From Gigantopelta aegis (taxonomy: Eukaryota; Mollusca; Gastropoda; Neomphalida; Peltospiridae): DNA of 64,000 nt. The position numbers and the translations under genes are program-made. The stretch is taken from the NCBI RefSeq assembly GCF_016097555.1, contig NC_054707.1:43423973-43487972 (forward strand), read 5' to 3'. The number at the start of each line of letters is the position of its first letter. Position 1 is the stretch's first letter. A model generated the notes under the pieces. It saw only the letters and a list, made by a program, of their open reading frames with translations, had not been told where the DNA came from and ran no database searches. Shown here piece after piece: positions 1-64,000 of the stretch.

Positions 1-23
1 TTATTCTGAACACAAACTATTAC

Positions 24-112
24 CTCAACAATCTTTCCATTTGCGACAACAGCAATCAAGTCTGCGTTCCTGATGGTGCTCAGACGATGTGCGATCACGA
101 TGACGGTGCGAC
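24..112 (-). CDS. ABCB8: ABCB8 visible exon 16: H-loop
   Basis: Acceptor GTTTCAG, donor GTAATA, phase 1 in and 0 out. Encodes [20 protein letters not shown] with the H-loop histidine, then [10 protein letters not shown]. At least one more exon (about 40-60 residues in relatives) must lie left of the window. Confidence 0.93.
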
Positions 113-3100
113 CTGAAACAGTTGTATACTCAAATGAAGTGAATGTCTCACCTACCACAAAATGTTTCAGTGCATTGTGATAAACATCCATTTATTACAT
201 ACCCATTCAATCTTACTATAGTGATAGACATTTTCAAACCATGTAATAAGTTTATTTTGTATTACACATATGTGCAATCTGGACCAGAATTTTTAAATGG
301 GGAATTCCCTTTTTCTTTTTACTGCAGTTAGCGCCTTTTATTTACTGACATCATATATGATTTACAACTTACATCACATCGTATTTGAAACATTTGACAA
401 GGCTTCCGCAGAGTATGATTCTTAACGTTAAGCACATCCATGAAAGGAGTTTTGATCATAGATTTAACAAAGTGTTGTTATGATGTTAAATTAAAAGCCG
501 TTTTTGTAAAACATAAAAGAAGGTATGTAATAAATACAGCACTTCACATACATTGTTTTCGCTTCCTATTTATTGCACTCGTTTATTTTGCGAAAGAACA
601 TACCACTCGACCGCTACGCGGTCTCATGGTATATATATTCTTGCGTAAAATAAACTTGTGCAATAAATAGGAAGCAAAAACAATGTATGTGAAGTTCTGT
701 ATATTTCATACACACTGGTGTAATGCTGCTGTCATTAGAAGTCATTAATATAATATTTCCCAATTCACAAGTTGGCGAAATAACCTGTGAAGACAACTTG
801 TTAACTGGGGAAGGATTTTTTGTCTCCTGTCTCCATCTTCACAATTCGTGGAAAAAATGCAGAACACAAGTAAAAAAAAAGTCCTGGACCATAAGGCATG
901 CATAAAAGGAAGTACTATTTCATTTTGATTTGTACCTGCATGCATCAGAATAGAATGTAATGTTAGTTTGTATGTACGTGCGTGCATGCATGCGTATGTA
1001 TTATGTTTGTATCTATGTATGTTTACACACGTATGTATATTAATTTTAAGATAAATTGTAAGGCAGTGTATCAGGGCTCCCCAACCCTGGTACTGTCTAA
1101 TGGTCTGGGGACAATAAAAAAAAAAATAATAATAATAAACTTTTTTAAATAAATATAAAAAATGGCAGAACATGTTGGGGTGTGTGAGGTTGAGCGACAG
1201 TGCAGATTGTCTGTAAATCACCTGAACTCTCTCCATTTAGTGAAGTCGTGTTCACAATTTGGAACTTGTGAATTCATGATATTCTAGAGCACCAAATGAA
1301 CACAGCATAACAGATGATCCATTACAGATCAATAATGTCTCAAACATATGTTGGGTTTCACCTTTCAGACTTGTAAGATTGGCGACTCCATGGCAATGGC
1401 CTGGTCACCAAAGCCATACCATTCAATAAAATAAAGGAAGACTGAACTTAATTGTTCTGTAATGTGTTAGGTAACCTAAAACTGATTACTGTGTGACTCA
1501 TAAGTTAACTGCCGCACAAGTGCCGTAAATAGGTTTGAATTTATTTTAAACCTGGTTTTTTTGAGAATGTGTAACAAAAGGAATAGTACATTTGTGTCCG
1601 TTATGATACCATTTATCATACAACTCGTTTTTCAGAAGCTACATATGTTAAGAAACTTGTACAGAAAATAAATGGTATGATATCCAATGGCCACTCATGT
1701 AGTATTCTCTATAGGTGCAACTACATTTGACCTCGGACTTATAGTTTGTGAGAAACTGATCTAAACATGAAACTTTAACATTAAACTTTAACACAAACAT
1801 TGATGCTGCCACGGAAACCTCTATCTTACCTTTTTACTTTGTAAAGGAGAGAAAAAAAAGAATATTAATTAATAATATTTGTAAAAATAATCCACGACAC
1901 ATTTTACTATGGTACCAATCAGAAATACAGCTGCTTTTACTCCATAAATATTTAACAGTGCACCTAAAACAATGAAAACAAATCTATGATCTGAATCCAA
2001 CCTTTAACCTAGGACATCTTTGTGTGCATATATTTCAATGTTAAACAAATATGTTTCTCTGTTCACTGCTAGGGTGTAGTTAAATACAGAATCAAGTCAC
2101 TGTTCACTGCTAGGGTGTAGTTAAATACAGAATCAAGTCACTGTTCACTGCTAGGGTGTAGTTAAATACAGAATCAAGTCACTGTTCACTGCTAGGGTGT
2201 AGTTAAATACAGAATCAAGTCACTGTTCACCTTTGATGACTCTATCTAATGCTTCTTGTACAACTCTTTCTGACTCTGCATCCAGCGCACTGAAAACAAC
2301 ACAGAAACAGAAAGCAGTCAAAAAACTAAACATTTTAATTATTTTATTAAACACTTTATATAGAGTTATTAAGGTGTGTGTAATATTGAAAAGTAATAAT
2401 TAAACCACACACCTGACATCATACTATTGATCTAGCTGTAGATATCTTTAACGAACCCTTTGGCCATAGTAGGTTATTTTTCAAGAATCGACAGTTAACA
2501 ACCGTGTATTCTGCAATACATAGTACAATGGAGTAGCCAGCATGAGGCAGATGAGTCTGAAATTTCCCAAGATATATTTTACTTTTCCCATGACACTGAT
2601 ATTTATTTTACAAGTCTGGCTTTGCCTCAGCGTTTTTTCCTCTCTGGCTATGCCCCAGTAGTGCTTAACAGTAGTTCAAAAGACCAACATAAATACAATA
2701 TAATACCCTTTACCTGCAACTAATAAGCATTTTCTTCGACTACCCTACATCATGTTTAACTTTCAGAATGAAAGTCAGTGTGAATCAAATACATGTATTA
2801 ATTTTTGGTCACTCAAACTTTGACCTTCTAACAATTTTGGGGCAGGACGTAGCCCAGTGGTAAAACATTCGCTTGATGCGCGGTCGGTCCAGGAAAGATC
2901 CTCGTCGGTGGACCCATTGGGCTATTTCTCATTCCAGCCAGTGCACCACAAATGGTATATCAAAGGCCATGATATGTACTATCCTGTCTGTGGGATGGTG
3001 CATATAAAAGATCCCTTGCTGCTAATCAAAAAGAGTAACCCATGAAGTGGCGACAGCGGGTTTCCTCTCTCAATATCTGTATGGTCCTTAACCATATGTC

Positions 3101-3745
3101 TGATGCCATATAACCGTAAATAAAATGTGTTGAGTGCGTCGTTAAATAAAACATTTCCTTCCTTCCATTTAACAATTTAGAGGTGATTCTATGTACAAGA
3201 GATACATGTAAAATAGGCACTGATGGCTAAAAACACTTTTCAGCATTGTTTAGTGACAGACTGGCAGAACTTCTCTATGGTAGACTGTTGTTCTAACCCC
3301 CAACCCTTTGATCAGTCATGTTTGTATGATTTGACTTGTCTGCGAGTTCCATGGTCGCCTCATGCAGAACCAGTTGTCAAATAACTCAGACGGTCATTCA
3401 GAAATTGAAAAATGAATAAATATGTTCAAACCCATCCATCAATCTGTCTGTCGATGAATAAGAGTTTGTTCCTGATAGTATTTACCATGCAGACACATCT
3501 GACCTTGACCTTTAAGGGGTGCTATCACTCATCTTTTCTTTTGCTGGTGGTTTTTTTCTTCTTTTTTTTTAAAGTTTATTATCCCTAGATAAGAAATACA
3601 GTAATACTAGGGTTGGGGGCCCTTAAATTAATGTTATAGGATAAACAATATACAAGAATACAAATAATATGTTATGACAGTAATAAACTCATTACCAGAA
3701 AAAGGAAAGAAGAAATAAGAGGAGGTAAAATAAACAAATAGATAA

Positions 3746-3777
<32 letters not shown>

Positions 3778-6700
3778 GAAAAGAAAAATAAATAGTAATA
3801 ATAATAATAATAATAATAATCATAATCATAAGAAAATAAGAAAAAGATAAGAAAAAAGGAAAGAAAAAAAGGAAATAAATGAAAAAAAACCCACAATAAT
3901 GATGATAAATAAATTAATAAATAATCCCTTGCTCCACATCAATCCCCTGAGATTAGTTCAATGAGAGTCATTTTTAGCTCCCCTTAAAATGTGAATAATA
4001 AAAAGAATACTACAAAGGGATTAGACAGCATCCGGTTTCTAGAGAGTTGTGTTTTAGAAATTAGAAAGGGGTCCGGTTTTAACAGGATTCTGGTTTGTTC
4101 AGGGTTGGATTTAGACAGGTTTCACTGTATACATGTATCAGTGCTCAATACTTTAACACCATAAATGGCTCCACATACTCTAAGTTAGAGAAGTAATTGA
4201 TGGTGAGATCTGACACAGACACTTACATTTAGTTTGCTCTACGCAACTGAAAACTCCTCAGCAAACATGATTTTCCACACTGACTGTCACAAGTAAACAA
4301 ACTTCGTAGCCTCGGCCACTATGAGAATGATTTTTATTTTATGATGGCTCGCAAGTAAACAACCCTCGTAACATGATTTAAGATGAAAATTAATTTATTA
4401 ATGGTGGGACGTAGGTTTGATGCACGGTTGGTCTGGGATCAATCCCTGTCAGTGGGCTTGTTCGGTTATTCGTGTTCTAGCCAGTGCACCACGACTGGTA
4501 CATCAAAGGCCGTGGTATGTGCTATCCTGTCTGTGGGATGTTGCATATAAAAGATCCCTTGCTACTAATGGAAAAATGTAGAGAGTTTCTTCACCAAGAC
4601 TATATGTCAGAATTACCAAATGTTTGACATCAGATAGTTGATAATTAATAAATCAATGTGCTCTAGTGGTGTCATTAAACAACACAAACTTTTTAATGTT
4701 TTTATTTTTTTTATCAGGGCTCACAATTAAACAAACCTGGTAGCCTCATCCAGTATGAGAATGGAGGGGTTCTTGATGAGGGCACGAGCAATGGCAATCC
4801 TCTGTTTCTGTCCCCCTGACACGGTGACCCCCCTCTCACCCAGCACTGTGTGGTAACCTTGCGGAAACTGAGTCACAAAGTCGTGAGCGTTTGCCAGCTT
4901 GGCCGCCTCCATCACCTACAACAAGAAAGGACTGCTTGTTCAAACATTTGACTTATTAAAGGTGCTATCACAGTTTCAATTCCTGTAACTATATTTACAT
5001 TTATTTCTAACAAATAAAACTAAAATTATTTCGATCCCATACATACATAAATACTGTAAAACGGGTGTAAATTTTCGCAATATTGAAAGTACAGCCTTCT
5101 CATGGTTTTTAATTTTCGTGGTGGGCAAAAATTTAAAAACAAATTGCCACATGTACAGAATTCTATTTTGGTACATACTTGATAGTATCCCATTCTAAGT
5201 GACTACTGGTGAGTGCTGCAATCACACATCTTTTAGGCCTATCCACGAGCATGGCACATAATATTAAAGAATGAAATCCCAAATGTGGTTAAATCAACAC
5301 TCCAGCAAGTGAGAAGAAATAAAGACAAACACTTGTGCTATTTGTTAAAGATGTCTCAGCTGTTTTGTTCCTGTACGCCAGTACTGAAAAAAGCTATGGT
5401 CTTGTGGTTGACATTTACTGGAACTTTACAAAACAAGTTACTGTCTCTTATTTTGATTGGCCAGTTTAAAATAGAAAGCAGTACTGAGTGAGAAGCACAT
5501 TGTCTAAATTCTATTTTGGAACAATAACAAAACAAACTTTGTTATTTGTTTCGTAGCAGTTGGCTGTGTTTTGTGTTTATTGTCTTACCATATTGGTAGC
5601 ACAAGTATTGTGAGTAAATGTACTGTATTGCATTTGTCTTCTTCTTGTTTTTTCTTTTTAGTAATTAGGCCTATTCGTGTAAGTGTAATTTTCACAGTTA
5701 ACTTAAAAATGCGAAAATTACAAAAACTGTAATAATACCCATTTTACAGTAATACATATTAAATGAATATAGCAACATTGTAATGTTTGACTAGATTCCT
5801 GTCTATCACATCGTAACAAATCATATTAAATCGGCAAATCCACAAAATCTTACAAGTTTTGGGCATCAAATGACCAATATGGTAATCATCTAAGTAAAAC
5901 ATACCTCAACATCTGTCGCATCAGGTTTACCATAACGTATGTTCTCCATCACAGATGTTGCAAACAAAACAGGTTCCTGAAAAAATATTCAATATCAATA
6001 AACACTTACATTAATCATAAATAAATTAAAACCATTAACCATAGTCACTACTAATGGATAAATGTACCAGGTTTCAACAGCCGATGATTAATAAATCAAT
6101 GTGCTCTAGTGGTGTCGTCAAACAAAAAGTAAAGTTTGTTTTATTTAATGACACCACTAGAGCACATTGATTTTTTTATCTTATCATCGGCTATTGGACG
6201 TCAAACATATGGTCATTCTGACACTGTTTTTAGAGGAAACCCGCTGTCGCCACATAGGCTACTCTTTTTACGACAGGCAGCAAGGGATCTTTTATTTGCG
6301 CTTCCCACAGGCAGGATAGCACAAACCATGGCCTTTGTTGAACCAGTTATGGATCACTGGTCGGTGCAAGTGGTTTACACCTACCCATTGAGCCTTGCGG
6401 AGCACTCACTCAGGGTTTGGAGTCGGTATCTGGATTAAAAATCCCATGCCTCGACTGGGATCCGAACCCAGTACCTACCAGCCTGTAGACCGATGGCCTG
6501 CCACGACGCCACCGAGGCCGGTTCGTCAAACAAAACAAACTTTTAAAACATTTTATATGAAACAGAAAAGGTAGATGTCTTTAAAACTATTTTCAGTGCC
6601 TTTAAATAGAAATATGTTAAGTACTCTATCATAAACATAAAAGTGTTGGAATCTATTTGTAGCTCAGATGGTAAAGCACTCGTCCGAGTTGCTTGGGTCA

Positions 6701-9700
6701 TAGGATCAAATCTCCCCAGTGAATCCATTCTCTGATTAGGTTATTTCTATCCCCAACCAATGCCCAGAGACTGGTAAATGTATATCAAAGGCTATGGTAT
6801 GTGCTGTGCAGTCTGTGAGAAAGTGCATATAAAAGGCCTTGCTGCTATTGAGAAAATGTGGTGGGTTCCCTCAAAGACTACCTGTATAAGCCTGAAGTAT
6901 CAAATGTTTGACATCCAAATTCCTCATGTGCTCTATCGATGTGATTAAAAAAAACTAAAAAAATTTTTTAACATTTAAGATCTTTTAGAAAGTACCAAAA
7001 TACATTTATCATAAACATACACAAGAAAATGCAAACAGCAGACTCGGGGAAAGAGGAAGTACTGACACCCACCCTCAAAGTGGGGGTTGGATATCAAGTT
7101 ATAGACATCAATTTCAGGTGACCATTACACTGGGAAGGAAGGAAATGGTTTATTTAATGATAAACTCAACACATTTTATTTACGTTTATATGGCGTCAGA
7201 CATATGGTTATGGACCACCACATATTGAGGGAGAAAACCTGCTGTTGCCACTTCATGGGCTACTCTTTTCGATTAGCAGCAAGGGATCTTTTATATGCAC
7301 CATCCAATAGACATGTTAGCACATACCACGGCCTTTGGCTGGAGCGAGGAATAGCCCAATAGGCCCACTAATGGGGATCGATCCCAAACCGAACGCTTTA
7401 TCACTGGACTACGTCTCGTCCCCCATTACACTGGTATAAATCTTTATCCACGTGACCACAGGTCTGTGACAAAAATGATCACATTGTTTTCACTAATTGT
7501 AGTTTTCTGTCCATATGCTAGTTACAGAAAACCCAAAGTAACAAAAGATTTCTTGAGTTTACATTTGGTAAAATGTTTGACTTAAACATCAGCTCCACAT
7601 GACTGAGACTGTCAGCAGCTGGGAAAGGAAAAGAATATTTGTTTAACAACACCTCAGCACATTATAAACTAGGGTATCTGGGCCCATGCTTATAAAACTT
7701 TTTAGTCTGGACTAAGTTTTGAATGACGTTCACGCACACAATTTGTATGGCACTGATTTTAAATGTTTATGAGCACAAGGCCTGGTGTCTAATCAATGGT
7801 TATTTGACATTTGGTCAACAGAAAGAGAGGAAACCTGTCACCACCATAAAGAAAGAAATGTTTTATTTAACGACACACTCAACACTTATTATTTACGGTT
7901 ATATGACGTCTGACATATGGTTAAGGACCACACAGATATTGACAACCCACTGTCGTCATTTCATGGGCAACTCGTTTAGCAGCAAGGGATCTTTCATATG
8001 CACCATTCCACAAAGGATAGTACATACCACGGTCTTTGTTACACCAGTTGTGGAGCACTGGCTGGAATGAGAAATAGCCCAAAGGGCCCACCGACGGGAA
8101 TTGATCCTAGATTGATCGCGCATCAGCCGAGCACTGTATCACTGAGCTATGCCCCGCCCCCACCATAAAGAGTGCTGCTATTAATAAAGCAGCAAGGGAT
8201 CTTTTATATAATGACAGGCATACGCTACAACAGCTTGTTCTGAATGTGCACGTAAAACCCTATGACATGACATGACATCTTTTATATGCATTTTCCCATA
8301 GACAGGACAGCACCAGCAGTGGGGCACTGATTGAGATGGGAATAAACCGGAGTCCACTGAGGATGAAGGATCCTATGATTCATCACACTCTACCACCGAG
8401 ATAGATACATCCGACCCCATCAGTAATAAACCGGAGTCCACTGAGGATGAAGGATCCTATGATTCATCACACTCTACCACCGAGATAGATACATCCAACC
8501 CCATCAGTAATAAACCGGAGTCCACTGAGGATGAAGGATCCTATGATTCATCACACTCTACCACCGAGATAGATACATCCAACCCCATCAGTAATAAACC
8601 GGAGTCCACTGAGGATGAAGATTCATCACACTCTACCACCGAGATAGATACATCCAACCCCATCAGTAATAAACCGGAGTCTACTGAGGATGAAGGTTCC
8701 TATGATTCATCACACTCTACCACCGAGATAGATACATCCAACCCCATCAGTAATAAACCGGAGTCCACTGAGGATGAAGGATCCTATGATTCATCACACT
8801 TTACCACCGAGATAGATACATCCAACCCCATCAGTAATAAACCGGAGTCCACTGAGGATGAAGATTCATCACACTCTACCACCGAGATAGATACATCCAA
8901 CCCCATCAGTAATAAACCGGAGTCCACTGAGGATGAAGGATCCTATGATTCATCACACTCTACCACCGAGATAGATACATCCAACCCCATCAGTAATAAA
9001 CCGGAGTCCACTGAGGATGAAGGATCCTATGATTCATCACACTCTACCACCGAGATAGATACATCCAACCCCATCAGTAATAAACCGGAGTCCACTGAGG
9101 ATGAAGGATCCTATGATTCATCACACTCTACCACCGAGATAGATACATCCAACCCCATCAGTAATAAACCGGAGTCCACTGAGGATGAAGGATCCTATGA
9201 TTCATCACACTCTACCACCGAGATAGATACATCCAACCCCATCAGTAATAAACCGGAGTCCACTGAGGATGAAAGATCCTATGATTCATCACACTCTACC
9301 ACCGAGATAGATACATCCGACCCCATCAGTAATAGGGAAACATAGCAGAAACACAGAATCTACTGTCAGGCTATGAAAGATCAACACAGATGGTAATGGG
9401 AAAAGGGAAAAAAACTTTAAAAACAAACAATAACTATATACCTGGTTGATGAATCCCATTGCTTTCCCCCGTAGCCATGATGGATCTAAAGTCCTGATGT
9501 CCTTGCCATCTAGAGTTATCTTCCCATTAGACACATCATAGAACCTTTCCAAGAGAACAGCAACAGTTGACTTTCCTGAACAGATTTAACACCGCAGATT
9601 ACATGTAGGTAAGCATTTTAATCACTTAGCACAAGTGTAATAGTACAGAGGTAATGTTTGTATTCTGCTATGTATGTAGTAAAAGTAATCTTTATGATTA

Positions 9701-12700
9701 TTTGATATATATATCATATGTGCATCACTGATAGTATTTCCAATTGTTAAATGCAATTTATAAAGTGAGTATTTCTCGTGGAAATACAATTATATAATTT
9801 AGTTATTATCCATATGTAATTACACTACTTTCCCTCTACTCAACTGTATAATTTAGTTCCTTTGTATTTAGTATAACAATTTAGTTACATATGCAATTAA
9901 ATTACTAAATCTCGAATTCTGTATTTAGTACTTTATACACTAAAGTAAAAATCCATCATTACAACTGGTTTATAATGGGTAAAATATATATTTTAAAATT
10001 ATTTTCTTTTCATATACATAATTTCTTTTGAACATAGAAAGTAACCAAATTACCTCCCCCTGACAATCCAACTAGCGCAACAACAGTGCCCCCTGGGACT
10101 GACAGATTGAAGTCACGCAGCACGGTCTGAAAGAATCATTTGTGGGCTTTTGAAAGTGTTATTTATTTATTTATTACATTAAAATAAAATACATTACATT
10201 TACACTAAATCAACCAATCTCATTTATTACTTATTAAACATTAGAAGACACACAGATATCCAGTTTTGCCACTTACAAAATTTGCCAATTATTAATTTTA
10301 AAAAAGACAAATTGGATCTTTATATGATTAAATTTCTGTTTCATTAATTACACTTTAACGTCATCCCTGTGGTCCAACAGTACAAATGCGAGTTTGTTAA
10401 TTCTCGATGAACGTAAAAGTAAGGTTGTCAGAGAATGGCATATCTTATAACATCACTTTATGTTAGTATTTTGTCATTATTGAGATTTATTTAATTTAAT
10501 TATAAGGATTGTCTGCTATTTCTTTTATGCTCAACTGGGTATGAATTAAAAAATAATAATTTGCAAAATAATGCGTGAATGGCTTTGCCAATTCACTCAA
10601 TTTGCAGATGATTTTGTTTTTGTTCATTAAACCCTGATGAACATAAAAGAAATAAAAGACAATCCTTTTGAAAGACATAGTTTCATATAATGCATGACTG
10701 TCCATAGCAAAATACACTTGATTACTTAAAAACTTATTAATAAGTATGACTGTCGTACTTGATCAGATCGGGTCGGGTACGAGAAAGTCACATCTTCGAA
10801 GTTTATATTTCCTAACACACTGTGGAATGGTATCGTCTCTCCACCCTTCAGAGGGATGTCAGGTTTTGCATTGATGAACTGAAATAATAAAACAACAGAC
10901 TTACCAAAGTATTTACAAAGAGTAGGTGACAGTGTACAACATGATGTGACTAAAATTTATTTTTTTAAAAAAACCCACGTTTTACAATACAAGACAATGG
11001 TTATGAACATTTTGACAATGTGTTTGACTCTTCGTAGCTGCCAATTATACAGTATGTTGAGGTATTATTAAACAAACAGTCCTTTAGTTTCCTAATTCAT
11101 CAACAATTACCAGGTAGTCCAGTTAGGTAAGTTTTGTTATTCTTGTTATTGTTATTGGTACTTAGTCCGAGTATCAGTGAAGAAACAACACTGCCACCTC
11201 TACAACCCATCCCTTGCAAATTCATATGATCAACTTAATACATTGTACATGTAAGTAGTAAATTCACATCTTGACTACAAAGACATCAGATCATAAGAAG
11301 ATAACACAGGTATAACATTTCTGTATACACAAAAGACCCATACATTAGCCCATCATTACTGCAATATTACATACAATTCACGCAGGTACAGCAATGATAA
11401 GATGAAAGCAAGAAGACAAACCTCAAACACTCGAGCTCCTGCTCCGATTCCTCTAACTACCTGGCCAAATAACAGTGACATGTGAGCTAGAGATCTAAAA
11501 ATATAAATAAATAAAACATTTTAAAAGAAAAAAAGCATAAATAAACCACAAGAGAAAGAAATAATACAATAAAAAATAAAATAAAAAAATATATACAGTG
11601 GACTCTGTCTAAACCGGATTCTGTGTAATCTGGATTTCTGCGTAAACCGGTCAATTTCTAAAGTTCCGTCCAGCTACCGTTTATCGCTTAGGTATAAATC
11701 TCTGCCTAATCCGTACTCTGTCTACTCCGGACTCCGGATCAAAAATCAAGAACGAAAGTACCGTTCATGCATTAATTACCTCTGTCTACACCGGATTGGG
11801 ATTTGACTGAACGTCGGGCTGCTTAATTAGTTGAACAATGATCGTCAATTGCCAAGTAATCAGGACGCCAAATAAAAAATGTAATCATACACGTGTGAAG
11901 TTTACTCTTATTGCGGTAGGTCATTAATCAATCGGATTAATATTAGTGTGTGTGTTGATACCTGCCTGATTTCACTCTTATGAATTCGGTGAGTTATACT
12001 TGTCAACCTAACGCATGTATAAATAGGTGCGAATCGCTCGTATATTTTGTGTTATCTTATTTCATTTATAATGGCGGAACGACCCCAAAAACAGCAACAT
12101 ATCGAACTTTCGTTGGAAACTAAAGTCAAATTAATACAAGAATTTGATTCAAATCCAGTCAAAACATGGGATCAAATGTCATTGTCGATCATTCAAGAGC
12201 CATAACTCTGGGTGAACTCTGTCTAAACCGGTCCTCTATCTAAACCGGACTATTTCGATAGTACGAAGTGAGTCCGGTTTAGACAGAGTCCACTGTATAT
12301 GTATACATCTGTAGTGGGGATAGCCCTTTTTCTCCAGTCTGGGACCAATTCTCAATCTCTGAGACAGAAATTATTTTTTAAAAACATGTGTTTGCTTGTC
12401 CCAGTTTTGTCATTCTTGTCAGTCCAAAGCACCTGTCCATTTCTATCATTAGAACAATTTCCTATTCGTCAAATGGACCGGCCTGCCCAGACATCATTAT
12501 CTTGTGCATAAAATAATAACAAATAAATAAATAGTGGTCGATATGACCAGTGTTTCAGACATCAGTGATTTTAAAGTCTGCCATAAGTCAGACCTTCAGT
12601 AGTATCAATTCACTGCTGGTCACGAGATTAAACAGACATTAACAATAGCACCATTCTGGGTGAGAAAGCTATTGAGGTACTACACTCAAATAAAAACAAA

Positions 12701-15700
12701 GGACCCAGAGTTTGCAACTGGTTACAATCAACACCTACATTTGTAGCTGTCAACACCTCTGTCGGGTCGACTGTCCAAGTCCCAGGTAAGATATGCTTTT
12801 GTGAAATACAAACTGCTTCAAATAGCATAAAATATACTGAAATAATCTATAAATGTATTTATTGGTGACTGTTCAATGTAGTGTATCCAATAATTATAAA
12901 GGACTTTGAAATTAAAAAAAGGTTTCCACCTTTTTTGTTACAAGTGGTAGTCAGTAGACTAGCTACACCGGCTATCTCTAGAGCTAGTAGAGTTCAAATG
13001 TCATCCAATCAGCAACAAGGTTATTCATTGTTTTGTCTAATCATGTGCTAGCTCAAGCTGTCGAATGCTTCAACAGTGTCAATCTTTCAGGACACTGTAC
13101 TGAATACTCATACTTTTTATACATATGTATACTGGGAGTTAAAATTCCTAACTTTTATTCCTTTTTTTATATATTATTTATGCCATTATGTAAAATATAT
13201 ACAATTTGTTTGGGTTTTTTGCTGATGTGATCAAACATTTTTTTCTTTCATGTTTTGATGTTTATCATTTTGCATTCATAATTCACTATACAAATGCGAC
13301 TATGATTTTTTTTTAAATACTATTTGACAAATATTGCCTTTAAATGATTTTATAATTTTCATTTTTATTCCTTTCTTTTTTTCCGTTCTCCCTCCCCCAG
13401 TAGTGATGACATCACGTGGAACCGATTGACAATTTAATTTTTCCCCACCCCTGATATATATAATACAAATTTAATAATAATAATATATTTTTTAATCATG
13501 TTTTTAAAGTAAAACAATGTTCAATATTTGTCTGGATTGTTGACATATGATAATGGTTCACCTTGTAGCAAACACAATCATGCAACATTTTAAAATGTTG
13601 TAACCTTCACCTTTTGGTTGATGTTACAGCACAACAGTGATTGGTTAGTCCAGGGTTTCAAATTTCTACACATTTAATTTAACTGTAGTTGTGGTACTCC
13701 ACTTTGATGACTGGATACAAATTCACAGGACATGGCCAAACACAATGTTGGATCATCTCCATCAACCCCCAACCCTCATCCACCCAATCACACCACATTT
13801 CTTATATCTTGATTTTTAAAAGTCTAATAGGTTCTCTTCAGAAATTTCAGATTTAAATATTTCCTAATAAAAAAACAAGCTTTTTTTTTTACTTTCATAA
13901 TAGAGTACCTGTATGTTTTAGTTTGGTATTTATTAGCACATTAATGTTCATTGCCAGGAATAAAGAGATTGTTGTAAATAATTTAACATTTTCACTTCCA
14001 TTTTTCACATGCCCCCACCCCACACAGATCATCACAGAACAATCAATGTGTTACATGTATACCTGGTACATTATGTCAAATAATTGTCTTTGTAAACTAT
14101 TTATATTTTGGCATATCTGCTTTGAGTTGGCATTTAAAAACAAAATTGTAACCAAAAACAGCATAAATAGCTTTGTCCAGTCTGTTCTTTGTTCCTCTGC
14201 CATGGATTATTTCCCTTTGTTATTAACTTTGAATTCAAAGAACTTGCAGCAACAACCAAAGAGTGTACTGAACCTGACTTCTCTCTAACTAACCACAAAC
14301 AACTAACCCACAGTCCTGGCCAGGCAGTCCAGATAGCTGAGGTTTGTGCCTAGGACAATATTTATTTCTGTTATATTAACAGATAGGACTGGTCAACAGG
14401 CATAGCCTATATAAAGACCTTTCCCTACATTATACAATTGAAATATTAGCTGGTCAACATGTACATTTTAGAAAGTACAAGATGTGCACTTCGTGTTGAA
14501 AAATGTAAAACTATTGTATATTAACCTGTCAAAATATAAATATTTGTTTATAGATTAGAACAGAGAAAGAAGAAGAATAAAAGAGATGGTGAAGGAATGT
14601 ACATGTATCAATCGAAACGTTTGCTTTCAGCAATGAAATTGTGCATTACTTTGCACATGAGACTGTTTTCTTGTAGTGTTAAGTTGGGATCGCCATATAT
14701 TAATGTGTTGAACCTTAATTGAATATAAGAATGAAAGCAAGTACAAATGAATAAAATGACTGAAGTCCTGTCCTGGATGGAGGAGCCGACGAGAGTCGAC
14801 ACCTGCGCCCATGACAGGCGTGTGCTACAACAGCTTGTTCTGAATGTACACATTAAATCCTATGTCCTGTCCTGAATGAATGAAAGGGAGTCAATATCTG
14901 TGGAATACCATGAATCATGACGTTAGATGTTCTGTTTGAAGAATTACCTCTCAATGGTCTGCGTGGCCACCAGGAAAGACATGAGGTCTCCAGCAGTTAG
15001 TTCATTCACAGACAACATCCATCCGCCAGCAAAAATTGTCCCCAGTACAATGCCTAACAACAAAAGAAAAAAAATGCTTTACTTAACGACGCACTCGACA
15101 CATTTTAATTACGGTTATATGGCGTCAGACATATAGTCACGGACAACACAGATATTGAGAGTGAAAACCCGCTGTAACCACTTCATGGGCTACTCTTTTC
15201 AATTGGCAGCAAGGGATCTTTAATATGCACCATCCCACAGACAGGGTAATACATACCACAGCCTTTGATAAACCAGCTATAGTTCACTGGCTACTACAAG
15301 AAATAGCCCAATGGGCCCACCGATGGGGATCGATTCCAGACTGACCATGCATCAAGTAAGCGTTTTACCACTGGGCTACGTCCTGCCCACTGTCAGTGAT
15401 GAATTAAAATTTAAAATAAAACATGCTGTTGTAGATTTCAGGTCCTAAAATTTACAGTATAAACTTTGTTACAAAAGTCTTCATGAAATGTATATATATT
15501 ATGGTCCTGCAAGTAAAGATTAGCCTCTAACCATTTTATGGCAAAGACAAATCCTGCGTAATTCTAGGATATCTTTCATATTTCACCATTAACAAAACAC
15601 TTAACAATTAAAGGCAATGTTTTCCATTATGGATAAGGTTTACAATTAAAGATAAGAAGATGTTCCTTTTCTTTAACAACACCACTAGAGCACATTGATC

Positions 15701-18700
15701 TAGTCATCATTTCCTATTGGATGTCAAACATTTGGTCATTTTGACATGTAGTCTTAGAGAGGAAACCCGCTTCATTTTTTCATTAGTAGCAAGGAATCTT
15801 TTATATGCACCATCCCACAGACAGGATAGCACATACCACAGCCTTTGATATACCAGTCATGGTGCACTGGCTGGAACGAGAAATAGCCCAATGGGCCCAC
15901 CGACTGGGATCAATCCTAGACTGACAGTGCGTCAAGCAAGTGCTTTACCAGTCAGCTACATCCCGCCCCAAGTTTTCCCAACAAGAGCAAATTTTGCCAG
16001 TAATGACATGATTTACCACAAAGGTAGGGTTTACCATTTAAGACCAGAATTACCATAAAGGCCAAAGTTTACCATTAAGGGCGACATTAGCCAGACCCTG
16101 GAAGACCCCGATTCCAACTCCAAGCTGAACGTTCAGTCTACACGCCTCTTCCACCTGGTGATCGTATAACCTGGAAACAAACACACAGAAACACATCAGT
16201 CGGGCTAAATTCTTACTGAAAGTTTCAAATATTTATGGTTCAAATTTGGTTTGCATTCATATTACTGGCAAACATAACCAATAAGAAACAGAAAATCATT
16301 TCCCCTACTGACGGTAGTAATATTTACCCAGCAGACCTTTAAGCCTCAGACCTACAAAAATTCATATTGGAACTCAGGCAATTGCATTCAGTTCAACTTA
16401 TTTTCATGCTTATGTCCAATTTAGGTTCAAGCACGCTGTCCTGGGCACACAACTCAGCTATCTGGGCTGTCTGTCCAGGACAGTGGGTTAGTTGTTAGTT
16501 GGTTAGTGGTTAGTAAGAGAGAAGAAGGTGTAAGTGGCCTTATACCAACCAATTGAGCCCTTAAGAACTCGCTTTGGGATGGAGCCGGTACTGGGCTGTG
16601 AACCCTGTATCTACCAGCCTGTAGTCTGATGGCTTAACCACTGCGCCACCAAAGCCAGTTTTTAAATCACTAACAAGAAATCGGGCCCCGAGAACTGTCA
16701 GTACTCTACTAAATAAGCTATGTTTCTTTCCCAGGAACATAGTCAGCTAGTGTTACTTGGATGAAATTAAGTGGGCATACTTAATTAAGGCATGCACACA
16801 ATAGCAGATTCGAGCAGATTCTAAGAGAAGCCAATCTTTTTCAGGGAGAGACACCCCAATGCTTCCCTTCACTACTTGACTGTTATTTTCTCATAGCAAC
16901 CTAAATATATGAAACAATTAAAAACAAAACTAACTTAATATAATAATTTTGTCACTGATTCAAGATGGTGGAGTAGAGGTGAATGAATTTTTTTTACCTT
17001 TGTGGATTAAAAAACTAGATCATGCACTTATAGTCCGTCCCATAGGGAATGCCTTTTTTCATACTATGGAATTTACTACAAGTTAATTACATGTATTTCT
17101 GAGCCGACTGTTTTTGTAATTTGCACACAAATATAGTATTTTTTTGTTATTTCCAAAACACTTTTACTTTTCTTCTTATGTCAAACCAAACTGAAATTAT
17201 TAACAAAAACAGACTTTTGTAGGAAGATGGGATGACTATAGGTAGTACTAAACCAAATAACTTCCAGCAGGGTCAAAGTTCGAGGTGCACCCAACTTTTG
17301 ATAGAGAAGTTAACACCACAAGTCCTGTGATTGGTGATAAATGTGAGTGTGTTGGTTGTATACATTTTTTTATCTAGTACCACTGTGTCAAGTAGTCTTG
17401 TGCTTGAAACATGTTTGGGGTACCTGTAAAAAAAAGTAGTTAATTTTTGTGAGGAACTAGGGTAGTCACCCGTTATCTCTGAAATGAGCAGCTTGACACC
17501 CAATTTTTTCTGATTCACTTTAAGGGTGAGGGGTGGTAGTATTTATATCTGTGGTGTTTATGTTGATTGATACGCAGCAGGTAGGAGTTTTAGCCACACA
17601 TGTTACTATCGCCGTCTATGGGATTTGATTTGGTAGTATACACCCAACAGAAACATTATCTGTATGTAAACAAGGGACATAATCTGTAAAACTAAAAAAC
17701 CTTTCTCACTCTTTCTCCTTGTCCTCCATGGCAAAGGCTCTCACGGTGCGCACATTTCCAATAGCCTCATCGGCAACAGCCGTTGACGTGGCAATCTATA
17801 TACAAAAATATTTGTAAATAAAGCTCAACATTAAATATTAATATTATTACATGTATCTAAACAAAAATTCGACAGAATTAAATATCTAGCCTTTCATAAA
17901 CTGGTTTGATATAATTGCTCACAGTTCCACTTCTAAGAATGTCTAACAATCTCAAGCCATATTAAAAAACATTAAAATTAAATTAAATATTTTATTAATT
18001 AAATTTTTCATTTTTTTTTCATTTTGTTTAAACATGCAATGCATGAGATGAACATGCATATGTGCAACTACAGGTATAAACAAGCCCTGAGATTTCATGG
18101 TAACAATCATTTCCGGTACCGTGTCTGTAAAATCATAGAACCGAAATTTCATTTCCCATGATTATTATATCCAGTACAACTATGCAATGAAAATAATATA
18201 TATATATATATATATAATTATTTTTTTAAAACAGTTTCCAATGGATTCCCACTGTCTCAAGACATGGAAACAAAAAAATATTTCCCATGAAATTTAAAAT
18301 CCTATGGCCTGTATAAACCAAGTTACACTGATGTGGGACAGACTGTTTGTGAGGCTTTCATTCAATACAGAGTTGATATGACTCTGGTTAACCTTTACTT
18401 TGTATTTTTTTTCAATGTACATGTACATGTGTATGTAACCTGAGCTTCCAAAAAAAGGAAAAAACCAGGAAAGGAAAAGAACCTAAGAAACACTTTGTGT
18501 ATTTTTTATTCAAAAGGTAGGTAATGAAAGAGAAGATGACACATTATCACTGATGTCTATTTAACTAAAAGGCACTTCTGGCTTATAGATAGTAATCTGT
18601 CAAAATTTATTTCAAAAGAGGAGACTTCTCCTACACTCAGGTACACTCAACATCAACATTAAATCCCACTGAAAATATGTTAAGTGAGTTCATGCCATTT

Positions 18701-21700
18701 TTTATTAATTAACGTACCTTGTTATAAAAAAACAAACAAAAAAACAACAACAATGGAGTAGCTGCAAACAGCAAGACAATCAGAACACATCAGATTTACC
18801 AAAATAGATAAATTGATCAAGCAGTACATTAAATGTGTAATTTAACAGCCAGAAATATTTTTTACTGTCTAACAACTAGGGTCAGTGCCTTTAAGAAATA
18901 CTGAGTAGGATGAAACAGGCTTTTTAAAGGGACAGTCCTGAGTTTGCTGCATTGCAAAATGTTTCCGACTAACAAAATAGTTCTATGATTAAATTTACAT
19001 ATTAAATATATTTTCTTGTTTAGAATATCAGTGTCTGTATATTCAATGTGTTTCTGGTCATCGTAATATTTGTAAGAAGCCCAAACTGGATTTTGTCTTA
19101 AAATAATTATGTACATGCAAAAAAAATATTTTTTAGGAAATAAAATGAAATTTAACCTAGTATCAATATTAGAACAATCAGAAACATGTTTAATATACAG
19201 CCACAAATATTTTATGCAGAAAAATATATCTGTTGTGTAATTACAATCGTTAAAAAGTCTCTGTTAGTCAATAACATCTTAAAAATTGCAGCAAACTCAG
19301 GACATCCTGTCCCTTTAACTAAATCAGTTTTCAGGAGAAAAATAAACTAAAAAACAAGAGGCAAACCTGGTCCTGAGAGGCACGAGATAACGTCCTAAGA
19401 CTGTTTCCTAGCAACGTTCCCACAAAAATAATACCAGGAACCACAACGATCATGACACCAGTCAATTTTACTGATATCATCATCAGCGATGCTACACAGC
19501 CGATTGTCTGCAATTAAAGAAACTTCATCAGCAATGCTACATACCGACTGGCTGCATTTAACATAACATAATCAGTGATCCTACATAATCAGTAATGTTA
19601 CACATCTGATTGTCTGCAATTAAAAAAGAATCATCAATGCTCTACAGACACAAAAGTAGCCTGTTGATGGCATATTTATTTTAAAACCAAAAACAAACTA
19701 ACTTTGTCAGTATCGGCTAGTGCAGTAGGGCATAAAATTTGGCACGTCTGATGTTAATAAATTTTGGTTAAATTATATTGAGGTTTTAAAATGTCTGACA
19801 AATATCATCTACGAATTAATACTATACTTGTTTAACACTAAATTGAAACTGGTTTAATATTTTTAAAACCCCACCAAAAATGCTTTTAAGTTAGTCCTAG
19901 CACACAAAAAGTATATTTTCGTATTTATGATAGGACAGCTACAAAAAAGCACCCATTTTAGATTCTCGTTTGAATATCGTTATCATTAACCTTTTCATTT
20001 GTATCTACTACTGAAGAAAGTTGTTCGTATAAACACTAAAACCACACGAACAACATATTGCATTATTTTGTCTGAAAAATTCACATTTTATTTGGACACT
20101 TGGGGATTTAGCAAGAAAATGTTACTTCTTGTAAATATTACTGGAAAATCTTACCTCAGCTACCGAACGAAGACCCTGTGATATGCAGAGTTTGAAGGAA
20201 CTTTTGAAATCTTGAATATCTGTTGTTATCCTTCAAGTGCAATAAAGTAAAGAAAGAAATGTTTCATTTAACGATGCACTAAACACATTTTATTTACAGT
20301 TATATACTGTCAGACATATGGTTAAGGACCACACAGATCATATAAAGAGATGAAACCTGCTGTCGCCACTTATGGGCTACTCTTTGCGATTAGCAACAAG
20401 GGATCTTTTATATGCACCATCCCACAGACAGGATAGTACATACCACAGCCTTTGTTACACTAGTTGTGGACCACTGGCTGGAATGAGAAATAGCTCAATG
20501 GGGCCACCGACGGGGATCGATCCTAAACCGACCGCGCATCAATCGAGTGCTTTACCACTGAGCTACATACCGCCCTGTACACTAAAGTATTATTAACCAC
20601 AAACTGTATATAAAACAAGCCTACGTTCAAGGGCCATAACTCTTAACAAAAATGGGTAAATTATCATAGAAGGCAAATTTAATATGTAACTGTTCATGAT
20701 AAGGAAAGAACAAAGGAAATGTTTGATTTAACGACGCACTGAACACATTTTTATTTACGGTTATATGGCGTGAGACATATGGTTAAGGACCACGCAGATA
20801 TAGAGAGGAAACCCGCTGTCGCCAGTTCATGGGCTACTCTTTTCGATTAGCAGCAAGGAATCTTTTATATGCACCATCCTACTGTTCATGATAAAATAAA
20901 ATAAATGTTTTATTTAACGACGCACTCAACACATTTTTTTTACGGTTATATGGCGTCAGACATATGGTTAAGGACTACACAGATTTTGAGAGGAAACCCA
21001 CTGTCGCCACTACATAATCTTTCTGATTATCAGCAAGGGATCTTTTATTTGCGCTTCCCACAGGCAGGATAGCACAAATCATGGCCTTTGTTGAACCAGT
21101 TATGGATCACTGGTCGGTGCAAGTAGTTTACACCTACCCATTGAGCCTTGCGGAGCGCTCACTCAGGGTTTGGAGTCGGTATATGGATTAAAAATCCCAT
21201 GCCTCAACTGGGATCCGAACCCAGTACCTACCAGCCTGTAGACCGATGGTCTAACCACGACACCACAGAGGCCGGTCAGTTCATGATAAAGCCAGGGCTT
21301 CTAGATCAGGTTTCGTCTCTGTCCTTCTGTTCATCTGTCCAACATATATTATAGTTTTCCAGACTTTTGTCCGCAATGCTTCATCATAATGAGCTGAAAT
21401 TTCGTGTATAGCTTTACAGGCATCTAGAATTGTTATAAAAATACACTAGCCATGAGATCAATGATTTTTATAAATTTACTAGCCACTATTTAAAATTCAC
21501 CAGCCCTACTTTAAGTAAATACAATTTCACTGCTAATAATAATCGGATACATCACCTAAAGACAGAGGTATAAAACCCTTCGACTTAAATGCAGAATTAA
21601 TTTGACAACTTTTGTCACTAGCTGTCGGGCATTGCAATAGTAGTTATTTATTAGCCCAAAATATTCTGGTTGGACTTATAATAAATTGTTATTTTGCTAA

Positions 21701-24700
21701 TACCTGTAGCATAATGCCTACACACACAAACATATATTCATATTTTTGCATACATGATTGTACCTTTTTCTTTTCACTGAAAACAAAAAAGTTCTAAGGA
21801 ATTATTGATAGACATAATTTGTGACATTTATACATGTATCGCATTAAACTTCAATGTAAAACAGTGTCTTAGTATACAGCTAGTAGGCACCGAGATGTTA
21901 GTTAAAATTAAAAATATATATATATTGGAATTAGATTAAAATCAAAATCCATATAAATCTGCTTCACAAAGAAATATTTTTATTATTATTACTTTATCCC
22001 AGTAGCATAGTATGGGTTGCCAGCAAATGGGGCAAGGCAAGTATTGCACCCCCTAACCAGTTAACTGTTAGTCCCTTCCACCAGTCCAGAATTTTGTGCC
22101 CAGGACAACCGCCCCGGTGGTCCCGTGCACACTACGCCACTGTTTTCTCCTACTAAGTTCTATATTTTATTAATTACTTAACATGTAGAATAAATCAACA
22201 GAAAGAATTTAATTTCATACTTTGTGGATTCAACAATATTGTTCATTGTTAGTAGGAATTGTCTTTTTTCTTTTAAATCTTGACCAACATCCGTATTTAT
22301 ATATAAACAGCATATAAAAATAGAACAGTTTTGTTACTTCTAAAACACTTTTTCTTTTCTTTTTACATAAATCCCAATTGAAATTATTGACTTTAAAAAA
22401 CACTTTTAATGTTGGTTAGGACAAAGTGTACTTGTACACATGTAGACAGTCTTTACATAATAGTTAAAGTTTATTTTGTTTAACGACACCACTAGACAAC
22501 ATTGATTTATTAGTCATCGGCTATTGAATGTCAAACATTTGGTAATTTTGACATATAGACTTACAGAGGAAAACTGCTACATTTTTCCATTAGTAGCAAG
22601 GGATCTTTTACAATGTATATGCACCATCCAACAGACAGGATAGCACATATACCACAGCCTTTGATATATAAGTCGTGGTCACTGGTGCACTGGCTGGAAC
22701 GAGAAACAGCCCAATGGGCTCACCGAGGGGCTTGATCCCAGACCGACAGTGCATCAAGCGAACGCTTAGACTCTTCATGAATCTCTGAAGAAAGCCAACT
22801 ATCTCAAGGTTCAACAAATCCACCTGTCATGGGCCCCATTCTATGAAGCGATCTTAGCACTACTATCGCCATAAATACCTATCTTAATTTTTTTCTACGA
22901 TCGCCAGTCCATTCCACGACACGGCATAGCTTACTATCATCGTAAATTACTGTGAAAATTTACAATAGGTATGAGGCAGTTGTACAATGTAAGTCACTGA
23001 CGTAGATGTCAAATGGCAGTTAGATGATGATTTGATCATTTTCTAAGAAGGATACTAACTTATTGTGTTAAAATAGATCTAATACATACCGAATACCTTT
23101 TATGAAACTCAGCATTCCATGAAAAACATTCTAGGCCATACAACCATAACATGAAAATACGGGAGATAACTCTCATGTCTTCATTCCCAATACCAATGAA
23201 TACATCCAAGATGTTCCGAAAAGTCGGTAACCAATTTATTATTTAACTAATTCGCACTTCTTTGCAAAGAATATATTAATTATTAAAGGGGCACTTATGA
23301 CTACCGTACGGTTGCTTTGTGGAATGGTTGTAAAGTATACGGTGCCAGTTGTAAAACTCACTTTAAATCACTACAATTAATCTTAGCTACAATTCTTTCG
23401 TGGAACGGGCCCAGAAGATCTTGGTTAGTGAATTTGTGGTGTGGGCCAGTATTATTAACTATCAGCTGTATCAGGGTTCAACAAATCCACCAGACCTCGG
23501 TTCCGGCTAGTGAATTTGTGGTGTGGGCCAGTATTATTAACTATCAGCTGTATCAGGGTTCAACAAATCCACCAGTCCTCGGTCCCGGCTAGTGAATGTG
23601 TGGTGTGGGCCAGTATTATTAACTATCAACTGTATCAGGGTACCAGTCCTCGGTCCCAGCTAGTGAATGTGTTGTCTGGGCCAGTATTATTAACTATCAA
23701 CTGCATCAGGGTACCAGTCCTCGGTCCTGGCTAGTGAATGTGTGGTCTGGGCCAGTATTATTAACTATCCACTGTATCAGGGTACCAGTCCTCGGTCCCG
23801 GCTAGTGAATGTGTGGTCTGGGCCAGTATTATTAACTATCAACTGTATCAGGGTACCAGTCCTCGGTCCCGGCTAGTGAATTTGTGGTGTGGGCCAGTAT
23901 TATTAACTATCAACTGTATCAGGGTACCAGTCCTCGGTCCCGGCTAGTGAATGTTTGGTGTGGGCCAGTATTATTAACTATCCACTGTATCAGGGTACCA
24001 GTCCTCGGTCCCGGTTAGTGAATTTGTGGTCTGGGCCAGTATTATTAACTATCCACTGTATCAGGGTACCAGTCCTCGGTCCCGGCTAGTGAATGTGTGG
24101 TCTGGGCCAGTATTATTAACTATCCACTGTATCAGGGTACCAGTCCTCGGTCCCGGCTAGTGAATGTGTGGTCTGGGCCAGTATTATTAACTATCAACTG
24201 CATCAGGGTACCAGTCCTCGGTCCCGGCTAGTGAATGTGTGGTCTGGGCCAGTATTATTAACTATCCACTGTATCAGGGTACCAGTCCTCGGTCCCGGCT
24301 AGTGAATGTGTGGTCTGGGCCAGTATTATTAACTATCCACTGTATCAGGGTACCAGTCCTCGGTCCCGGTTAGTGAATTTGTGGTCTGGGCCAGTATTAT
24401 TAACTATCCACTGTATCAGGGTACCAGTCCTCAGTCCCGGCTAGTGAATGTGTGGTCTGGGCCAGTATTATTAACTATCCACTGTATCAGGGTACCAGTC
24501 CTCGGTCCCGGCTAGTGAATGTGTGGTCTGGGCCAGTATTATTAACTATCCACTGTATCAGGGTACCAGTCCTCGGTCCCGGTTAGTGAATTTGTGGTCT
24601 GGGCCAGTATTATTAACTATCCACTGTATCAGGGTACCAGTCCTCGTATCAGGGTCCCGGCTAGTGAATGTGTGGTCTGGGCCAGTATTATTAACTATCC

Positions 24701-27700
24701 ACTGTATCAGGGTACCAGTCCTCGGTCCCGGCTAGTGAATGTGTGGTCTGGGCCAGTATTATTAACTATCAACTGTATCAGGGCTAGCTCTGCCACTCGC
24801 CAAATTCATCAATTGTGAATTTTAAGAGTAATTGGCAAATTTTATTTTATTCTGCGGAACAAACATTGTGTAACGATTAATATTTTTTTGAAAAATAACT
24901 GTAGATCAGCTTTTTTTAAAGACAATTTGGTGAAATTTTCTACTAACCCTGTGTATTATTAAAATACATGTACATAGGGGCAAAATACATGTACATAGGG
25001 GCAAAGCTTGTGAGGGATAGTGACTTTCTCAACATTAGTTGACCACTGCTGTACTTAGTGTGAGCCGACTCCAGAATAAATGCACCCGTCTTCTTCTTCT
25101 TAAACTTATTTTTGTGCTTACATGTATATCCAACTAAGGTTCAAGCACGCTTTTCTGGACACACAACTCAGCTATCTGGGCTGTCTGTCCAGGACTGTGG
25201 GTTAGTCATTAGTAGTTAGTGAGAGAAAAGAGGATGTAGTGGTCTTGCACCTACCCACTGAGTCGTAAAAACTAGCTATGGGTGGGAGCCAGTACCGTGC
25301 TGCGAACCTGAGTACCTACCAGTCTTATGTTCAATGGCTTAACCATGACACCGCTGAGGCCGGTAGACTAATGTACCTGTCAATGAGTTCCCCAGTCTTG
25401 TGTTTATCGAAGAACGCGATGTCCTCACTCAAGAGTGAGGCAAACAGCTGCTTCTTCATGGTCAAGGCCACTCGTTCTCCAAGAGTTGACAGAAGAGAGA
25501 TGTAGAAGAAAGTAAGAATGCCCTGAAAGAAAACAAAAATGTACTACATGTACACAAGGCTCAAAATTCATTGTGTGGATCATTCTAGCCAGTGCACCAC
25601 AACTGGTTATCAAAGGCTGTGGCATGTGCTACCCTGTCTATAAGATGGAGTATATAAAAGATCCCTTGCTGCTAATAGAAAAATGTAGCAGGTTTCCTGT
25701 CCAAGATTATATGTCAGAATTACCAAACGTTTGACATCCAATAGCCGATGATTAATAAATCAATGTGCTCTAGTGGTGTTGTTAAACAAAACAAACCTCC
25801 TTCATGTGGAATGGGAAGAAATCTCTGCTGACATTGTAATCTGAAAGTAAATGCTAGAAGCTGAAAAGCAGTTTTAGATCACTTGATTTACATTTTCTTG
25901 TTTTGTTTTATTTATTTTTATGACATATAATTTAATACTGGTCATCCTCGTGTCAACACACATGTACTTGTCACTACCGTAAATTCTTCATCTGAATAGC
26001 TGAACAATGCTTTAAGTGCATTTTGAGTATTTCTTGCTCCCTGATAATTTCGGGCCTTGCAGGGTTTCTGCCAGAGGGTACAAGGGTAAAATTACGTACC
26101 CTAAAATCTTGGAAATTAATGGATACATTTTTATAATTTTAAAAAATATTATAATAAGATAACTGCTGTTTAACCTGTGAAAGTACATGAAATTCAGTGT
26201 CAAATTTCAAAAGATTTCTAACTCATAACCACCTAATAAGGGTACTTATTATTGGTTTTATTTTCATTAGGTACCCTCAAATTATTTTCTGGCAGAAAGC
26301 CATGCAATGTCAAACAAACATGTACATGTATCTAGAAAGTGCATTTCAAATTTTAGAAATGTGTTAATAAAAGAGAAAGTAATTAAATGAGTTAAATGCC
26401 ATTAAAGTTGCATTCTAAAACCATGGTAATGTCAAATAAGTAATAATATGAACAATGAGTCACATGAACAACTGACTTACCTCAGCGATACATCACCATT
26501 ATGACGTATCGCTTTGAATATATTTTATGTTTATTCAATAAAACATGTATTGTAAAAGCTGGTTGTTCACTGTGACGTATATTTACCAAGAAATGTAGTT
26601 GTACACACCTACATGTACATGTATTCCACACATTGACACGCAAAACATTGAGGAGTGATTAATTGCTCCCATCACTTAGATTATGGGAATCCATATAATT
26701 TAAGATATTACCATCTTAAACACTGATATTTAAATTCTTTCAAGTTTGTAGTACTAGTTTTAAAATACATTGTATATTTTGAAGTAAATTCATATACATG
26801 TACTAAGGGGAGTTAACAATGACTCTCCTTAAACTAGTCTCAGGGGAGTGATGGGGGACCCAGAGTGACACTGATAGCAATACTTATAGGTAGTACTAAA
26901 CCAAATAACATCCAGTTATTGAGCAGTTAATACCACAAGTTCTACCATTGGTAATAAATGTAAACGTGTTTGTTGTAAAAAAGACAAATTAAGTTTCCTT
27001 GTGCTTGATCCTACTAAAAATAGCATGACAATTTTTGTGCAGAATTAGGGTAGTCATAGATGCTTCCAGTTATTTCTGAAATGAGCAGCTTAACTCCAAA
27101 TTGTTTCTGATTTACTTTAAGGGTGAGGGGTGTTAGTATTTATACCTGTGATGTATACATGTGTGTAGATTGATATGTTGCAGGTAGGAATTTAAGCCAT
27201 ATATGTTACTAATGTCATCTATGGGATTTGATTTGGTGGTATACACCCTAACTGGTGAGGTCTGTATATACCGTGGGGCGAGATGTAGCCCAGTTGTAAA
27301 GCGCTCGCTTGATGTGCAGTCGTTTTGGGATCAATCCCCGTCAGTGGGCCCATTGGGCTCTTTCTCATTCTAGCCAGTACACCATGACTGGTACATCAAA
27401 GGCCGTGGTATATGCTATCCTGTCTATGGGATAGTGCATATAAAAGATCCCTTGCTGCTAATCGAAAAGAGTAGCCCATGAAGTGGCGACAGCGGGTTTT
27501 CTCCCTCAATATCTGTGTGGTCCTTAACCACATGTCCAAAGCCATATAACTGTAAATAAAATATGTTGAGTGTGTCGTTAAATAAACCATTTTCTTCCTT
27601 ACCTTGTATATACCGTTAACATGCATGGAACTGTACATACATGCATGAACATGAAAAACCAAACCATACATACCTGTACAGCGTATGTTGCTATGAGCTT

Positions 27701-29542
27701 CATCACTGGTTTTCTAACTTCCTCAATAAAGTTGTTAGCTGTCTGAGTTGTGAACTTTGACACCACGTTCACCAATTCACCCATCAGCAGTGGAATATTT
27801 ATGTTGACAACGGCTACTGCTAGTGCACTCTGAAATTATAATACATAATTTTAAAGGTAACACAGGGCTTCTAGATCATGGTAGCCCTACTCCCGTGGCC
27901 AGTGATATTCAATGTTGGGCTAGTAAATAACTACGATTACCATGCCCGACGGCTAGTGAAAAAAAGTTGTCAAATGGTGCACTTAAGTCTTATTTTGTAA
28001 ATATGAATATCCTAGCTCCACTCCTACCTCCCTAATCTTCGTCTTTCTGAGCTCTAGTTCCCTCTTCAGGTGACATATTTGATTATTACTATTAGTAAAA
28101 TTGTATTTACTTTGAAGTAAAGTAGACCAGGGCTTCTAGATTATGATAGCCCCACTCTCATGGCTAGTGATATTCAACGTTGGGCTAGTAAATAACTACA
28201 ACTGCCATGCCCGAAAGCTAGTGAAAAACTAAAATTGTTAAATGTTGCAGTTAAGTCTATTTTGTAAATTTATATGAATATACTGACCCACTCCAACCCC
28301 TAATGGCAGTGTTTTTAAGCCTCTTTAGTATAGACCCTCTGACATATCTGATTATTACTATTATTTAGTCAAATTCTATTAACTTAAAGTAAAGTAGGGC
28401 TAGTGAATTTTTTATCGTGGCTATAGTACATTTTAAATTACTGATCCCATGGCTAGTGGATTTTACAAAAATTCTAGAAGCCCTGAGTAGGGCTAGCAGA
28501 TTTTTAATTGTGGCTAGTAAATTTTTTTAATTACTGATCCCATGGTTAGTGGATTTAAAAAAAATTAGAACTAGAAGCCCTGGTACTAACTTGTAAGGTC
28601 AACTGTTGTCCAGGTGCAGATCCAGACAGAGGGTGCTGGGGTGCACATTTTACCACTGGGTTACATCCTGCCATCGGCTATTGGATGTCAAACATTTGGT
28701 AATTCTGATATATAGTCTTAGAGAAGAAACCCGCTATATTTTTACAAACTGTCTGTGTAAATTGTTTTTATCATACCTGTATTACATGTACATTGTTAAT
28801 GTGGTTTTTTCACCAATTACAGACAACTTGTTATGCCTGTTGTTTTTATAGAGTACTTAACATGTTTTCATAATGTTAATTTATACAATTTTCAGTTGGT
28901 TTTTTTAAGCATTTTCATAAATCACATGTGCGGGGTAATAAGCAAAAACATGACAGGTATAATTTTAATTAGTACTTTACTAGTTATTTTTAAAAAAAAC
29001 AATTCTGAAACAAAGCATATATATATTTTACCTGAGGCAAACTACTTTTGCCTAAAGTTAGCATCTGATTATGCCGAGACAATTTTCTAAAGAGAATAGC
29101 AAGGGCTGAAAACAATTCTAACTATCTTTGATTTTAACTTACAACAACAGCAGCGATGAGATACCAGATTTCTGGAAGAACTATTTTGAGGAATCCTTTC
29201 CAGTCGAACTCGGGTTCTGGTCTGTCGGAGCTGTTCTTGTGGCCAACCAGTCGAGATTTCGCATGTTTGGCCGTGCAGTCGACGCTCTGGCTGACATGTG
29301 AATACACCGTAAGCCCCGTCGCTAGACAGACGGCAGGGATGGTGACAAGACGGGGAAAGAGACGCCCTGTCAGATGGGATGTACACCTCGTGATGGGGGC
29401 CACTGGAAACCGTTTGATCAAGGCATCTCTAAAGACTCGGATAAATGTTTGGACACTGTGTACAGGGTATTTGGCACCCACACTGAACTGCCAGTGAAAG
29501 GAGCTCCATGAATGTCGTCCACAATTCCTCGTACATGAAAGT
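24..29542 (-). CDS. ABCB8: ABCB8-like mitochondrial ABC half-transporter gene (16 exons visible, both ends incomplete)
   Basis: Sixteen minus-strand exons, listed separately, join in frame through GT/AG sites to give about 669 residues; human ABCB8, recalled from memory, is about 735. Order: basic N-terminal region with a hydrophobic stretch, six-helix membrane domain, then one nucleotide-binding domain. The ATPase motifs seen are Walker A GLSGGGKST, Q-loop INQEP, signature VSGGQKQR, Walker [10 protein letters not shown] and H-loop AHRLST. Diagnostic ABCB8 stretches include [31 protein letters not shown] and [20 protein letters not shown]8 is an inner mitochondrial membrane half-transporter acting as a dimer, linked to the mitochondrial ATP-sensitive potassium channel and to iron export. 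The start codon lies in an unidentified upstream exon and the last 40-60 residues lie left of the window. No disabling change is seen, so the gene looks functional. ABCB10 is the nearest alternative but fits the linker and membrane segments less well. Confidence 0.93.
541..698. mobile_element. Long hairpin (foldback MITE-like)
   Basis: The two halves are inverted copies of each other almost end to end. The left arm begins ACTTCACATACATTG, the right arm ends CAATGTATGTGAAG, and the centre holds GACCGC-TAC-GCGGTC. Arms are about 75 bp with few mismatches. No coding content. Confidence 0.8.
1543..1715. repeat. Dispersed repeat, second copy at 51421-51605
   Basis: Shares with the second copy an ordered series of blocks: CCTGGTTTTT, GTGTCCGTTATGATACCATT, ACAACTCGTTTTT and an (A/T)TGGCC block followed by a TATTCT block. 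Family not recognised. Confidence 0.6.
2059..2230. repeat. 41-bp minisatellite, 4 full copies plus 8 bp, abutting a splice donor
   Basis: Copies start at 2059, 2100, 2141 and 2182 and look identical. An 8-base partial copy (2223-2230) is the first 8 bases of the ABCB8 intron after exon 15. On the minus strand every copy carries CAGTGAACAG, so the donor sequence GTGAACAG is repeated downstream of the true donor. Confidence 0.95.
2231..2289 (-). CDS. ABCB8: ABCB8 visible exon 15: D-loop
   Basis: Acceptor TTTTCAG, donor GTGAAC, phase 2 in and 1 out, 59 bp. Encodes [20 protein letters not shown], the D-loop and following helix. Its splice donor is the first bases of a 41-bp minisatellite. Confidence 0.93.
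2838..3169 (+). mobile_element. SINE, head A - tail T1, full length with 9-bp target duplication
   Basis: Runs from GGGGCAGGACGTAGCCCAG to the T1 tail and a CCTT-rich end. Flanked by TAACAATTT at 2829-2837 and 3170-3178. The A-box-like and B-box-like promoter motifs of the head are near 2845 and 2890. Confidence 0.85.
3545..3910. repeat. Low-complexity A-rich region with (TAA)n microsatellites
   Basis: AAT/TAA trinucleotide runs at about 3745-3772 and 3795-3822 sit in purine-rich, A-rich sequence. A minus-strand open frame of 74 residues here is only Tyr/Phe low complexity. Confidence 0.9.
4024..4137 (-). mobile_element. Relic of a pogo/Tigger-like MITE
   Basis: Contains GGGGTCCGGTTTTAACAGG and ends AGGTTTCACTGTATA, matching the terminal parts of the element at 58542-58714. 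Only one end is recognisable. Confidence 0.55.
4403..4691 (+). mobile_element. SINE, head A - tail T2
   Basis: Head with a deletion in the A-box area, full central region (CATATAAAAGATCCCTTGCT) and T2 tail. TTAATG occurs on both sides as a possible short target duplication. Confidence 0.8.
4737..4915 (-). CDS. ABCB8: ABCB8 visible exon 14: ABC signature and Walker B
   Basis: Acceptor TTGTAG, donor GTTTGT, phase 0 in and 2 out. Encodes [20 protein letters not shown], the signature [19 protein letters not shown], and Walker B ILILDEAT with the catalytic glutamate present. A T2-tailed SINE ends about 45 bp from the donor. Confidence 0.96.
5052..5752. mobile_element. MITE-like element with ACTGTAAAAYGGGT inverted ends
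   Basis: Left end ATACTGTAAAACGGGTGTAA continues to ATTTTCGCA. The right end is the inverse (TGCGAAAATTAC, then ACCCATTTTACAGTAAT). About 700 bp, no transposase seen. It carries a short open frame (5285-5491) with no recognisable similarity. Confidence 0.6.
5905..5976 (-). CDS. ABCB8: ABCB8 visible exon 13: EPVLF to start of helical subdomain
   Basis: 24 codons, phase 0 at both ends (TTTTCAG acceptor, GTATGT donor). Encodes [20 protein letters not shown], then TDVE. Confidence 0.93.
6046..6542 (+). mobile_element. T2-tailed SINE relic interrupted by another SINE
   Basis: Fragments 6046-6127 and 6523-6542 form one T2 tail (ACTAATGGATAAATG through GTGGTGTCGTCAAAC to AAACAAAC). It is split by the head-C SINE at 6128-6522, and the target TCGTCAAACAAAA is duplicated at 6115-6127 and 6523-6535. 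Confidence 0.8.
6128..6522 (-). mobile_element. SINE, head C - tail T2, inserted in another SINE
   Basis: Minus orientation. The head CCGGCCTCGGTGGCG is at the right, followed by the TACTGGGTTCGGATCCCAG B-box-like motif. The central region has the C-type variant GGAAGCGCAAATAAAAGATC, and the T2 tail is at the left. A perfect 13-bp target duplication flanks it, so it is intact at both ends. Confidence 0.88.
6652..6958 (+). mobile_element. Old, diverged SINE, head A - tail T2
   Basis: TTTGTAGCTCAGATGGTAAA head, GTGCATATAAAAGGCC centre and ATGTGCTCTATCGATGTGAT tail are recognisable but heavily substituted relative to the other copies. Confidence 0.7.
7134..7422 (-). mobile_element. SINE, head A - tail T1, 12-bp target duplication
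   Basis: Flanked by CCATTACACTGG at 7122-7133 and 7423-7434. Internal deletion in the central region near 7335 (the CCAGTCGTGGTGCAC block is missing). Confidence 0.85.
7853..8160 (-). mobile_element. SINE, head A - tail T1, 11-bp target duplication
   Basis: Flanked by CACCATAAAGA at 7842-7852 and 8161-8171. Full length, from the GAAATGTTTTATTTAACGA tail to GAGCTATGCCCCGCCCC at the head. Confidence 0.88.
8178..8340 (-). mobile_element. SINE relic (central part) interrupted by a family E insertion
   Basis: GCAGCAAGGGATCTTTTATAT resumes after the insert as ATCTTTTATATGCATTTTCC, then GACAGGACAGC and CAGTGGGGCACTGATTGAGA. The head of this SINE runs directly into the 84-bp array at 8341. Confidence 0.7.
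8210..8276 (+). mobile_element. Family E 3' module inserted in a SINE
   Basis: CGCTACAACAGCTTGTTCTG through GTGCACGTAAAACCC to a (GACAT)n end, flanked by ATCTTTTATAT at 8199-8209 and 8277-8287. The target duplication indicates a 5'-truncated retroposed copy. Confidence 0.75.
8341..9330. repeat. 84-bp satellite-like array, 12 units, derived from a SINE head
   Basis: Ten 84-bp units and two 75-bp units (units 4 and 7, each lacking the same 9 bases), almost identical. Each unit holds ATCACACTCTACCACCGAGA, which aligns with the minus-strand SINE head (TTTACCACTGAGCTACGTCC), and the SINE centre lies immediately to the left. All units stay open in plus frame 8335-9342, without a start codon. Lies in an ABCB8 intron. 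Confidence 0.93.
9442..9575 (-). CDS. ABCB8: ABCB8 visible exon 12: Walker A lysine to Q-loop
   Basis: Acceptor TGTTCAG, donor GTATAT, phase 1 in and 0 out. Supplies GKST of Walker A, then [26 protein letters not shown] and the Q-loop INQ. The 84-bp satellite array starts only about 110 bp into the next intron. Confidence 0.94.
10054..10126 (-). CDS. ABCB8: ABCB8 visible exon 11: first half of Walker A
   Basis: Acceptor CTTTCAG, donor GTAATT, phase 0 in and 1 out. Encodes [20 protein letters not shown], then LSGG. The P-loop glycine codon is split by the intron. Confidence 0.92.
10759..10878 (-). CDS. ABCB8: ABCB8 visible exon 10: start of nucleotide-binding domain
   Basis: 40 codons, phase 0 at both ends (ATTTCAG acceptor, GTACGA donor). 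Encodes the linker [13 protein letters not shown], then [17 protein letters not shown] with the A-loop tyrosine that stacks on adenine in the family. Confidence 0.92.
11422..11494 (-). CDS. ABCB8: ABCB8 visible exon 9: membrane domain to linker
   Basis: Acceptor TTTTTAG, donor GTTTGT, phase 2 in and 0 out. Encodes [20 protein letters not shown], then RVFE. Confidence 0.92.
11596..12295 (+). mobile_element. Non-autonomous pogo/Tigger-like transposon, 700 bp
   Basis: Terminal inverted repeats CAGTGGACTCTGTCTAAACC and its reverse complement, flanked by TA on both sides. Between them only the start of a transposase survives: ATG at 12071 encodes [20 protein letters not shown], then LIQEFDSNP. 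This resembles the CENP-B-type helix-turn-helix N-terminus of pogo/Tigger transposases, cut off after about 40 residues. It is an internally deleted derivative with intact ends. Confidence 0.85.
14283..14372 (+). mobile_element. Family D SINE fragment
   Basis: AACTAACCCACAGTCCTGG and CAGATAGCTGAGGTTTGTGC of the D body; head and tail missing. Confidence 0.6.
14670..14880 (+). mobile_element. Family D tail fragment and family E 3' module
   Basis: GAACCTTAATTGAATATAAG (D tail) is followed by TGTCCTGGATGGAGGAGCC and CGTGTGCTACAACAGCTTG (family E). Open frames over this stretch are repeat-derived. Confidence 0.6.
14948..15053 (-). CDS. ABCB8: ABCB8 visible exon 8: TM5-TM6
   Basis: Acceptor TTGTTAG, donor GTAATT, phase 1 in and 2 out. 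Encodes [20 protein letters not shown], then [15 protein letters not shown], a strong ABCB8 signature (human [15 protein letters not shown]). Confidence 0.93.
15070..15389 (-). mobile_element. SINE, head A - tail T1
   Basis: Tail CTTTACTTAACGACGCACTC, head ending CACTGGGCTACGTCCTGCCC. It starts within 20 bp of the acceptor of ABCB8 exon 8. Confidence 0.85.
15664..15970 (-). mobile_element. SINE, head A - tail T2
   Basis: Tail AACACCACTAGAGCACATTG at left; head CAGTCAGCTACATCCCGCCC at right. Confidence 0.85.
16073..16170 (-). CDS. ABCB8: ABCB8 visible exon 7: coupling helix to TM5
   Basis: Acceptor TTTCCAG, donor GTAAAC, phase 2 in and 1 out. Encodes [20 protein letters not shown], then [12 protein letters not shown], matching ABCB8 GIALFQGLSNIAFN. 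Confidence 0.9.
16388..16662 (-). mobile_element. Family D SINE
   Basis: Tail TTATTTTCATGCTTATGTCC at left, body GCTATCTGGGCTGTCTGTCC, head TTAACCACTGCGCCACCAAA at right. Confidence 0.8.
17237..17642 (+). mobile_element. MITE family with GGTAGTACTA ends, copy 1
   Basis: Left end GGTAGTACTAAACCAAATAA, right end TTTGATTTGGTAGTATACAC, inverted with respect to each other. Two more copies are at 26886-27243 and 48979-49415. On the minus strand it keeps an 81-residue open frame with [11 protein letters not shown] that is shared with the other copies. Confidence 0.7.
17710..17795 (-). CDS. ABCB8: ABCB8 visible exon 6: [14 protein letters not shown] motif
   Basis: Acceptor TATATAG, donor GTGAGA, phase 0 in and 2 out. 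Encodes [20 protein letters not shown], the conserved second intracellular loop of B-class ABC exporters. Confidence 0.92.
18924..19318. mobile_element. TTAA-flanked MITE, AGGGACAG ends
   Basis: TTAAAGGGACAGTCCTGAGT at left and its near inverse (CTCAGGACATCCTGTCCCTTTAA) at right, 395 bp. TTAA at each outer edge fits piggyBac-like target use. A partial copy lies at 51230-51415. It ends about 50 bp before the donor of ABCB8 exon 5. Confidence 0.75.
19367..19507 (-). CDS. ABCB8: ABCB8 visible exon 5: TM3-TM4
   Basis: 47 codons, phase 0 at both ends (TTGCAG acceptor, GTTTGC donor). Hydrophobic pair around [20 protein letters not shown], then [18 protein letters not shown], matching the ABCB8 GTLMGSGLRKLSR segment. 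Confidence 0.92.
19733..20095. repeat. Dispersed repeat, uninterrupted copy of the one split by the Tc1 element
   Basis: AGGTTTTAAAATGTCTGACA, CCTAGCACACAAAAAGTATA and CATTAACCTTTTCATTTG also occur, in order, around 30908-31035 and 32496-32815. Confidence 0.75.
20155..20230 (-). CDS. ABCB8: ABCB8 visible exon 4: TTD(I/V)Q segment
   Basis: Acceptor TTGAAG, donor GTAAGA, phase 2 in and 0 out, 76 bp. Encodes [20 protein letters not shown], nearly identical in spacing to the human ABCB8 LTTDVQEFKSSFKL segment. Confidence 0.9.
20252..20574 (-). mobile_element. SINE, head A - tail T1
   Basis: Tail ATTTAACGATGCACTAAAC, head CACTGAGCTACATACCGCCC. It begins about 25 bp upstream of the acceptor of ABCB8 exon 4. 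Confidence 0.85.
20703..20882 (-). mobile_element. 5'-truncated SINE, tail T1
   Basis: T1 tail and central region to ATATGCACCATCC; the head is missing. Flanked by TGTTCATGATAA at 20691-20702 and 20883-20894. Confidence 0.85.
20895..21278 (-). mobile_element. SINE, head C - tail T1
   Basis: Full length, T1 tail at left, head ACCACAGAGGCCGG at right. It shares the TGTTCATGATAA target with the preceding SINE; the third copy is GTTCATGATAA at 21279-21289. Confidence 0.88.
21290..21640. repeat. Fragment of the CAGGGCTTCTAGA repeat family
   Basis: CCAGGGCTTCTAGATCAGG and later ACTAGCCATGAGATCAATGA and ACTAGCCACTATTTAAAATT match the elements at 27863-28582 in either orientation. Heavily decayed. 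Confidence 0.5.
22466..22771 (-). mobile_element. SINE, head A (5' end missing) - tail T2
   Basis: T2 tail at left, CGACAGTGCATCAAGCGAAC head remnant at right. A short duplication (TTTTACAATGTATATGC) lies in the centre. Confidence 0.8.
23417..24784. repeat. 71-bp tandem array, 19 units
   Basis: Core GGGCCAGTATTATTAACTAT recurs at 23442, 23524 and 23606 (82-bp spacing), then every 71 bp to about 24751, with one 12-bp insertion near 24645. The three left-most units keep an extra TTCAACAAATCC segment. Lies in the ABCB8 intron between visible exons 3 and 4. All long open frames here are repeat artefacts. Confidence 0.95.
25110..25364 (-). mobile_element. Family D SINE
   Basis: TTGTGCTTACATGTATATCC tail, GGCTGTCTGTCCAGGACTGT body, TTAACCATGACACCGCTGAG head. 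Ends 13 bp from the donor of ABCB8 exon 3. Confidence 0.8.
25377..25522 (-). CDS. ABCB8: ABCB8 visible exon 3: TM2 and coupling region
   Basis: Acceptor TTTCAG, donor GTACAT, phase 0 in and phase 2 out. Encodes [20 protein letters not shown], then [20 protein letters not shown] (last Arg split). This is the ABC exporter F-F-D-x-x-x-T-G-x-L intracellular motif. A family D SINE fragment ends about 13 bp downstream of the donor. Confidence 0.93.
25578..25797 (+). mobile_element. SINE, head missing, tail T2
   Basis: Begins at CATTCTAGCCAGTGCACCAC in the central region; T2 tail complete to GTTAAACAAAACAAAC. Confidence 0.8.
26886..27243 (+). mobile_element. GGTAGTACTA MITE, copy 2
   Basis: GGTAGTACTAAACCAAATAA to TTTGATTTGGTGGTATACAC. 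The minus-strand frame is shorter but keeps [11 protein letters not shown]. Confidence 0.7.
27275..27604 (+). mobile_element. SINE, head A - tail T1, 12-bp target duplication
   Basis: Flanked by TGTATATACCGT at 27263-27274 and 27605-27616. Full length; it ends about 70 bp from the donor of ABCB8 exon 2. Confidence 0.9.
27674..27829 (-). CDS. ABCB8: ABCB8 visible exon 2: TM1 and first matrix-facing loop
   Basis: Exactly 52 codons, phase 0 at both ends (TTTCAG acceptor, GTATGT donor). Contains [19 protein letters not shown], the conserved end of the first membrane helix in ABCB8, and ends in TYAVQ. Confidence 0.9.
27863..28582. mobile_element. Two nested or tandem MITEs with CAGGGCTTCTAGA ends
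   Basis: CAGGGCTTCTAGATCATGG at 27863 and CAGGGCTTCTAGATTATG at 28128 face CTAGAAGCCCTG at about 28476-28487 and 28571-28582. The two left halves are about 85 percent alike over 130 bp. CAGGG ends are common in hAT elements, but no clean 8-bp target duplication was found. Confidence 0.6.
28648..28745 (-). mobile_element. Internally deleted SINE fragment
   Basis: Head end ACCACTGGGTTACATCCTGC lies directly next to tail T2 sequence ATCGGCTATTGGATGTCAAA, so the parts are out of their normal order. Confidence 0.55.
29143..29542 (-). CDS. ABCB8: ABCB8 visible exon 1: N-terminal region and start of TM1
   Basis: Frame open from an in-frame stop above 29550 down to the donor GTAAGT. The likely acceptor is TTTCACAG, leaving the first codon split (phase 2), so a short upstream exon with the ATG is expected. 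The region is rich in Arg, His and Ser, as in mitochondrial targeting sequences. It holds a hydrophobic stretch ([16 protein letters not shown]), then [20 protein letters not shown], which matches the ABCB8 segment before TM1. An internal GTG at 29481 is not a credible start. No methionine is in frame in this exon, which supports an upstream start exon. Confidence 0.8.
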
Positions 29543-29559
29543 CTGTGAAATTAAAGAAC

Positions 29560-29655
29560 CAGTTAACGTTTGTTTTGTTTAATGACACCACTAGAACACA
29601 TTGATTTATTAAGCATCGGCTATTGGATCTCAGGCATTTGGTAATTTTGATCTGT
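29560..29655 (-). mobile_element. SINE T2 tail fragment
   Basis: TTTGTTTTGTTTAATGACAC through CGGCTATTGGATCTCAGGC only. Immediately upstream of the first visible ABCB8 exon. Confidence 0.75.
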
Positions 29656-30905
29656 CTAAAACAATTATTAATTATGAATTAACAAACAAACCTGGATCTA
29701 TTGTGACAAATGGGAGTAAAATGTGAAAATTAAGATTTAAGTTAGAACGCAACATATTTTAATTACAGATACACATATACATGTACAAATGAAGCTTCAC
29801 TGTTCTCAGAGATAATTCTCTAACCTACATTTGTACTTTAGTGTCTAGATAAAGAAAACAGCCATTTAATTAGTAAATGCACAGCAGCAGGAAATAGGAA
29901 TTGTACATAAAATAAGCCAAGGATTTCCAAGTCAAGATACTGGATGCCATACCATTTCCAGCTACATGTATTAAAGTGAAACTCTTTGCATGTTCTTTTT
30001 TAACTCTTGGTGATTGACAGCATACAGTGCAAATGAAAGATTTAAAAACTACATTTATATTTTAATTTGCTTTCAGTGCATAAAATTTGGCACGGACATT
30101 CATCTGTTGGTTATGCAAAACCAATATCAACATAAACAACGGATCGTTCATGTAAAAGCTGTAATCGCTCGTCGGAAAGTCCAAACAAACATGTTGGCTA
30201 ATATCATCAATGTTTTGGAAAACTGTGTGCAGTGGGAAATCCCTGACCTAGATGTACATGTATATCATACATGTATGTGCTTTATGGTACATGTAATGTT
30301 CTAACCAGCTGTTTCTTCATCGTTCAACGTGTCCAGCTATTTCTTTCACAACCACCATCTACTTTCGTTATAAAATGCTATCTACAGTAGCACGCCACCA
30401 ACAAATTTACAGAGAGTTACTGACATTCTTAAACTCCTGACGTCATGAAAGTCAGTGTTTGAAGAACATCACAGAACTTTTATGGGTACTTTCTTAGAAT
30501 GTTATATTACATGTATATATACCAATGCAATTTAATGAACTGGTAAAAACAAATTATGTTTAAAACATTATAGACAGGAGTCATGAAAATCTCTCTCACT
30601 GCTATTCCAAGCCAATCTCAATAAGTTGGCCGATTACAGATTCTCCGTGGAGTTCAACACTTCTTTTGGACTGAATCGGGTAATTTAATAGCAAACACGA
30701 TGACATTCTAGCGACTGTACCTAGTGTCTGACAATATGACTGCTAATATTAACTTTGTGATTGTCAAAGTATGCCAATACAAAGCCTCATCTGGCTTATG
30801 CGAAGGTACCTGTGCAGCTACCGTACCATGTATTATGAACATGCATTGCGGTGCGTGAGATCTCTTTAATATGAATAGCATTTTACAGAATTTCTCATTT
30901 CCAAC
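29656..30905. other. Upstream flank of ABCB8; no gene resolved
   Basis: The ABCB8 start exon should lie here or beyond. Short open frames on both strands (30014-30304 plus, 30708-30908 minus) have no recognisable similarity and no clear splice to 29542. No CpG-rich promoter stands out. Confidence 0.5.
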
Positions 30906-31035
30906 CAATCAAAACTAATGTTAATAAATTTTTGTTAAATTATATCGAGGTTTTAAAATGTTTGACAAATATCATCTACAGATCAATATTATACTAGTTT
31001 AAGCCTAAACTGAAATTGGTTAAGTATATATATAT

Positions 31036-32495
31036 ACTCTTCAAAAAAAGAAACGCAAAAGGGTACAAATGGGTTATAACTCCGATTTTATGTTTCCTAC
31101 CGGTTCATGCTTTGTGAATATAAGGTCATTGCATGTCCCAAACACATTCCCACGGTTACATTCGATAAAATGCAGCTACTGTACAATAAAGTTCCAAAAT
31201 GTGAATATTCGCAAAAACGCAGCCACGTGCAAACCATGTCACCACTGCACGTGCGTTGTCTGAACGTGCAACATGAATACCGACAGTATAAAAGTGCAGG
31301 GTGTTCGCTTGCCTGGCCTCTGTATCTGGCCGACAGCTGACAATCCAGGACATGCCACGTCTCAGTGAACCGCAGAGAAACAATGCCATCGGCCGACTAG
31401 ACGCAGGCGAATCCAGAACGGCCGTTGCCAGGGCATTCCATGTGTCCCCAAGCACCATCTCCAGACTGTGGGACCGTTACCAGCAACATGGATCAACACG
31501 TGACCTCCCTAGATCCGGTCGACCACGGGTCACTACCCCCGGGCAGGACCGCTACATCCGGGTACGCCACCTTCGGGAACGATTGACTACTGCCACCTCC
31601 ACAGCCGCAGCAATACCAGGTTTGCGCAGGATATCCGACCAGACCGTACGGAACCGCCTACGTGAGGTAGGAATTCGTGCCAGACGTCCAGTTCGAGGTG
31701 TCATCTTAACACCACAACACCGTCGACTCCGACTGCAGTGGTGCCAGATTCATCGACAATGGCCTCAACTGCGATGGAGACAGGTGTGGTTCAGTGACGA
31801 GTCCCGATTTCTGCTCCGACGTCATGATGGAAGATGTCGCGTGTATAGGCGTCGTGGTTAACGTTATGCGGCAAACTGCGTGCAGGAAGTGGACAGATTC
31901 GGCGGGGGTAGTGTCATGGTGTGGGCAGCCATCTCACACACTGGCAGAACTGACCTGGTCCACGTGCAGGGCAACCTGAATGCACAGGGCTACATTGACC
32001 AGATCCTCCGGCCACACATCGTTCCAGTTATGGCCAACGCCAACGCAGTGTTCCAACATGACAACGCCAGGCCTCACACAGCACGTCTCACAACGGCTTT
32101 CCTACAGAACAACAACATTAATGTCCTTCCTTGGCCATCGATATCACCGGATTTGAACCCAATTGAGCATCTATGGGACGAGTTGGACCGACGCCTCCGA
32201 CAGCGACAACCACAGCCCCAGACCCTGCCCGAGCTGGCAGCAGCCTTGCAGGCCGAGTGGGCCACCATCCCCGGGACGTCATCCGTACTCTGGTTGCTTC
32301 AATGGGCAGGCGGTGCCAGGCAGTTGTCAACACACGCGGAGGCCACACCCGGTATTGACTCCAGATGACCTTGACCTTGGTGGTGTGTCCTATCACTTAT
32401 TCACATTTGGTAATTATCGGACTCACCATTCAATAATTAAATCAATTCTCCAAATGTTACGACAATGTGGTTTTGCGTTTCTTCTTTTGAAGAGT
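31036..32495 (+). mobile_element. Tc1-type DD34E transposon, nearly intact
   Basis: Terminal inverted repeats ACTCTTCAAAAAAAGAAACG (left) and the inverse of CGTTTCTTCTTTTGAAGAGT (right), flanked by TA in TATATA tracts. About 1.46 kb with one transposase frame inside. It inserted into a TA of an older repeat whose empty site is preserved near 19850. GC content of the coding part is well above that of its surroundings. Confidence 0.95.
31352..32358 (+). pseudogene. Tc1 transposase with one nonsense change and one frameshift
   Basis: Start ATG at 31352 (MPRLSEPQRNNAIGRLDAGE). A paired helix-turn-helix region (FHVSPSTISRLWDRY) and the GRPR-like linker SGRPRVTT are followed by the DD34E catalytic domain. 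The acidic residues are Asp in WFSDESRF, Asp in FQHDNARPH, and Glu in SPDLNPIEHLWD exactly 34 residues later. A TAA at 31859-31861 sits where relatives have Glu, and the frame continues after it. Near 32268 one base appears to be missing, since DVIRTLVASMGRRCQAVV follows in another frame. About 335 residues when whole, usual for Tc1. This copy is inactive but young. Confidence 0.92.
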
Positions 32496-33039
32496 ATATA
32501 TATATTTTTTTAATTCTTCCACAAAACAGGTCAAAAAGCATTTTTACACGGGTCAATTTTCGTGGGTCTGTCGGCCTACCTAGCTGGCAGCTTTCAAGTT
32601 GGTCCTAGCACACAAAAAGTATATTTTCATATTTATGATAGGAAATTTGATGGAGAAAAGCTACTAAAATCACTCATCTTAGATTCTTGTTTGATTATCG
32701 TTGCCCATTAACCTTTTCATTTGTATCTGAACTATTGAAGAAAATTGTTTGTGTAAACACAAAAACCACATGAACGACATATTGGTTGTCTAAAATATTC
32801 ACATTTTATACCCTGGCTTTCATGAAAGTTATTTTAGTCAAATAAATGGACTATTTTTCCAAGTGTAAAATGACTCAAATATGATTATGTTGGCAATATG
32901 TAAATTATCTGACTGAATCAGTAATTTTACAAGCTGCCTGAAAAAAATTCAAATTACCCTTGTTAACAAATCATTGTTTGTACCAGTGTAGCACGTACAT
33001 GTAGTAATGTTCAAATATATTCTCATTTGAAATGGTAAT

Positions 33040-33150
33040 GAGATCAGGTCATAGGGTTTTACGTGCACATTCAGAGCAAGCTGTTGTAGTACATGCCTGT
33101 CATGGGCACAAGTGCCAGCTCCTCTGTCCAAGACAGAGGACAGGAAAGGG
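33040..33150 (-). mobile_element. Family E 3' module
   Basis: CATAGGGTTTTACGTGCAC, CAAGCTGTTGTAG and CCTGTCATGGGCAC: the inverse of the modules at 8210, 14740 and 49766. Confidence 0.65.
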
Positions 33151-33682
33151 ATTGCAGTGTGTGGGAGAGGGGACCACCAGCACTTCCAGATGCAAGAGAT
33201 CACCAGCAGCCCAACCGGGGTGGGTAGAGTGCAGGGGGTGGGGGGTGGTTTTGGTGCTATGGTATTTTTTTTAAAGTCCCGTAGGATTGAGCCAAAGAAG
33301 AAAGGTTGCACCGTTTCAATGAAGGAATTTGGGTGCCTTTTTAACGGTCCACCGAAAGATAAAGGGCAGCTACGTGCAGTTTTTCAATTTCAGTATATCG
33401 AGAGTGGCTCGTGAAATGGTGATGACAGAAGTGACCTTAAGTACCGGTACATCCTTGTTTACAACTAATGTAAAGTTGTAGGAAAAGAGACTGGCCGTTA
33501 CATGTGGTATCTCATTTCTCTCTTGTTTCCTCAACTTCCTGACCACCTGCATCCTGTATTCATAATATTGAAATCATACTATGCAATGTTATCAATGTTC
33601 ATATTCATGGCCACTTAACAACAATCATTTCCAGCTATCTGTGTTACTAAAGGACTAGGCCTATTCACTTTATTTCTCTAAC

Positions 33683-33770
33683 AAAATATATATATATATA
33701 AATGTTGTGTATGTATGTGTGTGTGTGTGTGTATGTATGTGTGTGTGTGTATGTATGTATGTATGTATAC
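33683..33770. repeat. TA, TG and TATG microsatellites
   Basis: ATATATATATATA followed by (TG)n interspersed with TATG units. Confidence 0.9.
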
Positions 33771-33885
33771 TTGGTAATTGCTTATTATTTATATTTAATA
33801 TGTATATGTATGTAATTACAGTATTATTTGGTAACCGAGTTTGTTGCTACTGTTGCATGTTTTAACCAAAAAGATTTTTTTTTAA

Positions 33886-34193
33886 TGAAGGAAGGAAATA
33901 TTTTATTTAACAATGCACTCAACACAATTTATTTATGGTTATATGGCATCAGACTTAAGGTTAAGGATTTCGAGAGAGAAAACCTGCTGTCGCCACTCCA
34001 TGGACTACTCTTTTCGATTAGCAGCAAGAGTTCTTTTATATGCACCATCCCACAGACAGGATAGCACATACATGTAGATATACCAGTCGTGGTGCACTGA
34101 CTGGAACGAGAAATAGCCCAATGGGCCCAACAACAGTGATCGATCCCAAACTGACCACGCATCAAGCAAGCGCTTTACCACTGGGCTACGTCA
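33886..34193 (-). mobile_element. SINE, head A - tail T1
   Basis: Tail TTTATTTAACAATGCACTC, head CACTGGGCTACGTC; central block slightly shortened at about 34073. Confidence 0.83.
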
Positions 34194-35486
34194 ATGACTA
34201 TAACAACATACTAAACACATTTCTTTGTTTAGAATATTGGTGTTTCTACATACAAAGTGTCCAGAGTGAAAAATTGTCAAACCTGTAATATACCAATAAG
34301 AATGGGTGCACAACTACATGTATTTCTTTTAGTTTACATTCTACGCCAAAACGGGTTCTATTTTAAAAACTTGCTTTGGCAAATGAATTAGGCAGTATAA
34401 ATATTAAAAAGTATTCTGAGAGTACTGCTAAAGCAATACATATCCCCTACAGGGCCCAACAAGTTTTCTTATCTCTGTCAAAAATGGGTAAATCATCACG
34501 AAAATCAAACTCAATCTGTAATAGTGCCTGTCAAAGCTACACACAAAATACCAGCTCAATATCTTGAGGCTTTGTAAAACAAATTTCTATATCTCCTAAG
34601 TTGAAGGGCCATAATTCTGTCAAAAATTGGTAAACTGTCAAACTTTAGTAATAATACAGGGCTCGACCTTAGCAGTAGCCCTGTGTGTTTTGGCTATCAA
34701 TTTCTCACTTGGGCTACCAAATGTCTAAACCTGGTAGTCCGCCAGGCTGCTAGATTGAAAAAGTTTGGCACATCCAGTTACTCCGCAATCAACAAGACGC
34801 TTAATTCATCGGTGTCTGAAATTCCACCTTTCATGGACATGCTCTACTACCATGAGTCACTGTAACAGTGTTAATTACTCCCCTATAGTCTGATCCAGAT
34901 ACGGTGATTGTGCAATATCAATTAGTAAAATATAAGAGAGTAACTGTCAATGGTAAGATGTTTTAACACGGTTGACTTCAGAAATGGACTGGATATTGTC
35001 TTAAACAGTGCATTTCAATAAGCAAACATTCTACCATGAGAGAAGAGTTTTGGAATCGACTGCAGTGTTACAAAGTGATGCTCATTTTCGTCATGTCTGA
35101 GCATATTTTTCTTTTCACTTTCTAAGTCAATTTTTGTTTACAAAAAACTAAATTAGGCCTGACATGCTTATACTACAATATGTATTGAGTCTATAAATGG
35201 TAAAATTGCATTTCCATTTTTAAAAAAGACTTTTAATGAAGGAGATCATAAGAGTCAGAATGTCATGTCCTGGCTTAAATTATTACCATGGAATGCCCCA
35301 AAAATAAATAAATTTTATGTTTAATTTATAGTATCCAGATTTTAAATAATAATAATAATTATTAAAAAAACCTCTTCCACCCAAAAATATCAAGAAAAAA
35401 AAGAGAGTAATGTTTAAATACTGGTATTATGCAGATTTAATATTTCGAACAAAAAATATTTTTAAAAATAAATTAGAAAAATTGAA
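34194..35486. other. No gene or well-defined element seen
   Basis: AT-rich sequence. Short frames have no recognisable domains. A segment from about 34660 (GGGCTCGACCTTAGCAGTAG) looks like a decayed repeat end but lacks a visible partner here. Confidence 0.5.
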
Positions 35487-35706
35487 AGAAATAAATATTT
35501 TATTTAACGACGCACTCAACACATTTTATTTACAGTTATATGACGTCAAACATATGGTTAAGGACCACACAGATAATGAGAGGAAACCCGCTGTCGCCAC
35601 TTCATGGGCTACTCTTTTCGATTAGCAAGCAAGGGATTTTTTTATATGCACCATTCCACAGACAGGGTAGTACATACCACAGCCTTTGATATACCAGTTG
35701 TGGTGT
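35487..35706 (-). mobile_element. 5'-truncated SINE, tail T1
   Basis: T1 tail and central region to TATACCAGTTGTGGTG; head missing. Confidence 0.82.
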
Positions 35707-36480
35707 AAAAAAATTAAGTAAAAAAACATCTACACATTAATTAATACATTTACGGTATTACGTTTATAGGTCAGTGCTTATAGAGTACACGTACATGAAC
35801 ATATGAATCTAGGAAAAAAAGTCACAGGTAAAAAAAAGTCACATAAAAAAAAACACGGGAAAAAAAGTCACATACCTTAAATCATCATTTATTTGTTGTT
35901 TTTGACAAGTACCTCATGACAAAATTACATGAATCATATTTATAAAAATGTTTTATTTCCATTAAGAATTAATTTTAAATCATTAGTGACGTCGTGTTTC
36001 AAATGCAAAATATACCCGTTTCTGTGACGAGTAACTAAATGTCAAATACATTATTTATTGATAGAACAAAAATAATCTCTGGAAGTGAACTCTTGATACC
36101 ATCAATTTACATCACAAACAATCAAAACGCACAATATGACTGTTTAATTAGTTAACTGGTATCTTCGTTGACAAGTGCTAGGTGTACATTAAGTCAATAT
36201 TCTTTCTACGTCTGTTCAAACTATTCATTGACTTGCCATGACATGTGGATACCATTTTAATGTGTATTGAGTGATCTGAGACTTCAATGGTGATCAAAAG
36301 AATGTGTCAAAGTTCTACAAGTTTTAAATTTTTGCATGAATCTCGTAGCACAGAAACATAGCAGACATTATAAGCCTTATAACAGGAGTATACTTATGTT
36401 GGAAGGCACGGACTACAGCTATCTATCTACCAAATTATTTATCTTTGACAATAGCTTTGAATTCACACTATTCACAGAAA
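35707..36480. other. No gene seen; short A-rich GTCAC repeats
   Basis: AAAAAAGTCACAG-type units repeat irregularly at 35815-35880. The rest is AT-rich without conserved frames. Confidence 0.5.
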
Positions 36481-36876
36481 GAAAGAAAGAAATGTTTTAT
36501 TTAACGATGCACTCAACACATTTTATTTACAGTTATATATGGTGTCAGACATATGGTAAAGGACCACACAGATTTTGAGAGGAAACCTGCTGTCGCCACT
36601 ACATGGGCTACTCTTTCCAATTAGCAGCAAGGGATCTTTTATTTGCGCTTCCCACAGGCAGGATAGCATACACCATGGCCTTTGTTGAACCAGACTTTAT
36701 GGATCACTGGTTGGTGCAAGTGGTTTACACCTACCCATTGAGCCGTGCGGAGCACTCACTCAGGGTTTGGAGTCGGTATCTGGATTAAAAATCCCATGCC
36801 TCGACTGGGATCCGAACCCAGTACCTACCAGGCTGTAGACCGATGGCCTAACCATGACGCCACCGAGCCTAGTAAT
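36481..36876 (-). mobile_element. SINE, head C - tail T1, 11-bp target duplication
   Basis: Flanked by ATTCACAGAAA at 36470-36480 and 36877-36887. Full length with the C-type TGCGCTTCCCACAGGCAGGA centre. Confidence 0.9.
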
Positions 36877-37285
36877 ATTCACAGAAACAAGACTGCCTGC
36901 CGACAGCTACATATTGTATTCAACCAATCACAAGTTGTGTTCATTTGTGTCAACACCTTCTCACTGAGTATATACTTTAACAGCTGACTAATGGCAGTGG
37001 ATCTTTTATAATTAACGTTGCATGAAAGATATTGTTTGGAACCAGACGTCAAACGTGATAATTTATAAATATATTTTTCGAAAATAAGATTTAAGCACTT
37101 TCCAGGATTTTTCAGGATGTGTGCGAACCCTGGTATTATATATACCAAATAGTTAAGTAAATAATATTTATTTTATTACTTTTCGGTTACACTTACAGGT
37201 CTTTACTTTACTGTGTGTCCTTATGTGCGCGACTACTGATTAAGGATACATAATTTTACACTCCATACCCTCTCAGCCTCTGGTC

Positions 37286-37740
37286 ACCTAGCTCGAGTCA
37301 CCTCTAGACCTGCCATTATTGATGTTGTTGGGGAGGGCTAGAGAGGACTGTGTGTAATATGTATCACATGGGCACACACACTTTGCACTACATCACCACA
37401 AGTAAGTACAGCACAGGTTCGTTTTGCATTGAGGTGTTGGGTTTCTTTGTATAGCACTGGTACAGGTTAACAACATGTACCTTTAATGGCATGACTGGAC
37501 TCGAGAATAATCAAACTAAAGTTCTGTAGCATCAGATTTAGGGAAAATGTGTATTTTAGACACAGTAGCTGGCTACCTAGTTCATTAAGATTAACCTTGA
37601 GGTTAATCTTGATGAACTACTGGCTACCATTTAGTCATTGACAATTGCTGAAGTATTATAGTCCTCTCTTGCTCCCACCCCCACCCCAACAACATATCAA
37701 TAAGGGGAGGGCTAGAGGTGACTCGAGCTACTGACTGAAG
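37286..37740. mobile_element. Foldback element with about 75-bp inverted arms and an inner palindrome
   Basis: AGCTCGAGTCACCTCTAGAC at left is inverted as GGCTAGAGGTGACTCGAGCT at right, with AACAACAT and GAGAGGAC blocks also inverted. Near the middle, GTTCATTAAGATTAACC and GGTTAATCTTGATGAAC (37579-37618) form a second hairpin. Confidence 0.7.
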
Positions 37741-37974
37741 AAAATTTTCATTGTAATTTTAAATTTAATCTTATTTACGAAATAATACAAATATGGGCAT
37801 GAAGTGAACAAAATCACCGTACAATACACTATGTACCAAGCAAAACAATCTGGCGCAAATCCCTGTCATCGACCTCAATAAAGAGTCAATTCTAAGCCAC
37901 AACTATCATCAATTCATACTACTATGATACCATCATATAGCTCGCTCAAAATGGCTGAGAATAAGAGTTTACAC

Positions 37975-38170
37975 CAGTGTTCGAGATTAACGGTATCCCG
38001 ATATCCTCGGGATACCAGAATTTAATTTAGAATACCACACTTCAAGAACCCAGTATCCCACCGGGATACCATATAATAATAAATTCTCAGGTGTGATAAC
38101 AGATTTTGAAATGTTAGTATCCAACTCGGCAACTGGGATACTGCCGAATTTTTTTTAATTTCGAACACTG
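37975..38170. mobile_element. hAT-like MITE, 196 bp, perfect 8-bp target duplication
   Basis: Ends CAGTGTTCGAGATTAA and TTAATTTCGAACACTG are inverted. GTTTACAC flanks both sides (37967-37974 and 38171-38178). No coding sequence. Internal GGTATCCCG and CGGGATACC blocks add further inverted symmetry. Confidence 0.85.
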
Positions 38171-38916
38171 GTTTACACTCACTTTGATTGATTGGGAAGA
38201 AGACAACCTCGCAAATGGCTTAACAAACGAGGTCTGGTCGACATTAACAGAGATTTACTGTTGAATAACAACATTTCTTTAAGGTATCAATTTATCATTT
38301 AGCGACTTTGGCCAAATCACGTTTTACTGGGGGCCGCCATTCTTCTTCTTCCAACTTAAATTCCTTCTATGCTAGAAAACCCACATCTGACTAAACAATT
38401 AAATTATAATGTTCATTGGGCAAATCTAAAACTAAAAGCAAACGCAGTTTACATTAATTTTGGCCACAGTTTGAATAAAATATATTCCACCAATATTGAA
38501 GTTGGTGGGCATAGGTGGCCACTGGCGTAGCCTGGATTTTATATTGCAGCGGCCAACTATAATCCGTCCCAAGGGAAACACCTTTTTTCATACTATGGAA
38601 TTTACTGCAAGTTATTTATGTCCGAGCTGATTAATTTGTAAATTGCATACATGTTTTTATGACAGTTAGCTATTAATATAGGTCTATATTTAATATATAC
38701 GCCAGTTTGTTCAGCCTAGATCAAAGGGATTTCGACTTATGTAGCATCTTATTAAATGCTGCCGTATATAAACTAATATCAGGAATTAGAATTACAAAAG
38801 TAGGATAATAGACTTCTCCCATCCCTGAAGAAAGGGGATATGTGTGGTTAAAATAGGTCAAGTTATGTAGACAGGACACTCGAGCTATAGTCCGTCCCAT
38901 CATTCTATAATGTTGT

Positions 38917-39055
38917 TGTTGTTGTTTTGCTGAGCGACGTTGTTTAGGACGTTGACGCGCTCTTGTCCAGCTGGTCCCACAAATGTTCGATCGGGTTCAA
39001 ATCTAGACTGTAGGGTGGCCAATCGAGTACTGGAACATTGGTTTGGTTGAGGAAG
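38917..39055 (-). pseudogene. Tc1-like transposase fragment (catalytic end)
   Basis: Minus-strand translation gives NVPVLDWPPYSLDLNPIEHL, then WDQLD. This is the region around the catalytic Glu of DD34E transposases. About 35 residues remain. Sequence and flank differ from the element at 31 kb, so it is a different, older Tc1 lineage. A TTAA element begins directly beside it. Confidence 0.8.
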
Positions 39056-39358
39056 TTAAAGGGACACACCCTAGTTACGTTTATTTGTTAACCATTACGG
39101 CGTTGTTTTTCGCTATTAAACCCCATTTTTCACAAATAAAATTGCACTTTACTTACATTTTATTATTTAGAATACACATTTCCATTCACCTGAAGTGCTT
39201 TTTGGTAATCCTGATGTTTGTAAAACCACGAAGTGCATTTTTTGCATTTTTTCACAAAACGTGTTGTCGAGAAAAAACCGTTAAGCAAGCGAGGTCCAAT
39301 CTATTTTTAATGTCACAGACGTTGGTATATCACGTGACCGTTATCATTTTGGTTCGGT
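39056..39358. mobile_element. TTAA-flanked element (GGGACACACCCTAGTT end), left part only
   Basis: TTAAAGGGACACACCCTAGT to TATCACGTGACCGTTATC, nearly identical to the left 330 bp of the full copy at 46346-47184. The right part is missing. Confidence 0.75.
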
Positions 39359-39616
39359 AGTGTTGTATTGTTCACAGAATATATTCTGACAGAAATTGTA
39401 TTGAACAGCATGGAGTAATTAATGGTGGTGTGTAACCTTAATTTAGATAGAATTTCAGATTGCCATCTACTACATTTTTATTCCAAATTCCACCCACCTC
39501 AAACTTCCCTCCCTCTCCTGTCCCGGACTTAGTCACTGATGAAAATGTCAAAGATTACGCCCGGGATGGACGTGCCTGAAACCTTCTTGGTACATGGGCA
39601 CTTAAAAAGAGTTCGG

Positions 39617-39917
39617 GCGGGATTTAGCTCAGTAGGTTGAGTGCTGGGTTTTGGTGCTTGCGTTGCAGGATCGAACCACCTCGGTGGATCCATTCAACTG
39701 ATTGGGTTTGTTCTCGTTCCAGCCAGTGCACCACAACTGGTCAAAGGCCGTGGTATGTTATTTCCTGTCTGTGGGAAATAACATATAAAAGATCCCTTGC
39801 TACATTAAGACAAATATAGCGGGTTTCCTTAGGGTCAGAATTACCAAATGTTTGACATCTAATAGACGATGAATTATTAATTAATGTGCTCTAGTGGTGT
39901 CGTTAAACAAAACCAAA
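39617..39917 (+). mobile_element. SINE with an alternative tRNA-like head, tail T2
   Basis: Head GATTTAGCTCAGTAGGTTGA and GTTGCAGGATCGAACC differs from head A in the A-box stem but joins the same centre and T2 tail. Confidence 0.8.
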
Positions 39918-40022
39918 ATGTACAAAGAGTTCTCTCACTCGCTCAGATTGCCAACCTACTTTTTATTGTATGTTAAGATCCCCTAAAAACAACTACACAG
40001 GTGGTTTGCTTTCATCATAAAA

Positions 40023-40289
40023 TGGGGCGGGACGTAGCCCCGTGGTAAATCGCTCGCTTGATGCGCGGTCGGTTTGGGATCGATCCTCGTCGGTGGGCCC
40101 ATTGAGCTATTTCTTCTTCCAGCCAGCGCACCACGACTGGTGCATCAAAGGCCGTGGTATGTGCTATCATGTCTATGGGATGGTGCATAAAAAGATCCCT
40201 GGCTACTAATGTAGCGGGTTTTCTCTCTAAGACTATGTCAAAATTACCAAATGTTTGACATCCATTAGTGGTGTCGTTAAATAAAACAT
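40023..40289 (+). mobile_element. SINE, head A - tail T2 with shortened tail
   Basis: GGGCGGGACGTAGCCCCGTG head. The tail skips from TTTGACATCCATTAG to TGGTGTCGTTAAATAAAAC. Confidence 0.83.
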
Positions 40290-40802
40290 CAGAAAATTTC
40301 AACGGAACCCTTTTTTTTGTTTTTGCTACATAACAACCAGACTAATTGCGTATAGTCATACAACAGATCTGTGCCTGGGGCCTACAGCTGTTACCAAGAC
40401 CTACAGAGATGGTTTTAAATTGATGCGATGTACTAGATAAATTCATAAAATAGAACTTGGTAAATTTCTAAAATTGAAAGGTGATGAATTATTAATTTAT
40501 TTAAAACACAACACGCGTCTGGGCACAAAAGATTTATTACTTCACCTAACCTACATTTGAACACTAACTACATCAGTAAACATTACTGCCACAACAATTC
40601 ATTTTACAGGAATTTAAAATTGTTTTGACAAGTCTTTTAAGCTAACCCTTTCAGCAGTCTACATTTATTATGTATTACTTAGTCAATTTAATAAAGTCCC
40701 AAATCCCACATAGGTGTAGTAGAATATATAAAGTTACTACATGTACATGTATATTAAATTTTTTGATTGCAGAATTAAAAATAAAATATTTGATACGTGG
40801 GG

Positions 40803-41774
<972 letters not shown>

Positions 41775-42487
41775 CTGTAGCATTAGCTTTAATGCCAATT
41801 CTGTCCTTGACAACCACAGTGAGAAAAATAAACTGTGCCAACAGATTGACGCAGAAGAGGAACTTGACAAAGAGGTAGAGTATTCCCACAATGCATCTGT
41901 TTGTCGTTGTTCGGCTGATGACGAGAGCCGCATCTCTAAATATGTAACCTCGCTTCTCTGGTTTCATGGCTTGACTGGCCGACAGAGTGGACACAGTCTC
42001 GTTCATATTGACCCCCACTAGTTGTTTAAGTAGCTGCCACACTACAGCTGGTGCCTTGAAGACCGAGGCCTGGAGGAAGAGAATGACAGGAAACCACAGA
42101 TGCCACGACACGACTTTATCCTGGTGTGTGCTCGGGTCATAAGTGGCGAACATCCCAGGATCCTTGATGAACACTTGTTTGTGAAGACACACCTGGTGAG
42201 CGTAGGTGTTGAAGGCAGCAGTCGAGTGTGCCGGCGTCAAACACGAGATGGACAAGAAGAAGAACCTGGCGAGAAAAGCGCCGGCAGACATTGCAGATAT
42301 GAGCAGGACAGTCCAGTGTCCGTTCAGTCTGTCCACCCAGTCTTGGTCTATTCGTCGTCCGCCAAACACAGACAGTCCAGACATTGTCTGAAAAATCCAA
42401 TACAGAAAGTTTATATTATGAAAACAATTCATCTTTGTACATTTTGAAATACACTGTTACGTCTGTGATCTCTATGGCTAATTGATG

Positions 42488-42488
<1 letters not shown>

Positions 42489-42582
<94 letters not shown>
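42489..42582. repeat. (GA)n microsatellite
   Basis: Uninterrupted GA run just upstream of the innexin coding exon, in its presumed 5' intron. Confidence 0.97.
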
Positions 42583-42870
42583 AAAATGAGGAAGGGACGA
42601 GATATCACACAAACATATTAGTGATCAATATATATTTTTGTGCAAGAAGAACCGGGATATCATCATATGGGTTGAATAGTGGGAAATACGCTGACTGTAA
42701 GATAAGTACGATGTATAACATTAAGTGAAAGTCAACATTAATTTGTCGCCAAAATTGGGACCTAACCAAATATGCACACGTAAACACATTTACATAACCA
42801 GATACACATACAGGCACGCATGAACACACACAAACATACATGCATGCATCCATCCATCCATCCATCCATT

Positions 42871-43151
42871 CGAGGCAGGATGTAGCCCAGTGGTAGATAG
42901 CTCGCCTGATGCGCGGTCTGTCTAGGATCGACCCCCCTCGGTGGACCCATTAGACTATTTATCGTCCCACCCAGTGCGCCACGGGTGGTATATCAAAGAC
43001 AGTGGTATGTGCTATCCAGTCTGTGGGATGGTGCACACAAAAGATCCCTTGCTACTAATGGAAAAATGTAGCGGGTTTCCTCTCTAAAACTCTAGCCGGT
43101 GATTAATAATTCAATCAATGTGTTCTAGTGGTGCCGTTAGACAATAACTTT
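42871..43151 (+). mobile_element. SINE, head A - tail T2
   Basis: Head GGCAGGATGTAGCCCAGTGG; the tail loses the ATGTCAGAATTACC block. CATCCAT-rich sequence flanks both sides. Confidence 0.82.
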
Positions 43152-43257
43152 GAACCATCCATCGATCAATTTATACGTACGCACGTATCAACCCACCCAC
43201 CTACCTGCCTCCGTCCATACATGCATACCTACATCCATACATGCATACATATATAGG

Positions 43258-43760
43258 GGAGACCGGGGCACAATGGGACATTTTTCACTCAATGACTCCT
43301 TGTTCTGAATCTTCATACATCCTCTAGATGTTTAAGCTATGTGGTGAAAGCTATAGATGCTGGCTACATATAATGCAAAGAACAGTGGCAGGGCTCTATT
43401 GTAATATGTCATAAACGGCGATTTTAAGGAGTGTGTCAAGGTGTCCCATTTTGCCCCACCCAGGGGTACAGTGAGACAGCATATTGAGTACAGTGGGACA
43501 CCTTCCTGAGTACAGTACAACAACATCAGAACCAAAAATATAGCTGAAAAAGTGCTTTTATTAATTGGAAACAGTAAACAAATAAAACGTTCAAAATAAT
43601 AAAACATAATAGGCATACCTCTTGAGTATAATAGCAATTAGTAAAAAAGTTAATAGAATAAATAAATAAAATAAAAAGGTTACAAGCCAAAAATAAAAAG
43701 AATTGACTGCTCGGCCGAATATTTATATAATTTGGAGCACACATTCACGAATCAATGGTT
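43258..43760. other. Unclassified repeat-like sequence
   Basis: GACCGGGGCACAATGGGACA and GTGTCCCATTTTGCCCCACC are partly inverted about 190 bp apart, suggesting the end of an old MITE. Minus-strand frames are low-complexity. Confidence 0.35.
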
Positions 43761-43909
43761 GGAATAGTAAAACTCAATAGCTTCACCAAGAGGATCGACC
43801 CTTCATTGTAGTCCATTTCAAACGAACGGATTACAACCGAGCGAAAATCCCACTCGTTCGGGCACGCACTGTTTCGAAATGTCCACATGCCTTTAAATGA
43901 TGTAACCAG

Positions 43910-44113
43910 AGCCCTACGACTGGTATATCAAAGAATTTTGTATGTGCCGTCCTTTCTGTGGGAAAGTGCATATAAACGACCTTTTACTGCTAATGGGAAA
44001 ATGTGACAGGTTTCCTCTCAATACTTAATGACAGAATTACCAAATGTTTGATATCCAATAGGCGATGATTAATTAATTAATGTGCTTTAGAGGTGTCGTT
44101 AAAGAAAAAACAA
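43910..44113 (+). mobile_element. SINE, head missing, tail T2
   Basis: From CCTACGACTGGTATATCAAA to GGTGTCGTTAAAGAAAA. Confidence 0.78.
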
Positions 44114-44202
44114 TTTGAACGATTTAAGCAAGTGTAACAAAGTTGGTCCAAAACGTCACAACTGGTGTGTAACCTTAATGGTTAGCGCTTAGTGAGAGAG
44201 AA

Positions 44203-44512
44203 AAAAGTTTGTTTTGTGTAACGACACCACTAGAGCACATTGAATTATTAATCATCGGCTATTGGATGTCAAACATTTGGTCATTTTGACATATTCTTAG
44301 AGAGGAAACCCGCTATATTTTTCCATTAGTAGCAAGGGATCTTTTATATGCACCATCCCACAGGCAGCATAGCACATACCACAGCCTTTGATATACCACT
44401 CGTGGTGCACTGGCTGGAACTAGAAATGGCCCAATGTGCCCACCGACGGGGATCGATCCCAAACCGAGCGCGCATTAAGCGAGTGCTTTGCCACTGGGCT
44501 ACGTCCCGCACC
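44203..44512 (-). mobile_element. SINE, head A - tail T2, with imperfect target duplication
   Basis: Full length. TAGTGAGAGAGAA (44190-44202) and TAGTGAGTGAGAA (44513-44525) flank it. Confidence 0.86.
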
Positions 44513-44811
44513 TAGTGAGTGAGAAGTCGACAGGTGTAGTGGAATGAATGAATGTTTAACGACACCCCAGCACGAAAAATACATCGGCTATTGGGTGTCA
44601 AACTATGGTAAATGTAAACTCAATGTGATGATCAACATCAATATAAAAATTCCAATGTGTAGTGGATACTGGATTTTCGGGTCACTTCGAGGAAAGAGAT
44701 GGGTAGCATCTGTACCTTACCTTCCCACCCAGATCCGTTCCTGTTTATGTCAGGCCCTTAGGAAAGGTATCCGGCATGGGAGCGGGAAAGGGGAACAATT
44801 TCGTGTGTGTG

Positions 44812-44920
44812 GGGGGGGGGGGGGGGGTCACAGCCTCTTGGGTTAGGGGGCTCTATAGAGTAGGATTTTAAAAGTACATTGTCTGCCTCATCACCACCAC
44901 CACCACCACCCCACCCACCC
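44812..44920. repeat. Poly-G run and (CCA)n/poly-C stretch
   Basis: A G17-type run at 44812-44828 and CACCACC repeats at 44890-44920. Confidence 0.9.
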
Positions 44921-45025
44921 CCACCCAGCCCCGCATACACCTATGCTAACAGGCTAGTATCCTAACTGAATGAGCTTTACATAATAACTCTTTCTGCGTC
45001 CGTCCCATCTGAATCCATAATAAAA

Positions 45026-45343
45026 GAGGGCAGGATGTAGCTCAGTGGTTCAGCGCTCGCTTGATGCTCCATCGATCTAGGATCGATTCCCGTCGGTGGG
45101 CCCATTGGGCTATTTCTCGTTAGAGCCAGTGCTCCACAACAGTGTAACAAAGGCCGTGGTATATATTACCCTGTCTGTGGGATGATGCATATAAAAGATC
45201 ACTTGCTGCTAATCGAAAAGGAAAATGTAGCGGGTTTCTTCTGTTGACTACATGTCAGAATTACAAAATGTTTGACATCCAATAGCCGATGATTAATTAA
45301 TTAATGTGCTCTAGAGGTGTCGTTAAACAAAACAAACTTTAAG
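45026..45343 (+). mobile_element. SINE, head A - tail T2
   Basis: GGGCAGGATGTAGCTCAGTG head to GTCGTTAAACAAAACAAAC tail, full length. Confidence 0.86.
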
Positions 45344-45965
45344 TATGAGAATACGCGGTTAACCGTCGATTCTTGAAAAACAACCCTTCGACAATTAACA
45401 GTGTATTGTCCCCTACGTGTATCAATTGTTCCGTCGTTTACATGTTACTACAAACAAACAAGCCACTAGAAACAGCATAGTTCTTAATTAATACGAACAT
45501 TTAAAAAAAAATGCTTACGTGATTTCAGTGTTTTGTGTTCAGTTTTGAAAGCTAGACGAACCTCGCTGTTTATAAAATGCTCAATACCGGGACCGTTAAT
45601 TAAAGGAAATAACCAGCAGGATATACCATCTCCCGGAAGTCACGCCCTTTTTCGTCAGTCACACTCCTAGGTCCGAAAGTAGTCTAATATCTCCGCATGG
45701 AAATCTCAGTAAAGTGAACAATACCAAGCAATCATTACTGGAATGCATAAGTGTACGAGACTGGGTGTGGTGTCCTGGAGAAAATCCTAGTTGTAGTAGG
45801 AGTAGGAGTAGGAGTAGGAGTAGTAGGAGTAGGAGTAGGAGTAGTAGTAGTAGTAGCAGTAGTAGTGTAGTTCGGTTTTAACCGGGAGGAACGTCGAATA
45901 TAAACCTAGCGGACCCTTTTGTCTAATATTTTCCTTGAACACAAATATGAATAGCCCCCAATATT
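45344..45965. other. No gene seen; (GTAGGA)n minisatellite at 45793-45859
   Basis: Mostly unique sequence. AGTAGGAGTAGGAGT units repeat with GTA insertions. Confidence 0.6.
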
Positions 45966-46057
45966 GGTTAATGAGAGAGAAGTCGTCAAACGCGCTCTGG
46001 GTGGGAGCCGGTACCGGGATACGAACTCAGTACCTAACGTCCGATGGCTTAACCTGT
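45966..46057 (-). mobile_element. Family D SINE head fragment
   Basis: GTTAATGAGAGAGAAGTC and TGGGTGGGAGCCGGTACCGG to GATGGCTTAACC. Confidence 0.65.
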
Positions 46058-46345
46058 GGGTTTATTATTTTTATTATTATTATTATTATCTTCTTCTTCT
46101 TCTTTTTTTTTTTTGGGGGGGGGGGGGGGCTGGGGGTTGTTTGTTTGGGGTTTTTTTAATGTGGTTGTCCTTTTAAATACATGTAGTATTAAAAATGTCG
46201 CATACATGAATAAATTGGTAAATCTGACGGACCCGGATGACGCACCCTGGATTTTCGTTTTATTTTCTAACGTTGTTTACGATTGCGTAAGAGCTTTTTC
46301 CATGAAAAAAGACTATTGACTTGAGTTGTAGCCGTTAAATGTATA

Positions 46346-47184
46346 TTAAAGGGACACACCCTAGTTACGGCTAGTTGTTAACCATTACGGCGTTGTTTTT
46401 CGCTATTAAACCCATTTTTCACAAATAAAATTGCACTTTACTTACCGTTTATTATTTAGAATATACATTTCCATTCACCTGAAGTGTTTTTTGGTAATCC
46501 TGGTAATCCTGGTTTTTGTAATACCACAAAATGCATTTTTCTTATTTCTTAAAAACGAACGCATGTTTGAGGAAAAAACCGTTGAGCAGACAAGGTCTAA
46601 TCTATTTTTAGACGGGATATTTCCATTTCAATGTCACAGACGTTGGTATACCACGTGACCGTTATCATTTTGGTTCGGTTTGTTTTCTCGTGCACGGTTC
46701 GCGCAATCAACATCCGATTTTTTGTTGTTCATTTGTGAGATTTTTCTCACAGTTCGTGAACATTTTCAGTAACAATAAAGTTCAGACAAGTAAGTGTCTC
46801 AATACAAAACGTTACAAACCTTTAAAACCAATAATTTTGTTAAGTCTTACGATATCTGGAGAGGAGATACAACCAGGACAGAACAGTTGGAACATGTCCA
46901 GGAGAGATGAAAAGAACGCACCCCAAGTCTGTGCGCACTCGGTGAAATTTGTCGTGACATAGGTATTGTTGTGCTTCGAGCGACATCTACTGGTGACATC
47001 AGAATACTAACTTTCAAAATTATTTCAAGCAATTGGGACATGGGGATTCCCATGGTATTTATCGATATAAAACCTGCTTTTTCACTCCATTTGATAAAAA
47101 CGTGATCTACGTGTGTTACAGGTTTGTAGATTAACCAAATTATAATTTATTTTCGCTGGATGGAACTAGGGTGTGCGGCTTTAA
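46346..47184. mobile_element. TTAA-flanked non-autonomous DNA element, full length
   Basis: Left TTAAAGGGACACACCCTAGT and right AACTAGGGTGTGCGGCTTTAA are inverted, with TTAA at both borders (46346-46349 and 47181-47184), as in piggyBac-type target use. 839 bp, no transposase. Its right end lies 97 bp upstream of the start codon of the cysteine-rich gene. Confidence 0.8.
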
Positions 47185-47280
47185 GACGTATGACTAAGGC
47201 GATGAAATACAAGTTCCGCTTGATAAAGACATTTAAACAACGGTGTCACGACAAACGGCCACAAGTTCGTCTTGCTCAAG

Positions 47281-47314
47281 ATGCAGACAGTAGTTTTAAT
47301 TGCGATTATCTCGG
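47281..47314 (+). CDS. Cys-module gene exon 1: start of signal peptide
   Basis: ATG CAG ACA start, 11 codons plus one base, donor GTAAGC (phase 1 out). Encodes [11 protein letters not shown]. Upstream TTG at 47272 is in frame but not a credible start. Confidence 0.8.
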
Positions 47315-48878
47315 GTAAGCTTTGCGTTGTATATGTTGCTCGGTTTTCTGTGTTAAAATCTATCCATATACTTTTAATTGCGTTTATCTCAGATAGGTTT
47401 TGCTTTGTAAAAAAATATGTTGCTTGGTTTCTTGTTAAAATCTATTGTTATACTTTTACTTGTGTTTGTCTCGGGTAGGTTTTGCTTAATTTGTATTAAA
47501 ATCTATCGATATAATTAACAATAACAATATAAAATACGTGGGGGGTTTTAATTAACAATTTATGTAACATTTATCATAATATGATTCATGTGGTTGTCCA
47601 ATAAATTTGCCGTCAAAATTGGGGTGGGACGTAGCCCAGTGGTAAAGCGCATGCCTGATAGGCGGTCGGTCTAGGATCGACCCCCGTCGGTGGGCCCATT
47701 GAGCTATTTCTCGTTTCAGTCAGTGCACCATAACTGGTATATCAAAGGTCGTGGTAGGTGCTACCCTTGCTACTAATAGAAAATGTAGCGGGTATACTCT
47801 CTATGACTATGTCATAATGACCATGTGTTTGACATTCAATAGCCGATGATTACTAAATCAATGTGCTCTAGTGGTGTCCTTTAATAAAACAATTTTTGTT
47901 TAACTTTGCCGTCAAACAGAATAACATTAAGTTGGACGGCAAGAATATCGATATATTTATACTTAGAACTGTGGCGAAATAGCTGATATTTTAATAGTAG
48001 CAGTAGGTGTGTGATTTGTATGGAACACGTACAGTTATTTCTCTAAAAATAAATAACATGTAGCTACAGTTGGTTTGGGGAAAGCTAAGCGTCAACTGCG
48101 CAACTAAGTTGATAAGCGGGACGTAACGCCAATAAGCTAGTACCTGTCAACCAGCGTCTAGCTAGCATACCTGATAGCAAATTCCTTTCTCCCCAACAAG
48201 TGTCACATATAAAAAAAAAATTTTTAAAAAAAATAATAATAATAATAAAAAAATAAAAAATAAAATAAAAATATTTAAAACAAATTAAAATAATAATAAT
48301 AATTAAAAAAAACCCACAAAAAAAAACAAAAAAAACAAGTGTCACATTCACCCACAGGTAAGTGGGTTACAGAATTTGCGCATGCGTATAAGTTGGATAC
48401 ATGTACAGCATAGCTAAGTGTGGTTACTAAGAAACCATACATGTATAATGCGATGTTTTTATACCGACCTCGGTGGCGCAGTGGCTAAGCCATCGGACTG
48501 TCAAATATAGGCAAAGGGTTCGCAGACAAACCAGAGTACCATGTTATCAGTAAGGCCACTACACCTTCTTCTTTCTCACTAACCAACTAACAAGTAACCC
48601 ACTATCCTGGACATATAGCCCAGATAGCTGAGGTGTGTGCCCGGGACAGTGTGCTTGAATATTGGATATAAGCACGAACATAAGTTGAATTGAATTGATG
48701 TTTTTATTTTATTAAGGCGAGTGTTCGGGGGAGGGGGGGGGGGGGTCGGGGCATTGATACACTTCCCTGCTCAAGCATATATTTTTTTAATATCAATATA
48801 TTGTCCTGGGGTGCATGGCTCGACCCCCGTCCGCCCCACCCCACACACACCTATAAATGTAGGTCGCCACAGTCTAGA

Positions 48879-48909
<31 letters not shown>

Positions 48910-49935
48910 ACTGCTAAAATCCCCGCACACACGCCTGTAAGGACACATTAAAAAAATATATAGCTCTATGTAGTGTGTATACTACCAAATCAAATCCCAT
49001 AGACGAAATAGTAACATATGCGGCTAAAACTCCTACCTGCAACGTATCAACCGACATAAACGCCACGGATATAAATACTACCACCCCTTACACTTAAAGT
49101 GAATCAGAAAAAAATGGGTGTCAAGCTGCTCGTTTCTGAGATAACGGGTAGCGTCTATGACTACCCTAGTTTCGCACAAAATTTGAGTACTTTTTTTTAC
49201 AGGTACCCCATACATGTTTCAAGCACAAGGCTACTTGACACATTGGTACTAGATGAAATAAAATTGCACATTTATTTTACCCAGATGAAACTATTATTTT
49301 TTGCTCACTCACATTTATCACCAATCACAGGACTTGTGGTGTTCACTTCTCTATCAAAAGTTCGGTGCACCTCGAACTTTGACCCAGCCGGAAGTTATTT
49401 GATATAGTACTACCTGTAAAAACTACATTAATTATCTAGCAACAGTCTGTCAGTCGGTCCCTTGTCTTCGCCTGTTTCTTTCTCTGTATCTGACTGGCAC
49501 ACACGCACAGATATATCTCCTCACCCACCACCCATTCACACTCTCCACTAATAACAAACCAAATGGTAATCCCCTGCACGGAAGTGTCAGTCCATAGTCA
49601 ATGTATGTAGCCAGAACTCTAGGCTAAGCTGAATCTTAATTGAATGCATTATTGTAGCCGGGAGGTGTGGAGGGAGTGGATATGTCGTTCCAATCACAAC
49701 TCTTTTTCGCCCCCCTCCAGACCTTTTAATAATGATTATAAAAGGTTTTGGAACACAGAGATGATGTTCCTGTCTTGGACGCAAGGGGTTGCTTCGCAAG
49801 AACTAAAGTCTTGCGCCAACGACAGGCGTGTGCTACAACTTGCTCTGAATGTGCACGTTAAACCCTCAGTAGAGTTCAGTCCAGAGATGATACTGGGGCT
49901 GTCAGAGCCGGGTGTGGCTGTGGGCTACGCCCCCC

Positions 49936-49966
<31 letters not shown>

Positions 49967-52900
49967 ACATACACATACACACTCCTCCTTGACAGCCCGG
50001 AAAGGTGAAATATGATAGGATTATAGGAGCAGCCGAGTTCCATACCAGACTGGTCTAGTTTCAACACAACAATAATCTGTCGCACCCTTTATCACACATT
50101 CCGGAAGTCATTGGAAATGACGCATCTGAAAACAAAGTTAAAGTTTGTTTTGTTTAACCACACCACTAGGGCACAATTGTTATAGTCTACTAATCATTGG
50201 CTACTGGATGTCAAATATTTGGTAATTTGACTTGTAGAGAATGAGTCACTGAGATCGAAAACACCTCAAGCGAGCGCCCTACCGACTCAGCTAGCTCCAG
50301 CCCCATCTTAAAATATTCCAATCAACTGACATCCGGGAAGAGAATTTTGACCTACATGTAGGAGGGCCGTAGGCTGAAGCTAAAATAGTTTTACTTTAAT
50401 ATTAGGATATTGATATAGGTGTACCGGCCTCGGTGGCGTCGTGGTTAGGCCATCGGTCAACAGGCTGGTAGGTACTGGGTTCGGATCCCAGTCGAGCCAT
50501 GGGATTTTTAATCCAGATACCGACTCCAAACCCTGAGTGAGTGCTCCGCAAGGCTCAATGGGTAGGTGTAAACCACTTGCACCGACCAGTGATCCATAAC
50601 TGATTCACAAAGGCCATGGTTTGTGCTATCCTGCCTGTGGGAAGCGCAAATAAAAGATCCCTTGCTGCTAATCGGAAAGAGTAGCCCATGAAGTGGCGAC
50701 AGGGGGTTTCCTCTCAAAATCTGTGTGGTCCTTAAGCATATGTCTGACGCCATATAACCGTAAATAAAATGTGTTGAGTGCGTCGTTAAATAAAACATTT
50801 CTTTCTTTCTTGATATAGGTGTAGACAAAAAGGTCGGCTAAGTTCATACTCGGACTCCCAACCCGCCTCCCTGTTATTGTTAAAGCTAATATATTCTATA
50901 TTGGATTGCAGAGAATGTATAAATGCAAGCAGTATAAACATTATAGTCACAAAATGTGGCAGCTTGCACTCATGAACCACTGTATAGACAGTGTATACGA
51001 ACATCTCTTCTTAACCTAAACTATATCCTTAGTTTAGCTGACAACCCACTAAGTCCACTGTAAGTTGTAGGTGGTACTACACCATATGACACCCCATTGC
51101 ATAGCTGTATGTGTGTTAACAATTTCAAGACGTACGACTGGCTGCTCCTAGTAGGTGATGACCAGGTCACCAATGCCATACAACGTTAAATTTCATTTTA
51201 TTTCCTAAAATATTTTTTCGTACGTACGAAATTATTTGAAGACAAAATCCAGTTTGGGCTTCTTATAAATATTAAGACGACTAGAAACACATTGAATATA
51301 CAGACACTGATATTCTAAACAATAAAAATATATTTAATATGTAAGTTTAATCGTAGAAATATTTTATTAGTCGGAAACATCTTACAATGCAGCAAACTCA
51401 GGAATGTCCCTTTAAAGTTTGCTTAAAACCTGGTTTTTGAGGATATGTAAGAAATAGAATAGTACACTCGTGTCCGTTATATACCATTTATCTCACAACT
51501 CGTTGTTTAAAAACGTATCAAACTCGCTTTCGCTCGTTAACTACATTTTAAAATTATGGTATCTAATGGCCGCTTATGTATTATTCTTTATATAACTAAT
51601 GCCAGTGTACGAGAAACACTCGAGATATTATTTATATTATGTAGTGAATGTTTATGTTTTGTTCGATTTCCAGTTTTGCCCGTCACGGTTTTAAGTGGAT
51701 GCGCAGAAATCAGTTCCTGCAGCTCCAACTTTTCCACGGAAAGCGGAGTGGAATGCACGTACGTAAACCCTTTCATCAAACATATTACACATGTGGCAGC
51801 CTGCGATCAGGTTTGACGGAGTTGTGTCTCTTGTTTTACAGCTTGAAGTTGACGAATAGAACCAGCCGACTGGCCTCGGTGGCGCAGTGGTTAAGTTAGT
51901 AGGTACAGGGTTCGCAGCCCGGTACCGGCTCCAACCCAGAGCGAGTTCTTAAGGGCTCAATGGGTAGGTGTAAGACCACTACACCCTCTTCTCACTAACC
52001 ATTAACCAACTAACCACTAACCCAATACCCTGGACAGACAGTCCAGATAGCTGAGGTGTGTGCCCAGGAAAGCGTGCTTGAATCTTAATTGGATATAAGC
52101 ATGGAAATAAGTTGAAATGAAACAACCAGCCCCGACCGCGTTGTGGTTAAGCCATCGGACATAAGGCTGGTAGGTACAGGGTTCGTGGCTCGGTAGCGAC
52201 TCCCACCCAGAACGAATTTTAACGACTCAATGGGTAGGTGTAAGGCTACTACACCCTCTTCTCTCTCTTACTAATCACTACTAACTAACCCTCTGTCCTG
52301 GACAGACAGCCTAGATAGCTGAGGTATGTGCCCAGGACAGCATGCTTGAACCTTAATTGGATATAAGCACGAAAATAAGTATGAAATGAAGAACAGAGTT
52401 GATAATTAGTTTTGGCACCTTCCTACGCCATTGATATATCTGATCATATCAGTCAGTTGTATGTTTGGAATATTACATGTTGGGGCCGTTCAACAATAAC
52501 GTAAGGCTCTAGGTGTATCAGGAAATGTGTTTCGAGGAGAGGGGATATTTGTAAATAGTTTGTCATTTTTATTCATAAATTTATATACAGCCATTGCAAT
52601 TTTTTAAACGGCTGTTTTATTACCAAACCAAATCAGGAGCGTCGGAAGCAATTAAAAGTTGGTACGTTCATGAAAGCAAAGCAATGTATATGATGAAATC
52701 TATAGGCCTACTATGCGAGGGCCATAGGAAGAGAAAACAAAACGTTCCTGGCCCCAAAAGTTGGACGGCCATGTCCGTACCGGCCGTACCGCTTTCGACG
52801 TCCCTGCAAACAGAAATACAAACGGATAATCTAATACCAGTGTCCAAATTGTGTCATGACAGGGACATGGAAAGGGATGTATTGGACGAGCGTTACATAG

Positions 52901-55900
52901 TTTTAAAGGAGGGAACTGGTCCTTTAACTCAAGCGTTACAAAACGTTAATGTTGAGAGCGATATAAAAAAAAGTAAACCTTTGCGTTACGTAATTGTTGA
53001 AAGGCACCCATTTTATTTATAATTTTTTTTCAAATATAACAATACTACTACTACTACTAATAATAATAATAATAATAATAATACATAATGCAAACAGAAA
53101 AAAACTCAGTCAGTTAATAATCAATTTTGCAACAACAACAAAAAACCCCAACAAAAATCAATTCTCCAAATATTCTTAATAGCTTCAGTCGCCCAGAGTA
53201 CCTTATTTTTGTTTCAATTTTATAACCAAAACTTTGTATACCGTTTCTGAAACCAGAAACGTGCATGCTCGCGAAAACAAAGGACCTTATAGCAGCAGTT
53301 ATTGAGGATGACCTTATTTCATTAACAGGAAACTTGCAGCTTATATCAGCTGTTTGAAGACTTCTGGGTGCCATGCGATCGCGCAAACCATTACAAATCT
53401 GGACCAGATTTACAACAGACTTTGCGTTTCAAGCACGCCTGGCACTAACAACGCATGGTCCTTCCTTGCTTCATATGGTAAGCTTAATTCGGTTTCATCT
53501 CACACAACTCCAAGGCCACAAGAAGAAACCATATTGGAAATGGGGGCAGTTGTTGACTGGGTAGGGGCTCAGAAGTTAATTAGGGCAGTGTTAAATGTTA
53601 TGTTTGTGTATGTTGCCTAAAACGCAATTTCCTATTAGCATCTGGTAATGTTTTGTTAATAATGCGTTGTTTTAAAGTTTGTGTGTGTGTGTGTGTGTGT
53701 GCATGCGTGTGTCGTATGACAGAAACTAAATTTTGTGGTACTCAGCAAGGGCGGTTCCAAGAAAGGGTACGAGGGGGACCCTTTCACCCCTAAACAAATT
53801 AAAGTACCCCATTTTTTTAAAGATTAGTTTACAATTTTCACTGAAGTGCCCATTTGCCCTTGATCTTCATCCTAAAATAGTCAGAGGAAGGTGATGGTGC
53901 TTTAGCAGTACTCTCAAAATGCTTCTTTGTTTTGTACTTTAAAACAATCGTGACCTAAACTAGTGATTGTATGTTTTACCTTCAGTTTCTCTCAACGGTT
54001 TATCATACCACAGCATCGCCAACTGTCACCCTCTGACTCAATGCTCGTCCAGCATGCCAGTTGATACGACGCTCTTATCAAAGGGAGACTATTCCCAGAT
54101 TTGCCCGTAAGTAACAGTTTTTCTTCCATAGACCTCTGATGCATACAGGCTATATAGCGTAGCGAGCATCGGTGTTCCATCGACTGGTACTAATCATACA
54201 CTTATAACCTCAAACCAGGACCCGAAAGCCGGTACTCTGGTAGCAGGGAAGAAAATCATAAAACATTGTCCACTATATTAACATAAATGCAAAACAATAG
54301 AGAACAAAAAATTTCTTGGGTGAATCACATACATAGTAATAATAACTAGTCCATATTTCGTGATTCAAAGAAATCTGAGCTAGGTGTTATCAACCTAATC
54401 TGGAGAGAGAGATAGTGAAACATACGTCATAGTGTTTAAAAACCAGGATCTGTCACTTTAAGAGTACTATTCGTGTTTTCAGCATCTACACCCATCGGAT
54501 AGGCTGTTGGAAGAGAGCCAGCACCAGCTGCAGTCTGCCCAGTGAACTAGCGCAGCACATAACTAGAACCCAGTCCATGTTGGACGCCTTGTGCAGCGTG
54601 GGAGGGGGATCAAAGAGTTTCACCGCGTCCTTCATCAATCTAGTGACCAGCGGTGGATGTAAGTGCATCTTCCAATATATGGGGGAGGGCGTACAGTGGT
54701 AAAGCGGTCGCAATTTCTCGTTCCAGCCAGTACACCACCACTGGTATATCAAAGGCCGTGGTATGTGCTATCCTGACTGTGGGATGGTGCATATAAAAGA
54801 TCCCTTAATTGCTTATAATGGAAAAAATATAGCGGGTTTCTTCTCTAAGACTGTATGTCAAAATAACCAAATGTTTGATATCCAATAGCCGATACTAATA
54901 AAAAATTTATTGTGATTTGGTAATTTTGTCATATAGTCTTAGAAAGGAAACCCACAACATTTTTCATTTAGTAGCAAGGGATCTTTTATATACATCTGAC
55001 AGGATAGCACATACCACAGCCTTTCATATTCCACACACTGTTTCCGTCATCTTCAGGAACATAACCAGTTTTTTATTTGCTTTTGGTAGGCTTTATTAAT
55101 GTAACTCTTTTACACTGTTTTGTTGATAACTTAAAAAAAAAAATCTGTTAATGTTGATCGTAAAATACTTTTGTTTGACACATTGATTGATATGTTATTA
55201 TTTTTTGTCTGTGATGTGGTGTCGCTAAATATTCATTCATTCATCCATCAATCCATTCATCGATCCATCCATCCGTTCATCCAATCACCCATCAATCCAT
55301 CCATCCATCCATCCATCCAATCATCCATCAATCCATCCAATCATCAATATATTGATTCACTCATTCATCCATCCATCCATCCATCCATCGATCGATCTAT
55401 CTATCCATCCATCTATTCAATCATCCATCCATCCATCAATCCATCCATCCAATCATCCATCCGATCATCCATCGATCCATCCAATCATCCATCCATCCAT
55501 CCAATCATCCATTCGATCATCCATCATCCATCGATCCATCCAATCATCCATCCATCCATCCATCCATCCATCCATCCAATCATCCATCCATCCATCCAAT
55601 TAGAAAATAACCAGATGGAGTTTTTAGATTCGCGGGTGTTATTGTCTATTACATTTTGATACCGCAAATGTCCATTGTAAACTGAATCTTTTTTCTACAG
55701 AACTAACTGTATATTTGGCATTTCTTGAAAAATAATACTTGGCTACAGTCTAACTGTAGACCCTTGAATCGTCAACTTCACCTGTTCCAATTGCTAATGA
55801 CGTCACTTTCTAATGAAAGCGTGCTTGAACCTTAATTGGATATAAGAACGGAAATAAATTGAAATGTAATGAATTGTATAACGTCTTCCATTCCAGCTGG

Positions 55901-57689
55901 ATTAGAAGGCTGTAAGGACGTTCTGAAGTGTGTCTTTAAAGCATATCCCATGAAGGATGGAAAACCCGACCAACAAGCTTTGCAAAACATACAACAAGAC
56001 AAGCCGGCCATGTGTCGGTACGTTTACCTCTGACGTCTATGAGTTCGTGTTGTTACCGTATCATCATTCCTGTGTTCACATAATGTTGTTTGTGTGTTCA
56101 CATTATTACATTATCGCCATTTGCGTGTTCACATTATTGCCATTTGTGTGTTCACATTATTACATCATTGTCATTTGTGTGTTCACATTATTACCATTTG
56201 TGTATTCACATTATTAAAGTATTGCCACGTCTGTTTTCATATTATTACATTATTGCCATTTGTGTGTTCATATTATTACATTATTGCCACTTGTGTGTTC
56301 ATATTATTACGTTATTGTCATTTGTGTTCACATTATTACATTATTGCCACTTGTGTGTTTATATTATTACATTATTGCCACCTGTGTGTTCATATTATTA
56401 CGTTATTGTCATTTGTGTGTTCACATTATTACATTATTGCCACTTGTGTGTTCATATTATTACATTATTGTCACTTGTGTGTTAACATTATTACATTATT
56501 GTCATGTGTGTGTTCACATTATTACATCATTGTCATGTGTGTGTTAACATTATTACATCATTGTCATGTGTGTGTTCACATTATTACATTATTGTCATTT
56601 GTGTGTTCACATTATTACATTATTGTCATGTGTGTGTTCACATTATTACATTATTTTCATGTGTGTGTTCACATTATTACATTAGTGTCATGTGTGTGTT
56701 CACATTATTACATTATTGTCATTTGTGTGTTCACATTATTACATTATTGTCATGTGTGTGTTAACATTATTACATCATTGTCATGTGTGTGTTAACATTA
56801 TTACATTATTGTCATTTCTGTGTTCACATTATTACATTATTGTTATTTCTGTGTTCACATTATTACATTATTGTCATGTGTGTGTTCACATTATTACATT
56901 ATTGTCATGTGTGTATTCACATTATTACATTATTGTCATGTGTGTGTTCACATTATTACATCATTGTCATTTGTGTGTTCACATTATTACATCATTGTCA
57001 TTTGTGTGTTCACATTATTACATTATTGTAATTAATCTCATCACTTAATACCGTATAGTCATTTGTTTACTTATTATTTCAAGGTACTCCAGTCTTCTAT
57101 TGCTTGTAAAATCATATTTAAGATGACTAAAATACATATAAATAATATTTACATTACGAAAATAATTTCAATCATATTGGGCACGCAGTTCATACACTAT
57201 GATATGTTACTAAATTAAAATTAAAATAAAATGCTTATATCTAATGCTAAACAGTCTGTAACTGCTGAACACACACTCTAATGTCGCACAACCGTGATCG
57301 TAACATTTGTAGAAAATACTAAGATTTATAAATAAATAAATATGTATCTCTAATACTGTATTATACGGTATTTTTCTTGTATTGAAACTGGTGATGCTGA
57401 GTGTTCAATGATGGGTCAAGCGAAGCAACTCATTGAAGCCGGTTAAACGACAATTTTTTTTTTTTTATTATTGTAGAATGGCCTATGCATCGTTTAAATG
57501 TATTGTAACTGGCGATGCCGGGTGTTCGATCGTCGCTCAAATGAAGCCATACATTGATGCGAGCAGGAAACAGTTAATCGAAATGTGTGGAAAAGATCCA
57601 AATGGTGCAGGTAGGAACACAGATGTGCAGAATATATTTACAGGATTACTGTAAATATACAAATATTATCAAATATTATACACACTCTC

Positions 57690-57771
<82 letters not shown>

Positions 57772-57909
57772 CGTTGTTATTATTGTCAGAGATGATGTTA
57801 TGATTATGATTTTCATGTTTCTTTCTTCTTCTGTTTTTCAGGATTACTGACGGGCTGGACTGTTTTGATATATGTCCTTGTTGCGTTAGTCATGATCCTA
57901 CATTCATAG
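47281..57909 (+). CDS. Secreted, probably GPI-anchored protein of three six-cysteine modules (8 exons, 288 aa)
   Basis: Not a family I can name. Eight exons (listed separately) join in frame to 867 bp: 47281-47314, 51674-51758, 53350-53477, 53986-54106, 54483-54658, 55897-56017, 57477-57610 and 57842-57909. Residues 1-20 form a signal peptide ([20 protein letters not shown]). The last 22 residues are a hydrophobic tail ending at the stop, preceded by small residues (NGAG), as in GPI-anchor signals. Between them are three modules. Module 1 is C-x5-C-x11-C-x1-C-x5-C-x17-C. Modules 2 and 3 are C-x5-C-x19 or x27-C-x8-C-x7-C-x20-C. Each module uses two exons; intron phases alternate 1,2,1,2,1,2,1, and the phase-2 intron always falls two bases after the third cysteine codon. 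This regularity strongly supports the model. Expected location is the outer face of the plasma membrane; function unknown. Confidence 0.85.
47294..47480. repeat. About 80-bp degenerate triplication that includes the signal-peptide exon end and its donor
   Basis: TTTTAATTGCGATTATCTCG (47294), TTTTAATTGCGTTTATCTCA (47372) and TTTTACTTGTGTTTGTCTCG (47454), each followed by GGTAAG-, GATAGG- or GGTAGG-type sequence and TTTTGCTT. Spacing is 78 and 82 bp. Confidence 0.8.
47618..47904 (+). mobile_element. SINE, head A - tail T2, 12-bp target duplication
   Basis: Flanked by TTTGCCGTCAAA at 47606-47617 and 47905-47916. A deletion in the centre removes the ATATAAAAGATC block. Confidence 0.9.
48190..48345. 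repeat. A-rich low complexity with AATAAT runs
   Basis: Imperfect (AAT)n and poly-A. A CAAGTGTCACAT motif repeats on both sides (48197 and 48336), suggesting a duplicated target around a poly-A-rich insertion. Confidence 0.6.
48463..48696 (+). mobile_element. Family D SINE, 11-bp target duplication
   Basis: Flanked by GATGTTTTTAT at 48452-48462 and 48697-48707. Head ACCGACCTCGGTGGCGCAGT, tail GGATATAAGCACGAACATAA. Confidence 0.9.
48727..48915. repeat. Poly-G, poly-C and (CA)n tracts
   Basis: G-rich run at 48727-48745, C19-type run at 48880-48895, then CACACA. Confidence 0.92.
48979..49415 (-). mobile_element. GGTAGTACTA MITE, copy 3
   Basis: TATACTACCAAATCAAATCC to TTTGATATAGTACTACC. The plus strand holds a 102-residue frame with [17 protein letters not shown], shared with copy 1. 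Confidence 0.72.
49766..49873 (+). mobile_element. Family E 3' module
   Basis: TTCCTGTCTTGGACGCAAGG, CGTGTGCTACAACTTGCTC and GTGCACGTTAAACCCTC. Confidence 0.65.
49929..49981. repeat. Poly-C followed by (CA)n
   Basis: A C-run of more than 20 bases, then CA and ACATACACA repeats. Confidence 0.95.
50143..50302 (-). mobile_element. Internally deleted T2 SINE
   Basis: T2 tail TTTGTTTTGTTTAACCACAC at left, a head-like CTACCGACTCAGCTAGCTCC at right; the centre is missing. Confidence 0.65.
50424..50809 (+). mobile_element. SINE, head C - tail T1, 14-bp target duplication
   Basis: Flanked by TTGATATAGGTGTA at 50410-50423 and 50810-50823, perfect. Full length; one of the youngest-looking copies. Confidence 0.93.
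51230..51415 (-). mobile_element. Partial copy of the TTAA MITE at 18924
   Basis: Inverse of that element's left half, ending CAAACTCAGGAATGTCCCTTTAA. Confidence 0.7.
51421..51605. repeat. Second copy of the 1543-1715 repeat
   Basis: AACCTGGTTTTTGAGGATAT, CTCGTGTCCGTTATATACC, AATGGCCGCTTATGTATTAT. It ends shortly before exon 2 of the cysteine-module gene. Confidence 0.6.
51674..51758 (+). CDS. Cys-module gene exon 2: end of signal peptide, module 1 first half
   Basis: Acceptor TTTCCAG, donor GTACGT after TGC-AC (phase 2 out). Encodes VLPVTVLSG then [20 protein letters not shown] second possible donor, GTAAAC four bases later, would also keep frame with an alternative acceptor in exon 3. The GTACGT choice is preferred because it places the intron exactly as in modules 2 and 3. 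Confidence 0.8.
51870..52122 (+). mobile_element. Family D SINE, first of a tandem pair
   Basis: GGCCTCGGTGGCGCAGTGGT head to GGATATAAGCATGGAAATAA tail. AACCAGCC occurs on both sides. Lies in intron 2 of the cysteine-module gene. Confidence 0.85.
52123..52385 (+). mobile_element. Family D SINE, second of a tandem pair
   Basis: Head CCCGACCGCGTTGTGGTTAA, body TGTCCTGGACAGACAGCC, tail GGATATAAGCACGAAAATAA. Same orientation as its neighbour and directly abutting. Confidence 0.85.
53039..53085. repeat. (ACT)n(AAT)n microsatellite
   Basis: CTACTACTACTACTAATAATAAT run in intron 2 of the cysteine-module gene. Confidence 0.92.
53350..53477 (+). CDS. Cys-module gene exon 3: module 1 second half
   Basis: Acceptor TATATCAG, donor GTAAGC, phase 2 in and 1 out. 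Encodes [20 protein letters not shown], then YNRLC. The alternative acceptor at 53359 (TTTGAAG) would pair with the alternative exon 2 donor. Confidence 0.8.
53986..54106 (+). CDS. Cys-module gene exon 4: module 2 first half
   Basis: Acceptor CCTTCAG, donor GTAAGT, phase 1 in and 2 out. Encodes [19 protein letters not shown] and ends at the third cysteine of the module (YSQIC). Confidence 0.85.
54483..54658 (+). CDS. Cys-module gene exon 5: module 2 second half
   Basis: Acceptor GTTTTCAG, donor GTAAGT, phase 2 in and 1 out. Encodes [20 protein letters not shown], then a helix-like segment to MLDALC. A 33-residue Gly/Ser-containing spacer leads to module 3. Confidence 0.85.
54686..54908 (+). 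mobile_element. SINE with deleted head, tail T2
   Basis: GTACAGTGGTAAAGCGGTCG head remnant jumps to ATTTCTCGTTCCAGCCAGT. The tail ends at AGCCGATACTAATAAA. Confidence 0.8.
54910..55034 (-). mobile_element. SINE fragment, tail T2, facing the preceding copy
   Basis: GATTTGGTAATTTTGTCATA through GTAGCAAGGGATCTTTTATA to CATACCACAGCCTTTCATAT. Confidence 0.75.
55229..55601. repeat. (ATCC)n tetranucleotide array
   Basis: CATCCATCCATC with ATCAATCC, ATCG and ATTC variants over about 370 bp in intron 5. Long Ser/Ile/His/Pro frames are artefacts. Confidence 0.97.
55815..55871 (+). mobile_element. Family D SINE tail fragment
   Basis: AGCGTGCTTGAACCTTAATT and GGATATAAGAACGGAAATAA only; ends 25 bp before exon 6. 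Confidence 0.75.
55897..56017 (+). CDS. Cys-module gene exon 6: module 3 first half
   Basis: Acceptor CATTCCAG, donor GTACGT, phase 1 in and 2 out. Encodes [20 protein letters not shown] and ends KPAMC. Same length (121 bp) as exon 4. Confidence 0.87.
56063..57033. repeat. 31-bp tandem array, about 31 units
   Basis: Unit core TGTGTTCACATTATTACATT with ATTGTCAT spacer. Some units use TTAACATT or TTCATATT variants. It begins about 45 bp after the donor of exon 6 and fills intron 6. A 233-residue frame and others here arise only because 93 bp is three units. Confidence 0.96.
57376..57446 (+). pseudogene. Decayed duplicate of cysteine-module exon 7
   Basis: TGTATTGAAACTGGTGATGC (57380 on) aligns with TGTATTGTAACTGGCGATGC in exon 7, about 75 percent identity over about 65 bp. 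Translation gives [20 protein letters not shown], then a stop. It corresponds to the fourth and fifth cysteines of a module. No clear acceptor precedes it. Confidence 0.8.
57477..57610 (+). CDS. Cys-module gene exon 7: module 3 second half
   Basis: Acceptor TTATTGTAG after a poly-T tract, donor GTAGGA, phase 2 in and 1 out. Encodes [20 protein letters not shown], then [18 protein letters not shown] decayed copy of this exon lies about 100 bp upstream. Confidence 0.88.
57681..57771. repeat. (CT)n(CA)n microsatellite
   Basis: In intron 7, between exon 7 and the GPI-signal exon. Confidence 0.97.
57842..57909 (+). CDS. Cys-module gene exon 8: GPI-type hydrophobic C-terminus and stop
   Basis: Acceptor TTTTTCAG, phase 1 in, stop TAG at 57907-57909. 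Encodes [20 protein letters not shown] plus Ser: hydrophobic, with no basic residues after it, as expected for a GPI-attachment signal. Confidence 0.85.
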
Positions 57910-58541
57910 GACAGAGATTAATGGATGGAAAAGGAAAGACAAAAATGTTGTTTAAAGACAACTGAGTGTATTTGAGATTACAGCTAATTTAGTTGTCCAA
58001 CATATTGTTATTTCCAGATTTGGTCAAGAGAGAAATATTAGAAACCCGCTGCCACCAAATACGTCTACCGAAAACGTGAATGCTGATTTGTTTATATGTA
58101 TTTGTTTATAGAGTTTCGTGCAACATGTCAGAATCCTAGCTATTTTTGTTAGTACTGAGGGCTATTTTTAATTTACATGTGCGCAATCTTTGCACCAGCA
58201 CCGCGCCAAAATATATTGCACATGGAAAACGACCCTAACTACATGTATAGTTCCAGATAACGTTGTACAGGTAGAGACCTCGATTTATGTTTGAGGGGTT
58301 GTCGGATCTACCTATGTCAGTGAATCGATTGGTATATTTCCTTTACTGGGAACACAAGCCATAAGAATATATCTGTGGCTGCAGTGGAATGTTTTTCTTC
58401 CCTCTAAAGACTATTGTTATACGTAGACCTAGGCTATGATAGTTATGCACTTAAGGTGATCATAGCGCTAAGATCGCTTTGTGGAACGAGGTCACGGTCC
58501 GATGGAGCATAGGGACGTGGTCTTGTATTCATATATATACA

Positions 58542-58714
58542 CAGTGAAACCCCTCTAAACCGGACACCCAATTAAAATGTCCGGGGTTTTTTCTTTTAAT
58601 AAATCCGGTTAGAGAGGTTATGTTCTGTATTGAATTTTAAAAAGGGAAGGTGAAACAATTTCCGGTTTTGAGGGAATTCCGCTTTACAAAGGGTCCGGTT
58701 TTGAGAGGTTTCAC
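58542..58714. mobile_element. pogo/Tigger-like MITE, about 173 bp
   Basis: CAGTGAAACCCCTCTAAACC at left and GGTCCGGTTTTGAGAGGTTTCAC at right, inverted, next to a TA-rich tract. Related ends at 4024-4137 and, more distantly, 11596-12295. Confidence 0.75.
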
Positions 58715-58715
58715 G

Positions 58716-58717
<2 letters not shown>

Positions 58718-58760
<43 letters not shown>
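58718..58760. repeat. (TG)n microsatellite
   Basis: Directly beside the MITE right end. Confidence 0.97.
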
Positions 58761-58761
<1 letters not shown>

Positions 58762-59135
58762 TTGAGTCTCACTATAGAGTATGGTCTTCATTTCACATAT
58801 TATTCTTACGCGCCTGTAGCTGCGTGGTTTAAACTAGTCCTGCGTGTCATTATTAAAAAGTCTATTATTGTCTAGCTGGTCGTTTATGCAATAGTTTATA
58901 TAACCATCAGTGTAATTAAGTGCATCGATCTGAGAAAAAATCTGCTTCCAACCAGCAAGCCATGGAATATGTTCAAACTGACCTAAATCAATACTCTCTA
59001 CTTTATTTCAAATTTAAGTGGTTGCTTAATATACATGTATTTTATTAAATATTTTTTATTGCTGATGTTTTATTTTATACTTCTTCATGATTATATATTC
59101 AAAGTATATACATTTAAGTATTGCATGAAATGGAG

Positions 59136-59137
<2 letters not shown>
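58761..59137. other. No gene or element seen
   Basis: AT-rich, short frames only. Confidence 0.5.

Positions 59138-59201
<64 letters not shown>
59138..59201. repeat. (AT)n microsatellite
   Basis: Uninterrupted AT run of about 64 bp, self-complementary. Confidence 0.97.
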
Positions 59202-59203
<2 letters not shown>

Positions 59204-59251
59204 TTGAAGACATACCCTTTCTAACCTGAAGAGGACGTCGAGCCTGCTGGA

Positions 59252-59308
59252 CTGTGTCCCCAGGGCGGCGTGCTTGAACTTTAATTGGATAAATGCTCGT
59301 CAAATAAT
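59252..59308 (+). mobile_element. Family D SINE tail fragment
   Basis: GGACTGTGTCCCCAGGGC, then GCGTGCTTGAACTTTAATTG. Confidence 0.65.
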
Positions 59309-60115
59309 TTTTAAGTTAATAAGTGGAGACATTCTATTTTTGCTTTAGTCCGCGTCCTGAGAAGGCATACATAGTTTAATTTTATTAAAGTATTGCACCA
59401 TCATGTACATGTATGTAGCCAAGAACTAAGAGACGGCCAATCATATTCTAACATGAAAAAACCCCATTACAAATAGACGGGATAACTAACATGTATGGTA
59501 GTTATGAAGATGGTTGAATAAAGTACATTTAGGGACAAATAAAATTATTTTTGTTCAGGTAATATTTTGTTAGACCATTAAATAGGTCAATGGTCTATGA
59601 CAATATGCCTTTAAATGATATTAGAATACATGTATATAATTTAAGCTATATGACTTTTATCTGATGTGTGAAAAAAAAGTGGTCTCACTTCATTCGTTTA
59701 GTGTATATATTTTGTCCAGATGTTATGATTTGGTTTTCATACTTTAAACAATGTTTCATTTTACCAATAAAACACTAAACTACAGAGTGTTTGTTTTTAT
59801 ATGTATGATCAACAAGGAAAGTAGTATATAGTTTTTGACATCATCCTGTGTACACTATGATGGCATAGATTTGCCATCGACAAAACGACATAACGTAAAA
59901 ACGTTTTTACGACAAAATGGTATATTTTGTGGCGTTTGTTTCTTTTAAATATATTTAAGCCAACATAATTTGTGAATGCATTACAACATATTGTAAAAAC
60001 CAAGTCTACACTAACCTTAACCCCAAATTACGTCATTAGGTCGATTGCAGTTTCTATGCCACCATAAGAAGTGAATGTGACAGATTCAGAATTACATGCA
60101 TATTATGTTTTTGCA
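59309..60115. other. No gene or element seen
   Basis: AT-rich intergenic sequence; a 64-residue minus frame at 59809-60003 lacks recognisable features. Confidence 0.5.
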
Positions 60116-60312
60116 TATCCCAGTAGTAAACCGTTCGCCTGATGCACGGTCGGTCTAGGATCGATCCCCGTCGGTGCATATTCACTTTTTTGCAAGTGCA
60201 CCATGACTGGTATATCAATGGCCGTTCCATGTCCTATCCCGGCTGTTTGATAGTGCATATAAAAGATCCCTTGCTACTAATGGAAAAATGTAGCGGGGTT
60301 ACCTCAGACTAT
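60116..60312 (+). mobile_element. SINE, head A, truncated in the tail
   Basis: CCCAGTAGTAAACCGTTCGC head, CATATAAAAGATCCCTTGCT centre, then GTAGCGGGGTTACC. Confidence 0.8.
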
Positions 60313-60324
60313 ATAGTGTGGGAG

Positions 60325-61180
60325 CCAAGTGAGATTTAATTGTTGCGAGAGTTCCAAAAGGTTTGAGGTGGTTGAGGTGTAGAGGGACCCCAACTGACCA
60401 CAGAAACCCAATTCTTAAGTAAATCTAGTGCGGGAGTAAATAGGGGGCGCTACTGAAATTACCCCCAAAATGGGATTTAATTGTTGTGAAAGTTTCATCC
60501 AAAATTCCTTTGCTACTTGTTAGAGAAACATCTCACTGAGCCCAAATCCACTACTTGAGAAAACAATATTTTGCGAGAAAGGCTACTTAAGAAAGACTCT
60601 AGTGCTAATTAGGATTTAATTGTTATGAACCCTCCATCCTTGGAACCAAATGTAAAATGTAGGGTATGCTCACCCGATTCAGAATCACCAATTTAAGAAA
60701 AATATATTGTGGGCAAGATAAGATAATGAGGCAATTTCATCATTTCATAACTGCATTATGAAGCATGTCGTATGGAATGCTGATGCCAGCATAATACGCA
60801 TTAGTTAAAAACATGCAATGGTATATAGGTCATTAGCGATTTTGACCGATCAACCTGATATGTTTAATAATGGATTGACCTGATCTAGGGAGCTTTGCTT
60901 TCAATAACCGGAACGGCCGCTTATCGAAGATGGCCACTATTGCCAGCCATATTGAATATAGTTTCCTGTGGATAACTCAAGAACGCTGACCCATCAGCCT
61001 TAAAGGTTTATGGTTGATTGCTTTCAACTAGACGGATGGCGATTTCGATAGTGCCACCACTCACAAAATATGGCAACCACATGTCAGCCATATTGAATTT
61101 GGTTTCCACTGGATAACTCAGGACTGCTTTAACTGACTGACCTGAAAGTTTTGTTGTGGATTATACTCAACTCCGGAAAA
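60325..61180. repeat. Very degenerate tandem repeats, period about 140 bp
   Basis: GATTTAATTGTTG-type motifs at 60332, 60474 and 60613; CACCAATTTAAGAAA-type motifs at about 60407, 60547 and 60688; CAGCCATATTGAAT-T at 60944 and 61085 followed by CTGGATAACTCA. All spacings are 139-142 bp. Confidence 0.55.
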
Positions 61181-61529
61181 GTTACTTTTGATAATCTGCA
61201 TGTATTCCCCTTCATCTAAAATGCACAATGTAGCTAAAATAGATCCCGTGGGAATTTTATGTTAATTTTAAGAACCAATGATATTTATAATCACTATTGT
61301 ATACAGATTCAGAAAACAAATATGGTTCCAGTTTTTCTGATGAATATCAAGGTCATTTTGAGGTCACAAAAGGTCACCACTATAAATCTGTTCAATGCAC
61401 TAAGTAAAATAAAGTGTCACTATATTGGCATGTAACATGTTAAAAGAAAGGAAGCCATGTTAACTACACTAAGACATGCATACATATTTGTTTTGTTGTT
61501 GTTAGGGGCGGCTATAGTAATTTGAAGCG

Positions 61530-61530
<1 letters not shown>

Positions 61531-61582
<52 letters not shown>
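61531..61582. repeat. (TG)n microsatellite
   Basis: Uninterrupted TG run. Confidence 0.97.
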
Positions 61583-61585
<3 letters not shown>

Positions 61586-63095
61586 TATTCTAACTACCAG
61601 TATTAGATGTCATACTGATCAAATTCATCACAAAGTTTGCACAGTTTCTGTTAAAAAAGGGATATTTAGTGTCTGTCAAAAAGGGTCTGTTCATTGTAAT
61701 TCAAAAGTAGTGGGTGTACACACCTTTCTGCTAGTGTGTACAATGTGGGCGTTGATAAAGCGCAAGTAAGTTTGCTGAGAAATGTGCGCCATCTTGTCAC
61801 TGTAAAATGTTTTTTCAGACTACTGAACTGATTGGAGACCATTCATAAAGTGTTTTTTTTTCAAAATCACGGATTGTTTTATCACCCGTGCTCCATATAA
61901 ACCTTTTGTACATTTGATCATTATAACCCCCCCCCCCCCCCCCCCCCCCCCCGCGTCCAGTTGTAAATTGATCTTCCACGCTGAAAAGTACATTGGACAA
62001 AATTAGGAGCATGAACTGCATCCATTTGTCACCAATAAAATAATACATTTTGGCGTATGTACCCCCTCCCCTTGTAATGCCCGCCTTACCCACCCTTTCT
62101 GGGCAAATGTACTTTATAGATGGCCCTTGTTGCGCGAGAGCCAGACAAACGTGAGTGCATCAAAATTCATTTTTAAAAAGCCGAGATAATGAAGGAAAAC
62201 TCTTTTTCTTGATCAGTAGTTAAGATGTCGAATTTGTTTTAATGACAATGAAAGCTGAACATATTTACGATGTCTTAGTATATTTGCGGTGTTTATAGCA
62301 TATTAGGTGTTTTAGTTATTTGCTTAAATAGTTGTAGTTACGACAATTATTCATTATTAAATTAAATGTGTCATTTACGACCAACAGTATATCAAGTAAA
62401 TTTAAATATTTATTCTGAAAGAACCATCACTTCTAAAACATTTCAGTTTTACAAATCACATATTTATTTTTAAAAGGGAGAAAGCTTGTAAATAGGAAAT
62501 ATTTAGAAGCAAACATTCAAAAAGGAATACAAGTAGAAGTATGTATTAATAAAATCACAGCTTAAACAAAATATTACGTGAAAAAAAGTTATTTTACTTT
62601 TGTTAATAATAATACGATAAATAAAATAACCAATTGAACAAAATAATAATGTGAAATTCTTGTTTTCTTTGACACACCCCTGATTTTGTGTGGTGCAGGG
62701 TTTCTGCCAGAGGGTAAAATGGGTATGGTACCATACCCAAATATTTTTTCAGAATTAGTTTTTTACGTTAACTTTTTGACAAAATTAATTACTCTTATCA
62801 TTACTGTATGATTTTCTTAATCCTAACCCTAAACTTTAACCCATTTTCTTTCTGAGGGAGGAACACCCCCCCCCCCCCCCCCCCCCCCCACTACCATATC
62901 TCTGTTGACTGTGGTTACATTCAATTCCATAGAGCCATACCAAGAAATTTCTATCCTGCAGAAACCCTGTCGTGGTAGTGCTCCATGTTCGTTGCTTGAT
63001 GATGGTGCATCAGAATCAGACGACTTGTCCATACAAAACCTCTTTTTCTAGGCAAGTATTCGTTCCTGATGAGTCATCAGTAACGCTGATGTCCT
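61583..63095. other. No gene resolved; poly-C tracts at 61927-61953 and 62867-62890
   Basis: AT-rich sequence with two long C runs (G-quadruplex-capable on the minus strand). TTTCTGCCAGAGGGTAAAAT at 62700 resembles TTTCTGCCAGAGGGTACAAG at 26065, a decayed dispersed repeat. Confidence 0.6.
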
Positions 63096-63100
63096 GTTGT

Positions 63101-63207
63101 ATGCAGTGTTCTTTCCGTGTTCTTTGCGCCATGGCAGTCCTTTTGCAGATAGTTCATGGTTCTGCTGCGTCAGAGTGTACTTCACTAGTTTCAAGAATAT
63201 CTTCAAG
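63101..63207 (+). CDS. Candidate signal-peptide exon of an unidentified secreted protein
   Basis: ATG at 63101 encodes MQCSFRVLCAMAVLLQIVHG, then SAASECTSLVSRISS. This is a good signal-peptide shape (one Arg, hydrophobic core, small residues before a cleavage site). It ends at an AG|GTACAT donor with phase 2. The innexin duplication starts 10 bp beyond, so any next exon lies past the window or was separated by the duplication. Prediction from one short exon; may be chance. Confidence 0.3.
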
Positions 63208-63339
63208 GTACATGAGGACGGATGAATGTAATAAAATATTGCATCACTTTTCCAGTCCCCCAGAGATAGATCATAGATGGTGAGGTTTCGCATTTAAACT
63301 AAACAAGAAGAGGGGACAGGTAGATGCTACATCTGGATC

Positions 63340-63340
<1 letters not shown>

Positions 63341-63428
<88 letters not shown>

Positions 63429-63430
63429 AT
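63341..63430. repeat. (CT)n(AC)n microsatellite
   Basis: Same position relative to the innexin stop as the array at 40929, but shorter. Confidence 0.97.
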
Positions 63431-63566
63431 TACACATACACACATACACACACACACACACTCAACTGGTCCTGTAGGTCCTGGTCACATAGATAAAAAT
63501 ATTAGCTTAGCCAAAATAGGATTTGTGTATAACAAAAACGTCCAGACCAATGACCCTGTTCAAACT

Positions 63567-64000
63567 GAACGCTTCCACACCAGTGGCTGTCCTCCTTTCT
63601 CTGAACCAGAATTGAATGTTGCCAGTGGTATGCCTTGTGACGCCGGTGGCCCTGAGGCCTGTGCATAACTTCCAGTTTGTTGTGAGTACAAAGGCTGTAG
63701 GCCTACGTTTCGTCCGGTGTGCATCCCTATTAAACGCAGTGACGTAGGACGTGATACGTGACGTCCTGACGCATGCAACAAACAGACAGGCGAACCACAT
63801 CATGAAGTTGACAGCAGAGACTAAAAATACAGCCAGTACCCAGAACCAAAGGACGACATAGAATTTCTCAAACTCGTCGTTTATTACCAGATCGCACGTT
63901 AATGTGTAGCTTTGGATGTTCTCAAAGTGTTTAATGTGTATGTCACACAGAACGTTTCGCGGAAAGGCAGGAACTGTGGTTTCATTACAACTTAATATTT
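63567..64000 (-). pseudogene. Second innexin copy, 3' part, broken by a 148-bp deletion
   Basis: From the window edge the frame reads as in the first copy (VLCDIHIKHFENIQSYTLTC, TM4 FYVVLWFWVLAVFLVSAVNF, then SYVTAFNR). Between the bases matching 41345 and 41494 of copy 1, 148 bp are missing, which removes about 49 residues after TM4 and shifts the frame. The old C-terminal tail (HTGRNVGLQPLYSQQ) survives out of frame. The predicted product would instead end in about 60 novel residues at the stop near 63507. TM4 and both loop-2 cysteines remain, so a channel with a changed tail cannot be excluded. Confidence 0.85.

Follow-up and report, generated by a model that had tools for sequence, protein, structure and literature searches.

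The eight-exon gene at positions 47281-57909 (+) of the window, the 64,000-nucleotide stretch of Gigantopelta aegis contig NC_054707.1 analysed here, looks like a real protein-coding gene of an animal cell-surface protein. Its exons splice to an 888-bp CDS encoding 295 aa (Table 1). In the reading that we favour, with a probability of roughly 0.55, the gene belongs to a fast-evolving family, and its product carries three homologous disulphide-held modules, is probably GPI-anchored, and most likely has a binding or co-receptor-type role at the cell surface.

On this reading, the product would enter the secretory pathway via a signal peptide and probably be transferred to a GPI anchor, with the three homologous modules displayed outside the cell. 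Each module would most likely form a compact helical bundle with three disulphides. Since the protein would have no cytoplasmic part, a binding or co-receptor-type role is the most likely one to judge from the architecture; three ligand-contact modules would be presented, and signalling would rely on partner proteins.

Table 1. Positions of the exons and of a decayed exon copy in the window
Feature	Position	Strand	Description
Exon 1	47281..47314	+	34 bp; start codon and beginning of predicted signal peptide; followed by phase-1 intron
Exon 2	51674..51758	+	85 bp; end of predicted signal peptide, then first half of module 1 (C1-C3); followed by phase-2 intron
Exon 3	53329..53477	+	149 bp; second half of module 1 (C4-C6); followed by phase-1 intron
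Exon 4	53986..54106	+	121 bp; first half of module 2 (C1-C3); followed by phase-2 intron
Exon 5	54483..54658	+	176 bp; second half of module 2 (C4-C6); followed by phase-1 intron
Exon 6	55897..56017	+	121 bp; first half of module 3 (C1-C3); followed by phase-2 intron
Exon 7	57477..57610	+	134 bp; second half of module 3 (C4-C6), with candidate GPI-attachment stretch; followed by phase-1 intron
Exon 8	57842..57909	+	68 bp including stop; hydrophobic C-terminal tail, GPI-signal-like, without charged cytoplasmic end
Partial exon 7 copy, decayed	57372..57440	+	within intron 6; stop codon two codons further

Gene structure and the three cysteine modules

Splice reconstruction joins the eight exons in frame, with GT-AG at 7/7 introns. 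The phases run 1-2-1-2-1-2-1, in agreement with an earlier note on this DNA, although the product, given there as 288 residues, is corrected to 295 aa. All eight exons and every splice site are kept, and there are no internal stops. Exon pairs 2+3, 4+5 and 6+7 each encode one module of six cysteines flanked by phase-1 introns, and the coding length of every pair is a multiple of three. The lengths previously given for pairs 4+5 (297 bp) and 6+7 (255 bp) stand, but pair 2+3, put at 213 bp, measures 234 bp (85+149); as this is also divisible by three, the in-frame argument survives the correction.

The phase-2 intron lies two bases past the third cysteine codon in 3/3 modules, and modules 2 and 3 have the cysteine positions C-x8-C-x7-C-x20-C in common, both as the earlier note had stated. 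Beyond these, C1-x5-C2 and C3-x8-C4 are common to all three modules. The full framework of modules 2 and 3 is C-x5-C-x19/27-C-x8-C-x7-C-x20-C, from which module 1 deviates in its shorter x5 and x17 loops; module 3 of the paralogue described below has x16. The modules are probably small helical units. Structure models of the single exons 5 and 7 have low confidence (mean pLDDT 52.7 and 56.6, respectively), that of exon 5 placing a helix across C5-C6 of module 2.

There is good support for the proposal that a symmetric exon pair was duplicated in frame to give the three modules, because these share intron phases, intron positions and the cysteine framework. With phase-1 introns on either side, the two-exon cassette could be duplicated as a whole module, leaving the frame unbroken. 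Class 1-1 modules have a phase-1 intron at either boundary and undergo in-frame duplication via exon shuffling; the present modules resemble them in both respects, but carry an extra phase-2 intron at a near-fixed place, which makes each a two-exon cassette. The exon 7 relic in intron 6 (76% DNA identity over 62 bases; tblastn E 0.002 in a search within the window) indicates that exon-level duplication took place in this gene. Similarity of the module residues beyond the cysteines appears moderate. It is seen in a shuffle test in which the cysteines were kept, where the alignment score was reached by 2/2000 shuffles for modules 1 and 3, 28/2000 for modules 1 and 2, and 71/2000 for modules 2 and 3, and patchy by column permutation, where one of six module comparisons was significant (29/5000). 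Modules 1 and 3, the sole pair run in BLASTP, gave E 0.013 as a single comparison.

Paralogue C14b and other copies in the genome

On another contig (C14), a further complete gene, here called C14b, confirms the layout of the window gene, repeating its eight exons in the same order and with the same phases. The two proteins are 43% identical and 18/18 cysteines are kept. Exons 1, 2, 3 and 8 are equal in length in the two genes, while exons 4, 5, 6 and 7 of C14b measure 106, 158, 124 and 119 bp; every difference is a multiple of three, and exon pairs 2+3, 4+5 and 6+7 sum to 234, 264 and 243 bp. The phase-2 intron of C14b lies two bases past C3 in modules 1 and 3 and five bases past it in module 2. 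Over 279 codons, dN between the window gene and C14b is 0.507 and dS 1.048, a ratio that is rough because dS is near saturation.

Additional incomplete copies are found on contigs C9 and C14, some of them broken by assembly gaps. C14a and C14b are near copies (dN 0.028, dS 0.091 over 190 codons in six of eight exons). Neither exon 3 nor exon 4 of C14a was recovered; the interval expected to contain them, from exon 2 to exon 5, includes a 2.5-kb run of N, and an in-frame loss of the two exons is therefore rejected. The window gene and C9b differ by dN 0.060 and dS 0.077 over 109 codons, and constraint among the nearest copies appears weak. C9b itself contains N gaps and is for that reason not called a pseudogene, while exon 3 of C9c has one internal TGA. 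The best reading is of a small, fast-evolving gene family. These incomplete neighbours, the stop in one exon and the closeness of dN to dS against C9b would fit a window copy that is itself non-expressed or decaying, but its intact exons, splice sites and reading frame, together with dN below dS against C14b, make this very improbable.

Membrane attachment and named cysteine-rich families

A hydrophobic N-terminus and the hydrophobic terminal tail previously described are both present, the first 19 residues having a Kyte-Doolittle value of 2.18 and residues 277-295 one of 1.93. In both intact proteins, DPN[G/T]A is followed by a hydrophobic stretch. By eye this is a GPI-type pattern of small-residue site, short spacer and hydrophobic tail running to the end, also seen in C14b, and a GPI anchor is plausible and probably present. 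The protein may instead be secreted or a single-pass membrane protein, with the last exon encoding a plain tail or being skipped in a soluble form. The hydrophobic C-terminal stretch is short and alone on its exon, as this would allow; however, in both intact genes the tail has small residues upstream and is not followed by charged cytoplasmic residues, and we regard the alternative as unlikely.

The view that the family is unrecognised holds for Pfam within the reach of hmmscan, whose filters remove most matches above E 0.1: nothing credible was returned for the whole protein or for six modules (three from the window gene, three from C14b), and within that same reach no named family corresponds to it. 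No title or abstract start describing the window protein was found among openly licensed PMC papers. DUF19 and 27-kDa hemolymph-type proteins are invertebrate, secreted and cysteine-rich. The earlier note had suggested a comparison with both; the window protein is alike in being cysteine-rich and invertebrate, but a profile match to either was absent from the whole protein and all six modules. Two places in the animal's own genome were found for DUF19 (PF01579), one a simple repeat above the cut-off and the other at E 0.27, and the comparison with DUF19 is not supported. GFR-alpha/GAS1 receptors are GPI-anchored or surface proteins with several cysteine-rich helical domains, and the window protein likewise would present multiple cysteine-rich domains at the surface; nevertheless, GDNF/GAS1 (PF02351) had no hmmscan match in the whole protein or the six modules. 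Its two places over the cut-off in the genome are a repeat and a GDNF-type GPI-like protein with more cysteines, more densely placed and in another order, and this family is rejected. A search of the genome for uPAR/Ly6 (PF00021) was silent, but its control was equally silent, and the result carries no information. Sequence searches often miss short cysteine-rich domains, which leaves some room for the modules belonging to one of the DUF19, GDNF/GAS1 or 27-kDa hemolymph families and being too diverged for Pfam. Against this stand the lack of any of the three among the hmmscan results, subject to the same filters, and the nature of the DUF19 and GDNF places in the genome, and we consider such membership rather improbable.

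Comparison with the RGM N-domain

The modules may alternatively be diverged relatives of the RGM N-domain, which binds the BMP type-1-receptor site; the protein would then be a GPI-anchored co-receptor or trap for BMPs, with the domain in triplicate. The RGM N-domain is described in PMC7354924 as a fold of three helices and three disulphides in GPI-anchored proteins that bind BMP/GDF. The comparison was made by profile, HMM-shuffle, global alignment and column permutation. The fourth and last PDB match (E <=10) of the module profile is the RGMB N-domain, with 5/5 aligned cysteines coinciding, but at E 2.1 and ranked after three unrelated proteins; hhalign gives E 0.059 with a probability of 0.9%, and a half-module profile misses RGM. 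A cysteine-only decoy profile found no RGM and one unrelated chain at E 8.9, and is uninformative. With cysteines kept, the score against the genome's own RGM was reached by 0/1000 shuffles of module 1 and 6/1000 of the paralogue's module 1. The remaining four modules against the same RGM, and all six against RGMB, were not significant. In a further shuffle test, the scores of module 3 were reached by 350/500 (window) and 109/500 (paralogue) shuffles. Moreover, BLASTP with module 1 finds nothing, RGM_N (PF06535) has an hmmscan match in 0/6 modules, and C5-C6, the BMP-contact helix stretch in RGM, is without residue similarity by column permutation.

The cysteine spacing of the genome's own RGM N-domain, C-x4-C-x31-C-x8-C-x9-C-x21-C, resembles that of modules 2 and 3. 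C3-x8-C4 is identical, C5-x20-C6 compares with x21, and C1-C2, C3-C4 and C5-C6 all agree within one residue. C4-C5 is x7 both in these modules and in RGMB, against x9 for the genome's own RGM; C2-C3 varies, and module 1 and the paralogue's module 3 depart from RGM spacing. The RGM N-domain is also a small extracellular domain of GPI-anchored proteins, as predicted here, and its exon in this genome seems, from the acceptor, to begin after a phase-1 intron; however, it lies within one exon, unlike modules split by a phase-2 intron, and occurs once rather than three times. The RGM_C half bears the GDPH autocleavage motif; no hmmscan match to RGM_C was found in the whole protein, and GDPH is absent from the 295-aa sequence. 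The cysteine framework is similar, but the residue-level tests are mixed and the profile comparison is not significant, and kinship with RGM seems rather improbable. Slighter still is the chance of an unrecognised lineage of RGM-type BMP-binding domains, GPI-anchored, tripled in frame and each interrupted by a conserved phase-2 intron, that would act in this animal group as a multivalent BMP co-receptor or trap missed by profile libraries.

The favoured reading of a family with three homologous modules makes this gene a clean example of a surface ectodomain built by in-frame exon-pair duplication, with a complete paralogue that keeps the layout. Unnamed extracellular modules are common among invertebrate surface proteins, and if the modules lack the RGM N-domain fold, theirs would be one such animal module; if they have it, a small family of BMP-binding folds would be extended, pointing to invertebrate co-receptors of a new class.

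Gene structure and probable kinship of the modules

The eight exons of the window gene (34, 85, 149, 121, 176, 121, 134 and 68 bp in order) were found and joined by script into a coding sequence of 888 bp with the stop, with GT-AG boundaries at all seven introns. The eight in-frame exons and the intron phases 1-2-1-2-1-2-1 described in the earlier note are borne out, but the product has 295 aa rather than the 288 given there. Exon pair 2+3, which encodes module 1, is likewise a multiple of three as claimed but measures 234 bp, not 213 bp, and so the exon-pair argument holds despite the wrong length. The phase-2 intron does lie two bases past the codon of the third cysteine (C3) in all three modules, and modules 2 and 3 do share C-x8-C-x7-C-x20-C. 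Spacings from first to sixth cysteine (C1-C6) are x5, x11, x8, x5, x17 in module 1, x5, x19, x8, x7, x20 in module 2 and x5, x27, x8, x7, x20 in module 3.

When the cysteines were fixed and the remaining residues shuffled, the alignment scores of modules 1-3, 1-2 and 2-3 were matched by 2, 28 and 71 of 2000 shuffles, respectively. Column permutation of the C3-C4 and C5-C6 stretches (six module-module comparisons, which served as a control to the RGM test) was, however, significant only for C5-C6 of modules 1-2 (29/5000), the other five ranging from 649 to 2177/5000. At the residue level, common descent thus has moderate support, and most of the weight comes from the shared framework and intron positions.

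Several other features lie in and around the gene (see table). Intron 6 carries a decayed part-copy of exon 7 directly upstream of the real exon 7. The intronic copies of a dispersed repeat have a common tail (GAAAGCGTGCTTGAA..TTAATTGGATATAAG) and are possibly SINEs; ARAGORN found no tRNA at these places. The innexin frame, ~5 kb upstream, is apparently a single-exon gap-junction gene, while the two transposase frames, divided by a stop, look like a transposon relic.

Features of the window and related places in the genome
Feature	Position	Strand	Detail
Window gene	window 47281-57909	+	eight exons
Transposase, Tc1/mariner type	window 31292-32365	+	two adjacent open frames; HTH_Tnp_Tc3_2 E 2.6e-11; DDE_3 E 4.7e-14
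Innexin	window 41188-42456	-	open frame, 423 codons; Pfam E 2.7e-48, nearly whole profile
Recurring stretch, ~840 bp	window 46346-47187		just upstream of gene
Second copy of that stretch	C9:43566928-43567770		97% identical
Dispersed repeat	window 51880-52400		intronic
Dispersed repeat	window 55815-55869		intronic
CATC tetranucleotide array	window 55234-55598		intron 5; ~90 units
Minisatellite, 31 bp	window 56089-57033		intron 6; 31-copy array
GDNF/GAS1-type match (L038)	C2:34344560-34344781		E 0.0028; open frame, 267 codons

Paralogues and rate of change

Searching the whole genome with the window gene (1.149 Gb, 5216 contigs, E up to 10) returned at least 18 matching places, its own exons counted, 11 on the contig of the window gene cluster (C9) and seven on one other contig (C14). 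With the protein of the C14b copy as query there were at least 20, of which 19 fall inside the same clusters and one is an additional C9 place at E 2.9. C14b is a complete second gene on C14 (280 aa; exons of 34, 85, 149, 106, 158, 124, 119 and 68 bp in order) with the same intron phases. Its protein is 43% identical to that of the window gene and keeps 18 of 18 cysteines. In modules 1 and 3 its phase-2 intron lies two bases past C3, and in module 2 the distance is five bases. C14a, a near copy, gives dN 0.028 and dS 0.091 (190 codons, six of eight exons). No exon 3 or 4 was located in it, and a stretch of N, 2.5 kb long, lies between its exon 2 and exon 5. The neighbouring copies C9b and C9c are incomplete: C9b is broken by assembly gaps, including one that interrupts exon 6, and there is one TGA in exon 3 of C9c. 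The exon 2 acceptor of the window gene is kept in C14b, C14a and C9b.

Between the window gene and C14b, dN is 0.507 and dS 1.048 (279 codons; dS near saturation). The comparison with C9b gives dN 0.060 and dS 0.077 (109 codons), and C9c exon 3 differs at 6 of 149 bases with no synonymous change; the protein thus evolves fast.

The second copy of the ~840-bp stretch lies ~97 kb downstream, among partial gene copies. The three longest of the remaining stretches that align with that copy reach 80-84% identity, less than this one, which points to a rearrangement or conversion event that was local and recent.

Comparison with known families

Pfam hmmscan of the whole protein and six modules (three window, three C14b; limit E 10) gave weak, unrelated names only, the program's filters dropping most with E > 0.1, and a phmmer search of the PDB returned a single match, to an unrelated protein (E 0.91). 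The DUF19 comparison suggested earlier found no hmmscan match, and of two DUF19 places in this genome the one above cut-off is a simple repeat. GDNF has two places above cut-off, one of them a repeat and the other a GDNF-type protein with a cysteine order unlike that of the window modules; both families were rejected on these grounds. The open frame at the GDNF/GAS1-type match has a hydrophobic C-terminal tail and is a possible GFR-alpha/GAS1-like GPI protein.

With a six-module profile, four PDB entries matched at E up to 10. Three unrelated ones come first, and the fourth is the RGMB N-domain (E 2.1), with 5 of 5 aligned cysteines coinciding. The RGM N-domain, part of GPI-anchored BMP co-receptors, is described as a bundle of three helices with three disulphides (PMC7354924); that of TWSG1 is described as having three helices too, but seven disulphides, and as using the same BMP site (PMC11167000). 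An RGM_N search of this genome gave five places, one above cut-off (E 4.6e-12); in the control, one bacterial or archaeal genome gave signal below cut-off. The place above cut-off, the N-domain of the genome's own RGM, has cysteine spacings of x4, x31, x8, x9, x21. Together with the innexin frame in the window, this RGM gene is in keeping with an invertebrate animal.

Against the own RGM, the scores of module 1 and paralogue module 1 were matched by 0 and 6 of 1000 cysteine-kept shuffles, and those of the remaining four modules by 98 to 728; against RGMB the six modules ranged from 63 to 627/1000. HMM scores of four RGM sequences were matched by 11, 25, 42 and 60 of 500 such shuffles. In the reverse test, 12, 39, 38 and 34 of 500 reached the score for window 1, paralogue 1, window 2 and paralogue 2, and 350 (window) and 109 (paralogue) for module 3. 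Column permutation supported only module 1 C3-C4 (1330/40320 with four RGMs, 866/40320 with the own RGM), with 559/5000 for all modules pooled and nothing for C5-C6. Module-RGM alignment by hhalign had a probability of 0.9% (E 0.059), BLASTP of module 1 gave nothing, and a half-module profile did not find RGM. Because these tests are mixed and the comparisons many, so that the best single result is worth less than face value, we report a similar cysteine framework and possibly a shared fold, and do not claim RGM membership.

Predicted role of the protein

The putative signal peptide would target the protein to the secretory pathway, and the protein's C-terminal tail, which has an exon to itself, would be swapped for a GPI anchor; read by eye, this tail comes after DPN[G/T]A in both intact genes and lacks a charged end. 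Outside the cell, the three modules would then project as rigid helical bundles. Single-exon structure models are of low confidence (mean pLDDT 52.7 for exon 5 and 56.6 for exon 7), and place helices at residues 20-38 (C5-C6) and 44-55 of exon 5; in the exon 7 model, short strands precede a helix spanning residues 27-38. Since nothing of the protein would lie in the cytoplasm, its likeliest predicted role is in binding or as a co-receptor.
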